Shown here: one piece after another, positions 1 to 43,663 of the stretch | Layout of the letters: each line of letters begins with the position of its first letter | Position numbering within the stretch: the stretch's first letter is position 1 | NCBI GenBank assembly: GCA_015067885.1 | Contig: SVLO01000018.1 | Span: 1 to 43,663 of the forward strand | Length of the DNA: 43,663 nt | Direction: 5' to 3' | Source: Oscillospiraceae bacterium | Lineage (GTDB): Bacteria > Bacillota > Clostridia > Oscillospirales > Oscillospiraceae | Notes under the pieces: model-generated | The model's database searches: none | What the model was told of the DNA's origin: nothing | Seen by the model: the letters and a program-made list of their open reading frames with translations, nothing else | Program-made: the position numbers and the translations under genes

Positions 1-54
1 AATGAGCAGAAAAATCTTGCGGTTTGCGACAGATTTGCGACAAACGAGAAAAAG

Positions 55-87
55 AAAACCCCGAAACCATAGTAGTTTCGGGGTTTT
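55..87 (-). terminator. Intrinsic terminator of rplM-rpsI
   Basis: Perfect 13-bp inverted repeat (AAAACCCCGAAAC at 55-67, its complement at 75-87) around a 7-nt loop. Read on the minus strand it is followed by TTTTCTTTTTC. It lies 14 bases past the rpsI stop codon. The symmetric T/A flanks could also stop transcription coming from the left. Bases 1-54 hold no gene I can see, only a short direct repeat TTTGCGACA. Confidence 0.85.
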
Positions 88-100
88 GTTGTAAGAGTAA

Positions 101-505
101 TTATCTCTTGCTGAACTGGGGAGCGCGGCGGGCGGCCTTCAGACCGTACTTCTTACGCTCCTTCATACGAGGATCGCGGGTCAGGAAGCCGGCAGCCTTC
201 AGGGCGGCGCGGTTGTTCTCGTCCACCAGCAGCAGGGCGCGGGCGATGCCGTGACGGATAGCGCCGGCCTGGCCGGTCACACCGCCGCCGGCCACGGTGG
301 CGACAACGTCCACCTTGTCCAGGGTGTTGGTGGTGTTCAGGGGCTGACGAACGATCAGCTTCAGGGTATCCAGACCGAAGTAATCGTCGATGTCACGGCC
401 GTTGATGGTGATGGCGCCGGTGCCGTTGGGGAACAGATGCACGCGGGCCACAGAGGACTTGCGGCGGCCGGTACCGTAGAAATAAGGCTTCTTGCTCTTA
501 TACAT
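101..505 (-). CDS. rpsI: 30S ribosomal protein S9
   Basis: Small-subunit ribosomal protein S9, whose C-terminal tail reaches the P-site tRNA on the 30S head. The 134-residue product has the family features: the N-terminal [13 protein letters not shown] segment, GAITINGR, the [19 protein letters not shown] core, and the end [24 protein letters not shown] with the invariant terminal S-K-R. I chose the ATG at 505 because AAGGAGG sits about 8 bases before it; an in-frame ATG at 511 is too close to that site. It follows rplM by 14 bases in the usual L13-S9 operon, and an intrinsic terminator follows. Identification is secure. Confidence 0.98.
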
Positions 506-519
506 AATCATTTACCTCC

Positions 520-948
520 TTAGCCGTTCCAGATCTCGGGCTTCTGAGCAGCCTGCTCGTGCTCGGCGCCGCGGTAGATCTTCAGGCGGGACAGAGCGTC
601 CTTGCTCAGGACGTTCTTGGGCATCATGCCGCGCACAGCCACCTTCATGGCCAGCTCGGGCTTCTCCTGCATCAGGGTGCGGTACTGAACTTCCTTCAGG
701 CCGCCCACCCAACCGGAGTGGGTGCGGTAGTACTTCTGCTCCAGCTTCTTGCCGGTCAGGACAGCCTTCTCCGCGTTGATGATGATGACGAAGTCGCCGC
801 AGTCGGCGTGGGGGGTGAACTCGGGCTTGAGCTTACCGCGCAGCAGATCGGCAGCGGCGGCAGCAGTCTTACCCAGGGGCTTGCCGGCGGCGTCGAGAAC
901 GTACCACTTACGCTCGATGTTCGCCTTGTTTGCCATGAAAGTAGACAT
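520..948 (-). CDS. rplM: 50S ribosomal protein L13
   Basis: Early-assembling large-subunit protein L13, 142 residues. Family motifs seen: [15 protein letters not shown] near the start, [38 protein letters not shown], and [34 protein letters not shown] near the end. The ATG at 948 is preceded by GGAGG at good spacing; an upstream in-frame ATG at 963 overlaps that ribosome binding site and is rejected. It is the first gene of the L13-S9 operon and is read from a consensus promoter at 1029-1057. The roughly 80-base leader could hold an L13-type autoregulatory hairpin (GCTCG/CGAGC arms around 1006-1021), but I cannot confirm that. Confidence 0.98.
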
Positions 949-1028
949 AGGTGAATCCTCCATTGTTTTTTATCTTGAACCATTGCAGTTGCAAACAGAA
1001 CAGACGCTCGCTTGATCGAGCAAAATGC

Positions 1029-1057
1029 ATTATAGTATGCCGTTTCCGCCCTGTCAA
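1029..1057 (-). promoter_or_regulatory. Consensus promoter for rplM-rpsI
   Basis: On the minus strand TTGACA (1052-1057) and TATAAT (1029-1034) are separated by exactly 17 bases: a full-consensus sigma-A promoter, as expected for ribosomal protein genes. The leader to the rplM start is about 75 bases. Confidence 0.9.
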
Positions 1058-1170
1058 CCACTTTTTTGTATTTTTTTCTTAAATTTTTCGATATCTCGCC
1101 GTATCTCTTGTTTTCTTTTGTTTACTCTTGTTTTCTCGTTTTTGTTTTTCAAATTTTACTGGGTGTTTTT

Positions 1171-1199
1171 TTGCAAAGGGCAAACTTTTTTGGTAAAAT
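1171..1199 (+). promoter_or_regulatory. Promoter of the TtcA-like/GtrA/TetR operon
   Basis: TTGCAA (1171-1176), 17-base spacer, TAAAAT (1194-1199). It is divergent from the rplM promoter; the stretch between them (1058-1170) is a T-rich tract with no gene. Confidence 0.7.
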
Positions 1200-1235
1200 G
1201 CGCATAAGATGATTTGACCCGGAGGCGAAACGTCC

Positions 1236-2006
1236 ATGAGAAAGGTTCTGTCCCTCGTGCGCCGGTGCGTGGAGGACTACGATATGATCAAGCCAGGCGA
1301 CCGCGTGGCGGTGGGTGTGTCCGGTGGAAAGGACTCCCTGGTACTGCTGGCGGCCCTGGCCCAACTGCGTGACTTTTACCCTGTCCCCTTCACAGTGGAG
1401 GCCTTCACCCTGGACATGGGCGCCGCCGACGGGCGGGAGGGTATGGATTTTACCGCCGTGGAGGCGTACTGCAAGTCCCTTGACGTCCCCTTCACCCTGC
1501 TGGAGAGCGAGATCCACCACATCATTTTCGACCTGCGCAAGGAAAAGAACCCCTGTTCCATGTGTGCCAAGATGCGCCGGGGCGCCCTGCACAACGCCAT
1601 GGCCCAGCGGGGCATCCACAAGATCGCCCTGGGCCACCACTACGACGACGCGGTGGAGACCTTTTTGCTGTCCCTGGTCTACGAGGGACGCCTGTCCTGT
1701 TTCCAGCCGGTGACCTGGCTGGACCGCATGGAGATCAGCCAGATCCGCCCCCTGCTCTACTGCAGCGAGGCGCTGGTGCGCAACACCGCTAAGCGGCTGG
1801 ACCTGCCCGTGGTCCACAACCCCTGTCCCGCCGACGGCAACACCCGCCGGCAGGAGATGAAGGACCTGCTCTACGAGCTCAACGGCCGCTACCCCGGTCT
1901 GAAGGGCCGCATCTTCGGCGCCATGCAGCGCCTGCCCCTGCCCGAGTGGGGGCCGGTGAACCCCCTGGGCCGACCCATTCAATGGGAGGAGAGCGACGAT
2001 GAATAA
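1236..2006 (+). CDS. TtcA-like PP-loop ATPase (tRNA thiolation family)
   Basis: ATP-pyrophosphatase of the TtcA/TilS fold, 256 residues. It shows the PP-loop SGGKDS (residues about 29-34), a CSMC pair near 108-111 of the kind that holds an iron-sulfur cluster in TtcA, a GHHYDDAVETF segment typical of TtcA proteins, and a late cysteine at HNPCP. TtcA proteins activate the tRNA C32 base with ATP and pass sulfur to it; a role in 2-thiocytidine formation here is inferred from family and motifs. The exact substrate of Firmicute members is less certain, so I give no gene symbol. GGAGG lies about 11 bases before the ATG. The end overlaps the GtrA gene by 8 bases, so the two are translationally coupled. 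Confidence 0.85.
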   Translation: MRKVLSLVRRCVEDYDMIKPGDRVAVGVSGGKDSLVLLAALAQLRDFYPVPFTVEAFTLDMGAADGREGMDFTAVEAYCKSLDVPFTLLESEIHHIIFDLRKEKNPCSMCAKMRRGALHNAMAQRGIHKIALGHHYDDAVETFLLSLVYEGRLSCFQPVTWLDRMEISQIRPLLYCSEALVRNTAKRLDLPVVHNPCPADGNTRRQEMKDLLYELNGRYPGLKGRIFGAMQRLPLPEWGPVNPLGRPIQWEESDDE

Positions 2007-2397
2007 ACTGCTGAACCAGATACTGCGCTTCGGCGTGGTGGGCGTCATCGCCTTTTTGGTGGATTACGGCCTGTTTCTGCTGCTGACCGAGGTGTGCCGC
2101 GTACACTACCTCGTCGCCAACGTCGCGGCCTTTTTGGTGTCTGTCATCGTAAACTACATTCTGAGTGTGAAATTTGTCTTTGATGTGGACAAACGCCGCG
2201 GCGCCGGAACGCAGTTCCTCTTTTTTACCGCCATGAGCGCCGTGGGTCTCGGCATCAACGAGCTGATGCTGTGGCTGCTCAGCGGCCTGCTGCCCATCCC
2301 CACCTCCGTGTCCAAACTGGTCGCTACGGCGGTGGTCATGGTATACAACTTCGTCACCCGAAAGCTGTTTTTGGAGCGAAAGGAGGGTGAGCGCTAA
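1999..2397 (+). CDS. GtrA family membrane protein
   Basis: Small integral membrane protein of 132 residues with four predicted transmembrane helices: roughly 8-30 (RFGVVGVIAFLVDYGLF), 38-58, 75-95 and 100-120. It starts with the typical GtrA N-terminus and ends FVTRKLFLERK. GtrA-type proteins take part in moving polyprenyl-linked sugars across the membrane or in cell-wall glycan assembly; that role is inferred from the family. The start overlaps the TtcA-like gene by 8 bases and has GGAGGAG upstream. The stop shares bases with the ATG of the TetR gene (TAATG), which makes a three-gene coupled operon of unrelated functions. Confidence 0.88.
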   Translation: MNKLLNQILRFGVVGVIAFLVDYGLFLLLTEVCRVHYLVANVAAFLVSVIVNYILSVKFVFDVDKRRGAGTQFLFFTAMSAVGLGINELMLWLLSGLLPIPTSVSKLVATAVVMVYNFVTRKLFLERKEGER

Positions 2398-2987
2398 TGT
2401 CGAAAAAAACTGCCCGCAATACCAAGGGTCGCATCGTGTCCGCAGCCTGGAGCCTGTTTTACCGGCAGGGCTACGACAACACCACCGTGGAGGAGATCAT
2501 CGAGGAGTCCGGCACCTCCCGGGGGTCCTTCTACCACTATTTCGAGGGCAAGGACGCCCTACTGTCCTCTCTGTCCTATCTCTTTGATGAGAAGTATGAG
2601 GAGCTGATGGACCAAATCACCCCGGACACGGATAGCTTCGACGCGCTGATGTTCCTCAACCGGGAGCTGTTTGCCATGATCGAGAATTCCATCTCCCTGG
2701 ACCTGCTGGCCCGGCTCTACTCCTCCCAACTGGTCACCCGGGGGGAAAAGCACCTGCTGGACCGCAACCGCACCTATTACAAATTGTTGCGGCGCATTAT
2801 TTCCGAGGGGCAGCAGAAGGGCCAGTTGACTCAGGAGGCTACCGTCAACGAGATGGTCCGGGTCTACACCATGTGTGAGCGGGCGCTGATCTACGACTGG
2901 TGCCTGTCCGAGGGCAGCTACTCCCTGACCCACTACAGCCGTACCATGCTGCCCCGGTTTTTGGCGAGTTTCCGCGCAAAACCGTAA
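2397..2987 (+). CDS. TetR/AcrR family transcriptional regulator
   Basis: One-component repressor of 196 residues. The N-terminal DNA-binding domain (about residues 10-57) has the TetR pattern: RIVSAAWSLFYRQGYDNTTVEEI, then the recognition helix SGTSRGSFYHYFEGKDALL. The rest is a helical ligand-binding domain I cannot assign to a ligand class. It is the third gene of the operon that begins at 1236 and starts inside the GtrA stop (TAATG) behind AAAGGAGGG. A near-perfect palindrome just past its stop (2989-3009) and another ahead of putP (3074-3109) are candidate operators, so it could control the next gene, a PutP symporter; this is inference from position. Confidence 0.92.
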   Translation: MSKKTARNTKGRIVSAAWSLFYRQGYDNTTVEEIIEESGTSRGSFYHYFEGKDALLSSLSYLFDEKYEELMDQITPDTDSFDALMFLNRELFAMIENSISLDLLARLYSSQLVTRGEKHLLDRNRTYYKLLRRIISEGQQKGQLTQEATVNEMVRVYTMCERALIYDWCLSEGSYSLTHYSRTMLPRFLASFRAKP

Positions 2988-2988
2988 A

Positions 2989-3009
2989 TTTTGTGTAATT
3001 TATACAAAA
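2989..3009. promoter_or_regulatory. Palindrome after the tetR gene, possible operator
   Basis: TTTTGTGTAA (2989-2998), one base, TTATACAAAA (3000-3009): nine of ten arm positions are complementary. The size suits a TetR-family operator. It starts one base past the tetR stop and lies about 130 bases before the putP promoter. Confidence 0.35.
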
Positions 3010-3073
3010 GCTGTTTCTAAGCATTGTACAGCACCTAAACTGTTGCGGTTTAAGCGTTTTTGGTGCATAATAA

Positions 3074-3109
3074 AGAACGCAGTACGGAGTTTGTTCTGTA
3101 CTGCGTTCT
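3074..3109. promoter_or_regulatory. 12-bp perfect inverted repeat upstream of putP
   Basis: AGAACGCAGTAC (3074-3085) and its exact complement (3098-3109) flank 12 bases. It ends four bases before the putP -35 element. It could be an operator, or a terminator for the operon before it; a clear T-run is missing (TGTGTTTCATT follows), so I lean towards an operator. Confidence 0.4.
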
Positions 3110-3112
3110 GTG

Positions 3113-3141
3113 TTTCATTCTATGTAAAAGTATGGTATAAT
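3113..3141 (+). promoter_or_regulatory. putP promoter
   Basis: TTTCAT (3113-3118), 17 bases, TATAAT (3136-3141). The -10 is perfect and the -35 is weak, which fits a regulated promoter beside the inverted repeat at 3074-3109. Confidence 0.65.
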
Positions 3142-3180
3142 GCTCACGTTGTTCTCAAGAACGAAAAGGAGAGATTATTT

Positions 3181-4707
3181 ATGTCTGGAGAAAATTTGCA
3201 ACACCTGATTGCCATGATCATCTACATGGCGGCCGTAATCGGTATTGGCATCTTCTATGCCAAGCGTGCCAACAAGAACGCGGACGCCTATTTCCTGGGT
3301 GGCCGCTCTTTGGGTCCCTGGGTGGCCGCCTTCAGTGCCGAGGCGTCGGATATGTCCGGTTGGCTGCTGATGGGTCTGCCCGGTCTGGCCTACTGGTCCG
3401 GTCTTGCCGATGCCGGCTGGACCGCCATCGGTCTGTTCGTGGGTACCTATTTCAACTGGCTGATCGTGTCCCGCCGTCTGCGCCGCTACACCGAAACGGT
3501 GGACGCCATCACCATCCCCGGTTTCCTGTCCAAGCGTTTCCACGAGAAGTCCAAGCTGATTTTGCTGGTATCCTCCCTGTTCATCGTCATCTTCTTCACC
3601 GTCTATGCCGGCCAGTGCCTGTCCGCCTGCGGCAAGCTGTTTGAAAACCTGTTCGGGCTGGACTACAAGGTCATGATGATTATCGCTGCCATCTTCGTGC
3701 TGCTGTACACCTTCCTGGGCGGTTTCCTGGCGGAGAGTGCATCCGACTTCATGCAGGCCGTGGTCATGGTGATCGCCCTTGTGGCCATCCTGTCCCTGGC
3801 CACCATCAGCGCCGGCGGCATCGGTGCCGTCATCGAAAACGCCAAGAGCTACGACGGTTTCCTGTCCCTGGTCCGCACCTCCACCCCCTCTACCGAGGTG
3901 GCCAATACCTTCGGCGACGGCCAGCCCTTCAAGTTCATGTCCATTCTGTCCGCCCTGGCCTGGGGCCTTGGCTACTTCGGTATGCCCCAGGTGCTGCTGC
4001 GCTTTATGGGTATCCGCTCTGAGAAGGAGCTGACCCGCTCCCGCCGTGTGGCTTGCATTTGGCTGTTCATCGCCATGGGCGCTGCCGTGCTGATCGGTAT
4101 CGTGGGCCGCAGTGTGGCCGGTCTGGAGTACACCTCCAACGCCGCCGCCGAGAACATCTTTATCGACACCGCCACCGCCTTCCTGCCCCCCGTCCTGGCC
4201 GGTTTTGCCTGCGCGGGTATTCTGGCGGCCTCCATCAGCTCTTCTGACTCTTACCTGCTGATTTCCACCTCCGCCATTGCCGAGAACGTGTATCGCGGTA
4301 TGCTGAAGAAGAACGCCAGCGAGAAGCAGGTCATGTGGGTCAGCCGCATCGCCATGGCTATCATCACCATCATCGCCATGGTCATCGCCTGGGATAAGGA
4401 CAGCACCATCTTCGGTATCACCTCCTTCGCCTGGGCCGGCTTCGGCGCCGCATTTGGTCCCGCCATCCTGTTCTCCCTGTTCTGGAAGCGCACCACCCGC
4501 TGGGGCGCTTTGGCCGGTATCGTGTCCGGCGGTGTGATGGTCTTCGTGTGGAAGCTGGCCATCAAGCCCATGGGCGGTGTATTCGCCGTCTACGAGCTGC
4601 TGCCCGCCTTCATCATCGCCGCCATCGCCATCGTGGTGGTCTCTTTGGCCACCCCCGCCCCCGAGCAGAGCGTTCTGGACGAGTTCAAGCAGGCCCGCGG
4701 CAAGTAA
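3181..4707 (+). CDS. putP: Sodium/proline symporter (SSS family)
   Basis: Membrane carrier of 508 residues that imports proline with sodium. About 13 transmembrane helices are visible. The PutP signature SAEASDMSGWLLMGLPGLAY lies near residues 45-65, and the sodium-site helix with ISSSDSYLLISTSAIAEN lies near 350-370. Both match PutP rather than the pantothenate or glucose branches. The ATG at 3181 has AAAGGAGAG at good spacing; an upstream in-frame start at 3043 would run through the promoter and is rejected. It is a single-gene unit with its own promoter and a strong terminator at 4722-4753. The substrate is inferred from similarity to PutP. Confidence 0.92.
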   Translation: MSGENLQHLIAMIIYMAAVIGIGIFYAKRANKNADAYFLGGRSLGPWVAAFSAEASDMSGWLLMGLPGLAYWSGLADAGWTAIGLFVGTYFNWLIVSRRLRRYTETVDAITIPGFLSKRFHEKSKLILLVSSLFIVIFFTVYAGQCLSACGKLFENLFGLDYKVMMIIAAIFVLLYTFLGGFLAESASDFMQAVVMVIALVAILSLATISAGGIGAVIENAKSYDGFLSLVRTSTPSTEVANTFGDGQPFKFMSILSALAWGLGYFGMPQVLLRFMGIRSEKELTRSRRVACIWLFIAMGAAVLIGIVGRSVAGLEYTSNAAAENIFIDTATAFLPPVLAGFACAGILAASISSSDSYLLISTSAIAENVYRGMLKKNASEKQVMWVSRIAMAIITIIAMVIAWDKDSTIFGITSFAWAGFGAAFGPAILFSLFWKRTTRWGALAGIVSGGVMVFVWKLAIKPMGGVFAVYELLPAFIIAAIAIVVVSLATPAPEQSVLDEFKQARGK

Positions 4708-4721
4708 TTTTCACAACGACT

Positions 4722-4753
4722 GCGGCGGCTCCCTATGGGAGCCGCCGCTTTTT
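4722..4753 (+). terminator. putP terminator
   Basis: Perfect 12-bp GC-rich stem (GCGGCGGCTCCC / GGGAGCCGCCGC) with a TAT loop, followed by TTTTT. It starts 14 bases past the putP stop. Confidence 0.92.
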
Positions 4754-4764
4754 GCGTATATTCC

Positions 4765-4793
4765 TTGCATTTTTCAAAAAAGTATGCTATACT
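4765..4793 (+). promoter_or_regulatory. Promoter of the CNNM/CBS gene
   Basis: TTGCAT (4765-4770), 17 bases, TATACT (4788-4793). A palindrome at 4800-4820 lies right where transcription would begin. Confidence 0.72.
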
Positions 4794-4799
4794 ACGCAA

Positions 4800-4820
4800 T
4801 TAAGTACAGATCGTACTTAA
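4800..4820. promoter_or_regulatory. Candidate operator over the start of transcription
   Basis: TTAAGTAC (4800-4807), 5-base centre, GTACTTAA (4813-4820): perfect 8-bp arms starting 6 bases after the -10. A repressor bound here would block the promoter. No regulator gene is adjacent. Confidence 0.45.
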
Positions 4821-4853
4821 ATATAATATAGAAAGCAGAGTTGATTCGTCCAA

Positions 4854-6107
4854 ATGGACCCTACCAGTACAGGAATGATAGTAGCTTTAGTGCTCCTCAT
4901 CGCCATGTCGGCCTACTTCTCCGCCACCGAGACCGCCTTTACCTCCCTCAACCGCATCAGGCTGAAGACCAAGGCCGATGACGGCGACCGGAAGGCCAAG
5001 CGCACCCTCGCTTTGGCCGAGCAGTACGACAAACTGCTGTCCACCATCCTTATCGGCAACAACATCGTCAACATATCCGCCACCACCATCGCCACCGTAC
5101 TGTTCACCAAGCTTTTCCGCGAAAACGGCCCCGCCATTTCCACCGTGGTGCTGACCGTAGCCATTCTGATTTTTGGTGAGATCTCGCCCAAGAGTCTGGC
5201 CAAGGAGTACCCGGAGCGGTGGGCCCTGTTCGCCACCCCCTTGCTGTCCCTGCTTACCATTATTTTGGCCCCCCTCAACTTCCTGTTCGGCCTGTGGCGC
5301 AAGCTGCTTGGCCTGCTGTTCCACGCCAACGAAGAGGACGTCATTACCGAGGAAGAGCTGGTGGGCATGGTGGAGCAGGCTGAGACCGAGGGCGGCCTGG
5401 ACGAGCATGAGAGTGAGTTGATCCGTGCTGCCATCGAGTTCAACGATTTGGAAGTGTCCGAGATCCTCACCCCCCGGGTGGACCTGGTGGCAGTGGAGGA
5501 GAATACCGCGCCGGACGAGATCGCCCGTCTGCTGACCGAAAGCGGCTACTCCCGCCTGCCTATTTATAAGGAGAGCATCGATAATATCATCGGTGTGGTC
5601 CACGAAAAGGACTTCTATGCCGCCCGCTACCGGGGCTTCAAATCCTTGGCTGCCATCACCGGACCCGTGCTTTACACCACCGGCAGTACCAAAATTTCCG
5701 ACCTGCTGCGCATCCTGCAGAAGAACAAGGCCCACATGGCGGTCGTCGTGGATGAGTACGGCGGCACCGAGGGTATCGTTACCCTGGAGGATATTTTGGA
5801 GGAGCTGGTTGGCGAAATTTGGGACGAACACGACGAGGTTGTGGAGTCCTTCCGCAAGGAAGAGGATGGCAGCTACATCATCCAGTGCAGCGCAAGCCTT
5901 GACGACCTGTACGATCTGTTCTCCGTCAAGGGGGACCCCGACGCCAGCACCATTTCTGGCTGGGTCGTGGACCAGTTGGGCCGCGTACCCGAACAGGGCG
6001 ATATGTTCCAGGCCGAGGGGCTGGAGGTCACCGTCACCCAGGTGGAGCAGCGCCGTGTCATGGAGATCAAGGTCAGCGTCCTGCCCGAGGAAACCGAAGA
6101 AGAATAA
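4854..6107 (+). CDS. Hemolysin C-type CNNM transporter with CBS pair (CorC/YfjD family)
   Basis: Membrane protein of 417 residues with the classic layout: a CNNM/DUF21 transmembrane domain (about 1-190; it includes [33 protein letters not shown] and [15 protein letters not shown]), a CBS pair (about 205-325; MTPR-like [10 protein letters not shown], then [28 protein letters not shown]), and a C-terminal CorC_HlyC domain (about 345-410; [24 protein letters not shown]). Relatives export or homeostatically control magnesium or cobalt, and the CBS pair senses ATP-Mg. The old hemolysin label is historical. The ribosome binding site is weak (GAAAGCAGAG well upstream), so the ATG at 4854 is the likeliest start but not certain. 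It is a single-gene unit. Confidence 0.9.
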
Positions 6108-6111
6108 ACAT

Positions 6112-6143
6112 AAAAAGACCGATGTGCCTTGCATCGGTCTTTT
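6112..6143 (+). terminator. Terminator of the CNNM/CBS gene
   Basis: AAAGACCGATG and CATCGGTCTTT arms around a 7-nt loop, ending in TTTT. It starts just past the stop codon. The flanking A and T tracts make it potentially bidirectional. Confidence 0.88.
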
Positions 6144-6196
6144 CTCCTTGTAAAAGGTATCCCCGGCGGTCGCCATCCGTGCGATTTGCGTGAAAA

Positions 6197-6227
6197 GTCC
6201 ATAAAAACGAGCCAAAAAGTCATGGAC
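6197..6227. promoter_or_regulatory. Inverted repeat before and within the MFS promoter
   Basis: GTCCAT (6197-6202) and ATGGAC (6222-6227) are complementary; the second arm overlaps the -35 TGGACA. The flanks also carry a loose direct repeat (AAAAGTC twice). It is a candidate activator or repressor site. Confidence 0.35.
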
Positions 6228-6251
6228 AGTCCGTAGCGAAAGGCATAGAAT
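6223..6251 (+). promoter_or_regulatory. MFS permease promoter
   Basis: TGGACA (6223-6228), 17 bases, TAGAAT (6246-6251). The same -35, within CATGGACA, occurs at the sialidase operon promoter (11435-11463). Confidence 0.6.
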
Positions 6252-6274
6252 AGGTGCGAAAAGGGGGCGGGAGT

Positions 6275-7546
6275 ATGACCGCGCAAACGAATGATACCCG
6301 CAGCCGGGCGGGACGGCTGATTTTCCTGTGCTGGCTGATGTATCTGATCTCTTACTTTGGTAAGGTGAACTACTCGGCCACCATCAATCAGGTTATGGAA
6401 TTCTATCACGTGGACAAGCCGCAGGCGGGCATGGTTCCAACCTTTTTCTTCTTTGCCTACGGCATTGGGCAGGTGGTCAACGGCCTGCTGTCCAGGCACT
6501 ACAATATTAAATGGACCGTGTTCGGGGCGTTGACGGCCTCGGCGGCCATCAACCTGACCATCGCGGTCAGTGCGAATTTCGCCATTGTGAAGTGGCTGTG
6601 GATGGTCAATGGCTTTGTGCTGTCCCTGCTGTGGCCTCTTGTGGTGCGCCTGCTGGCAGAGTCCCTGCCACAGAAAGACCTGACCCGTTCCAGCATTATC
6701 ATGAGTACGCCGGTAGCCATCGGCACCTTGGGAATTTACGCCTTCAGCGCCTTGTTTGTGGCGGTTGGCAGCTTTAAGCTGTCCTTCTATACCGCGGCGG
6801 CGGCCGACTTTGCCATAGCCATGATTTGGCTGATGGTGTATGGAACAAGTGTCAGGGCCGCAAAGCAGGAACGCGGCCAGGACCAGCAGCCGGTACAAAC
6901 GGAACAGCAGGCACAGCAGCAGAAAACGCCTGGTATGGATTTGCGGATGGTGCGCGCCATGACCTGGTTTTTGTGCCTGTTTGCGGTAGGCGGCAACCTT
7001 ATTAAGGATGGCTTGACCACCTGGGTGCCAACGGTGCTGAAAGAGGAATATGCCCTGGCAGACAGCATTTCCATCCTGCTGACTCTGTTGCTGCCAATTA
7101 CAGCTATATTCGGCGCCGCTTTTGCCGGGTATCTCCATAAGAAAGTCCCCGATTATGTGACGCACTGCTTTGTTTCCTTCATGGCTATGGCGGTGTTTAT
7201 GGGCGTGATTTTGGGCGGCCTGCGGTGGCGACAGGCGGTTGTGTTGCTGCTGGCCATGATCGTTGTGGCATATTTGGCATCAAGTGTTAATAACCTGATC
7301 ACCAGCATGTATCCCATTATTATGAGTACGCACCTGAACGCAGGCAGGACGGCAGGGATCCTGAACGGCTGCTGCTATCTGGGTAGCACTATCAGCGCCT
7401 ATGGTTTGGGCGTGGTTGCGGAACACTACGGCTGGGACGGTGTGTTCCGCCTGCTGCTGGGCGTGTGCCTGCTGGGCGGCGTCATTTGGGGGTGCTACTG
7501 CGCGGTTTGCCGCTGGTACCAATGGAACAAGGGAACAATATTATAA
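6275..7546 (+). CDS. MFS permease, OPA/organophosphate-sugar antiporter type
   Basis: Twelve-helix major facilitator of 423 residues. The N-terminus (WLMYLISYFGKVNYSATINQVM) and spacing resemble the OPA family (GlpT/UhpT and relatives) more than drug exporters. The cytoplasmic loop between the two halves (about 200-225) is rich in glutamine. OPA members swap phosphate for organic phosphates, and the wider group imports hexuronates or sugar acids; the substrate here is unknown. GGGGGCGGGAG precedes the ATG at 6275; an upstream GTG at 6254 has no site. It faces the minus-strand carbohydrate island across a shared terminator and has a -35 region like that of the sialidase operon, so it may import the island's substrate. 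That link is inference. Confidence 0.82.
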   Translation: MTAQTNDTRSRAGRLIFLCWLMYLISYFGKVNYSATINQVMEFYHVDKPQAGMVPTFFFFAYGIGQVVNGLLSRHYNIKWTVFGALTASAAINLTIAVSANFAIVKWLWMVNGFVLSLLWPLVVRLLAESLPQKDLTRSSIIMSTPVAIGTLGIYAFSALFVAVGSFKLSFYTAAAADFAIAMIWLMVYGTSVRAAKQERGQDQQPVQTEQQAQQQKTPGMDLRMVRAMTWFLCLFAVGGNLIKDGLTTWVPTVLKEEYALADSISILLTLLLPITAIFGAAFAGYLHKKVPDYVTHCFVSFMAMAVFMGVILGGLRWRQAVVLLLAMIVVAYLASSVNNLITSMYPIIMSTHLNAGRTAGILNGCCYLGSTISAYGLGVVAEHYGWDGVFRLLLGVCLLGGVIWGCYCAVCRWYQWNKGTIL

Positions 7547-7553
7547 TGATATA

Positions 7554-7587
7554 AAAAAGCACCGAGCCGTTTGGCTCGGTGCTTTTT
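7554..7587. terminator. Bidirectional terminator between MFS gene and carbohydrate island
   Basis: Ten-bp stem GCACCGAGCC / GGCTCGGTGC with a GTTT loop, A-run on the left and T-run on the right. It can end the MFS transcript (plus) and the sialidase-aldolase-CBM operon (minus). Confidence 0.92.
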
Positions 7588-7592
7588 GCAGC

Positions 7593-8195
7593 TTATTTGT
7601 CCACCACAAAGGTGCCGAAGCTGTCCGGGTCGTGGAAATCCAGACGGGGGACGGGAGCCCAACTGGCCCAGTGGGGGGCGGCGGTGTGGTCGCCGCACTT
7701 GTAGAAGTTGCCGCGCATCTTGTGGCCCGGCTCCAGCACGAAGGGGCGGCCGTACAGCGCCTCAAACAGGGAGGCACGCAGCAGGCAGGTGACCTGCCAG
7801 TAGGGCCGGCCGTTTTCCTCGCCCCGCTCGGCCTCCACCTCCGGGTGGGGGATACCCATGGCGGGCAGAGTGCTGCGCAGGTGGCGGCGGGTGCCGAAGG
7901 AGCAGAAGGCGGCGCCGTTGGCGTTCATCTCCACGTTGATGTAACCGCGGTGCATCTCGGGGAAGCAGTCCACATAAGCCTCCATACAACTGTCGGTGTA
8001 GATGGCGCCGTTGGGGTCGTGGTAGATGGCTCGGGGCTTTGCCTCGTAGCAGCGCATGGTGACCAGCAGACCCTCACCGGGGCGGTAGGACAGAGAACCC
8101 ACCGTTTCGGGGGCGGGGACGCCCTCGGGCCGGTTGTTGGGGATGGTGAACTGCGCGCCGGTGAAATACTGCAGCGACTCGTTCATGGCGATCAC
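7593..8195 (-). CDS. CBM9-like carbohydrate-binding protein, cytoplasmic
   Basis: 200 residues resembling the carbohydrate-binding family 9-like domain: an ITDSC-type segment (IYTDSCMEAYVDCFPE near 65-80), RGYINVEMNANGA near 84-96, a charged middle, and a C-terminal MRGNFYKCGDHTAAPHWASWAPV near 160-182. There is no signal peptide, so it should stay in the cytoplasm, unlike most CBM9 modules, which are parts of secreted enzymes. The start is a GTG that overlaps the aldolase stop by 4 bases (GTGA); an ATG three codons later (8186) is an alternative. It is the last gene of the operon running from 11372. It may bind or act on an intermediate; I know of no defined reaction for stand-alone members. 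Confidence 0.72.
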   Translation of the reverse strand: MIAMNESLQYFTGAQFTIPNNRPEGVPAPETVGSLSYRPGEGLLVTMRCYEAKPRAIYHDPNGAIYTDSCMEAYVDCFPEMHRGYINVEMNANGAAFCSFGTRRHLRSTLPAMGIPHPEVEAERGEENGRPYWQVTCLLRASLFEALYGRPFVLEPGHKMRGNFYKCGDHTAAPHWASWAPVPRLDFHDPDSFGTFVVDK

Positions 8196-8968
8196 TTGTT
8201 GAACTGGGTGCTGAACTCGTAGATGTCCTTGAAGTAGTTGTCCAGAGCCACCACGTCAGCGCCGATGTTCATGAACTGATAACCCATGGCCAGACGCTCG
8301 GCAGCGTTGGCCACGCCGCCCACGGTGCCGGCGAACTTGCCATGCTTCTTGGCAGCCTCGGCCACGCGGCGGAAGCCGGCGACCACCTCGGGGTGATCCA
8401 TCTGGCCGGGGACACCGATGGCGTGAGAGTAGTCGGCGGGGCCGAAGAACAGCATATCAAAGCCCTCGACAGCGGCGATCTCGTCGATCTGCTCCATAGC
8501 CTCGGGGTCCTCGATCTGCAGCACGACGAAGCGCTGGTCGTTGGCCTGCTGGGTGTACTCGTGAGTGGGGACCATGCAGTACTTGGCGTCAGCGTTGCCA
8601 CCGTCAACGGGGCGGCGGCCGATGGGATGGAAGCGGGTCATGCGGACGATGTCCTTAGCCTCCTCCACGGACATGACATGGGGGACCATGATGCCGGCGG
8701 CGTCCAGCTCCAGAGGACGGATGTAGTCGCTGTAAGAGCCGCGGGGGATACGCACCAGCACGTCGGTGTCGTACATCTTGGCGGCCATGATCTGCTTCTC
8801 GGTGACGAAGTAGTCGTTGGCCACGTGTTCGTTGTCCACCCAGATGCAGGGGAAGCCCATCATGGCGGCGATCTCCACCACGCGGGGGTCGGAGGTGTTG
8901 CACTTGGTGGAAATGACGGTCTTGCCGGCGCGCAGCATTTCCAAAGTCTTGCTTCTTCTCATATTCAT
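8192..8968 (-). CDS. HpcH/HpaI family aldolase
   Basis: Class II (metal-dependent) aldolase of 258 residues that would split a 2-keto-3-deoxy sugar acid or similar into pyruvate and an aldehyde. Seen: the substrate/base motif WVDNEHV (about 43-49), VRIPRG (72-77), VPHVMSVEEA, metal ligands in LQIEDPEA (Glu) and FFGPADYSHAIG (Asp), and the C-terminal NIGADVVAL. Length and motifs fit HpcH, RhmA and GarL relatives; the true substrate cannot be read from sequence. AAAGGAAG precedes the ATG at 8968; a second ATG two codons on is possible. It lies between the sialidase-like genes and the CBM9-like gene in one operon. Confidence 0.9.
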   Translation of the reverse strand: MNMRRSKTLEMLRAGKTVISTKCNTSDPRVVEIAAMMGFPCIWVDNEHVANDYFVTEKQIMAAKMYDTDVLVRIPRGSYSDYIRPLELDAAGIMVPHVMSVEEAKDIVRMTRFHPIGRRPVDGGNADAKYCMVPTHEYTQQANDQRFVVLQIEDPEAMEQIDEIAAVEGFDMLFFGPADYSHAIGVPGQMDHPEVVAGFRRVAEAAKKHGKFAGTVGGVANAAERLAMGYQFMNIGADVVALDNYFKDIYEFSTQFNK

Positions 8969-9014
8969 AGTCGTTACTTCCTTTCTTTATCGGCGGCGGT
9001 CAGCACGCCGGGTC

Positions 9015-10208
9015 TTACCATTCGTTCTGGGCGTGGCCGTCGTCGTAGGTTTGGACCTGCTTCTCGGCGTCGCCGGCGGCGTCACGCCCGGGCAGAGTCC
9101 AGCGGGTGGCGAACAGGGACGCCTTGGTATCGGCAACGCCGTTCTCATCCACGTACTTCTGATAGTACACGGTCATCAGGCTGCCGTCGGACAGCTCCAC
9201 AGTGGAGGGGTAACCCAGGTCCCAGTCGGGGGCGGTGTCGTCGATGACCAGATCCTGCTCCCAGGTCTCGCCGCCGTCGTAGCTGACCAGCACACGCTCG
9301 GAGAAGTCGCCGGGCTTGCGGCGGCCGTAGGAACACAGCAGGGCGCCGGAGGAGTGCAGCATCAGGTGGGGAGGAGCGCCGTCGGTACCCATGGGCTGGG
9401 GTACGGTCCAGGTCTTGCCGTTGTCGTCGGAGTAGGTGACGTACATGGTCAGCAGACCCACGTCCTCGTAACGAATGACGCCCACGATGCGGCCGTTGGG
9501 CAGTTGGATGGCGTGAGGCTCGTAGCAGCCGGCCCAGCCCACATCCACAGGCTCGGGGGGACGGCCGATCTCGTGCCAGGTCTTGCCCTCGTCAGTGGAC
9601 TGCCAGGCCACGATGGGCCGCTCGGGGAACTCGTTGCCGTCCAGGTCCCGCTCGCTGGTCTTGGCGAAGTACAGCAGGGTGCCGTCGTTGAGCATGGTGG
9701 GGCCGTGGGGGGAGCTGATGGTCAGGCGGGTCTCCTCCTCCCAGGTCAGACCGCCGTCGTGGCTGACGCGCACGTGGCAGCCGCGCTTGCTCTCGGAGGT
9801 CTCCTCGTCGTTCCAGGTCACGGCGCGGTAGGCCTGCACGAAGGCCCACTCGGTGGGGGTGTAGTTGCGGGCCAGGGAGGCGGAACGGATGTCCAGGAAA
9901 CCGTGGCCGTGGTTGAACCAGGTCATGAGCAGACCGTTGTTGGGCAGGGCGCACAGACCCACGTCACGCTCGTCCATCCAGGAGTCGTTGACCACGATGG
10001 GGCGGGACCAGGTCTTACCCTCATTCTTGCTCAGGTACAGGTAGTTCTTGCCGAAGGGGCACACGTGCCACTGACGATGGGCGGAGGCGCCCACGGCCAG
10101 GGTGCCGTCGGTCAGCTTGGCAATGGTGGCCCAGGCGTGATAGCGGAACGCGCCGTCGGTGACGCGGCTGACAAAGCTGCGCTCGCCGTTGACTTTGATT
10201 ACTTTCAT
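9015..10208 (-). CDS. Sialidase-like six-bladed beta-propeller, paralog 1 (cytoplasmic)
   Basis: 397 residues of the BNR/exo-alpha-sialidase fold. Five Asp-boxes are visible: SKNEGKTW (60), SHDGGLTW (149), STDEGKTW (204), SDDNGKTW (260) and SYDGGETW (309). Counterparts of the sialidase active site can be proposed: Arg22 in FRYH (in place of FRIP), Asp82 in ERDVG, Glu230 in YEPHAIQLPNGR, Arg246, and arginines near 296-305. There is no signal peptide, so the substrate must be inside the cell. Whether it is a true sialidase (GH33) or another glycosidase or lyase on the same fold is open. AAAGGAG precedes the ATG. It follows paralog 2 by 27 bases and resembles it along the full length. Confidence 0.82.
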   Translation of the reverse strand: MKVIKVNGERSFVSRVTDGAFRYHAWATIAKLTDGTLAVGASAHRQWHVCPFGKNYLYLSKNEGKTWSRPIVVNDSWMDERDVGLCALPNNGLLMTWFNHGHGFLDIRSASLARNYTPTEWAFVQAYRAVTWNDEETSESKRGCHVRVSHDGGLTWEEETRLTISSPHGPTMLNDGTLLYFAKTSERDLDGNEFPERPIVAWQSTDEGKTWHEIGRPPEPVDVGWAGCYEPHAIQLPNGRIVGVIRYEDVGLLTMYVTYSDDNGKTWTVPQPMGTDGAPPHLMLHSSGALLCSYGRRKPGDFSERVLVSYDGGETWEQDLVIDDTAPDWDLGYPSTVELSDGSLMTVYYQKYVDENGVADTKASLFATRWTLPGRDAAGDAEKQVQTYDDGHAQNEW

Positions 10209-10235
10209 AAAAAACGCTCCTTTACAGCGTTGTAT

Positions 10236-11372
10236 TCAGCGCTCGGGTAAGCGCCATTTGGTGTAAAGCAGAGAGGTCTTGTCGTCGGCCACACCGTTCT
10301 CGTCCACGTACTTTTGGTAATAGGCGGTCAGCAGGCTGCCGTCGGACAGCTCTACGGTGGAGGCATAGCCCAGATCCCCGTCGGGGGTGTTGTCGTTGAT
10401 GCAGATGTCCAGTTCCCAGCTCTCGCCCTCGTCATAGCTGACCATGACCCGCTCGGAATAGCTGCCCTTGGTGCGGCAGCCGTAGGAACACAGCAGGGCA
10501 CCGGAGGAGTGGAGCATCAGGTGACCGGGGGCGCCCATGGAGCCGGTCCACTTGGGCTCGGACCAGGTGCGGCCGCCGTCGTCGGAGACGGTGCAGAACA
10601 GGGTGAAGGTGCCGTACTGCTTGGGTTCGTCGGGGGCCAGACGGCTCTGATAGCGGATGACACCCACGATACGGCCGCTGGGCAGCTGCAGGGCGTAGGG
10701 TTCCACGAAGTTGGTGGGTTTGATGCCGGTGGGGAAGCCGGGGCGACCCAGCTCCTGCCAGGTTTTACCCTCGTCGGTGGAGCGCATGGCGATCACGCAG
10801 CGCTCCTCGAAGGGGATAGCCTCGTCGTACTCACGGGCAAAGTGGAGCAGACTGCCGTCGTTCATCAGGGTGGGACCGTGGGGGTTGCAGACGGGGGTGG
10901 GCAAAGCCTCGCCCCAGGTCATGCCGCCGTCCCGGCTGAAGCGCAGGAAGGCGCCGGGCTGCTCGGCCTCGGTCTGGACGGCTGCGGCGCGGTAGGCGTT
11001 GACCAGGTCCAGCTCCGCGGGGGAGTACAGATCTTTGAGTTTGTCGGCACGAACATCCAGCAGGGTGTAGTCAGCGTTGAACCAGGACATGACCAAGCCG
11101 TTGTCGGGCAGGGGGAACAGGCCCACATCCCGGTCGTCCAGCCAGGTGTCGTTGGGGACCACGGGGGCGGACCAGGTCTTGCCCTCGTCCCGGCTGAAGA
11201 ACAACTGGGTCTTGCCAAAGGGGCAAACGTGCCACATGCGGTGGCCGGACACACCCACCACCAGGGTGCCGTCGGTCAGCTTGGCCAAAGTGGGCCAGCC
11301 GTGGTAGCGGAAGGGGCCGGAGGTGTGGCGGTTGATAACGCCGTGTTCGCCGTTGACTTTGATCGTGTTCAT
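10236..11372 (-). CDS. Sialidase-like six-bladed beta-propeller, paralog 2 (cytoplasmic)
   Basis: 378 residues, colinear with the downstream paralog: same start (IKVNGE), FRYHGWPTLAKLTDGTL, CPFGK, DDRDVGLFPLPDNGLVMSWF, VEPYALQLPSGRIVGVIRY, HLMLHSSGALLCSYG and the end YYQKYVDENGVAD. Asp-boxes include SRDEGKTW, SRDGGMTW, STDEGKTW, SDDGGRTW and SYDEGESW. No signal peptide. I start it at the ATG at 11372, behind AAAGGATG; the longer in-frame extension has no ribosome binding site. It is the first gene of the operon from the promoter at 11435-11463. The pair looks like an old tandem duplication, since the two differ at many positions. The specific reaction is unknown. Confidence 0.82.
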   Translation of the reverse strand: MNTIKVNGEHGVINRHTSGPFRYHGWPTLAKLTDGTLVVGVSGHRMWHVCPFGKTQLFFSRDEGKTWSAPVVPNDTWLDDRDVGLFPLPDNGLVMSWFNADYTLLDVRADKLKDLYSPAELDLVNAYRAAAVQTEAEQPGAFLRFSRDGGMTWGEALPTPVCNPHGPTLMNDGSLLHFAREYDEAIPFEERCVIAMRSTDEGKTWQELGRPGFPTGIKPTNFVEPYALQLPSGRIVGVIRYQSRLAPDEPKQYGTFTLFCTVSDDGGRTWSEPKWTGSMGAPGHLMLHSSGALLCSYGCRTKGSYSERVMVSYDEGESWELDICINDNTPDGDLGYASTVELSDGSLLTAYYQKYVDENGVADDKTSLLYTKWRLPER

Positions 11373-11379
11373 GCTAAAA

Positions 11380-11396
11380 CATCCTTTCGTTGTATG
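11380..11396 (-). repeat. 17-base leader motif shared with the aminotransferase 2 gene
   Basis: CATACAACGAAAGGATG on the minus strand, directly before the sialidase paralog 2 start, is identical to 16040-16056 before aminotransferase 2. A 13-base part with its flank (GAAAGGATGTTTT) also occurs at 14511-14523 before aminotransferase 1. It contains the Shine-Dalgarno site. Confidence 0.75.
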
Positions 11397-11434
11397 CGGG
11401 GAGACCGCACCGAGCATTGAAAATACATACCATA

Positions 11435-11463
11435 ATTTTACTGTGTAAGGGCGGGAATGTCCA
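11435..11463 (-). promoter_or_regulatory. Promoter of the sialidase-aldolase-CBM operon
   Basis: On the minus strand TGGACA (11458-11463), 17 bases, TAAAAT (11435-11440). The -35 lies in CATGGACA, as in the MFS promoter at 6223-6251. The rest of the 141-base gap shows no gene. Confidence 0.6.
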
Positions 11464-11513
11464 TGTACACATTTAGCGATATGTATTGCAATCGCGCTCC
11501 AAAGGGAAAGGGT

Positions 11514-12299
11514 TTACCAAGCGGTCCAGCCGCCGTCCACGATGATGTTGGTACCGGTCATGAAGGTGGAGGCGTCGGAGGCCAGCAGGATCAGGGCGCC
11601 GGCCAGCTCGTTGGGATCGCCGGTGCGGCCCAGCATGGTCTTCTTCTGCAGAATGGCCAGCAGGTCGGGGTCGGTGGCGGCAACCTTGGGGAAGGGACCG
11701 GGGGTGATGGCGTTGACGCGGACACCGTCCTTGGCCAGGTAGGAGGCGGAGTACTTGGTCAGCTGCACCACGCCGGCCTTACCGGCGCCGTAGGTGACAG
11801 GGCTGTTGTTGCCGGTGTCGCCGTAGATGGAGTGGTCGGGGGCCACCACGCCGTACATGGAAGCGATGTTGACGATGGAGCCGCCGCCGGCGCGCTTGAA
11901 GAAGGGGATGGACTCACGGATGCAGCGGAAGGTGACACCCACCACGCCGTCCAGACCGTAGGCCCAGGTCTCGTCGTCGAAGTCCTCCATGCGGGTCTTG
12001 GTCATCTTCTTGCCGCCGGCACCGCCGCCCCAGGCGGCGTTGTTGATCAGCACGTCCACGCTGCCGCCGATCTTCTCCACGGTGGCGAACATCTCACGGA
12101 TGGCGTCGGAGTTGGACAGGTCGCACTTGATGTAGGTCACGTCGGCGCCCTCCAGCTCGGGCAGGGGGGTGTCGATAACGTCCACGATGAACAGCTTGGC
12201 GCCGAAGTCGGTCAGGTGCTTGGCCATGATGCGGCCCAGGTTGCCGCAGCCGCCGGTCAGGATGACGTTCTTGCCGGACAGGGAAAACAGATCGCTCAT
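11514..12299 (-). CDS. Short-chain dehydrogenase/reductase (SDR)
   Basis: NAD(P)-dependent oxidoreductase of 261 residues in the classical SDR layout: cofactor motif TGGCGNLG (about 15-22), an acidic residue at the end of the second strand (VDVID) that favours NAD, NNAAWGG (about 86-92), catalytic Ser in NIASMYG, YGAGKAG with the catalytic Tyr and Lys (about 169-175), and the C-terminal MTGTNIIVDGGW. SDRs of this type oxidise or reduce a sugar, sugar acid or polyol hydroxyl; the substrate is not defined. GGAGG precedes the ATG. It lies 30 bases after the AraC gene and may share its transcript with aminotransferase 1. Confidence 0.93.
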   Translation of the reverse strand: MSDLFSLSGKNVILTGGCGNLGRIMAKHLTDFGAKLFIVDVIDTPLPELEGADVTYIKCDLSNSDAIREMFATVEKIGGSVDVLINNAAWGGGAGGKKMTKTRMEDFDDETWAYGLDGVVGVTFRCIRESIPFFKRAGGGSIVNIASMYGVVAPDHSIYGDTGNNSPVTYGAGKAGVVQLTKYSASYLAKDGVRVNAITPGPFPKVAATDPDLLAILQKKTMLGRTGDPNELAGALILLASDASTFMTGTNIIVDGGWTAW

Positions 12300-12329
12300 A
12301 AGTAATACCTCCGTTTTTTGTTGTTTGGG

Positions 12330-13160
12330 TCAAGATTCTGTGTGGGATTTGCGATATTGTACGGGGGACATACCGAACCGGGCACGGAACTGTTGATAGA
12401 AGGCCGATTCAGAGTCGTACCCCAATTCACCGGCGATTTGAAGCACCGGCTTTTGCGTGTTTTTCAGCAGCCACTGGGCGCTGTCCATCCGGGTACGGAT
12501 AAGCAACTCACGAAATCCCTTGCCGTAATGCTGTTGCAGGATACGTGCCAACTGGCGGCGGGAGAGTTTCAGCTCCGTGGCCAGTTGTTCGGCGGTGGCG
12601 TGTCCGGATGCGTTTTTCTCGATGAACGTGTCAATTTTATTCAGCATATCCTCGTCCCGGCCATGGATGAACCCGGCATGGGTCACCGAGACCCCTGCTC
12701 CCCGGAAGACGTGTATCATCAGGGCGCTGAGCAGGGTGTGCAGCATATCGTACCGGAAAGGATTTCTTGCGGCGCTTTCGTGAAAGATGCTGCGGCAGAG
12801 GGTCTCCAGCTCTTTGGAAACGGGAAAGGAAATGCTGGCAGGGACCGCTGCCTGCAAAGCAGAGAGCAGCGGTCCCTTTTTCATTGAGAAACAGAGCGAA
12901 AAACGCTCGATTTGGCCGGAGAGCGGCTGAGGCAGAAAGTGATATTGCCCGGGGGCGATCAGCAAAGCCTGGGGACTTTGCAGGTCGTAGGGGGTCTGCC
13001 CCACGTTGACGGTGCAACTGCCCCGGAGGATCAAATGAACCTCGTAATCGGCGTGGCTGTGGCGGTCACAGGCCCAGACGTACTGCATTTGGAACAGATC
13101 CTCGTGGGTGCGAAGACGGATGGCCTCGCCACAGGCACTGACTTCAAACAGATGCTTCAT
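12330..13160 (-). CDS. AraC family transcriptional regulator (island, internal)
   Basis: 276 residues. The N-terminal half is a cupin-type sensor domain (RHSHADYEVHLILRGSCTVNVG near 33-54, LLIAPGQYHFLPQ near 65-78). The C-terminal half has two helix-turn-helix motifs: ATAEQLATELKLSRRQLARILQQHYGKGF, and the second helix pair with IAGELGYDSESAFYQQFRARFGMSPVQYRK. The domain order is typical of sugar-responsive activators. The ribosome binding site is weak (GTGAAAGCG), which suits a low-level regulator placed 26 bases after aminotransferase 1. The likely targets are the promoters of this island; the ligand is unknown. Confidence 0.92.
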   Translation of the reverse strand: MKHLFEVSACGEAIRLRTHEDLFQMQYVWACDRHSHADYEVHLILRGSCTVNVGQTPYDLQSPQALLIAPGQYHFLPQPLSGQIERFSLCFSMKKGPLLSALQAAVPASISFPVSKELETLCRSIFHESAARNPFRYDMLHTLLSALMIHVFRGAGVSVTHAGFIHGRDEDMLNKIDTFIEKNASGHATAEQLATELKLSRRQLARILQQHYGKGFRELLIRTRMDSAQWLLKNTQKPVLQIAGELGYDSESAFYQQFRARFGMSPVQYRKSHTES

Positions 13161-13186
13161 TTACGCTTTCACGGCCGGGGCTGAAA

Positions 13187-14506
13187 TCAGCCGTTCAGAC
13201 GCTGGAAGCCGCTCTGGCAGACGGGGCCGCCGATGGCCTCGATAACAGCCTCCTTGCCGCCCTTCTTGATGGTGTCGGCAATGATGGAGAAGACCTTGTC
13301 GTTGGCCTCGCGGTGCTTGGCCATGATCTCCTCGGTGTGGGCCAGAGTGGGGTAGAAGCCGCCCTGAGCCAGGAAGCCTTCCTTCAGCATCAGTGCGGTG
13401 TACAGGGTCTTGGTCTCCAGGGGGAAGTCGGTGAAACCGACGTGGGGCAGGCAGGACACGCCGTCGATGTGGACGTTGACGCCGTGACGCTGGGCAGCGT
13501 CGGCCCAGTCCTTCAGGGCGATGTCGCCCATGGCGGCGGCATGCTCCCAAACGCGGGTCTTTTCCATCTTGTCGATGGTGGCCAGGGCGGCGGCGGGGCC
13601 GACAGCCTCGGTCCAGTAGGTGGAGGAGATGAAGGACTTCTGAGCGCCGTCCATGGCGGCCTTGGTGCCGATGATGGCGCCGATGGGGTGGCCGTTACCC
13701 ATGGCCTTGGCGAACACGGCGATGTCGGGCTGCACACCCAGCACGCGGTGAGAGCCGCCGAAAGTGAAGCGCCAGCCGATGCTGATCTCGTCGAACAGCA
13801 GCAGGCCGCCAACACGGTGGACCTCGTCGCAAACGTGCTGCAGGAAGCCGTCGTTGGGCATGGTGCTGCGCAGCGGCTCCATAATGACGCCGGCCAGACG
13901 GTCGCCGTACTGGGCGATGATGGCGTCGAACTCCTCCACGTTGTTGTAGTGGAAGGTCACAGCGGAGCCGGCCAGGCCGGAGGGAACACCGGCGGGCTGC
14001 AGGCCGGCCAGGTGGATGCCGTCCAGAGCGTCACCCTCGCTGAGGTTGCAGGCCAGGTACCAGTCGGCCCAGCCGTGGTAGCCGCAGATGGCAATGACGT
14101 CGCGGCCGGTGGTGGCGCGGGCAATGCGCACGGCGATGGCGCAGGTCTCGCCGCCGGTACGGGCAAAACGCACGCTCTCGGCCCAGGGGTGGATGCCCAG
14201 CAGACGCTCGGCCAGTTCCACTTCCTCAGGGGCGTTCAGAGAGGTCATACAGCCGTTGTTGATGCGGTCGATGGCAGCCTTGCTGACATCGGGGTCGGCG
14301 TAGCCCAGCAGGCAGGCGCCGATGCCGTTGGTGGTCATGTCGTAATAGCAGTTGCCGTCCAGGTCCCACAGCTGGCAGCCCTTGCCGCGGGCGGCGTAGT
14401 TGGGCCACTGCTCGGGAGCGAACATTTCGGGGCGCTTGCTCAGCAGCTGCACGCCGCCGGGCATGATCTGCTTGGCGCGGTTGTAAGTAGCCTGAGAAAT
14501 AGACAT
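13187..14506 (-). CDS. Class III PLP aminotransferase, GSA-aminomutase-like, paralog 1
   Basis: 439-residue PLP enzyme of the class III fold, closest in look to glutamate-1-semialdehyde 2,1-aminomutase. Seen: the entry segment IMPGGVQLLSKRPEMF (14-29), RTGGETCAIAVRIAR (116-130), the GYHGWADWY cofactor-site motif (142-150), Asp239 in LLFDEISIGWR (binds the pyridine nitrogen), and Lys267 in VFAKAMGNGHPIGA (Schiff base). It is not beside heme genes, so a role in tetrapyrrole synthesis is unlikely; an amino-sugar or semialdehyde substrate fits the neighbours. GAAAGGATG precedes the ATG, with a promoter at 14571-14600. It probably leads a transcript with the AraC and SDR genes (gaps of 26 and 30 bases). 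Confidence 0.88.
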   Translation of the reverse strand: MSISQATYNRAKQIMPGGVQLLSKRPEMFAPEQWPNYAARGKGCQLWDLDGNCYYDMTTNGIGACLLGYADPDVSKAAIDRINNGCMTSLNAPEEVELAERLLGIHPWAESVRFARTGGETCAIAVRIARATTGRDVIAICGYHGWADWYLACNLSEGDALDGIHLAGLQPAGVPSGLAGSAVTFHYNNVEEFDAIIAQYGDRLAGVIMEPLRSTMPNDGFLQHVCDEVHRVGGLLLFDEISIGWRFTFGGSHRVLGVQPDIAVFAKAMGNGHPIGAIIGTKAAMDGAQKSFISSTYWTEAVGPAAALATIDKMEKTRVWEHAAAMGDIALKDWADAAQRHGVNVHIDGVSCLPHVGFTDFPLETKTLYTALMLKEGFLAQGGFYPTLAHTEEIMAKHREANDKVFSIIADTIKKGGKEAVIEAIGGPVCQSGFQRLNG

Positions 14507-14570
14507 AGTGAAAACATCCTTTCTGTGTTTAGAATTGCCTCTCTTTTTATAGGTGTATAAAGCTACTGTA

Positions 14571-14600
14571 ACTATAATACAAATAATCGAGAAAAGTCAA
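14571..14600 (-). promoter_or_regulatory. Promoter of aminotransferase 1
   Basis: On the minus strand TTGACT (14595-14600), 18 bases, TATAGT (14571-14576), in an AT-rich stretch unlike the surrounding coding DNA. Confidence 0.6.
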
Positions 14601-14650
14601 GAGTTTCAAGGATTTTTTGCGGAAAAATAAGGGGGGAAAACGAGCGAAAT

Positions 14651-14683
14651 CCCGCGGCGTTCCCCACAGGGAAACGCCGCGGG
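14651..14683 (-). terminator. Terminator of aminotransferase 2
   Basis: Strong GC stem (CCCGCGGCGTTCCC pairing with GGGAAACGCCGCGGG, one bulged A) with a CACA loop, 16 bases past the aminotransferase 2 stop. The T-run on the minus strand is short and interrupted, so this may be only partly efficient. Confidence 0.6.
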
Positions 14684-14698
14684 CAAAGCAGGGAGATA

Positions 14699-16033
14699 TC
14701 ACTTCAGCAAACGCTGGAAATCGCCGTGGCAGACGGGGCCGCCGATGGCTTCGGCAACCGCTTCCTTGCCGCCATTTTTCAACAGGTCGCCCAGGGTGCG
14801 GAAGGTCTTTTCCAAGGCTGCGCGGTGCTTGGCCAGGATCTCCTCGTTGTGGGCCAGGGTGGGGTAGCACAGGGGGGTGGCCATGAAACCCTCGGCCAGC
14901 ATCAGCTTGGTGAATAGGGTTTTCAGCTCTTTAGGGCAGTCCTCGTTCCAGCTGAACTGGGCGTGGCAGGGTACGCCGAAGGTGCTGACCTTCACGCCGC
15001 CGTTGGCAGCGGCCTCCACCCAATCCTTCTGAATGATGCTGCCGATGTGGGCGGCGTGTTCCCAAACCCGGGTCTTTTCCATCTTTTCCAGCGTAGCCAG
15101 GGCGGCGGTGGGACCCACGGCCTCGGTCCAGTAGGTGGAGGAGATGAAGGAGTTGTGGGCGCCGTCCATGGCGGCCTTGGTGCCGATGATGGCGCCGATG
15201 GGGTGGCCGTTGCCCAAAGCCTTGGCAAACACGGCGATGTCGGGGTTGATGCCCAACGCAAGGTGGGAGCCGCCGAAGCAGTAGCGCCAGCCGATGGTGA
15301 TCTCGTCCAGAATGAACAGACCGCCCACACGATGCACCTCGTCACGGACGTGATTCATAAAGTCCATGGAGGGCAGCACGTTGCGGAAAGGTTCCATGAT
15401 CACGCAGGCCAGCCGGTCACCGTACTGACGGATAATGTTGTCGAACTCCTCGTAATCGCCGTGGGTGAAGGTGACGGCGGAGCCGCGCAGACCGGAGGGA
15501 ACGCCAGCGGGGTCCAGGCCGGGCATCAGCTGACCGGGGCGGCCCAAAGCGTCGCCATCCCCCAGGTTGCAGGCGATGTACCAGTCGGCCCAGCCGTGAT
15601 AGCCGCAGATGGCAACCACGTCCCGACCGGTGGTGGCGCGGGCGATACGCACGGCGATGGCGCAGGTCTCGCCGCCGGTGCGGGAGAAACGCACGTTCTC
15701 TGCCCAGGGATGGATCTCCAGCAGCTTGTCGGCCAGCAGCACCTCCTCATGGGCGTTCAGGGTGGACATACTGCCCCGTTCAATGCGCCGGATGACCGCC
15801 TGGGACACGTCGGGGTCGGCAAAGCCCAGCAGGCAGGCGCCGATGCCGTTGGTGGTCATGTCGTAGTAGTGATTGCCGTCCATGTCCCAGATCTCGCAAC
15901 CCTTGGCGCGGTCAGCATAGGCGGGCCACTGGCCGGGAATGAACATCTCGGGTCGCTTGCTCAGCAACTGCACGCCACCGGGGATGATCTGCTTGGCATG
16001 GACATAGGCTTGCTCGGTCTGAGTCAGGTTCAT
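14699..16033 (-). CDS. Class III PLP aminotransferase, GSA-aminomutase-like, paralog 2
   Basis: 444 residues, colinear with the paralog at 13187-14506 and with the same key motifs: IIPGGVQLLSKRPEMF, MTTNGIGACLLGFADPDV, RTGGETCAIAVRIARATTGRD, GYHGWADWY, LFILDEITIGWR (Asp for the cofactor nitrogen), VFAKALGNGHPIGAIIGTKAAMDG (PLP lysine), and FISSTYWTEAVGP. The C-terminal thirds diverge most, which suggests different substrates. I start at the ATG at 16033, 9 bases after AAAGGA; an ATG at 16042 abuts the site. It has its own promoter and lies between two terminators, so it is probably a single-gene unit. Function is inferred as amino transfer on a small sugar or semialdehyde. Confidence 0.88.
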   Translation of the reverse strand: MNLTQTEQAYVHAKQIIPGGVQLLSKRPEMFIPGQWPAYADRAKGCEIWDMDGNHYYDMTTNGIGACLLGFADPDVSQAVIRRIERGSMSTLNAHEEVLLADKLLEIHPWAENVRFSRTGGETCAIAVRIARATTGRDVVAICGYHGWADWYIACNLGDGDALGRPGQLMPGLDPAGVPSGLRGSAVTFTHGDYEEFDNIIRQYGDRLACVIMEPFRNVLPSMDFMNHVRDEVHRVGGLFILDEITIGWRYCFGGSHLALGINPDIAVFAKALGNGHPIGAIIGTKAAMDGAHNSFISSTYWTEAVGPTAALATLEKMEKTRVWEHAAHIGSIIQKDWVEAAANGGVKVSTFGVPCHAQFSWNEDCPKELKTLFTKLMLAEGFMATPLCYPTLAHNEEILAKHRAALEKTFRTLGDLLKNGGKEAVAEAIGGPVCHGDFQRLLK

Positions 16034-16039
16034 AGCGGT

Positions 16040-16056
16040 CATCCTTTCGTTGTATG
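16040..16056 (-). repeat. Second copy of the 17-base leader motif
   Basis: CATACAACGAAAGGATG on the minus strand, identical to 11380-11396, directly before the aminotransferase 2 start. Confidence 0.75.
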
Positions 16057-16084
16057 TGGTGGAAGGAACGGATTTTCTTGCCCC

Positions 16085-16112
16085 ATTATAGCAACGGAAA
16101 AACGCCGCGCAA
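16085..16112 (-). promoter_or_regulatory. Promoter of aminotransferase 2
   Basis: On the minus strand TTGCGC (16107-16112), 16 bases, TATAAT (16085-16090), about 50 bases before the start codon. Confidence 0.65.
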
Positions 16113-16168
16113 TATAAGAATTTCTCTGTTTTTCAAAAAGTGTGGCACAATCCAACAGTGTTTGATGT

Positions 16169-16204
16169 AAAAAAACCGGCGCACGGAAATTCGTGCGCCG
16201 GTTT
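16169..16204 (-). terminator. Terminator of the isomerase-oxidoreductase operon
   Basis: AAACCGGCGCACG pairs with CGTGCGCCGGTTT around a 6-nt loop. On the minus strand a run of seven T follows. It lies just past the Gfo/Idh/MocA 1 stop. Confidence 0.93.
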
Positions 16205-16212
16205 GGGTGGGA

Positions 16213-17235
16213 TCACTTGTTGTGACGGTAGAAGTTCTTCTTGCCCTCGGCGTAGACGTCACAGATGAGCTTTTGGATCTTCAGCGCCTCCCGGCCGGAG
16301 ATGGGCGGCTCGCGATCGTTTTCCACGCAGTCATAGAAGTCGGCGATCTCGCGGATATGCTGGAAGCCCCAGTAATCCTTGCCGCCCTCGTACACCACGT
16401 CGGGGTCGATCTTGGTTTCGATGGACAGGACCCGGCCGTCGTTGAAGAAGATGTTGGCGTGGTCGTAGTCCATGACTACCTTGCCGTTCTCGCAGTACAG
16501 GCGCACCTCGATGGCGTCGTCGAAGCCGTAGTTGTTCATGGCCCAGAAGCTCAGGGTGGCGCCGCCCTTGTAGCGGATAAAGCCCTCGCTGGTGTCGTCC
16601 ACCTCCATGATGGAGTGGTCGCGGTTGGCCATACTGGCCTGGACGGACTCGATCTCGTCGTTGATGAACCAGTTGGCCAGGTCCAGGGAATGGATGGCCT
16701 GGTCGATCACGACGCCGCCACCCTCCTTCTCCCAGGTACCCTTCCAGTCGGACAGGGAGTAGTAGGTGTCGGGCTTGGACCAGGTCAGGGTGACCCGGGC
16801 GGAGATGATCTTGCCCAGCTCACCGTTCTCCAGGTTTTCCTTGACCAGCTTGGCGGAGTCATTGTAGCGGCACTGGAAGATGATGCCGTACTTCAGGCCC
16901 TTCTCCTCGGCCAGGTTGACGTTGTAGAGGGCGTCCTCCATGGTGATGGCCATGGGCTTTTCACACAGGACGTGGACCCCCTGCTCCAGGGCGTACTTGG
17001 AGATGATGGGGTGCAGGTAGTGGGGCACGCAGATGTGCACCACGTCCAGCAGGTCCTTGGAGATCATGTCCTTGTAATCATAGTAGGCCTGCACGCCGTA
17101 CTTGGCGGCGGCCCTGTCGGCCCGGTCCTTCTTCACGTCGCACACGCCCACAATCTGCGCGTTGGGCAGGTGATGGGCGCTGGTGGCGTGCATGGTGAAG
17201 ATGTTGCCGCAGCCGACGATACCAACTCGAAGCAT
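16213..17235 (-). CDS. Gfo/Idh/MocA family oxidoreductase 1
   Basis: NAD(P)-dependent sugar or inositol dehydrogenase of 340 residues. The Rossmann domain (about 1-120) has GIVGCGNIFTMHA, the DVVHICVPHYLHP strand and the CEKPMAI motif (Lys of E-K-P is catalytic in the family). The C-terminal alpha/beta domain has a GGGVVIDQAIHSLDLANWF segment with the family's Asp and His. Members oxidise or epimerise hydroxyls on sugars, inositols or glycosides. It follows oxidoreductase 2 by 11 bases and ends the isomerase operon. GGAGAG precedes the ATG. The two oxidoreductases differ clearly, so they may act in sequence (oxidation, later reduction), a scheme known for oxidative glycoside cleavage. That is inference. 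Confidence 0.92.
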   Translation of the reverse strand: MLRVGIVGCGNIFTMHATSAHHLPNAQIVGVCDVKKDRADRAAAKYGVQAYYDYKDMISKDLLDVVHICVPHYLHPIISKYALEQGVHVLCEKPMAITMEDALYNVNLAEEKGLKYGIIFQCRYNDSAKLVKENLENGELGKIISARVTLTWSKPDTYYSLSDWKGTWEKEGGGVVIDQAIHSLDLANWFINDEIESVQASMANRDHSIMEVDDTSEGFIRYKGGATLSFWAMNNYGFDDAIEVRLYCENGKVVMDYDHANIFFNDGRVLSIETKIDPDVVYEGGKDYWGFQHIREIADFYDCVENDREPPISGREALKIQKLICDVYAEGKKNFYRHNK

Positions 17236-17246
17236 AGAAACTCTCC

Positions 17247-18251
17247 TTACTTGACGATCAGGCCGCCGGCAGCCTCGATCTCGCGCTTGGCCAGCTTGAC
17301 GGACTTGATGGCGTCGGCGATGGGGGCGATGTCCAGATTGTTCTTGCCCTGCAGACCCTCAACGAAGTACTTCAGCTCGTTGTAGTAGCCACCCAGGCTG
17401 GACACGTTGCCGCCGATGTCGTTGGTGCCCTCGAACTGGGGAGCCAGCTCGGGGTTGAAGGAGCCGCCGGCCACGGGGTACACGGTGATAACGCCGCCGG
17501 CAAAGACCACGGTGGCCTTCTCAAACATCACACGGAAGTCGGCGGTGAAGGGGAAGTCGGCGGGGTAGTTCCAGCCGGCCTCCAGCGCGATGGAAACACC
17601 CTTGCCGTAGCCGTAGACGGAGTTGATCTGCTGGATGACACCGTCGGCATCACGGTAGGCGTGGGAGATAACGGTATCGGGCTCGCCCAGGATGTAGCGG
17701 ACGAAGTCCACGTCATGCACGTGCATATCCACGGCCACGCCGCCGCTCTTCTCGGGCTGATGCAGCCAGTTGTCCCAGGCCCAGGTGGGCAGGTTGGACA
17801 GGCGGCGGAACTCGCCGTGCACCACCTTGCCGTACTCGCCGGAGTCCACGACCTTCTTCAGCCAGGCGTACTCGTCGAACAGGCGCAGAACCTGACCGAC
17901 CTGCACCTTGGCACCGGTTTCCTTCTCGGTCTTGAGCAGCAGGTCCATCTCGTCGTCGTTGAAGCACACGGGCTTCTCCACGAAGACGTTCTTGCCGGCC
18001 TTCATAGCGGCGACGGCGTGGGCGGTGTGCAGGTGGGTGGGCAGGCAGATGTCGACGGTGTCCACATCGGCCTTCTCGATCAGCTCCATGCCGGTGGCGT
18101 AGATCTCGGCACCGTTGGCCAGCTTCTGAGCGAACTCGGGGCGGACGTCGGCAACGGCGACCACCTTGACGCCCAGCTCTTCCAGAGCGGCGTAGCAGGC
18201 GGCGTGCATACCACCCATAAAGCCGCAGCCAATCAAACCAACTTTAATCAT
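17247..18251 (-). CDS. Gfo/Idh/MocA family oxidoreductase 2
   Basis: 334 residues with the same two-domain layout as its neighbour but only distant in sequence. Seen: GLIGCGFMGGMHAACYAAL (4-22), ADVRPEFAQKLA, VDTVDICLPTHLHT, VEKPVCF (catalytic Lys), and a C-terminal segment GGVAVDMHVHDVDFVRYILG with the Asp/His pair. This pattern is typical of inositol 2-dehydrogenase or scyllo-inositol dehydrogenase-like proteins, yet no other inositol genes are near. It is the middle gene of the operon; AGGAGG precedes the ATG and the gap to the isomerase gene is 28 bases. The substrate is unknown. Confidence 0.92.
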   Translation of the reverse strand: MIKVGLIGCGFMGGMHAACYAALEELGVKVVAVADVRPEFAQKLANGAEIYATGMELIEKADVDTVDICLPTHLHTAHAVAAMKAGKNVFVEKPVCFNDDEMDLLLKTEKETGAKVQVGQVLRLFDEYAWLKKVVDSGEYGKVVHGEFRRLSNLPTWAWDNWLHQPEKSGGVAVDMHVHDVDFVRYILGEPDTVISHAYRDADGVIQQINSVYGYGKGVSIALEAGWNYPADFPFTADFRVMFEKATVVFAGGVITVYPVAGGSFNPELAPQFEGTNDIGGNVSSLGGYYNELKYFVEGLQGKNNLDIAPIADAIKSVKLAKREIEAAGGLIVK

Positions 18252-18279
18252 TGTTTGTTCCTCCTATCAGTTTTTATAA

Positions 18280-19122
18280 TCAGAAGTTTTCCTTCAGGAT
18301 GCGCTCCATAGAGGCAGAGGTGTTGTAGATGATCTGGTCAGCGGCGAAAGCATAGTTGGGGATCATCTCGCCGGCAGCCCAGCCGGTGTAGCCGACCTCG
18401 CGGAAGGCCTTCATGACCTCGGGCCAGTTCACGTCGCCGCCCAGCAGGTCAACAAAGGCGTTGATGCCACCGGGATTGCGGCGGAAGTCCTTGAAGTGGA
18501 CCTTCTTGATGCGCTTGCCCAAGATGCGGATCCACTGCTCGGGATAGCCGTTGTAGACCACGTTGCCCACGTCGAAGTAGGAACCCACGTACTGGCTGCC
18601 CACGGCGTCGATAAAGGCGCGCATCTCCAGGGGGGAGAGCAGGAAGAAGTTCCACACGTTTTCGATGCCGATGTTCACGCCGTACTGCTCGGCGTAGGGG
18701 ACCAGGCGCTTGATGGACTCCAGGGCGCGGTTGTAGCACACCTCATAGTCCACCACGGGCCGCTCAGGCACGAACTCCACGGACACGGAGCCGGGGACCA
18801 CCAGGATGGTGTCGGCGCCCAGGGCCTTGGCGCAGCGGAGCTGGTTGACGATGATGTTGTGAGCCTCGTCCCGCTCGGCGGGGTCCTCGGCCGTCAGGGA
18901 GGCGCCCCAGCACAGGCCGCTGGCCAGACTGGGAATGGCCAGGCCCAGCTTGTCGGCGTAGGCGCGGATCTTGGCAAGCTGCTCGTCGGTGGAGTTGGGG
19001 GTCAGGTCGCCGCTGTCCAGCAGGGCCAGCTCGATACCCTCAAAGCCGGCAGCCTTGGCCAGGTCCATGGCCTGATACACGTCCTTGCCGGAAAAAGACC
19101 AGAAGTTGATGGATTTTTTCAT
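18280..19122 (-). CDS. Sugar phosphate isomerase/epimerase family TIM barrel
   Basis: Xylose isomerase-like TIM barrel of 280 residues. Metal-ligand positions of the family can be seen: Glu in NIGIENVWN, Asp in GSYFDVGNV, His in KVHFKDFRR, and Glu in AAGEMIPNY. Relatives include IolE, IolI, tagatose epimerases and 3-dehydroshikimate dehydratases, and 3-keto-glycoside hydrolyases or epimerases have been described in similar folds. Paired with two Gfo/Idh/MocA proteins, it could isomerise or cleave a keto-sugar intermediate (inference). GGAGG precedes the ATG. It is the first gene of the operon, divergent from an AraC regulator across a 128-base control region. Confidence 0.9.
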   Translation of the reverse strand: MKKSINFWSFSGKDVYQAMDLAKAAGFEGIELALLDSGDLTPNSTDEQLAKIRAYADKLGLAIPSLASGLCWGASLTAEDPAERDEAHNIIVNQLRCAKALGADTILVVPGSVSVEFVPERPVVDYEVCYNRALESIKRLVPYAEQYGVNIGIENVWNFFLLSPLEMRAFIDAVGSQYVGSYFDVGNVVYNGYPEQWIRILGKRIKKVHFKDFRRNPGGINAFVDLLGGDVNWPEVMKAFREVGYTGWAAGEMIPNYAFAADQIIYNTSASMERILKENF

Positions 19123-19168
19123 AGGAAATCGACCTCCTTATGTATTGGCATTCGCCTACTTTTATGAT

Positions 19169-19196
19169 AGAATAAAAAACGGAAATGATAAGTGAA
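19169..19196 (-). promoter_or_regulatory. Promoter of the isomerase-oxidoreductase operon
   Basis: On the minus strand TTCACT (19191-19196), 16 bases, TATTCT (19169-19174). Both elements are weak, as expected for an activator-dependent promoter. The palindrome at 19192-19206 overlaps its -35. Confidence 0.5.
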
Positions 19197-19206
19197 AATT
19201 TTACAC
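19192..19206. promoter_or_regulatory. Palindrome in the divergent AraC/isomerase region
   Basis: GTGAAAATTTTACAC is an imperfect palindrome with GTG/CAC ends, placed at the -35 of the isomerase promoter. It is a candidate site for the AraC protein encoded at 19251. Confidence 0.35.
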
Positions 19207-19250
19207 TATATGTATAAAATTCTGAACTATCGGACGGGAGGTGGCCTTTC

Positions 19251-20129
19251 GTGGCGGTATCCTATAAAAAAACCCGACCCAAGACGTTATTCTATATCCC
19301 GGAAATCGTAACCATTCACTACTATGAACTGGATAAATCCTTCGTTTTTGAGGGAGAAGCGCACGATTTTTGGGAAATGGTCTACGTGGACAAGGGTGCG
19401 GTGGAGATCCAGGCGGACGACAAGACCCTGGTGCTGAACCAGGGGGAGGTGCTGTTCCACAAGCCCCACGAGTTCCACGCCATCCGGGCTTTCCGCTCCA
19501 ACCCCAACTTTTTTGTCATCTCCTTCGTGTGCCGCTCCCCGGCCATGCGGCTGTTTGAGGGGTATCGGGCGGCGTTGAGCCAGAGCCTGCGGCCCTTTGT
19601 CAGCTCCATCATTACCGAGGCGCGCAACAGCTTCCACATCCCCAAAAATGATGTCACCCTGCTCAAGCTGCGCCGCCGCTCCCAGGCGAAAGAGGGGGGC
19701 GAGCAGCTCATCAAAACCTACCTGGAGCAACTGCTGATCTTGCTGGCCCGGGTGATTTTGGAGCAGAAGGACAACTCGGTGTCCCCGGTACGGGAGAGTA
19801 TGGAAACTCAACTGATTTCCACTATAAAAACGTATATTCAGAACAATTTGGGCAAGAAAATCGCCATGGAGGAGCTGGCCGGGGTGACGGGATACAGTAC
19901 CTCCTACATCAGCCGCATCTTCCGCCAGCAGTGCGGCACCACCATCGGCAAATACATCACCGCCAAGAAGATCACCTACGCCAAGGAGCTTATCCGCAAC
20001 CACACCTACAACATGGCGCAGATCGCCGATATGCTGGCCTTTGACACCCCCCAGTACTTCGCCGGAACATTCAAAAAGGAGACCGGTATGACCCCCTCGG
20101 AGTTCAAACGGTCGCTGGATATCAAATAA
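19251..20129 (+). CDS. AraC family transcriptional regulator (island edge)
   Basis: 292 residues. An N-terminal cupin (EGEAHDFWEMVYVDKGAVEIQADD near 27-50, then HKPHEFHAIRAF near 70-81) is followed by a C-terminal double helix-turn-helix (IAMEELAGVTGYSTSYISRIFRQQCGTTIGKYI, then IADMLAFDTPQYFAGTFKKETGMTPSEFKR). The gene starts with GTG behind GGGAGGTG. It is divergent from the isomerase operon, the usual place for a local activator. The sensor half differs from that of the island's other AraC protein, so the two may respond to different intermediates. It is followed after 17 bases by a small membrane protein gene. Confidence 0.92.
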   Translation: MAVSYKKTRPKTLFYIPEIVTIHYYELDKSFVFEGEAHDFWEMVYVDKGAVEIQADDKTLVLNQGEVLFHKPHEFHAIRAFRSNPNFFVISFVCRSPAMRLFEGYRAALSQSLRPFVSSIITEARNSFHIPKNDVTLLKLRRRSQAKEGGEQLIKTYLEQLLILLARVILEQKDNSVSPVRESMETQLISTIKTYIQNNLGKKIAMEELAGVTGYSTSYISRIFRQQCGTTIGKYITAKKITYAKELIRNHTYNMAQIADMLAFDTPQYFAGTFKKETGMTPSEFKRSLDIK

Positions 20130-20146
20130 CAAAGGGGCATACTGTT

Positions 20147-20350
20147 ATGTACATACTGGGAAGTATCATTTTGCTGATTGTCGGGGTGCTGATGCTCTGT
20201 TTTCCCGATGGGGTATATGCAATCACGGAAAGCTGGAAGGCCAAGGCGTCCAACGGGCCGTCCAGGCTGTACAGAATACACATTCGGGTTGGCGGTGGGG
20301 TCTTCGTGCTGGTTGGCGTTTTGGGGCTTGTTGCGAATATTGTGTGGTAA
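20147..20350 (+). CDS. Small membrane protein, DUF6199-like
   Basis: 67 residues with two transmembrane helices (about 2-18, LGSIILLIVGVLMLCFPDG, and 47-66, GGGVFVLVGVLGLVANIVW) around a polar ESWKAKASNGPSRLYRIHIR segment. The pattern P-x-x-x-x-x-x-x-E-S-W-K resembles DUF6199 proteins of Firmicutes. AAAGGGG lies 9 bases before the ATG, and a strong terminator follows, so it is likely expressed with or after the AraC gene. No function is known. Confidence 0.72.
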   Translation: MYILGSIILLIVGVLMLCFPDGVYAITESWKAKASNGPSRLYRIHIRVGGGVFVLVGVLGLVANIVW

Positions 20351-20363
20351 GCTGCAAGAATAT

Positions 20364-20397
20364 AAAAATTCCCTGTCCCACAGGACAGGGAATTTTT
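20364..20397. terminator. Bidirectional terminator between the small membrane protein and metH
   Basis: Perfect 15-bp stem, AAAAATTCCCTGTCC and its complement, with a CACA loop. It ends both the plus-strand AraC transcript and the minus-strand met operon; the metH stop is 6 bases away. Confidence 0.95.
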
Positions 20398-20403
20398 ATG
20401 CCG

Positions 20404-22770
20404 TTATGCAAATACCGTTCGCGCGATGTCCACGCCGGCCTTGGCGTCCCGGGCGTAGAAGTCCGCGCCGATTTGGGCGGCGTAATCCGCCGTCAGCACC
20501 GCGCCGCCGGCCATGATTTTACAGGGCAGGTTTTCCTTGCGCAGGAGCTTGATGGTGTCCTCCATGGCGGGCAGGGTGGTGGTCATCAGGGCGGACAGAC
20601 CCACAAGGGCGGCGCCGTGCTTACGGACGGCGGCCACGACCTCCTCCGGAGCCACGTCCTTGCCCAGGTCGATGACGGTGCAGCCGTAGTTTTCCAGCAG
20701 CACCTTGAGAATGTTCTTGCCGATGTCGTGGATGTCCCCCTTGACGGTGGCGACCACTACCACGTTGCTTTGGTCGGGGGTCTGCCCGGCGGCGGACAGA
20801 TGGGCGCGCAGCACCTCGAAAGCGGCCTGGGCCGCACCGGCGGACTGGATGAGCTGGGGCAGGAACTGCCGCCCGGCCTCGAAGTCCGCACCCACCGCAT
20901 CCAGGGCGGGGATGAGGGTGCCGTTCACGATGTCCATAGGGGAAACCCCCTGGGACAGAAGGGTTTGCGCCGCGGGGCCGGCCTCGCTCTTCAGGCCCAG
21001 ACGCACCACCTCGTCCAGGGTACGCTGACCACCCTCGGCCACCGGGGCGGCGGGGGCGGTCTGGCCGCCGTAGGCGGCGATGTACTCCCGGGCCTCGGTG
21101 TCGATGTTCATCAGCAGGTGGTAGGACCGCACCGCCGCCATCATGGGCGCGGCGTTGGGGTTGATGATGGGCAGGTCCAGGCCGTACACCATGGCCATGG
21201 TGAGGAAATTTTGATTGACCTGGGGCCGCAGGGGCAGACCGAAGGAGATGTTGGACACGCCAAGGGCGGTCTTGACCCCCAGTTCCTGCTTCACAAGCCG
21301 AAGGGCCTGCAGGGTCTCGGCGGCGCACTCCTGCTGGGCGGAGGCGGTCAGGGTCAGGCAGTCGATGATGATGTCCCGGCGGGGGATGCCGTGGGACTCG
21401 GCGGCGGCCACGATGCGCCGGGCGATGTCCAGCCGCTGCTGCGCCGTTTGGGGGATGCCCGATTTGTCAAGGGTCAGGCCCACCACCGCCGCGCCGTACT
21501 TCTTCACAATGGGCAGCAGGGCGGTGAGGGACTCCTGGTCCCCATTGACCGAGTTGACGATGGCCTTGCCGCAGCAGAGCCGCAGAGCCTGTTCCACCAC
21601 GGCGGGGTCGGTGGAGTCGATCTGCAGGGGGGCGTCGGTGACGGCCTGCACCGCCTTCACCGTGCGGCACATCATGTCCGCCTCGTCCACTCCGGGCAGA
21701 CCCACGTTCACGTCAAGGATATCCGCCCCGGCCTCGGTCTGTTCCAAAGCCTGGCGCACCATGAAGTCCACGTCCTGCCGCAGCAGGGCCTCTTTCATCA
21801 GCTTTTTGCCCGTGGGGTTGATGCGCTCGCCAATGACCCGCACCCGGTCAATGGGTACCACCCGGGTACCGCTGCACACGGCGGGGGGGACGGGGGCGGC
21901 GTTTGCTTTGACGGTGCGGCCGGACAGGGCGGTGTTCAGCAGCGCGATGTACTCCGGTGTGGTGCCGCAGCAGCCGCCCAGCAGCTTCACGCCCAACTCG
22001 GTGGCAGGGGCCAAAGCCTCGGCAAACTGGGCCGGGGTGATGTCATAGCCGCCGCCGGCGGGGTCGGGCAGACCGGCGTTGGGCTTCAGAATGAGGGGGA
22101 GAGAGGTCCAGCGGGCCAGTTCCTCGACGATGGGCAGAAGCTGGGCGGGACCGAGAGAGCAGTTCACGCCCATGGCGGCGGCGCCCAAGCCCTCCAAAGT
22201 CAAAGCGACCGAAGCGGGGGGACAGCCCAAAAAGGTGCGGCCCCGCTCCTCAAAGGTCATGCTGACCATCACGGGCAGGTCGCACACCTCTTTGGCGGCG
22301 ATCAGGGCGGCCCGGGCCTCCTGCAGGTCGGCCATGGTTTCGATGAAAATCAAATCCACCCCGGCCTCCACGCCGCAGCGGACGGTTTCCTTGAAGATAT
22401 CCACCGCCTGCTCAAAGGGCAGGATGCCGGTGGGTTCCAAAAGCTGGCCGATGGGGCCGATGTCCAGGGCCACCAGCGCCCGGTCCCCGGCGGCGCGCCG
22501 GGCCACGGCCACGGAGGCGGGGACCACGTCGGCAACCGTCGCGCCCATATTGGCCAGCTTCAACCGATTGGCGCCGAAGGTGTTGGCGCTGATGATCCGC
22601 GAGCCGGCATCCACGTAGGCGCGGTGAATGTCCTCCAACCAGTCGGGGTGTTCCAGGGCCGCCAGCTCCGGGTGCTGACCGGCCACAAGACCCTTGGCCT
22701 GCAGCATGGTACCCATGCCGCCGTCCAGCAGGACGGGGGTATTGGAGGTGAGAAGGGTGTTAAAATCCAC
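20404..22770 (-). CDS. metH: Cobalamin-dependent methionine synthase, three catalytic modules (no activation domain)
   Basis: 788 residues that transfer a methyl group from methyltetrahydrofolate through cobalamin to homocysteine. Modules in order: homocysteine/zinc domain (about 1-290; LLDGGMGTMLQAKG, GVNCSLGP, and the Cys pair in LLGGCCGTTPEYI), pterin-binding domain (about 305-560; ERINPTGKKLMKEAL, DVNVGLPGVDE), and cobalamin-binding cap and domain (about 575-788; DIHDIGKNI with the axial His). The C-terminal reactivation domain is absent and is encoded by the gene just upstream. I start at the GTG at 22770 (AGGTGG before it). It overlaps that gene's end by 11 bases, so the two are coupled. 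The frame upstream of 22770 lies inside the neighbour. Confidence 0.93.
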   Translation of the reverse strand: MDFNTLLTSNTPVLLDGGMGTMLQAKGLVAGQHPELAALEHPDWLEDIHRAYVDAGSRIISANTFGANRLKLANMGATVADVVPASVAVARRAAGDRALVALDIGPIGQLLEPTGILPFEQAVDIFKETVRCGVEAGVDLIFIETMADLQEARAALIAAKEVCDLPVMVSMTFEERGRTFLGCPPASVALTLEGLGAAAMGVNCSLGPAQLLPIVEELARWTSLPLILKPNAGLPDPAGGGYDITPAQFAEALAPATELGVKLLGGCCGTTPEYIALLNTALSGRTVKANAAPVPPAVCSGTRVVPIDRVRVIGERINPTGKKLMKEALLRQDVDFMVRQALEQTEAGADILDVNVGLPGVDEADMMCRTVKAVQAVTDAPLQIDSTDPAVVEQALRLCCGKAIVNSVNGDQESLTALLPIVKKYGAAVVGLTLDKSGIPQTAQQRLDIARRIVAAAESHGIPRRDIIIDCLTLTASAQQECAAETLQALRLVKQELGVKTALGVSNISFGLPLRPQVNQNFLTMAMVYGLDLPIINPNAAPMMAAVRSYHLLMNIDTEAREYIAAYGGQTAPAAPVAEGGQRTLDEVVRLGLKSEAGPAAQTLLSQGVSPMDIVNGTLIPALDAVGADFEAGRQFLPQLIQSAGAAQAAFEVLRAHLSAAGQTPDQSNVVVVATVKGDIHDIGKNILKVLLENYGCTVIDLGKDVAPEEVVAAVRKHGAALVGLSALMTTTLPAMEDTIKLLRKENLPCKIMAGGAVLTADYAAQIGADFYARDAKAGVDIARTVFA

Positions 22771-23440
22771 AGTGACCACCTGTCTTTCGCAGTTGGCAGT
22801 TGCCCATGTTGGGACAGAGGGGACAACTGCGCTTATGTGTGGGGATGGGGGAGTCGGCAAGGCCCAAAATGGCGGTGACCGACTTGCGGGGGGTCAGAAT
22901 ACAGCTATCCGTGACGGACAGGCCCATGAGCCGATGGGCGTCCAGCAGCACCAGCAGGGAACCCTGCACCCCCAGGGGCAGGTCGCCGTAGCCGGGGCTG
23001 TACCGATAGGGGGAGTGCAGACCGGGGTGTTGGGCGTGGACGTACCCCTCAATGTGGTCGCAAAGCTGCTCCACCAGCGCCCCGGCGGCGCAGTCCAAAG
23101 CCAGCGCCCGGGCCATATCCGTGTACTGGGTGCGACGGATCAGGGTGTCTGACTCCGCGCCCAAAGTGGCGCAGAACACCGCCGCCTTTTGGCAGCCGTC
23201 CAAATGCTGTTTCAAATCCTGCCCGCCCAGCAACAGGCCGCCGTCCAGCCGCACGCCGTCCGGCTCAAAGGACAGGTCGAAGATATGTCCGCACCAGCGG
23301 GGGACGGCAATGGACAGCAGTTGTTCGGCACAATCCGCGGCAAGGGTGCGGGTGACCTCGTCCGCCTGCTCCGGCGGCATGCCCATATAGCGCAGGATCT
23401 CCTCCGTGTCCGGGGCGGACAGGGTAAACTCCGCCGTCAT
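22760..23440 (-). CDS. Methionine synthase B12 reactivation domain protein
   Basis: 226 residues that correspond to the C-terminal activation domain of full-length MetH, which binds AdoMet and remethylates oxidised cobalamin. The family AdoMet motif appears as YRYSPGYGDLPLG. Near the C-terminus a cysteine cluster (SCPLCPNMGNCQLRK) is present, as I recall from stand-alone Clostridia versions. The ATG at 23440 shares bases with the metF stop (TGATG). The 3' end overlaps metH by 11 bases. The overlap chain suggests metF, activator and synthase are made in fixed ratio from one mRNA. This gene is often annotated simply as a vitamin B12-dependent methionine synthase activation domain protein. Confidence 0.9.
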   Translation of the reverse strand: MTAEFTLSAPDTEEILRYMGMPPEQADEVTRTLAADCAEQLLSIAVPRWCGHIFDLSFEPDGVRLDGGLLLGGQDLKQHLDGCQKAAVFCATLGAESDTLIRRTQYTDMARALALDCAAGALVEQLCDHIEGYVHAQHPGLHSPYRYSPGYGDLPLGVQGSLLVLLDAHRLMGLSVTDSCILTPRKSVTAILGLADSPIPTHKRSCPLCPNMGNCQLRKTGGHCGF

Positions 23441-24306
23441 CACAGGGTGCGCAGGGCGCTGACGCTGTCGCTGATATGCTGTGCCACAGCGGGGTTGTTC
23501 ATGGTGTACAGGTGGATGCCGTCCACACCGCCGGCGATGAGGTCGGAGATCTGCTCCACGGCGTAGGCAAGACCGGCCTGGCGCATGGCCTCCGGGTGGT
23601 CGCCGTACTTGGCCAGCAGTCGGGCCAGCTTGCGGGGGATGCTGGCCCCGCACAGGGACACCATGCGCTCGATGGAACCCTTGTTCAGCACGGGCATAAC
23701 ACCCGCCTCGATAGGTACGTCGATGCCGGCCAGGCGGCAGCGCTCCACAAAGCGGAAAAAGTCCTCGTTGTCAAAGAAGAGCTGGCTGACCAAATGCTGG
23801 GCGCCGGCGTCCACCTTCTGCTTGAGATACCGGATGTCGGACAGCAGATCGGGGCTTTCGGGATGCCCCTCGGGATAGCAGGCACCGGACACGCCGAAGT
23901 CGCCCCGGCGCAGGATAAAGGCCACCAGCTCGTCGGCGTGGAGAAAGTCGGTCTTGGGGGGCAGGTCGGGGTTGCGGTCGCCACGCAGGGCCAGTACGTT
24001 TTCCACGCCCTCCTCCTTCAATCCCGCCAGCAGGGCGGTCACCTCGCCCCGGGTGGCGTTGACGCAGGTGAGATGGGCCATGGCCGGGATGTGGTACTGA
24101 TTTTGGATGATGGAGGCGATCTCCCGGGTGGACTGGTTGACCTGGGACCCGCCGGCGCCGAAGGTGACGCTGATGAAGTCTGGCTTGATGTCCTTCAGAC
24201 CGTCCAGGGTCTTGTAAATACTGTCCACAGGGGCGGTCTTCTTTGGGGGGAACACCTCGCAGGAAAAGACAGGGCGCCCCTGACCGAATAAATCTTTGAT
24301 TTTCAT
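23440..24306 (-). CDS. metF: 5,10-methylenetetrahydrofolate reductase
   Basis: Flavin-dependent TIM-barrel enzyme of 288 residues that makes 5-methyltetrahydrofolate, the methyl donor used by the MetH encoded downstream. Seen: SCEVFPPK (catalytic Glu region, 15-22), FISVTFGAGGS (40-50), HLTCVNAT, LALRGD (about 104-109), QLFFDNEDFFRF, and the C-terminal GVDGIHLYTMN. Length matches bacterial MetF. AAGGAAGG precedes the ATG. It heads the metF-activator-metH operon. I found no SAM riboswitch or T-box in the 225 bases upstream, which hold mosaic repeats instead. Confidence 0.95.
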   Translation of the reverse strand: MKIKDLFGQGRPVFSCEVFPPKKTAPVDSIYKTLDGLKDIKPDFISVTFGAGGSQVNQSTREIASIIQNQYHIPAMAHLTCVNATRGEVTALLAGLKEEGVENVLALRGDRNPDLPPKTDFLHADELVAFILRRGDFGVSGACYPEGHPESPDLLSDIRYLKQKVDAGAQHLVSQLFFDNEDFFRFVERCRLAGIDVPIEAGVMPVLNKGSIERMVSLCGASIPRKLARLLAKYGDHPEAMRQAGLAYAVEQISDLIAGGVDGIHLYTMNNPAVAQHISDSVSALRTL

Positions 24307-24360
24307 AGCAAACCTTCCTTAACGGATGATGAATGGTCCCCGTGTCGGGAGAAAGGGGGA

Positions 24361-24531
24361 CAAAGGCTCTCTTGTGTAAGGGGAGCTGGCGGCCGAGGGC
24401 CGTCTGAGGGGTTGCCACGAGAAAAGGATAATCCCTCCGCCCCTTCGGGGTACCTCCACCCGTGAAGGGTATGCCGCATCCGTAAGACGGCAAAGCCGTC
24501 AACGGCTGCGCGACCTTTACACGAGGGAGGC
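24361..24531. repeat. Mosaic intergenic repeat between xth and metF
   Basis: About 170 bases of short hairpins laid end to end: GGCTCTCTTGTGTAAGGGGAG, CGGCCGAGGGCCG, CCCCTTCGGGG, CCACCCGTGAAGGGT, GACGGCAAAGCCGTC, and a closing TTTACACGAGGGAGGCTTA. From memory these resemble repeats scattered through Oscillospiraceae genomes; I have not searched for them. The last unit reaches into the xth stop codon (24532-24534). No promoter for metF is obvious here. Confidence 0.6.
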
Positions 24532-25293
24532 TTAAATATCCAGTTCCAGCAATACCGGGCAGTGATCGCTGCCCTCCACGGTGGAGAGGATGTCGGCCCG
24601 GCGGATTTTATCCCGCAGCCGGTCGGACACGATGAAGTAGTCTATACGCCACCCGGCGTTGTTGTCCCGGGCGTTGAACCGGTAGGACCACCAGGAATAG
24701 GCCCCCTCCTTGTCCGGGTAGAGGTAACGGAAGCTGTCGGTGAAGCCGGAGGAGAGCAGGGCGGTCATCTTTTCCCGCTCCTGGTCGGAGAAACCGGCGT
24801 TCATGCGGTTGGTTTTGGGATTTTTCAGGTCAATTTCCTCATGGGCCACATTCAAATCCCCGCAGTAAATGACCGGTTTGTGCCTGTCCAGGGACATGAG
24901 ATACTCCCGCAAATCGTCCTCCCAGGCCATGCGGTAGTCCAGCCGCTTCAGGCCGTCCTGGGCGTTGGGGGTGTAGCAGCAGACAAGGTAAAATCCCTCA
25001 TACTCCAGGGTGATGAGCCGCCCCTCGTGGTCGTGGACGTCCTTGTCCATGCCGTAGGCCGCGGCAAGGGGGGCGTGGTGGGTGAAGACGGCGGTGCCGG
25101 AGTAGCCCTTTTTGTCGGCGCTGTTCCAAAATTCCTGCCGCCCGCCCAGATCGGGGTGGGCCTGACCCTGTTCCATCTTGGTTTCCTGCAGACAGAGGAA
25201 GTCGGGGTCTTCGGCCCGCACAAAGTCTTCGAACCCTTTTTTCAGGCAGGCACGCAGGCCGTTGACGTTCCAGGAGACAAATTTCACACACAT
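24532..25293 (-). CDS. xth: Exodeoxyribonuclease III (AP endonuclease)
   Basis: DNA repair enzyme of 253 residues that cuts at abasic sites and trims 3' ends. The family motifs are all visible: SWNVNGLRA near the start, LCLQETKME (metal-binding Glu), GRLITLEYEGFYLVCCYTPNA with the catalytic Tyr region, CGDLNVAHEEIDL (Asp and Asn), YSWWSYR, and GWRIDYFIVSD plus EGSDHCPVLLELDI (catalytic Asp-His). I start at the ATG at 25293 behind GGGGTG; a GTG two codons later is possible. It is divergent from asnA. Its stop touches the mosaic repeat. Confidence 0.95.
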   Translation of the reverse strand: MCVKFVSWNVNGLRACLKKGFEDFVRAEDPDFLCLQETKMEQGQAHPDLGGRQEFWNSADKKGYSGTAVFTHHAPLAAAYGMDKDVHDHEGRLITLEYEGFYLVCCYTPNAQDGLKRLDYRMAWEDDLREYLMSLDRHKPVIYCGDLNVAHEEIDLKNPKTNRMNAGFSDQEREKMTALLSSGFTDSFRYLYPDKEGAYSWWSYRFNARDNNAGWRIDYFIVSDRLRDKIRRADILSTVEGSDHCPVLLELDI

Positions 25294-25312
25294 CACCCCA
25301 TTCTTACCCCAT

Positions 25313-25341
25313 ATTATAGTATCTTGGCAGTTTCTGCGCAA
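25313..25341 (-). promoter_or_regulatory. xth promoter
   Basis: On the minus strand TTGCGC (25336-25341), 17 bases, TATAAT (25313-25318), about 20 bases before the start codon. Confidence 0.7.
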
Positions 25342-25348
25342 GTAAAGA

Positions 25349-25377
25349 TTGCTTTTTTGTGCCGGGGAGATTATAAT
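25349..25377 (+). promoter_or_regulatory. asnA promoter
   Basis: TTGCTT (25349-25354), 17 bases, TATAAT (25372-25377). It is back to back with the xth promoter, with 7 bases between the two -35 elements. Confidence 0.75.
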
Positions 25378-25409
25378 ATCCGCGATAAACGAAAACGGAG
25401 GACAAGCTC

Positions 25410-26426
25410 ATGTCCAAAAAAACTGTCATTCCCGAGGGGTACAAGCCCTCGCTGGACCTGTATCAGACCCAAAAGGCCATCGGTATGCTCAAGCGGCTGT
25501 TCGAGGATAACCTCAGCGGCGCCCTGCGCCTGCGCCGGGTGTCCGCGCCCCTGTTCGTGGCCGCCTCCTCCGGCCTGAACGACAACCTCAACGGTGTGGA
25601 GCGGCCTGTCAGCTTTGACATCCACGGTGTGGATGACATGGGCGAGGTGGTCCACTCCCTTGCCAAGTGGAAACGCCTGGCTCTCAAGCGCTACCAGTTC
25701 CACGTGGGGGAGGGCCTGTACACCGACATGAACGCCATCCGTCGGGACGAGGACCTGGACAACCTCCACTCCTGCTACGTGGACCAGTGGGACTGGGAGA
25801 AGGTCATCAGTGAGCAGGACCGCACGGTGGAGTATCTGAAAAAAACGGTGCAGGATATTGTCGACGCCCTGGCAGCCACGCAGACCTTTTTGAAGTCCGT
25901 GTTCCCCCAGTTGGCCACCCTGCCCGATATTGAAAAGAACGTGCGGTTCATTACCAGCCAGGAGCTGGAGGACCGCTGGCCCGACTACACCGGTAAGGAG
26001 CGGGAGAACGCCATCGTGGAAGAGAATTCCACCGTCTTTATCATCGGCATCGGCGGTAAGCTGCGCTCGGGCAAGCCCCACGACGGCCGGGCCCCGGACT
26101 ATGACGACTGGGACCTGAACGGCGACCTGCTGCTGTGGGACAGCGTGAACAAGCAGGCGGTGGAGCTGTCCTCCATGGGTATCCGGGTCAGCCCGGAGTC
26201 CCTGGATAAGCAGTTGACCCTGGCCGGCTGTGATGACCGGCGGGAGCTGCCCTTCCACAAGCTGCTGCTGGCGGGCCAGCTGCCTTTGACTATGGGCGGC
26301 GGCATCGGCCAGTCCCGTGTGTCCATGCTGCTGCTGGGCAAGGCCCACGTGGGCGAGGTGCAGGTGTCCCTGTGGGACGAGGAAACCATACGTATCTGCG
26401 CCGAGGCGGGCGTGCCTTTGCTGTAA
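25410..26426 (+). CDS. asnA: Aspartate-ammonia ligase
   Basis: Asparagine synthetase A, 338 residues, makes asparagine from aspartate, ammonia and ATP. It is related to class II tRNA synthetases. Seen: LRRVSAPLFV near 42-51, LNGVERPVSFDI, the KRYQFHVGEGLYTDMNAIRRDE motif near 92-113, the YVDQWDWEKVI segment, VFIIGIGGKLRSGKPHDGRAPDYDDW, LNGDLLLWD, and the C-terminal LPLTMGGGIGQSRVSMLLL (motif 3-like Arg). Length and all motifs match AsnA. GGAGG precedes the ATG. It is a single gene under its own promoter, followed 68 bases later by a small unrelated membrane protein. Confidence 0.97.
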   Translation: MSKKTVIPEGYKPSLDLYQTQKAIGMLKRLFEDNLSGALRLRRVSAPLFVAASSGLNDNLNGVERPVSFDIHGVDDMGEVVHSLAKWKRLALKRYQFHVGEGLYTDMNAIRRDEDLDNLHSCYVDQWDWEKVISEQDRTVEYLKKTVQDIVDALAATQTFLKSVFPQLATLPDIEKNVRFITSQELEDRWPDYTGKERENAIVEENSTVFIIGIGGKLRSGKPHDGRAPDYDDWDLNGDLLLWDSVNKQAVELSSMGIRVSPESLDKQLTLAGCDDRRELPFHKLLLAGQLPLTMGGGIGQSRVSMLLLGKAHVGEVQVSLWDEETIRICAEAGVPLL

Positions 26427-26427
26427 A

Positions 26428-26487
26428 TTTGGGCAATGTGTACCCAAACGTACACAAAAAGCTCAAATCCCCCCTGTATGGAGGGGG
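26428..26487 (+). promoter_or_regulatory. Overlapping hairpins before the small membrane protein gene
   Basis: Three potential stems: TTTGGG/CCCAAA (26428-26433 with 26443-26448), TGTGTAC/GTACACA (26437-26443 with 26450-26456), which exclude each other, and CCCCC/GGGGG (26469-26473 with 26483-26487), which buries the Shine-Dalgarno of the next gene. They may couple or limit its translation after asnA. Confidence 0.4.
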
Positions 26488-26494
26488 TGATACC

Positions 26495-26785
26495 ATGACG
26501 GAGCTGGCAAATGTGCTGGGCGTGCTGGGAACGGCGGCGGCCATCCTGTTCGGGTGGGCGGCCTTTCAGCGGGGCAACCGGCAGGACCAGCGGGCCAGGG
26601 GCAAGGACGACGGTGCCATTCTGACCGAGATCGGCTACATCAAGGCCGGTGTGGACGACATCAAGCTGGAGCAGCGGGATCAGCGGGCCCATAACGAGAG
26701 CTTTGCCGCCCGGCTGACGGCGGTGGAGGGTATGGTCCACGAGAATGGCCGCCGGTTGGATCGGTTGGAAGAATTGAATCGATGA
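26495..26785 (+). CDS. Small membrane-anchored coiled-coil protein (holin/XhlA-like shape)
   Basis: 96 residues. One N-terminal transmembrane helix (about 5-22, ANVLGVLGTAAAILFGWAAF) is followed by a long charged amphipathic helix (about 35-95; DIKLEQRDQRAHNESFAARLTAVEGMVHENGRRLDRLEEL) likely to form a coiled coil. The shape resembles phage XhlA-type or tail-associated membrane proteins, with the helix order reversed relative to XhlA, but no phage gene is near. The ATG at 26495 has GGAGGGGGTG upstream; longer in-frame starts run inside asnA. A strong terminator follows at once. I do not recognise a named family. Confidence 0.65.
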   Translation: MTELANVLGVLGTAAAILFGWAAFQRGNRQDQRARGKDDGAILTEIGYIKAGVDDIKLEQRDQRAHNESFAARLTAVEGMVHENGRRLDRLEELNR

Positions 26786-26789
26786 AAAA

Positions 26790-26820
26790 GGGCGGAAACT
26801 GCGGTTTCCGCCCTTTTTTT
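26790..26820 (+). terminator. Terminator after the small membrane protein gene
   Basis: GGGCGGAAAC / GTTTCCGCCC stem with TGCG loop, then seven T. The stop codon lies directly before it. Confidence 0.95.
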
Positions 26821-26892
26821 GTTCGAAACGCACAGAGAAAGTATGTACGGACTATATTAAAATAAAAAAACACGAAAAAAGTGCCGGGAGGC

Positions 26893-26921
26893 TTGCAATT
26901 ATCCCGGTATTCGGTTATAAT
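26893..26921 (+). promoter_or_regulatory. ppdK promoter with flanking inverted repeat
   Basis: TTGCAA (26893-26898), 17 bases, TATAAT (26916-26921). CCGGGA (26884-26889) and TCCCGG (26902-26907) lie on both sides of the -35, a possible operator. The 72 bases before it hold an A-rich tract and no gene. Confidence 0.75.
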
Positions 26922-26929
26922 ACTTCTGC

Positions 26930-27084
26930 GATTTCTTTATTAAGGTGGTCGCGTCCCCTTCGCAGGAGAACGAAGAAGCGGACAAGCCCGCCAAAGCAAC
27001 GATACGCATCTGAAAAGGGTCGCCGTTATGGTGGCGGTTTTTTTCAGATGCGTATTCAACGAAAACAGAAAGGATGATTTGAAC
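26930..27084 (+). promoter_or_regulatory. Structured 5' leader of ppdK, possible attenuator or riboswitch
   Basis: About 155 transcribed bases before ppdK. First a nested stem: GGTGG/CCGCC (26944-26948 with 26988-26992), GTCC/GGAC (26953-26956 with 26980-26983), CTTCG/CGAAG (26958-26962 with 26971-26975), with A-G-C-rich internal loops and a CAGGAGAA loop. Then a perfect 15-bp stem, 27002-27016 with 27041-27055, enclosing a small CGCC/GGCG hairpin followed by seven T (27038-27044). The inner hairpin plus T-run looks like a terminator, and the outer stem would absorb the T-run. I cannot match this to a riboswitch class I know. Confidence 0.5.
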
Positions 27085-29709
27085 ATGGCACACAAGTACG
27101 TCTATCTCTTTTCCGAGGGCAACGGCTCCATGCGCGAGCTGCTGGGCGGCAAGGGCGCTAACCTGGCCGAGATGACCAAGATCGGTCTGCCCGTGCCCCA
27201 GGGCTTCACCATCAGCACCGAGGCCTGCACCCAGTATTACGAGGACGGCAAGAAGATCAATGATGAGATCCAGGCCCAGATCCTGGAGTACATCGAGAAG
27301 ATGGAGGCTATCACCGGCAAGAAGTTCGGTGACCTGGAGAACCCCCTGCTGGTCTCCGTCCGTTCCGGCGCCCGCGCCTCCATGCCCGGCATGATGGATA
27401 CCATTCTGAACCTGGGCCTGAACGAGCAGGTCGTCGAGGTCATGGCCAAGAAGTCCGGCAACCCCCGCTGGGCCTACGACTGCTATCGCCGCTTTATCCA
27501 GATGTACTCCGACGTCGTTATGGAGGTCGGTAAGAAGTACTTCGAGGAACTCATCGACAAGATGAAGGAAGAAAAGGGCGTCACCCTGGACGTGGACCTG
27601 ACTGCCGAGGATCTGAAGGAGCTGGCCAACCAGTTCAAGGCCGAGTACAAGGCCAAGATCGGTGCCGACTTCCCCTCCGACCCCAAGGAGCAGCTCATGG
27701 GCGCCGTCAAGGCCGTGTTCCGCAGCTGGGACAACCCCCGCGCCAACGTGTACCGCCGCGACAACGACATCCCCTACTCCTGGGGTACTGCCGTTAACGT
27801 GCAGGCTATGGCCTTCGGTAACATGGGCGACAACTGCGGTACCGGTGTTGCCTTCACCCGCGACCCCGCCACCGGCGAGAAGAAGCTGATGGGCGAGTTC
27901 CTGACCAACGCCCAGGGCGAGGACGTGGTGGCCGGCGTGCGTACCCCCATGCCCATCCAGGAGATGGAGCAGAAGTTCCCCGCCGCCTTCAAGCAGTTCG
28001 TTGAGGTTTGCCAGATCCTGGAGAACCACTACCACGATATGCAGGATATGGAGTTCACCATCGAGAATGAGAAGCTCTACATGCTGCAGACCCGTAACGG
28101 CAAGCGTACCGCTCCCGCCGCTCTGCAGATCGCTGTGGACCTGGTGAAGGAGGGTCACAAGACCAAGCAGGAGGCCGTCCTGATGATCGACCCCCGCAAC
28201 CTGGACACCCTGCTGCATCCCCAGTTCGACGCCAAGGCTCTGAAGGCCGCCACCCCCATCGGTCGCGGTCTGGGCGCCTCTCCCGGTGCCGCCTGCGGTC
28301 AGATCGTCTTCTCCGCTGAGGACGCCGAGGCCTGGAAGGAGGCCGGCAAGAAGGTGGTCCTGGTCCGTCTGGAGACCTCTCCCGAGGACATCACCGGCAT
28401 GAAGGCCTCTCAGGGCATCCTGACCGTCCGCGGCGGTATGACCTCTCACGCCGCCGTTGTGGCCCGCGGCATGGGTAAGTGCTGCGTGTCCGGCTGTGGC
28501 GACATCGCCATGGACGAGGAGAACAAGCAGTTCACCCTGGCCGGCAAGACCTATCACGAGGGCGACTGCATCTCCATCGACGGTTCCACCGGTAACATCT
28601 ACGACGGCCTGATCCCCACCGTGGACGCCGAGATCTCCGGCAACTTCGGCACCATCATGGGCTGGGCCGACGAGTTCCGCAAGCTGAAGGTCCGCACCAA
28701 CGCCGACACCCCCGCCGATGCCAAGAAGGCCCGCGAGCTGGGCGCCGAGGGTATCGGTCTGTGCCGTACCGAGCATATGTTCTTCGAGGCTGACCGTATC
28801 GCCGCTTTCCGCGAGATGATCTGCTCCGACACCGCCGAAGAGCGCGAGGTCGCTCTGGCCAAGATCCTGCCCTATCAGCAGGGCGACTTTGAGAAGCTGT
28901 ACGAGGCGCTGGAGGGCACTCCCGTCTGTATCCGCTTCCTGGATCCCCCCCTGCACGAGTTCGTCCCCACTGAGGAGGCCGACATCGAGGCTCTGGCCAA
29001 GACCCAGGGCAAGAGCGTTGCCGACATCAAGGCTCTCATCGCCGGCCTGCACGAGTTCAACCCCATGATGGGTCACCGCGGTGTCCGTCTGTCCGTCACC
29101 TACCCCGAGATCGCCAAGATGCAGACCCGCGCCGTTATCCGCGCCGCCATCAACGTGCAGAAGGCTCACGCCGACTGGAACCTGGTCCCCGAGATCATGA
29201 TCCCCCTGGTTGGCGACGTCAACGAGCTGAAGTACGTCAAGAAGGTGGTCATCGCCACCGCTGACGAGGAGATCGCCGCTGCCGGTGTGGACCTGAAGTA
29301 CCAGGTCGGCACCATGATCGAGATCCCCCGCGCCTGCCTGACCGCCGACGAGATCGGCAAGAACGCCGACTTCTTCTGCTTCGGCACCAACGACCTGACT
29401 CAGATGACCTACGGCTTCTCCCGTGACGACGCCGGCAAGTTCCTGAGCGCTTACTACGACGCCAAGATCTTCGAGAACGATCCCTTCGCCAAGCTGGATC
29501 AGAACGGCGTTGGCAAGCTGATGAACATGGCCGTGTCCATGGGCCGCGAGGTCAACAAGGACCTGCACGTGGGTATCTGCGGCGAGCATGGTGGCGACCC
29601 CTCCTCCGTGGAGTTCTGCCACAAGCTGGGCCTGGACTACGTGTCCTGCTCTCCCTTCCGTGTGCCCATCGCCCGTCTGGCCGCCGCTCAGGCTGCCATC
29701 AACGGCTGA
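27085..29709 (+). CDS. ppdK: Pyruvate, phosphate dikinase
   Basis: 874 residues that interconvert pyruvate, ATP and phosphate with phosphoenolpyruvate, AMP and pyrophosphate, central in anaerobes with PPi-linked glycolysis. Three parts: the N-terminal ATP-grasp nucleotide domain (about 1-340; GGKGANLAEM, SVRSGARASMPGMMDTILNLG), the swivelling phosphohistidine domain (about 380-510; GGMTSHAAVVARGMGKCCVSG with the catalytic His), and the C-terminal PEP/pyruvate TIM barrel (about 520-874; EGIGLCRTEHMFF, MGHRGVRLSVTYPEI, FGTNDLTQMT, GICGEHGGDP with the catalytic Cys). The ATG at 27085 has AAAGGATG before it. Codon use is highly biased, which suggests strong expression. It is a single gene with terminator. 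Confidence 0.97.
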   Translation: MAHKYVYLFSEGNGSMRELLGGKGANLAEMTKIGLPVPQGFTISTEACTQYYEDGKKINDEIQAQILEYIEKMEAITGKKFGDLENPLLVSVRSGARASMPGMMDTILNLGLNEQVVEVMAKKSGNPRWAYDCYRRFIQMYSDVVMEVGKKYFEELIDKMKEEKGVTLDVDLTAEDLKELANQFKAEYKAKIGADFPSDPKEQLMGAVKAVFRSWDNPRANVYRRDNDIPYSWGTAVNVQAMAFGNMGDNCGTGVAFTRDPATGEKKLMGEFLTNAQGEDVVAGVRTPMPIQEMEQKFPAAFKQFVEVCQILENHYHDMQDMEFTIENEKLYMLQTRNGKRTAPAALQIAVDLVKEGHKTKQEAVLMIDPRNLDTLLHPQFDAKALKAATPIGRGLGASPGAACGQIVFSAEDAEAWKEAGKKVVLVRLETSPEDITGMKASQGILTVRGGMTSHAAVVARGMGKCCVSGCGDIAMDEENKQFTLAGKTYHEGDCISIDGSTGNIYDGLIPTVDAEISGNFGTIMGWADEFRKLKVRTNADTPADAKKARELGAEGIGLCRTEHMFFEADRIAAFREMICSDTAEEREVALAKILPYQQGDFEKLYEALEGTPVCIRFLDPPLHEFVPTEEADIEALAKTQGKSVADIKALIAGLHEFNPMMGHRGVRLSVTYPEIAKMQTRAVIRAAINVQKAHADWNLVPEIMIPLVGDVNELKYVKKVVIATADEEIAAAGVDLKYQVGTMIEIPRACLTADEIGKNADFFCFGTNDLTQMTYGFSRDDAGKFLSAYYDAKIFENDPFAKLDQNGVGKLMNMAVSMGREVNKDLHVGICGEHGGDPSSVEFCHKLGLDYVSCSPFRVPIARLAAAQAAING

Positions 29710-29721
29710 TCGCATAACACA

Positions 29722-29759
29722 AAAAACCTCCCCGCCGATTACTCGGCGGGGAGGTTTTT
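29722..29759. terminator. ppdK terminator (bidirectional)
   Basis: A 17-bp perfect stem: AAAAACCTCCCCGCCGA pairs with its complement around TTAC, with A and T tracts on the flanks. It also lies 22 bases past the stop of the minus-strand zinc-ribbon gene. Confidence 0.95.
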
Positions 29760-29780
29760 GATGCTTATTGGGGACCTTGG

Positions 29781-30395
29781 TTACAGCCGGGTGCCGCAGT
29801 GGGCGCAGAAAGCGTCGGCATCGCCCACCGGCGTGCTGCAGTTGGGGCAGGCTTTGGGGGCAGGGGGCGCGACCTGGGTGCCGCAGTGGACGCAGAAGCG
29901 CGAACCCTGTGCAATGGGGTTGCCGCAGTGGGCGCAATAGCCGGCGGGGGCGGCAGGGGCCTGAGGGGAAGCGGGGGGCTGCTGCGGGACAAAGGCCTGG
30001 GGCGCGGCCTGCTGCTGGAGGGAAACGGGGGTCACCTGATTTTCCGGGCGCAGGAAGTCGTCCATATTGTAAGAGGCCGGGCAGATGGGGACCGGCAGAT
30101 AGGGCTGGGCCGCGCGGTTCAGATCCTCGGCATACTTGCCGTAGCGGGCGCCGGCCGCCTGGGCGATGCTGAACCGGATGTTGACCGCGGTACCGGTGCC
30201 ATAGGGCATAAAGTGCAGGATACAGGCGCCGCCGTTCATGTTGTACTTCATGGAGAAGTTCACACCAAAGGAGATGGTGTGAAAGGGTTCCTGCTTGCAG
30301 TCGCGCTCAAAGGGCTTGTTGCTGGCGGCGGTCAGGTAGGCCTGATAGACCTGCTGAATATTCGCCTCAATGTAAAAACCGACATCTCTTCTCAT
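29781..30395 (-). CDS. Zinc-ribbon protein with uncharacterised N-terminal domain
   Basis: 204 residues. The N-terminal part (about 1-115) is a compact alpha/beta domain I do not recognise (VGFYIEANIQQVYQAYLTAAS, FSMKYNMNGGACILHFMPYGTGTAVNIRF). It is followed by a flexible segment rich in Ala, Pro and Gln (about 120-148) and two zinc ribbons: CAHCGNPIAQGSRFCVHCG and CPNCSTPVGDADAFCAHCG. Ribbon pairs of this kind are common in Firmicute envelope or scaffolding proteins; the role here is unknown. GGAGGGG precedes the ATG. It has its own promoter at 30426-30455. Confidence 0.85.
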   Translation of the reverse strand: MRRDVGFYIEANIQQVYQAYLTAASNKPFERDCKQEPFHTISFGVNFSMKYNMNGGACILHFMPYGTGTAVNIRFSIAQAAGARYGKYAEDLNRAAQPYLPVPICPASYNMDDFLRPENQVTPVSLQQQAAPQAFVPQQPPASPQAPAAPAGYCAHCGNPIAQGSRFCVHCGTQVAPPAPKACPNCSTPVGDADAFCAHCGTRL

Positions 30396-30425
30396 AATAG
30401 TCCCCTCCTGTGGTTTGTGAGGTTG

Positions 30426-30455
30426 ATTATATCACAGTTGCCCTACCCTTTGCAA
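30426..30455 (-). promoter_or_regulatory. Promoter of the zinc-ribbon gene
   Basis: On the minus strand TTGCAA (30450-30455), 18 bases, TATAAT (30426-30431), with an extended -10 (TGATATAAT). Confidence 0.72.
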
Positions 30456-30462
30456 CATGAGA

Positions 30463-30492
30463 AACCCCCTCTGTCGAAAAACAGAGGGGGTT
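30463..30492 (-). terminator. Terminator of the SLC13-type carrier gene
   Basis: AACCCCCTCTGT pairs with ACAGAGGGGGTT around a 6-nt loop, 16 bases past the carrier stop. The T-run on the minus strand is short (TTTCTC). Confidence 0.7.
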
Positions 30493-30508
30493 GTAGTTTT
30501 TGGGGAAA

Positions 30509-32014
30509 TCAGTACAGACCCAACAGGGCCAGCACGCCGCCGAACAGCACGCCGGTGGCGGACAGCAGGAACAGCTGCAGGAACACCTTGTTGCGCTGCT
30601 CGGCGGTGACGTTGCCGGAGGAGTAGGCGGCCAGGGTCAGGCCGCCGCAGCTGGACACAGGGCTCATAGCGGCCATGTGGGCGCCGATGCCCACGGCGAC
30701 CATGATGCTCATGGCATCCACGCCGGTCATGTTGGCGGCCATCTCGGCACCGGCGGGGAACAGGGTGGGCATCACCACGCCGGAGGCGGAGGAGAACCAG
30801 GACATAACGCCGGCCAGCACGCCCATAATGGCGGCGGCGGTTTTGGCGGAGGCGATGGCCTGCAGCCACTTGGACAGCAGGGAGATGCCGCCCAGCTTGG
30901 TGACCATGCTGATGAGGATACCCACGCCGATAATCATAATCAGGGTGCCCCAGGGGACCTTTTTCAGGGCGGCGCCCTCGTCGGCGGCCTTGAACAGGGT
31001 CAGCACCACGGAAACGGCCAAAGAGATCAGGCCCACATTGACGCTGAACACGGTGGACACCACAGCCACGATCACGATGCCGGCCAGGGTGGCCAACTGC
31101 ATGAAGGAGAAGGGGGCGGAGGCGGAGTCCGGCTGGATCGCCACTTTCTTGGCCTTATGCCATTTGAACACGAAGAAATAGAGGATGGCGCCGTAAATGA
31201 CGCAGGTCAGAGCCATCTTGAGGGGCAGCTCAAGGCCGATACCAAAGACCTTGCTTTCTTCTGCCTTTTGGGCCGCCACCAGGCCGGAGGGCGTGATGGG
31301 GGTCAGGCCGCCGGCAAAGGAACCCAGCAGGCCGAAGGCGGCCAGGTTGATGAAGGGGATGTTGACCTCCCGGGCCAGGGAGACCACCAGCACGGCGATC
31401 AGGGCGCTGACCGAGATGGGGCCGGGACCGATGGCGGCGATGACCGCGGCCACCAGAAACACCACGATGGGCAGCAGCTTTGCATTGCCCCGGCACAGGG
31501 CGAAGGTCTTTTTGCTCAGCAGCTCCAGGGTCTTGTTCTCCTGAGCGATGCTGAATAAGTACATGACGCCGAACAGCATCAAAAACATCTTACTGTCAAA
31601 GGAGGACAGCAGGAACTTTTCCGGAATACCGGTGATCCAGCACAGAACCAGCGAAACCACGATGGCCACAAGGCCGCTGTTCAGCTTAAAGATAAAGGCC
31701 AGGACCAGGGTGGCACAGAACAGGACCAAGGACAGAATGGCCGCGGTGGAGGAAGGGACCTTGCCGGAGCCGTCGCAGGTGGAGCAGGTTCCGGTGGCCT
31801 CGCAGTCGGTACACTCGGACCACAGGGAGAAACGGGAGCCGGCAGATGCCTGCTGAGGAGTGGATGCGTCGCTGTCGACGGCGACGGCCGAGGTGGCGCC
31901 GGTGTCGGTGGGAGCCGAGGCGGACTCGCCGGTGGCAAATACGGTGACGGTCAACAGCAGCACCATCACGAGGATAAGGGCGGCGCGGCCGAACCAACGG
32001 TGTGTGTGTTTCAT
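30509..32014 (-). CDS. SLC13/MatC-like carrier with N-terminal signal peptide and DnaJ-like cysteine motif
   Basis: 501 residues. A signal peptide (1-29; RAALILVMVLLLTVTVFATG) leads to a low-complexity Ser/Ala/Thr segment, then a cysteine motif SECTDCEATGTCSTCDGSGKV (about 73-93) like the CxxCxGxG repeat of DnaJ zinc fingers. About eleven transmembrane helices follow (from about 97 on), with GPGPISVSALIAVLVVSLAREV and FAGGLTPITPSGLVAA near the centre and FSSASGVVMPTLFP and AAMSPVSSCGGLTLAAYSSG near the end, as in dicarboxylate carriers of the MatC/SLC13 type. GGAGG precedes the ATG at 32014. It is divergent from a CoA transferase, so an organic acid is a likely substrate; this is inference. 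Confidence 0.85.
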   Translation of the reverse strand: MKHTHRWFGRAALILVMVLLLTVTVFATGESASAPTDTGATSAVAVDSDASTPQQASAGSRFSLWSECTDCEATGTCSTCDGSGKVPSSTAAILSLVLFCATLVLAFIFKLNSGLVAIVVSLVLCWITGIPEKFLLSSFDSKMFLMLFGVMYLFSIAQENKTLELLSKKTFALCRGNAKLLPIVVFLVAAVIAAIGPGPISVSALIAVLVVSLAREVNIPFINLAAFGLLGSFAGGLTPITPSGLVAAQKAEESKVFGIGLELPLKMALTCVIYGAILYFFVFKWHKAKKVAIQPDSASAPFSFMQLATLAGIVIVAVVSTVFSVNVGLISLAVSVVLTLFKAADEGAALKKVPWGTLIMIIGVGILISMVTKLGGISLLSKWLQAIASAKTAAAIMGVLAGVMSWFSSASGVVMPTLFPAGAEMAANMTGVDAMSIMVAVGIGAHMAAMSPVSSCGGLTLAAYSSGNVTAEQRNKVFLQLFLLSATGVLFGGVLALLGLY

Positions 32015-32039
32015 GGAAAGGACCTCCTCTGAATTCCGA

Positions 32040-32053
32040 TGCGTCAAAACGCA
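32040..32053. promoter_or_regulatory. Palindrome near the carrier transcription start
   Basis: TGCGT, CAAA, ACGCA: perfect 5-bp arms placed 9 bases downstream of the carrier -10. It could be an operator or a 5' hairpin in the leader. Confidence 0.3.
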
Positions 32054-32061
32054 ACACATAT

Positions 32062-32088
32062 ATTATACCAAAACGTACTGTTTTGCAA
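32062..32088 (-). promoter_or_regulatory. Promoter of the SLC13-type carrier
   Basis: On the minus strand an extended -10 TGGTATAAT (TATAAT at 32062-32067) with TTGCAA (32083-32088) 15 bases upstream, a short spacer. Confidence 0.6.
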
Positions 32089-32212
32089 GGGAAAACCGAA
32101 AAAAGCCAAAACGGAGGGGGCGAAAGGGGAACGGACGCTCACACCGGGCAAAGCCGGCGGCAAATTGAACAAAAAGATATAAGTCCTGTTGAACTTTACA
32201 AAACAGTTGCAA

Positions 32213-32241
32213 TTGCTTTTTGGGACGATGCGATTTATAAT
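32213..32241 (+). promoter_or_regulatory. Promoter of the CoA transferase
   Basis: TTGCTT (32213-32218), 17 bases, TATAAT (32236-32241). The 125 bases between this and the divergent carrier promoter hold no gene. Confidence 0.72.
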
Positions 32242-32293
32242 GGTGTAAAATGGTTTGTCCGATATCAAATCCAAATAAACGGAGGCAACTGCA

Positions 32294-33844
32294 ATGGCAC
32301 AGGTTATGACTGCACGTCAGGCGATCGAAGCCTATATTAAGGATGGCGCCACCATCGGCTACGGCGGCTTTGTGGGCGCGGCCCACGCCGAGGAGATCAG
32401 CCTGGAACTGGGAAAGAGCTTCTTGGAGACCGGCCACCCCTGTGGCCTGACCCTGATGTACGCCGCCGGACAGGGCGACGGAAAGGAACTGGGCCTGAAC
32501 CACCTGGGCGAGGAGGGGCTTGTGACCCGGGCCATCGGCGGCCACTGGGCGCTGGCGCCCCGGCTGCAGAAGCTGGCCCTGGAGAACAAGCTGGCGGCCT
32601 ATAACCTGCCCCAGGGCGTTATCTCCCACCTGTTCCGTGACATTGCCGCCGGCAAGCCCGGCGTGCTGACCCACGTGGGGCTGCAGACCTTTGTGGACCC
32701 CCGGCTGGAGGGCGGTAAGATCAACGACATGGCCCGGCAGAGCGAGGATCTGGTCCAGTTGCTGGATATCAATGGCGAGGAAAAGCTGCTCTATAAGGCC
32801 ATTCCCGTGGATGTGGCCGTTATCCGCGCCACCTACGCCGACACCATGGGCAACTGCACCATGGAGCATGAGGGCGTCTATTCCGAGGCGCTGGCCATCG
32901 CTCAGGCGGCCCGGAACTCCGGCGGCCACGTCATCGTACAGGTCAAGAAGGTGGTGGAGTACGGCTCTCTGGATCCCCGCCTGGTGAAGCTGCCCGGTAT
33001 CTATGTGGACGCCATCGTGGTGGCGGAGGAGGACAATCACAAGCAGACCTTTGGCACCTATTACAACCCCGCCTACTCCGGCGAGTGCCGGGTGCCGGTG
33101 GGCAGCCTTGCCCCCATGAGGCTGGACGAGCGCAAGGTCATTGCCCGCCGGGCCGCCATGGAGCTGGTACCCAACGCGGTGGTCAACCTGGGTATCGGTA
33201 TGCCCGAGGGCGTGGCGGCCATCGCTGCGGAGGAAAAGCTGGAGGGTATGGTGCTGACCACCGAGTCCGGCACCGTGGGCGGCATCCCCGCCGGCGGCAC
33301 CGACTTTGGTGTGACCACCAATCCCGACTGCGTGCTGGATCAGCCCGCCCAGTTTGACTTCTACGACGGCGGCGGCCTGGATGTGGCGTTCCTGGGACTT
33401 GCCCAGATGGACAAGGTCGGCAACATCAACGTGTCCAAGTTCGGCCCCAAGATCGCCGGCTGCGGCGGCTTTATCAACATCACCCAAAACGCCCGCAAGG
33501 TCATCTACTGCGGCACCTTTACCGCCGGCGGCCTGAAGGTCAGCGTGGACAACGGCAGCCTGCAGGTGCTGAACGAGGGTAAGGTGAAAAAGCTGTTGGA
33601 CGCGGTGGAGCAGGTCACCTTCTCCGGCGAGTATGCCCAAAAGAAGGGGCAGCAGGTGTTGTATATCACCGAGCGCGCTGTCTTTGAGCTGACTGCCCAG
33701 GGTGTGGAACTGAAAGAGATCGCCCCCGGCGTGGACCTGGAGCGGGATATTTTGGCGCAGATGGACTTTGCGCCTATTATGAAGGACGTTAAGACTATGG
33801 ATGCGCGCATCTTCCGAGATGAACCCATGGGTCTGAACAAATAA
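32294..33844 (+). CDS. Acyl-CoA:acetate/propionate CoA-transferase (fused alpha-beta)
   Basis: 516 residues of the class I CoA transferase family, both subunits in one chain as in propionate CoA-transferase and YdiF. The first half (about 1-240) carries [15 protein letters not shown] and the CoA-binding glycine segments. The second half (about 270-500) carries [12 protein letters not shown] and the catalytic Glu324 in [10 protein letters not shown], followed by [11 protein letters not shown]. The enzyme moves CoA between short-chain acids, typical of fermentation end steps. The acid is undefined (acetate, propionate, butyrate, lactate or 3-keto acids are options). GGAGG precedes the ATG. It is divergent from the SLC13-type carrier, suggesting uptake of an acid and its activation. 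Confidence 0.92.
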
Positions 33845-33855
33845 ACACTAAAATG

Positions 33856-33883
33856 GGCCGACGGCAGTTGCCGTCGGCCTTTT
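33856..33883 (+). terminator. CoA transferase terminator
   Basis: GGCCGACGGCA / TGCCGTCGGCC stem with a very short loop, then TTTT. It starts 11 bases past the stop. Confidence 0.88.
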
Positions 33884-33925
33884 GCGCCGCTTGCCGCCGG
33901 TTTTCGGCCGAAGAGGGGAAAGCTA

Positions 33926-33954
33926 TTGCAAAGGCGGGAAAAGGCGGATAAGCT
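33926..33954 (+). promoter_or_regulatory. Promoter of the LytTR-DUF3021 pair
   Basis: TTGCAA (33926-33931), 17 bases, TAAGCT (33949-33954), then AGGAGG and the LytTR start codon. Confidence 0.55.
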
Positions 33955-33975
33955 GTGAGTGAAAGGAGGTATTCC

Positions 33976-34410
33976 ATGCGATGTGAAATCATCATCGACC
34001 CCACCGGTGAGGAGCGGGTGGTGGTCCACGCCAAGCGGGAAAGTGAGCTGACCCGGGCCATCTGCCGCCTGGTGGAGGAACGTACCCCGCAACTGGTGGG
34101 GTATCGAAACGGAGAGATCGTTCCCCTGACCCCGGCGCAAATTATCTGCGTCGTGGTGGAGGGGGACCGGGTGTTCGCTCTGTGTGAAACGGAGCGGCTG
34201 CAAATGAAGCAGCGGCTCTACGTACTGGAGGAGGCGCTGGGGGACGGCTTTGTGAAGATCAATCAGTCCTGCCTGGCAAATGTCGGCAAGGTGGCGCGGT
34301 TTGACGCCTCCGTTTCCGGCACCCTAAAGGTCAAATTCAAAAACGGACACGTGGACTACGTGTCCCGGCGCCAAATGAAAACGGTGAAAGAGAGGTTTGG
34401 CATCAAATGA
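33976..34410 (+). CDS. LytTR-type DNA-binding regulator
   Basis: 144 residues without a receiver domain. The N-terminal part (about 1-45) is a short alpha/beta segment (CEIIIDPTGEERVVVHAK). The C-terminal LytTR domain (about 50-144) shows IVPLTPAQIICVVVEGDRVFALC, RLYVLEEALGDGFVKINQSCLANV, and the DNA-contact end VSRRQMKTVKERFG. This stand-alone form with a DUF3021 membrane partner in the next gene is a known Firmicute pair in which the membrane protein is thought to hold back the regulator; that relation is from family knowledge. AGGAGG precedes the ATG at 33976, and the stop overlaps the partner's start (ATGA). Confidence 0.92.
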   Translation: MRCEIIIDPTGEERVVVHAKRESELTRAICRLVEERTPQLVGYRNGEIVPLTPAQIICVVVEGDRVFALCETERLQMKQRLYVLEEALGDGFVKINQSCLANVGKVARFDASVSGTLKVKFKNGHVDYVSRRQMKTVKERFGIK

Positions 34411-34808
34411 GCAAATACGTGAAAGAGTTTTTGCACCGGGGCCTGGTCTTTGGCGGCTTTGGACCCATCATTCTGGGCGTTATCTGGGCGGCGGCGGACC
34501 CGGTGCTGACCGGGGGCGAGCTGCTGCTGGGTATTGTATCCATCTATCTGCTGGCCTTTTTGCAGGCGGGGGCCTCCGTCTTCAATCAGATCGAGGGCTG
34601 GAGCATCCCCAAATCCATGCTGTGCCACTTCGTGGTGCTGTACGCGGCCTATGTGGGATGCTACCTCGTCAACCGTTGGCTCCCCTTTGATTGGCGGGTG
34701 GTGGCCATCTTTACCGCCATCTTCGTGGCGGTGTATTTGGCGGTGTGGCTGACGGTGTTTGCCTGCGTCAAGCTGACCAGCAAAAAGCTCAACGCGAAAA
34801 TCGGGTAA
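34407..34808 (+). CDS. DUF3021 membrane protein, partner of LytTR
   Basis: 133 residues with four transmembrane helices (about 10-30, 38-60, 72-92, 98-122). It carries the DUF3021 hallmarks: an N-terminal RGLVFGGFGPIILGVIW and the central ASVFNQIEGWSIPKSMLCHFVVLY. It starts inside the LytTR stop codon (ATGA overlap), so both are made together. DUF3021 proteins likely sense an envelope signal or sequester the regulator. The target genes are not evident; self-regulation through the promoter at 33926 is the simplest option. A strong terminator follows. Confidence 0.92.
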   Translation: MSKYVKEFLHRGLVFGGFGPIILGVIWAAADPVLTGGELLLGIVSIYLLAFLQAGASVFNQIEGWSIPKSMLCHFVVLYAAYVGCYLVNRWLPFDWRVVAIFTAIFVAVYLAVWLTVFACVKLTSKKLNAKIG

Positions 34809-34815
34809 AACAGAG

Positions 34816-34849
34816 ACCGCCCCGCCGATTGCTCGGCGGGGCGGTTTTT
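34816..34849 (+). terminator. Terminator after DUF3021
   Basis: ACCGCCCCGCCGA pairs with its complement around TTGC, then TTTT. The core (CCCCGCCGATT-CTCGGCGGGG) is nearly that of the ppdK terminator. Confidence 0.93.
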
Positions 34850-34865
34850 GACCCAATGTGCTTGT

Positions 34866-34985
34866 AGAAGGTGCGTAGGGGCCGATGAGGACATCGGCCC
34901 CTACGGATGTGCGAGGGAGTCGTCGGGCGTCCTGTGGCCGCCTGCGGGCGCATGATATGCGCCCCTAAGACAGACCTGTGAAAGC
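34866..34985. repeat. Mosaic intergenic repeat with two palindromes
   Basis: CGTAGGGGCCGATG (34874-34887) pairs perfectly with 34892-34905 around 4 bases. GGGCGCAT (34946-34953) pairs with ATGCGCCC (34957-34964) around 3. Between them is GGGCGTCCTGTGGCCGCC. These units resemble dispersed repeats of Oscillospiraceae from memory. No gene is visible in 34850-35041. Confidence 0.6.
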
Positions 34986-35041
34986 GGTCTTCACGCAAAA
35001 AAACGGCCGGGGGCAGATGCCCTCGGCCGTTTGAGTTGCAA

Positions 35042-36235
35042 TTACTCGGTGGTGTAGTTGTCGAAGTAGCCCTGGATATAGACGAAGGGGGTACCCTTGT
35101 CGCCGGAGCCGGAGGTCAGGTCGCACAGAGAGCCGATCAGGTCGGTCAGGCGGCGGGGGGTGGTACCCTCGGACACCATCTGACCCACCAGGTTGTCGTC
35201 CTTCTGCTGGATCTTCTCCTTGATGGCCTGCTTCAGCGCCTCGCCGGACAGGGCGGCAAAGTCGTTGTCGGCCAAATACTTCAGCTTCAACTCGTTGGGG
35301 GTGCCTTCCAAACCGGCGGTGTAGGCGGGGGAGACCACGGGGTCGGCCAGCTCCCAAATCTTGCCCACGGGGTCCTTGAAGGCGCCGTCGCCGTAGACCA
35401 TGACCTCCACACACTTGCCGGTGGCGGCCAGCAGACGCTTTTGAATGTCCTCCACCAGGTCCTGGCAGTCACGGGGGAACAGCTTGACCTGATCCTCAGT
35501 GGCTTTGTTGGAACCCAGCAGGCCGTACTTGGCGTTCCAGCCGCTGTCCCCGATGGGGGAATTCATGATCTCGTCCATGCCGAAGACGATCTCGGCACCG
35601 GCGGCACGCAGCAGACGCTTGGTGCGCTCACGGGTGTGGATGTCGCAGTTGAGGACGTTCTTGGTGTAGTTCAGCACGGCACGGGGGTCGTTGGCGAAGA
35701 TGATCTCCACCTCGGCGCCGCAGTCCCGGATGAGCTGCTCGTAATACTCCACGTAGTCCACGCCGGTGAAGGGGTGCTTTTCGTAGCCGAACAGCTCACG
35801 GTAGCGCTTCAGGTCCAGCACGTCGCGGTAGGGGTCCACGCCGGCGGCATCCATAGCGTCCAGGCTGATGAGATGGTTGCCCACCTCGTCAGAGGGGTAG
35901 GACAGCATCAGCACGACCTTCTTACAACCCATGGCGATGCCGCGCAGGCAGATGGAGAAGCGGTTGCGGCTGAGGATGGGGAAGATGACACCCACCGTTT
36001 CGCCGCCGAATTTGGCGCGCACGTCGGCGGCAATGTCGTCCACGCTGACGTAGTTGCCCTGCACCCGGGCCACGATGGACTCGGTAACGGCGACCACGTC
36101 GCGGTCACGAATGGCAAAGCCGTCATCGGCGGCAGCCTCCAGCACGCAGTTGGTGACGATCTGGGCCAGATCATCGCCGGCGCGGATAATGGGGGCGCGA
36201 ACACCGCGGGAAACAGTACCAATCATACGGCTCAT
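35042..36235 (-). CDS. CofE-like F420-0:gamma-glutamyl ligase family protein
   Basis: 397 residues that resemble the coenzyme F420-0:L-glutamate ligase fold. Seen: the N-terminal RAPIIRAGDDLAQIV (about 12-26), DVVAVTESIVARVQGNYV (about 45-62), ILSRNRFSICLRGIAMGCKKVVLMLSYPSDEVGN (central), and a C-terminal GDGAFKDPVGKIWELADPVVSPAYTAGLEG. True CofE adds glutamates to F420-0 with GTP. No other F420 gene is in the window, and this long Firmicute form may act on another acceptor. AAGGAG precedes the ATG at 36235; an upstream in-frame start at 36256 has no site. It is a single gene with its own promoter. Substrate unknown. Confidence 0.72.
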   Translation of the reverse strand: MSRMIGTVSRGVRAPIIRAGDDLAQIVTNCVLEAAADDGFAIRDRDVVAVTESIVARVQGNYVSVDDIAADVRAKFGGETVGVIFPILSRNRFSICLRGIAMGCKKVVLMLSYPSDEVGNHLISLDAMDAAGVDPYRDVLDLKRYRELFGYEKHPFTGVDYVEYYEQLIRDCGAEVEIIFANDPRAVLNYTKNVLNCDIHTRERTKRLLRAAGAEIVFGMDEIMNSPIGDSGWNAKYGLLGSNKATEDQVKLFPRDCQDLVEDIQKRLLAATGKCVEVMVYGDGAFKDPVGKIWELADPVVSPAYTAGLEGTPNELKLKYLADNDFAALSGEALKQAIKEKIQQKDDNLVGQMVSEGTTPRRLTDLIGSLCDLTSGSGDKGTPFVYIQGYFDNYTTE

Positions 36236-36307
36236 AACGGAACAACTCCTTGTCAACTCGTCCCTTGGGACGGCTGAAAAATTCGGGGAAAATCAATCCC
36301 ACACGCC

Positions 36308-36336
36308 AGTATAACAAAAATGCGGGGATTTGTAAA
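36308..36336 (-). promoter_or_regulatory. Promoter of the CofE-like gene
   Basis: On the minus strand TTTACA (36331-36336), 17 bases, TATACT (36308-36313). Confidence 0.68.
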
Positions 36337-36372
36337 TTACCCTGCTCGGATTTTTTGAAAAATTTACGGATT

Positions 36373-39003
36373 TTATTCTGTTTTTATGCGGGCGGTATCC
36401 CCAAGGCGGGAGGAATGGGCATTTTGACCATTGCGCCGGGCCAAAATGCGGCTGATCTCCACCCGGGTCTGTTCCATCTCCTCCCGGAAGACCCGGGCGG
36501 AGATGCGCAGGGCGCCGTGGCCGAGGATGATGAGCTGTTCCAGGGCGTCGGAGGTTGCCACACGGACCCGGTGGTCACGGCTGAGGTCGTAGGTGGCCTT
36601 TTCAATGTAGGCATCGGCGGTCTGGGCCTCTTTGGTGTAGACCACGCTGATGCCGTTGATTTTCTCCACGGAGCCGGGATTGCCCTTGACCTTGTAGGCA
36701 TCGAAGACCAAAATCACTTCGCATTGTTTGGCACCCCGGTAGTCCGCCAGCAGGTCGCACAGCACCACCCGGGCGGCGGCAACGTCCTGCCGGGCCAATC
36801 GGTTCAGGTCCTCCCAGGCGAAGATGATGTTGTAGCCGTCCACTAGCAGGTACTCCGGACCGGCCTTTTGGGGTGCGAAGGTGTAGTCCTTATCCGCCAG
36901 GTTGGTCCGGGCGGGCTTTTTGACCGGCTCAAAGGACTTGGTTTCCACCTTGCCGTAGGTGCGCTCGAAAATCTGCATGAGCTGCTTGTCCTGCTCCAAA
37001 CTGCCGGTGTAGCGGTGGGTGCTGCCGCCCGCAGGGGCAGCGGGGGTGTCGTCCGCCTGGCCGGGCTTGGTCAGGGGGCTTTCCGTGTGGGCGTGGTCGG
37101 CCACCTGATCCCATGGAATGACCACCCCGGCGCCGTGGGAGCAGAACACGGACTCGGCGGGGTTGGCGGTGTCCCGCAGGGGATCGTAGCCGGTCTGCTC
37201 CACCATCGCCTGTTGGTCGGCACAGGGGCGATAGCCTGCCGGCTGGCAGCTCAGCCGGCCCATACCCCGGGTGTAGGCGGTGACCTGCCGGGCGTAGTCC
37301 TGCAGTCCCGCTACGGGCGCCTGTCCGGTCAGACAGGTCAGCTCGTCCCCGGTCTGGGGCGGGTCGAAGTCGCCGCCGGCGGTTTGAATGTCGGTCATGG
37401 CCCGGCCCACACAGTCGGCGGGGACCTCGAGGCGGAAGGAGTACCACGGCTCCAGCAGCACGCTCTCGGCCTGCATCAGACCGTGGCGCACCGCCCGGTA
37501 GGTGGCCTGACGGAAGTCGCCGCCCTCGGTGTGCTTGTTGTGGGCGCGGCCTGCGATGAGGGTGATCTTCATATCGGTAACGGGCGCGCCGGTAAGGACG
37601 CCGGCGTGTTCCTTTTCGCCCAAATGGGTCAAAATCAAACGCTGCCAGTTCAGCTCCAGGGCGTCGGTGGAGCAGGCGGAGTCAAACACAAGACCGCTGC
37701 CCGGCTCCCCCGGCTCCAGCAGCAGGCGTACCTCGGCGTAGTGGCGCAGAGGTTCAAAATGCCCGATGCCCTCCACGGAATTGGCGATGGTTTCCTTATA
37801 TAGAATACTGCCCGGGCCGAAGGATACCTCCATGCCGAACCGCTGAGCGATGACGCGGCTAAGCACTTCAAGCTGTACCTGACCCATGAGCTGAATGTGG
37901 ACCTGCCGCAGCAGTTGGTTCCAAACGATGTGCAGTTGGGGGTCCTCCTCCTCCAGTTGGGCCAGCTTGCCCATGGACACGTGGGGGTCGCACCCGGCGG
38001 GCAGAATGAGCTGACAGGTCAGCACCGGCTCCAGGATGGGCAGCAGGGCGTTTCCCTCCGCCCCAAGGCCCTGGCCGGGCTTGGTGTGGGTCAGGCCGGT
38101 GACGGCGCACACCGCCCCCGCCTCTACCGTGTCGACGGCGGAGAATTTGGCGCCGGAATAGAGCCTTAATTGGTCGGCCTTTTCTTCCCAGCGGTCATCG
38201 CCCGCGCCGCCGGACAGGGGCATTTTGGCCCGGAGGGTGCCGCCGGTGACCTTCAGCCAGGTCAGGCGGTTGCCCTGTCCGTCCCGGGTGATTTTGAACA
38301 CCCGGGCGGCAAAGTCCGCCCCGCGCTCCGGTCGGGGAGCAAAGCGGGTCAGGGCGTCCAGCAGCTCGTCCACGCCGTCCAGCTTCAGGGCAGAGCCGAA
38401 CAGGCAGGGAAACAGCCTGCGCCGGGACACCAAGTTCCGTAAGGTTTCCTCGGTCAATGTGCCGGTAGACAAAAACTTGTCCAAGGCGCCTTCGTCGCAG
38501 ACAGCGGCCTGCTCGCAGCGCTGGTCGGCCGGGGCGGAGAAGTCCACGCAGCCCTCGTCCAGTTGGGTGCGCAACTGCTCCATCAGCGGTTGCTGACGGG
38601 CGGGGGCCAAATCCATCTTGTTGATAAAGATCAGGGTGGGTACGTCGTACCGCCGCAGCAGGGACCACAGGGTGCGGGTGTGGCCCTGGACTCCGTCGGT
38701 GCCGCTGATGACCAGCACGGCGCAGTCCAGCACCTGCAGGGCGCGCTCCGTTTCCGTGGAAAAGTCCACGTGGCCGGGCGTATCCAGCAGGGTGAGGTTT
38801 ACCCCGGGCAGGGGGAGCAGCGCCTGCTTGGAAAAGATGGTGATGCCCCGCTGACGTTCGATATGGTCGGTGTCCAAAAAGGCGTCCCCGTGGTCCACCC
38901 GGCCCAGCTTTTTGATGGCGCCGCCACGGTAGAGCATGGCCTCGGACAGGGTGGTTTTGCCCGCGTCCACGTGGGCCAGCATACCAACTACCAATTGCCG
39001 CAA
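36373..39003 (-). CDS. TetM-like translational GTPase fused to a Rae1/YacP NYN ribonuclease
   Basis: 876 residues. Residues about 1-640 are a ribosomal-protection-type GTPase (EF-G-like): AHVDAGKTTLSE (G1), RQRGITI, DTPGHVDF (G3), NKMD (G4), GSAL (G5), then domains II-V. The TetM loop YSPVSTPADFR, as I recall it, is replaced by HNKHTEGGDFR. After a linker (about 645-715), residues about 717-860 match YacP/Rae1, the ribosome-dependent mRNA endonuclease: LLVDGYNIIFAW, VILVFDAYKVKG, VVYTKEAQTADAYIEKA, VRVATSDALEQLIILGHGALRISAR; all acidic active-site positions are kept. I start at TTG (39003), 8 bases after GGGAGG; a GTG at 39012 overlaps that site. It is probably not a resistance gene. Confidence 0.88.
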   Translation of the reverse strand: MRQLVVGMLAHVDAGKTTLSEAMLYRGGAIKKLGRVDHGDAFLDTDHIERQRGITIFSKQALLPLPGVNLTLLDTPGHVDFSTETERALQVLDCAVLVISGTDGVQGHTRTLWSLLRRYDVPTLIFINKMDLAPARQQPLMEQLRTQLDEGCVDFSAPADQRCEQAAVCDEGALDKFLSTGTLTEETLRNLVSRRRLFPCLFGSALKLDGVDELLDALTRFAPRPERGADFAARVFKITRDGQGNRLTWLKVTGGTLRAKMPLSGGAGDDRWEEKADQLRLYSGAKFSAVDTVEAGAVCAVTGLTHTKPGQGLGAEGNALLPILEPVLTCQLILPAGCDPHVSMGKLAQLEEEDPQLHIVWNQLLRQVHIQLMGQVQLEVLSRVIAQRFGMEVSFGPGSILYKETIANSVEGIGHFEPLRHYAEVRLLLEPGEPGSGLVFDSACSTDALELNWQRLILTHLGEKEHAGVLTGAPVTDMKITLIAGRAHNKHTEGGDFRQATYRAVRHGLMQAESVLLEPWYSFRLEVPADCVGRAMTDIQTAGGDFDPPQTGDELTCLTGQAPVAGLQDYARQVTAYTRGMGRLSCQPAGYRPCADQQAMVEQTGYDPLRDTANPAESVFCSHGAGVVIPWDQVADHAHTESPLTKPGQADDTPAAPAGGSTHRYTGSLEQDKQLMQIFERTYGKVETKSFEPVKKPARTNLADKDYTFAPQKAGPEYLLVDGYNIIFAWEDLNRLARQDVAAARVVLCDLLADYRGAKQCEVILVFDAYKVKGNPGSVEKINGISVVYTKEAQTADAYIEKATYDLSRDHRVRVATSDALEQLIILGHGALRISARVFREEMEQTRVEISRILARRNGQNAHSSRLGDTARIKTE

Positions 39004-39034
39004 GGTTATCACCTCCCGCTTTCAAAGATACCAT

Positions 39035-39040
39035 ATTGTA
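39035..39040 (-). promoter_or_regulatory. Extended -10 promoter of the GTPase-nuclease gene
   Basis: On the minus strand TGATACAAT (TACAAT at 39035-39040). The -35 position falls within the inverted repeat at 39053-39085 and is weak. Confidence 0.5.
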
Positions 39041-39052
39041 TCATAAAAGAAC

Positions 39053-39085
39053 CGGGCCGAACAGAAAAAATATTTGTTCGACCCG
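39053..39085. promoter_or_regulatory. 11-bp inverted repeat over the -35 of the GTPase-nuclease gene
   Basis: CGGGCCGAACA (39053-39063) pairs with TGTTCGACCCG (39075-39085), one G-T mismatch, around an A/T-rich 11-base centre. Its place suggests an operator; it also lies in the region divergent to the DUF1836 gene, whose protein has a helix-turn-helix. Confidence 0.42.
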
Positions 39086-39113
39086 ATAAAACAAAAAATA
39101 TTAAAAAATCCAC

Positions 39114-39143
39114 TTTACAATATCGTATATTATATTATATAAT
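39114..39143 (+). promoter_or_regulatory. Promoter of the DUF1836-DegV-prmA genes
   Basis: TTTACA (39114-39119), 18 bases, TATAAT (39138-39143), in a strongly AT-rich stretch. Confidence 0.65.
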
Positions 39144-39176
39144 TTAAGATAACACAAATAGAAAGGGGACTCCCTT

Positions 39177-39773
39177 GTGGAAGAAATCAAACAGATCCGC
39201 CAATTGTTGGAGCGGGAACGCCCTGTATCATGGGACGAACTGCCCGACCTTGCGCTGTACATGGATCAGATCATCTCCTATATGCCCCGGCAGCTGATCA
39301 ATCTGCAGGGGGATGAGCAGGTCACGCCTGCCATGGTGAACAACTACATCAAAGACGGCTTAGTACCCCGGGCCGACGGTAAGCGCTACGGAAAGCAGCA
39401 TTTGGGTTACTTGACAGCGGTGTGCGCCATGAAAAAAGTGCTGAGCGTCAAGGATATGCGTACCATGCTGGACGGCGTACCGGAGTGGAAACAGCCGGAG
39501 GCGATATACAACTATTTCACAAAGGCTATTGACATCGCCCTGAATGAGGCGGCGGATAAGCTGGACGTGGATACGCCGGAGGATGAGCTGCCCAACCTGG
39601 CCCTGAATCTGGGCCTGTGCAGCTATGCCAATCAGCTGGCCTGTCAACGGGTGCTGGAGCTGATGCAATCCAGGCAGAAGGCAGAGCAGGAACAGGCTGA
39701 GAAGAAAAAAGAAAAAGAGAAGAAGGACAAGGAAAAAAAGGACAAAGACAAGGAGAAGAAGGACCATGAGTAA
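39177..39773 (+). CDS. DUF1836 protein with HTH and a Lys/Glu/Asp repeat tail
   Basis: 198 residues, GTG start behind GAAAGGGG. The DUF1836 part (about 15-120) has the family pattern PDLALYMDQIISYMPRQL, then a MerR-like helix-turn-helix with VTPAMVNNYIKDGLVPRADGKRYGKQHL and LTAVCAMKKVLSVKDMRTML. After a helical segment, the last 35 residues (about 164-198) are almost only Lys, Glu and Asp, with KEK and KKDK units. The tail is very hydrophilic and probably disordered or helical. DUF1836 proteins are likely transcription regulators of unknown target. It overlaps the DegV gene by 8 bases. Confidence 0.9.
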   Translation: MEEIKQIRQLLERERPVSWDELPDLALYMDQIISYMPRQLINLQGDEQVTPAMVNNYIKDGLVPRADGKRYGKQHLGYLTAVCAMKKVLSVKDMRTMLDGVPEWKQPEAIYNYFTKAIDIALNEAADKLDVDTPEDELPNLALNLGLCSYANQLACQRVLELMQSRQKAEQEQAEKKKEKEKKDKEKKDKDKEKKDHE

Positions 39774-40638
39774 GTTTGTTATTGTGACCGATTCCTGTGC
39801 TGACCTGACCGCTGAGCTGGTGGCACAGCTGGACATAAAGGTTATTCCTTTGACCTATTTGATCGACGAGAAAGAGTACTGCGACGATCCCATGAACCCC
39901 GACATGAATGCGCAGGAGTTCTACGGTCTGCTGCGTGGGGGCAAGACCGCCACCACCGCCGCGGTCAATGTGGGTACCTACACCGAGGTGCTGGAACCCC
40001 TGCTGGCCGAGGGTAACGACGTGCTGGTGCTGGCCTTCTCCTCCGGTCTGTCCACCACCTATAACTCCGGCGTCATCGCCGCCGAGGAGCTGCGTGAGAA
40101 GTATCCCCAGCGTAAGCTGTACGTTGTGGATACCCTGTGCGCCTCCCTGGGTGAGGGTCTGCTGGTCGCCCATGCCGCCCACAAGCGGGCCGAGGGTATG
40201 GACATCGACGCTGTGCGCGACTGGGTGGAGGCCAATAAGCTGAACCTGTGTCACCAGTTTACCGTGAACGACCTGTTCTTCCTCAAGCGGGGTGGCCGCG
40301 TGTCCGCCGCCACCGCCATGCTGGGGACCATGCTGGCCATCAAGCCGGTGATGCACGTGGACAACGAGGGTCACCTCATCAAGGTGGGTACCGCCCGTGG
40401 CCGCGCCGCCTCTATCAAGGCCCTGGCTGACCGGATGGCCGAAACCGCCATTGACCCCGCCGATCAGATCGTCTACATCTGCCACGGCGACTGCATCGAT
40501 GACGCCAACAAGCTGGCCGGCATGGTGCGGGAGCGCTTTGGGGTCAAGGACGTGATGATCGGTTACACCGGTCCCGTCATCGGCGCCCACTCCGGCCCCG
40601 GCACCCTGGCTCTGTTCTGGCTGGGTACCCAGCGGTAA
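39766..40638 (+). CDS. DegV family fatty acid-binding protein
   Basis: 290 residues. DegV (FakB-type) proteins hold a fatty acid for phosphorylation by a FakA kinase, which feeds phospholipid synthesis. Seen: VTDSCADLTAEL (6-17), the early domain with KTATTAAVNVGTY (the TS/AA fatty-acid headgroup segment), AFSSGLSTTYNSGVIAAEE (family motif, about 92-110), VDTLCASLGEGLLV, FFLKRGGRVSAATAML, and the end GPVIGAHSGPGTLALFW with the conserved His. The start lies inside the DUF1836 3' end (8-base overlap), so the pair is coupled. prmA follows after 10 bases. Confidence 0.94.
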   Translation: MSKFVIVTDSCADLTAELVAQLDIKVIPLTYLIDEKEYCDDPMNPDMNAQEFYGLLRGGKTATTAAVNVGTYTEVLEPLLAEGNDVLVLAFSSGLSTTYNSGVIAAEELREKYPQRKLYVVDTLCASLGEGLLVAHAAHKRAEGMDIDAVRDWVEANKLNLCHQFTVNDLFFLKRGGRVSAATAMLGTMLAIKPVMHVDNEGHLIKVGTARGRAASIKALADRMAETAIDPADQIVYICHGDCIDDANKLAGMVRERFGVKDVMIGYTGPVIGAHSGPGTLALFWLGTQR

Positions 40639-40648
40639 GGAGCAGCTC

Positions 40649-41593
40649 GTGGAAGATATCAAGTGGCTGGAAGTTGCTGTCAACACCACCGCCGATCGGC
40701 TGGACGAGTTGTCCGGGCGGCTCATCAACGCCGGAATGACCGGCCTTGTGGTGGAGGACGAGCAGGAATTTCACACCTTTTTGGAGCAGAACCGCCAGTG
40801 TTGGGACTACGTGGACGAGGAGCTGGAGAAACGGATGCAGGGCGTCAGCCGCATCAAGTTCTACGTTACCGACGATGAAGACGGCAAAAAAATGCTCAAC
40901 AAGTACGCCGCCCTGCTGGGTACGGAGTACACCGTAACGGCCCTGGGGGACAACGACTGGGCCTATAGCTGGCAGAAGTATTATAAGCCTCTGCCCGTGG
41001 GTGAGCGGCTCTACGTGGTCCCCGACTGGGAGCGTAACGAACCCGTCCCCGAGGACAAGGTACCATTCTACCTCAACCCCGGCCTGACCTTCGGTACCGG
41101 CTCCCACGCCTCCACTCAGTTGTGTTTGGGGGGCGTGGAGCGGCACACCAAGCCCGGCTGCACCGTGCTGGACCTGGGCTGCGGCAGCGGCATTTTGTCC
41201 ATTGCGGCCCTGGTGCTGGGTGCAAGCAGCGCCGTGGCGGTGGACATCGACCCCAAGGCGGTGGACGTGGCCTATGAAAACGCCGCCCTGAACGGCATCG
41301 GCAAGGACCGCTACACCGTGCTGGCCGGTGATGTGCTTGGCGACAAGAGCCTTGCCAAGGAGCTGGCCGCCCGGCAGTACGACCTGGTGCTGGCCAACAT
41401 CGTGGCCGACGTCATCATCCCCCTGTCGGCCCAGGCCCCTGCCCTGATGAAGGACGATGGTCTGTTCATCTGCTCCGGCATTATCGACACCCGGGCCCAC
41501 GAGGTGGAGGCGGCCCTCAAACGAAACGGCCTTGCCATTATCCGCCGGGACGAGCAGAACGGCTGGGTAGCCCTGACGGCGAAAAAAACGTGA
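40649..41593 (+). CDS. prmA: Ribosomal protein L11 methyltransferase
   Basis: 314 residues that methylate ribosomal protein L11 using AdoMet. The N-terminal substrate domain (about 1-100) begins WLEVAVNTTADRLDELSGRL. The methyltransferase domain (about 125-314) has FYLNPGLTFGTGSHASTQLCL, motif I VLDLGCGSGILSIAAL, motif II AVAVDIDPKAVDVAYENAALNG, and the LVLANIVADVIIPL segment, all typical of PrmA. It starts with GTG behind AAGGAG, 10 bases after the DegV gene, so it is in the same operon. Confidence 0.95.
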   Translation: MEDIKWLEVAVNTTADRLDELSGRLINAGMTGLVVEDEQEFHTFLEQNRQCWDYVDEELEKRMQGVSRIKFYVTDDEDGKKMLNKYAALLGTEYTVTALGDNDWAYSWQKYYKPLPVGERLYVVPDWERNEPVPEDKVPFYLNPGLTFGTGSHASTQLCLGGVERHTKPGCTVLDLGCGSGILSIAALVLGASSAVAVDIDPKAVDVAYENAALNGIGKDRYTVLAGDVLGDKSLAKELAARQYDLVLANIVADVIIPLSAQAPALMKDDGLFICSGIIDTRAHEVEAALKRNGLAIIRRDEQNGWVALTAKKT

Positions 41594-41623
41594 TTTTGTC
41601 GGTTTACAGCCGGGATTTTATGG

Positions 41624-41671
41624 TATAATAAAAGCAAGGAAGCGTCCGGTCTCCTGGGCGCTTCACTTTTT
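41624..41671 (+). promoter_or_regulatory. Promoter and attenuator-like hairpin before the DUF2156 gene
   Basis: An extended -10 (TGGTATAAT; TATAAT at 41624-41629) is followed by GAAGCGTCC (41639-41647) pairing with GGGCGCTTC (41656-41664), one G-T pair, and then TTTTT at 41667-41671. The hairpin sits between the promoter and the gene, so it could end transcription early, besides ending the prmA transcript. Confidence 0.5.
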
Positions 41672-41689
41672 CGGAAGAGAGAACACACT

Positions 41690-42661
41690 ATGCTGAACTT
41701 TCATCCCCTGACCGAACGGGACCTGGACGAGCTGCGCCCCTATTTCAGGGATAACCCCAGCCGTCTGTGCGACCTGACGGTGGGTGGCATCTTCATCTGG
41801 CGTGACTACTACAAAACTGAATACGCCATCCACGAGGGGGTGCTGTACTTCAAGGTGGATTACCCCGGTACGGGGACTATGTTCACCCTGCCCCACGGGG
41901 GAGACATCCATCAGGCCTACGAGCAGGTGCGCGCCTACTGTCAGAAGCGGGATATTCCCATCATTTTCTATCCCATCCCCCGGCAGGAGCTGGACGCCCT
42001 CGTGGCCCACTTCCCCTGCGCCCGGGTCATGTGTGACCGGGACACCTTTGATTACCTCTATGAGGTGCAGGCGCTGCAGTACTTCAAGGGCAAGAAGCTG
42101 GCGGGCCAGCGCAACCACGTCAACCGCTTTCTGCGTACCTACGACAACTGGCGCTTTGCGCCCCTGACCGGAGCGGACCTGCCCGCCGCCACGGCCTTTT
42201 TGGACCGCTACGCCGCCGCCGTGCAGAAGGACAGTGGCTCCTTTGCCGAGGACCTGGACAAGACCCGGCAGGTGCTGGGCAACGTGGAGCGCTACGGCAT
42301 GGTGGCCGGCGCCCTTTGGATCGGGGAGGAGATTGTGGGGCTGTCCGTGGGCGAAGTGCTGGGGGACACCCTGTTCATCCACATCGAGAAGGCCCACCGG
42401 ACGGTGGAGGGCGGCTATCAAATGCTGGTCAGTCAGTTTGCCCAGCGCTTTGCACCGGCGGGCGTGGCCTACATCAACCGGGAGGATGACACCGGCGATG
42501 CGGGTCTGCGTGCATCCAAGCTCAGCTATAAACCCATCGAGCTGCTGGAAAAGTACGCTGTGACCGTGGAAGAGGGACCCTGTCCCGGTCGGGAGGGCCG
42601 GTGGCAGGCGGTGGAAACGGAAATTTTGAATGTACCCTGTCCCTGCGCTGAAAAAAGTTGA
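41690..42661 (+). CDS. DUF2156 (GNAT-like, lysylphosphatidylglycerol synthetase C-terminal fold) protein
   Basis: 323 residues made of two GNAT-like halves. Seen: an N-terminal FHPLTERDLDELRPYFRDNPSRLCDLTVGGIFIWRDYY (3-40), the central KKLAGQRNHVNRFLRTYDNWRF (about 141-162), and a C-terminal half with VGLSVGEVLGDTLFIHIEKAHRTVEGGYQMLV and YINREDDTGDAGLRASKLSYKP, motifs shared with DUF2156 proteins. The fold resembles the aminoacyl transferase domain of MprF. Stand-alone members have no settled function; aminoacyl or acyl transfer to a lipid or small molecule is a guess. AGAGAG is a modest ribosome binding site before the ATG. Confidence 0.86.
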   Translation: MLNFHPLTERDLDELRPYFRDNPSRLCDLTVGGIFIWRDYYKTEYAIHEGVLYFKVDYPGTGTMFTLPHGGDIHQAYEQVRAYCQKRDIPIIFYPIPRQELDALVAHFPCARVMCDRDTFDYLYEVQALQYFKGKKLAGQRNHVNRFLRTYDNWRFAPLTGADLPAATAFLDRYAAAVQKDSGSFAEDLDKTRQVLGNVERYGMVAGALWIGEEIVGLSVGEVLGDTLFIHIEKAHRTVEGGYQMLVSQFAQRFAPAGVAYINREDDTGDAGLRASKLSYKPIELLEKYAVTVEEGPCPGREGRWQAVETEILNVPCPCAEKS

Positions 42662-42680
42662 AAAACAGGAACTTTTCCCT

Positions 42681-42709
42681 TGACAAAGGGGATTTGTGCT
42701 GATAAACTA
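42681..42709 (+). promoter_or_regulatory. Promoter of rplU-prp-rpmA
   Basis: TTGACA (42681-42686), 17 bases, TAAACT (42704-42709). Confidence 0.85.
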
Positions 42710-42715
42710 TGAAAG

Positions 42716-42785
42716 CCGCATTGAGCGGGTTTGCAAGTGGGCGGGTCAAATCGCCCCACCTGTAAGAGCGAGTCCGTAAATAAAG
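42716..42785 (+). ncRNA. Likely L21-type leader RNA
   Basis: The transcribed leader before rplU has GTGGG (42738-42742)/CCCAC in the segment AGTGGGCGGG...CGCCCCACCTG, followed by TGTAAGAGCGAGTCCG. This layout resembles the L21 leader element found before rplU in Firmicutes, thought to bind L21 for autoregulation. The call rests on position and general shape, not on a covariance search. Confidence 0.55.
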
Positions 42786-42799
42786 GAGTTGAAATTTCC

Positions 42800-43111
42800 A
42801 TGCACGCTATCATCGAAACCGGCGGTAAGCAGTACAAGGTTGCCGAGGGCGACGTCATCTTCGTCGAGAAGCTGGCCAACGAGGCCGGCGACGCCATCAC
42901 CTTCGACAAGGTTCTGGCTGTCATCGACGGTGACAAGGCTACCTTCGGTACCCCCGTTGTGGAGGGCGCTTCCGTGGCCGCCACCGTGGTCAAGAACGGT
43001 AAGGGCAAGAAGATCATGATCTTCAAGTTCACCGCGAAGAAGGGCTTCCGCAAGCGTCAGGGCCATCGCCAGCCCTACACCAAGGTGCAGATTGGCGCCA
43101 TCAAGGCCTGA
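42800..43111 (+). CDS. rplU: 50S ribosomal protein L21
   Basis: 103-residue large-subunit protein that binds 23S rRNA with L20. Seen: [18 protein letters not shown] at the start, [55 protein letters not shown] at the end. Length and sequence match L21. AAAGGAG lies before the ATG at 42800; in-frame upstream starts lie within the leader. The stop overlaps the prp start (TGATG). It is the first gene of the standard L21-Prp-L27 operon. Confidence 0.98.
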
Positions 43112-43440
43112 TGACCACCGTATCGTTCCATTTAGAGGGCAGCCGCATCACCGGCTTTGAGGTTCAGGGCCACAGCGGTTATGCCCACGAGGGCAGCGAC
43201 ATCGTCTGCGCCGGTGTCACCAGTGCCGTCCGCCTTTGTGAGTGCGCCATCAACGACGTACTTGGGCTGGAGGCATCGGTAAAATACCGAGAAAAGGACG
43301 CATCGCTCTCCCTAAAACTCCCCGGCGGTTTGGGACAGACCAACGAAAGCACCTGTCAGGCTCTTCTGACGGCGCTGATGGTATATCTGACCGAGCTGCA
43401 CGAGGAATATCCTGAAAACATTTCTGTCTTGGAGGTGTAA
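43111..43440 (+). CDS. prp: Ribosomal-processing cysteine protease Prp
   Basis: 109 residues. Prp removes the N-terminal extension of L27 in Firmicutes, a step needed for a working ribosome. Catalytic His and Cys are visible in FEVQGHSGYAHEGSDIVCAGVTSAV (His near 22, Cys near 34). It lies between rplU and rpmA as in other Firmicutes. The start shares a base with the rplU stop, and rpmA begins three bases after its stop. The substrate L27 here does carry the cleavable extension. Confidence 0.95.
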   Translation: MTTVSFHLEGSRITGFEVQGHSGYAHEGSDIVCAGVTSAVRLCECAINDVLGLEASVKYREKDASLSLKLPGGLGQTNESTCQALLTALMVYLTELHEEYPENISVLEV

Positions 43441-43443
43441 GAC

Positions 43444-43663
43444 ATGCTGAAAATCGGTTTGCAGTTTTTCGCCCATAAGAAGGGCGTTGGCTCCACTCGT
43501 AACGGCCGCGATTCCGAGGCTAAGCGCCTGGGCGTCAAGCGCGGCGACGGTCAGTTCGTTCTGGCCGGCAACATCCTGGTCCGTCAGCGCGGCACCCACA
43601 TCCACCCCGGTGTGAACGTGGGCAAGGGCAGCGACGACACCCTGTTCGCCCTGAAGGACGGCA
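43444..43663 (+). CDS. rpmA: 50S ribosomal protein L27 (partial, runs off the window)
   Basis: First 73 codons of L27, cut by the window end. The start [14 protein letters not shown] has the extra N-terminal stretch found in Firmicute L27; Prp cleaves after the LQFFA sequence, so the mature protein should begin HKKGVGST. The rest ([50 protein letters not shown]) matches L27. The ATG follows TTGGAGG in the end of prp. Confidence 0.96.

Follow-up and report, generated by a model that had tools for sequence, protein, structure and literature searches.

What might be achieved by joining a TetM-like GTPase and a Rae1-type nuclease in a single chain is the question raised by a gene on contig SVLO01000018.1 of an Oscillospiraceae bacterium (assembly GCA_015067885.1), the 43,663 nucleotides of which constitute the window analysed here.

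Architecture of the fused gene

The gene lies on the minus strand, in a frame that is uninterrupted across 36373-39012. The coordinates 36373..39003 given in the initial annotation fit a TTG start at 39003, which is preceded by a good Shine-Dalgarno sequence, GGAGGTGAT; the alternative GTG at 39012 falls within this Shine-Dalgarno sequence. The fused GTPase-nuclease architecture of 36373-39003 is nearly certain, and because a fused frame recurs in 128 of 391 genomes of the class, chance, a frameshift or an assembly artefact could be ruled out. The closest named relative of the window protein is 77% identical and comes from an Oscillospiraceae MAG. Pfam upheld the domain identities initially assigned (a TetM-like GTPase and a YacP/Rae1 NYN nuclease), and the nuclease and GTPase motifs named at that time are present and intact. 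In the features below, residue numbers are those of P0001, which is numbered from the GTG, unless marked A2; the true number is the P0001 number minus 3 and the A2 alignment number is the P0001 number minus 1.

36373..39003, minus strand: whole gene for the fused GTPase-NYN protein, 876 codons, TTG start (open frame, Shine-Dalgarno, Pfam domains)
38338..38994, minus strand: G domain (Pfam GTP_EFTU, 168 bits; motifs AHVDAGKTT, RGIT, DTPGH, NKMD, GSALK)
37819..38316, minus strand: EF-G domains II and III (weak Pfam matches of 26 and 25 bits, cut-off 27)
37471..37812, minus strand: EF-G domain IV (Pfam EFG_IV, 63 bits)
37729..37761, minus strand: tip loop I of domain IV, EPLRHYAEV (fused and GTPase-only rows aligned with other Tet-like proteins and EF-G)
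37510..37548, minus strand: domain IV tip loop III, RAHNKHTEGGDFR (alignments; the Tet-like protein L060 has YSPVSTPADFR there)
37213..37464, minus strand: EF-G domain V (Pfam EFG_C, 63 bits)
37090..37215, minus strand: ordered C-terminal tail of the GTPase, SVFC..G....W..V....H (alignment; model confidence in ten-residue blocks about 75-93)
36853..37089, minus strand: flexible linker, about 80 residues long and containing one short helix (model confidence below 50 at A2 residues 651-669 and 691-713)
36955..36999, minus strand: linker helix, motif L..IFERTYG or variants (helix in model; motif counts)
36415..36852, minus strand: NYN_YacP (Rae1-type) nuclease domain (Pfam, 161 bits, cut-off 24.6; acids D725, D771, D800, D822)

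Both halves of the protein retain what their families use for catalysis. Across 59 aligned proteins (A2), each motif residue of the G domain is either invariant or conserved in at least 90%, and the predicted model aligns with EF-G from residue 1 to about residue 610 (fold comparison over residues 1-631). The nuclease part matches the solved B. subtilis YacP/Rae1 structures (5mq8, 5mq9) at an E-value of 3e-22 and has the NYN domain, the four acids and the motifs in common with that enzyme. An alignment of 65 fused proteins shows no variation at D725, D800 or D822, and all four acid columns hold D in 143/143 distinct fused proteins; the loss of these acids among homologs, which the initial annotation had named as evidence against its reading, is thus not seen. 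As the catalytic acids and the GTPase motifs are conserved throughout, both active sites are under strong constraint. The window nuclease and Rae1 probably share the same cutting chemistry. The comparison with Rae1 was made by sequence; a model of the nuclease alone, computed without an alignment, had a mean pLDDT of 43 and was left out.

In B. subtilis, Rae1 is a free-standing protein, about 170 residues long, that carries an EKWRR element at its C-terminus. The window nuclease differs in that it is fused, its gene lies elsewhere in the genome, the C-terminal element has decayed and a GTPase is supplied. Scored by aligned-column counts, the first arginine column of this LEK.RR-like element is R in 27/27 free nucleases versus 19/143 fused proteins, and is a gap in 63/143 of the latter. 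The C-terminus of the window protein is without the element, which is common in free members and is no formal family criterion. In the available text of PMC6613710, the B. subtilis substitution R166P is among the suppressors read as Rae1 loss of function; by alignment it maps to the EKWRR element, provided that chain and gene numbering agree. Free Rae1 seems to need its C-terminal arginine element, and loss of the element with retention of the active site would fit a GTPase that has taken over recruitment.

The linker had no match to solved structures up to an E-value of 10. The strict form of its helix motif occurs in 77/143 fused proteins, in 0/27 free nucleases and in 0/31 GTPases without a nuclease (the 31 take in duplicates and other Tet-like or EF-G rows), and was rejected as a universal mark of the fusion since only 77/143 have it.

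Directly upstream of the gene, at 39053-39085, is an inverted repeat with 11-base arms (CGGGTCGAACA / TGTTCGGCCCG) and one wobble pair. No similar hairpin was apparent by eye in the upstream regions of 27 relatives, each folded singly and some with uncertain start sites, and the window contains no match to an Rfam family or riboswitch leader at gathering thresholds; a riboswitch or Rfam leader was discarded as a candidate on these grounds. The downstream neighbour (35042-36256, minus strand) belongs to the F420-0:gamma-glutamyl ligase family, which is unexpected in a clostridial genome. Further away, 20404-22860 (minus strand) encodes a methionine-synthase-like protein with homocysteine S-methyltransferase, pterin-binding and B12-binding domains.

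The GTPase half and the tetracycline-resistance proteins

The window protein has the EF-G-like multi-domain GTPase organization of TetM/TetW/TetO proteins, with intact GTPase motifs and about 30% identity to them. In contrast to these proteins, it has replaced tip loops I and III, carries the extra SVFC tail, scores below the tet_protect cut-off and falls in a separate clade. The HMM search called for in the initial annotation assigned the nuclease to the Rae1 type; tet_protect, the best NCBIfam match of the protein, reached 395 bits against a cut-off of 775. Among 8 further proteins scored with this model, the Tet-like controls L060 (832) and L124 (1001) passed; five members of the subfamily defined below (three GTPase-only, two fused) scored 387-456, below the cut-off, and L120, a Tet-like protein outside the subfamily, also failed at 526 bits.

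The loops at the tip of domain IV dislodge tetracycline from the ribosome in Tet proteins, according to the available text of PMC4342817. Loop III of L124 reads YSPVSTPSDFR, close to that of L060, and the window protein differs from both, bearing out the initial claim that the TetM-type loop is replaced. The loop that stands in its place is itself conserved: H.KHT.GGDF is present in 23/23 GTPase-only rows, all 59 rows of A2 share the residues H, T, G, G, D, F and R, and in L110, a diverged fused protein, the loop reads RHTEGGDFW. Loop I, EPL.HY.EV, is peculiar to this GTPase subfamily among the aligned rows. Both loops also differ from the domain IV tip of EF-G (ribosome-bound structures such as 9rtu and 7n2v), and the genome with the fused gene has EF-G-like genes besides. 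Within the tail at 37090-37215, C596, C623 and H641 (A2 numbering) are invariant in 59 rows, and could bind metal; many GTPase-only proteins terminate near MHC.

A tree of 81 proteins places 48 fused GTPases in one clade (SH-aLRT 99) and 23 GTPase-only proteins in another (87), and the two together stand apart from nine other Tet-like GTPases (support 100); the tree was built by a quick method, has a long EF-G outgroup branch and excludes 20 same-genus fused rows removed beforehand. On these sequences the GTPase is a subfamily of its own, distinct from the drug-resistance proteins, and a resistance role for the fused protein is unlikely.

Carriage on plasmids is rare. In 72,556 plasmid records, two contain a place that covers at least 80% of the fused protein, and the 252 kb Agathobacter rectalis plasmid that carries the fused gene was typed as non-mobilizable. 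Two unannotated faecal records labelled 'Bacteriophage sp.', MT835563.1 and MT835514.1, hold near full-length fused genes (59% and 47% identity) and may be misfiled bacterial contigs or true phage carriage. A GTPase-only member, L263, lies at 4010-5929 of the Ligilactobacillus salivarius megaplasmid NZ_CP020859.1, which was typed as mobilizable; it sits between transposase genes, is annotated as a TetM/TetW/TetO/TetS resistance protein, and has loops VHTVGGDFR and EPLRHYSEV and an SVFC tail slightly changed from those of the subfamily. Eleven further L. salivarius records with a similar match were among the matches listed. Generic or resistance-type database names, which the initial annotation had anticipated, were found for fused and GTPase-only members alike, and RefSeq names at least one fused gene, from a human gut isolate, as a tetracycline-resistance (ribosomal protection) protein.

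The fusion itself is already in print. Atkinson 2015 (PMC4342817), in its available text, describes a YacP-like NYN domain in Tet proteins of ten Clostridiales, and raises both an RNase-based resistance mechanism and a role as an rRNA RNase. Those proteins resemble the window protein in architecture and in their clostridial hosts and, compared by published description, very probably belong to the same family. In the literature searched, the fusion was found in PMC4342817 only; that search did not extend to the Rae1 papers Leroy 2017 and Condon 2018, the latter of which may mention it. To this extent the initial annotation overstated the case, since the fusion had been reported before. Compared with the short statement and possible resistance role in the available text of Atkinson 2015, the present analysis places the GTPases in their own subfamily and the fusion in one clade, finds replacement of Rae1, and adds loop and cut-off evidence against resistance. 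Within the literature searched, no earlier account was found of the GTPases as a distinct subfamily, of Rae1 being replaced and leaving a scar, of the eroded C-terminal element, or of evidence that speaks against resistance.

Fused and free Rae1 across the class

To see how the fused and free forms are distributed, we searched 391 genomes of the class, and found a YacP match in 249 and none in 142. The fused form is present in 128 genomes and the stand-alone form in 108, with both in one, G330 (126 with one fused frame, 1 with two fused, 107 with one stand-alone, 1 with both and 13 with intermediate-length frames). The 13 intermediate-length frames, which reflect contig ends or splits, were left unclassified; the sole match of G248 and three second matches were excluded as below the cut-off, and G224, counted as stand-alone, probably has a fused gene split between contigs. 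Independence would predict about 35 genomes with both forms versus the one observed, a figure that is a guide and no test owing to shared ancestry, to which the mutual exclusion is partly due. The expectation that genomes with the fusion lack a separate yacP thus holds with the single exception of G330. Seven families contain both states, one of them (f48) probably through the assembly split in G224. At closer range, all 25 genomes searched within the genus have a fused frame, truncated at a contig end in two of them, as do 3/15 further genomes of the order; in a phylum sample of 398 genomes, 28 had a match at an E-value of 1e-110 or better, which frame length sorted into 23 fused proteins and 5 with the GTPase only.

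The position that free yacP occupies leaves a trace in some genomes with the fusion. The Rae1 gene of B. subtilis is co-transcribed with yacO/rlmB (PMC6613710, available text), and in the genomes searched here free yacP often adjoins rlmB, an rRNA methyltransferase gene, and mrnC. The order rlmB-yacP-sigH was found in 5/8 stand-alone genomes, with 502-564 bases between the rlmB and sigH frames, and is also kept in G330. Among 21 fused genomes examined, none has a yacP-like frame beside rlmB, and in 8/21 sigH comes immediately after rlmB, the two frames being -32 to 269 bases apart. This rlmB-sigH scar is seen in part only, since BLAST gave no sigH match within ~1.5 kb downstream of rlmB in the remaining 13/21 and since 3/8 stand-alone genomes are without the rlmB-yacP-sigH order. 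Together, the near exclusivity of the two forms and the change from rlmB-yacP-sigH to rlmB-sigH argue strongly that the fusion has replaced free Rae1/yacP.

The fused gene sits elsewhere, among unsteady neighbours. No conserved operon partner emerged: the commonest neighbour family is near 8/116 loci (120 loci were given, 4 of them without an anchor, and genes were called by longest ORF only), and an operon partner pointing to rescue was accordingly rejected as a candidate.

Fusion appears as one clade in the GTPase tree. In a tree of nuclease domains, which took in 54/143 fused rows, the main clade (support 99) comprises 52 fused proteins and one free one, from G243, while L110 and a second diverged fused row on a long branch, L111, fall outside it with the free nucleases, possibly through long-branch attraction. 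The G243 protein (L024), a free NYN nuclease that the tree places within the fused group, has no GTPase adjoining, although G243 holds a GTPase-only member as well; it looks like a secondary split of the fusion.

Whole GTPase-only members have 640-724 residues and end at the SVFC tail or a few residues later. They occur together with a free YacP in 15 genomes and with no YacP match in 8 (mostly drafts; in G237 the GTPase is in two pieces). As these relatives live in genomes in which no YacP was found, the GTPase must have a function of its own. Conversely, about 91 of the 107 genomes counted as free-YacP-only have no GTPase of the subfamily among the three best candidates scored per genome. 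The existence of GTPase-only and YacP-only genomes, and of 142/391 genomes without any YacP match, indicates that neither part needs the other.

Proposed role of the fused protein

In relatives of the window GTPase, domain IV reaches into the decoding site, and EF-G and Tet proteins place it in the A site. Rae1, too, is placed in the A site, and is proposed to cut mRNA there in B. subtilis. The two halves therefore cannot share this site at once. They would have to take turns there, which is the likeliest cycle, or work on different sites; with about 80 residues, the linker should be long enough for turn-taking or for reaching a neighbouring ribosome.

We consider it reasonably probable that the fused protein, encoded on the chromosome, serves as a housekeeping enzyme, in which the only Rae1/YacP detected in the cell is tethered to a dedicated ribosome GTPase and cuts mRNA on ribosomes. 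In the mechanism we propose, with moderate confidence in GTPase-guided mRNA cutting, the GTPase half in its GTP form would dock at the factor site of the ribosome and, with its own domain IV loops, probe certain ribosomes at the A site, probably those that have paused or stalled and whose A site is free. GTP would then be hydrolysed and domain IV released, whereupon the nuclease on its linker could enter the vacated A site, or that of a neighbouring ribosome, and cut the mRNA as proposed for B. subtilis Rae1. The GTPase would thus perform the ribosome recruitment that free Rae1 must manage alone. Several observations weigh against this reading: each part occurs in genomes without the other, domain IV and Rae1 would compete for one A site, common descent explains some of the mutual exclusion, the scar is partial, no neighbouring gene suggests rescue, and L110 and L111 group with free nucleases in the nuclease tree. 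GTP gating, A-site cutting and a role in rescue are steps that we infer, and the initial description of a 'GTP-driven mRNA cleaver' was overstated, as GTPase-only relatives exist in genomes where no YacP was found.

Rather less probably, one chain might hold two jobs, with the GTPase pursuing its own task and the nuclease the ordinary task of Rae1, the two being co-localised or co-regulated without GTP gating. Such an arrangement would accommodate the GTPase-only members of genomes with and without YacP, the long flexible linker, and the free nuclease of G243, whose place among fused ones implies that the parts can separate again. It sits poorly with retention of the fusion across a wide clade and with decay of the Rae1 C-terminal element in most fused proteins, which suggests dependence on the GTPase half. 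It is improbable that the nuclease instead matures rRNA or tRNA, with the GTPase guiding it to the ribosome: this follows an older prediction for the NYN family, quoted in the available text of PMC4342817, and recalls the frequent position of free yacP beside rlmB and mrnC, but the fused genomes examined have no such frame beside rlmB, and Rae1 is described as a translation-dependent mRNA endonuclease. Least probable is a role in tetracycline resistance to which the nuclease contributes an RNA-based mechanism, as suggested in the available text of Atkinson 2015, for while tet_protect is the best model match, a ribosomal protection name stands in RefSeq and L263 lies between transposase genes on a mobilizable-typed plasmid, the score is far under a cut-off that the five other subfamily members also miss, the loop of L060 and L124 is replaced, the clade is separate, plasmid carriage is rare and in one case non-mobilizable, and neither an Rfam family in the window nor a common upstream hairpin was seen.

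We conclude that the fusion is real, widespread and partly mislabelled, and is best called a GTPase-tethered variant of Rae1. More tentatively, much of Clostridia may possess a single protein resembling no-go decay, in which the GTPase senses stalled ribosomes with its own decoding-site loops and, on hydrolysing GTP, hands the A site to the tethered Rae1 for mRNA cutting, with the GTPase-only proteins being a separate, unstudied ribosome factor partly filed under tetracycline resistance. Others can readily check the replacement, through the rlmB-sigH scar and the mutual exclusion between the fused and free forms. If our reading is true, it would correct a misnaming as resistance genes, and resistome counts may include fused genes; it would also mean that a translational GTPase and on-ribosome mRNA cleavage are joined in one chain, making GTP control of A-site mRNA decay testable.
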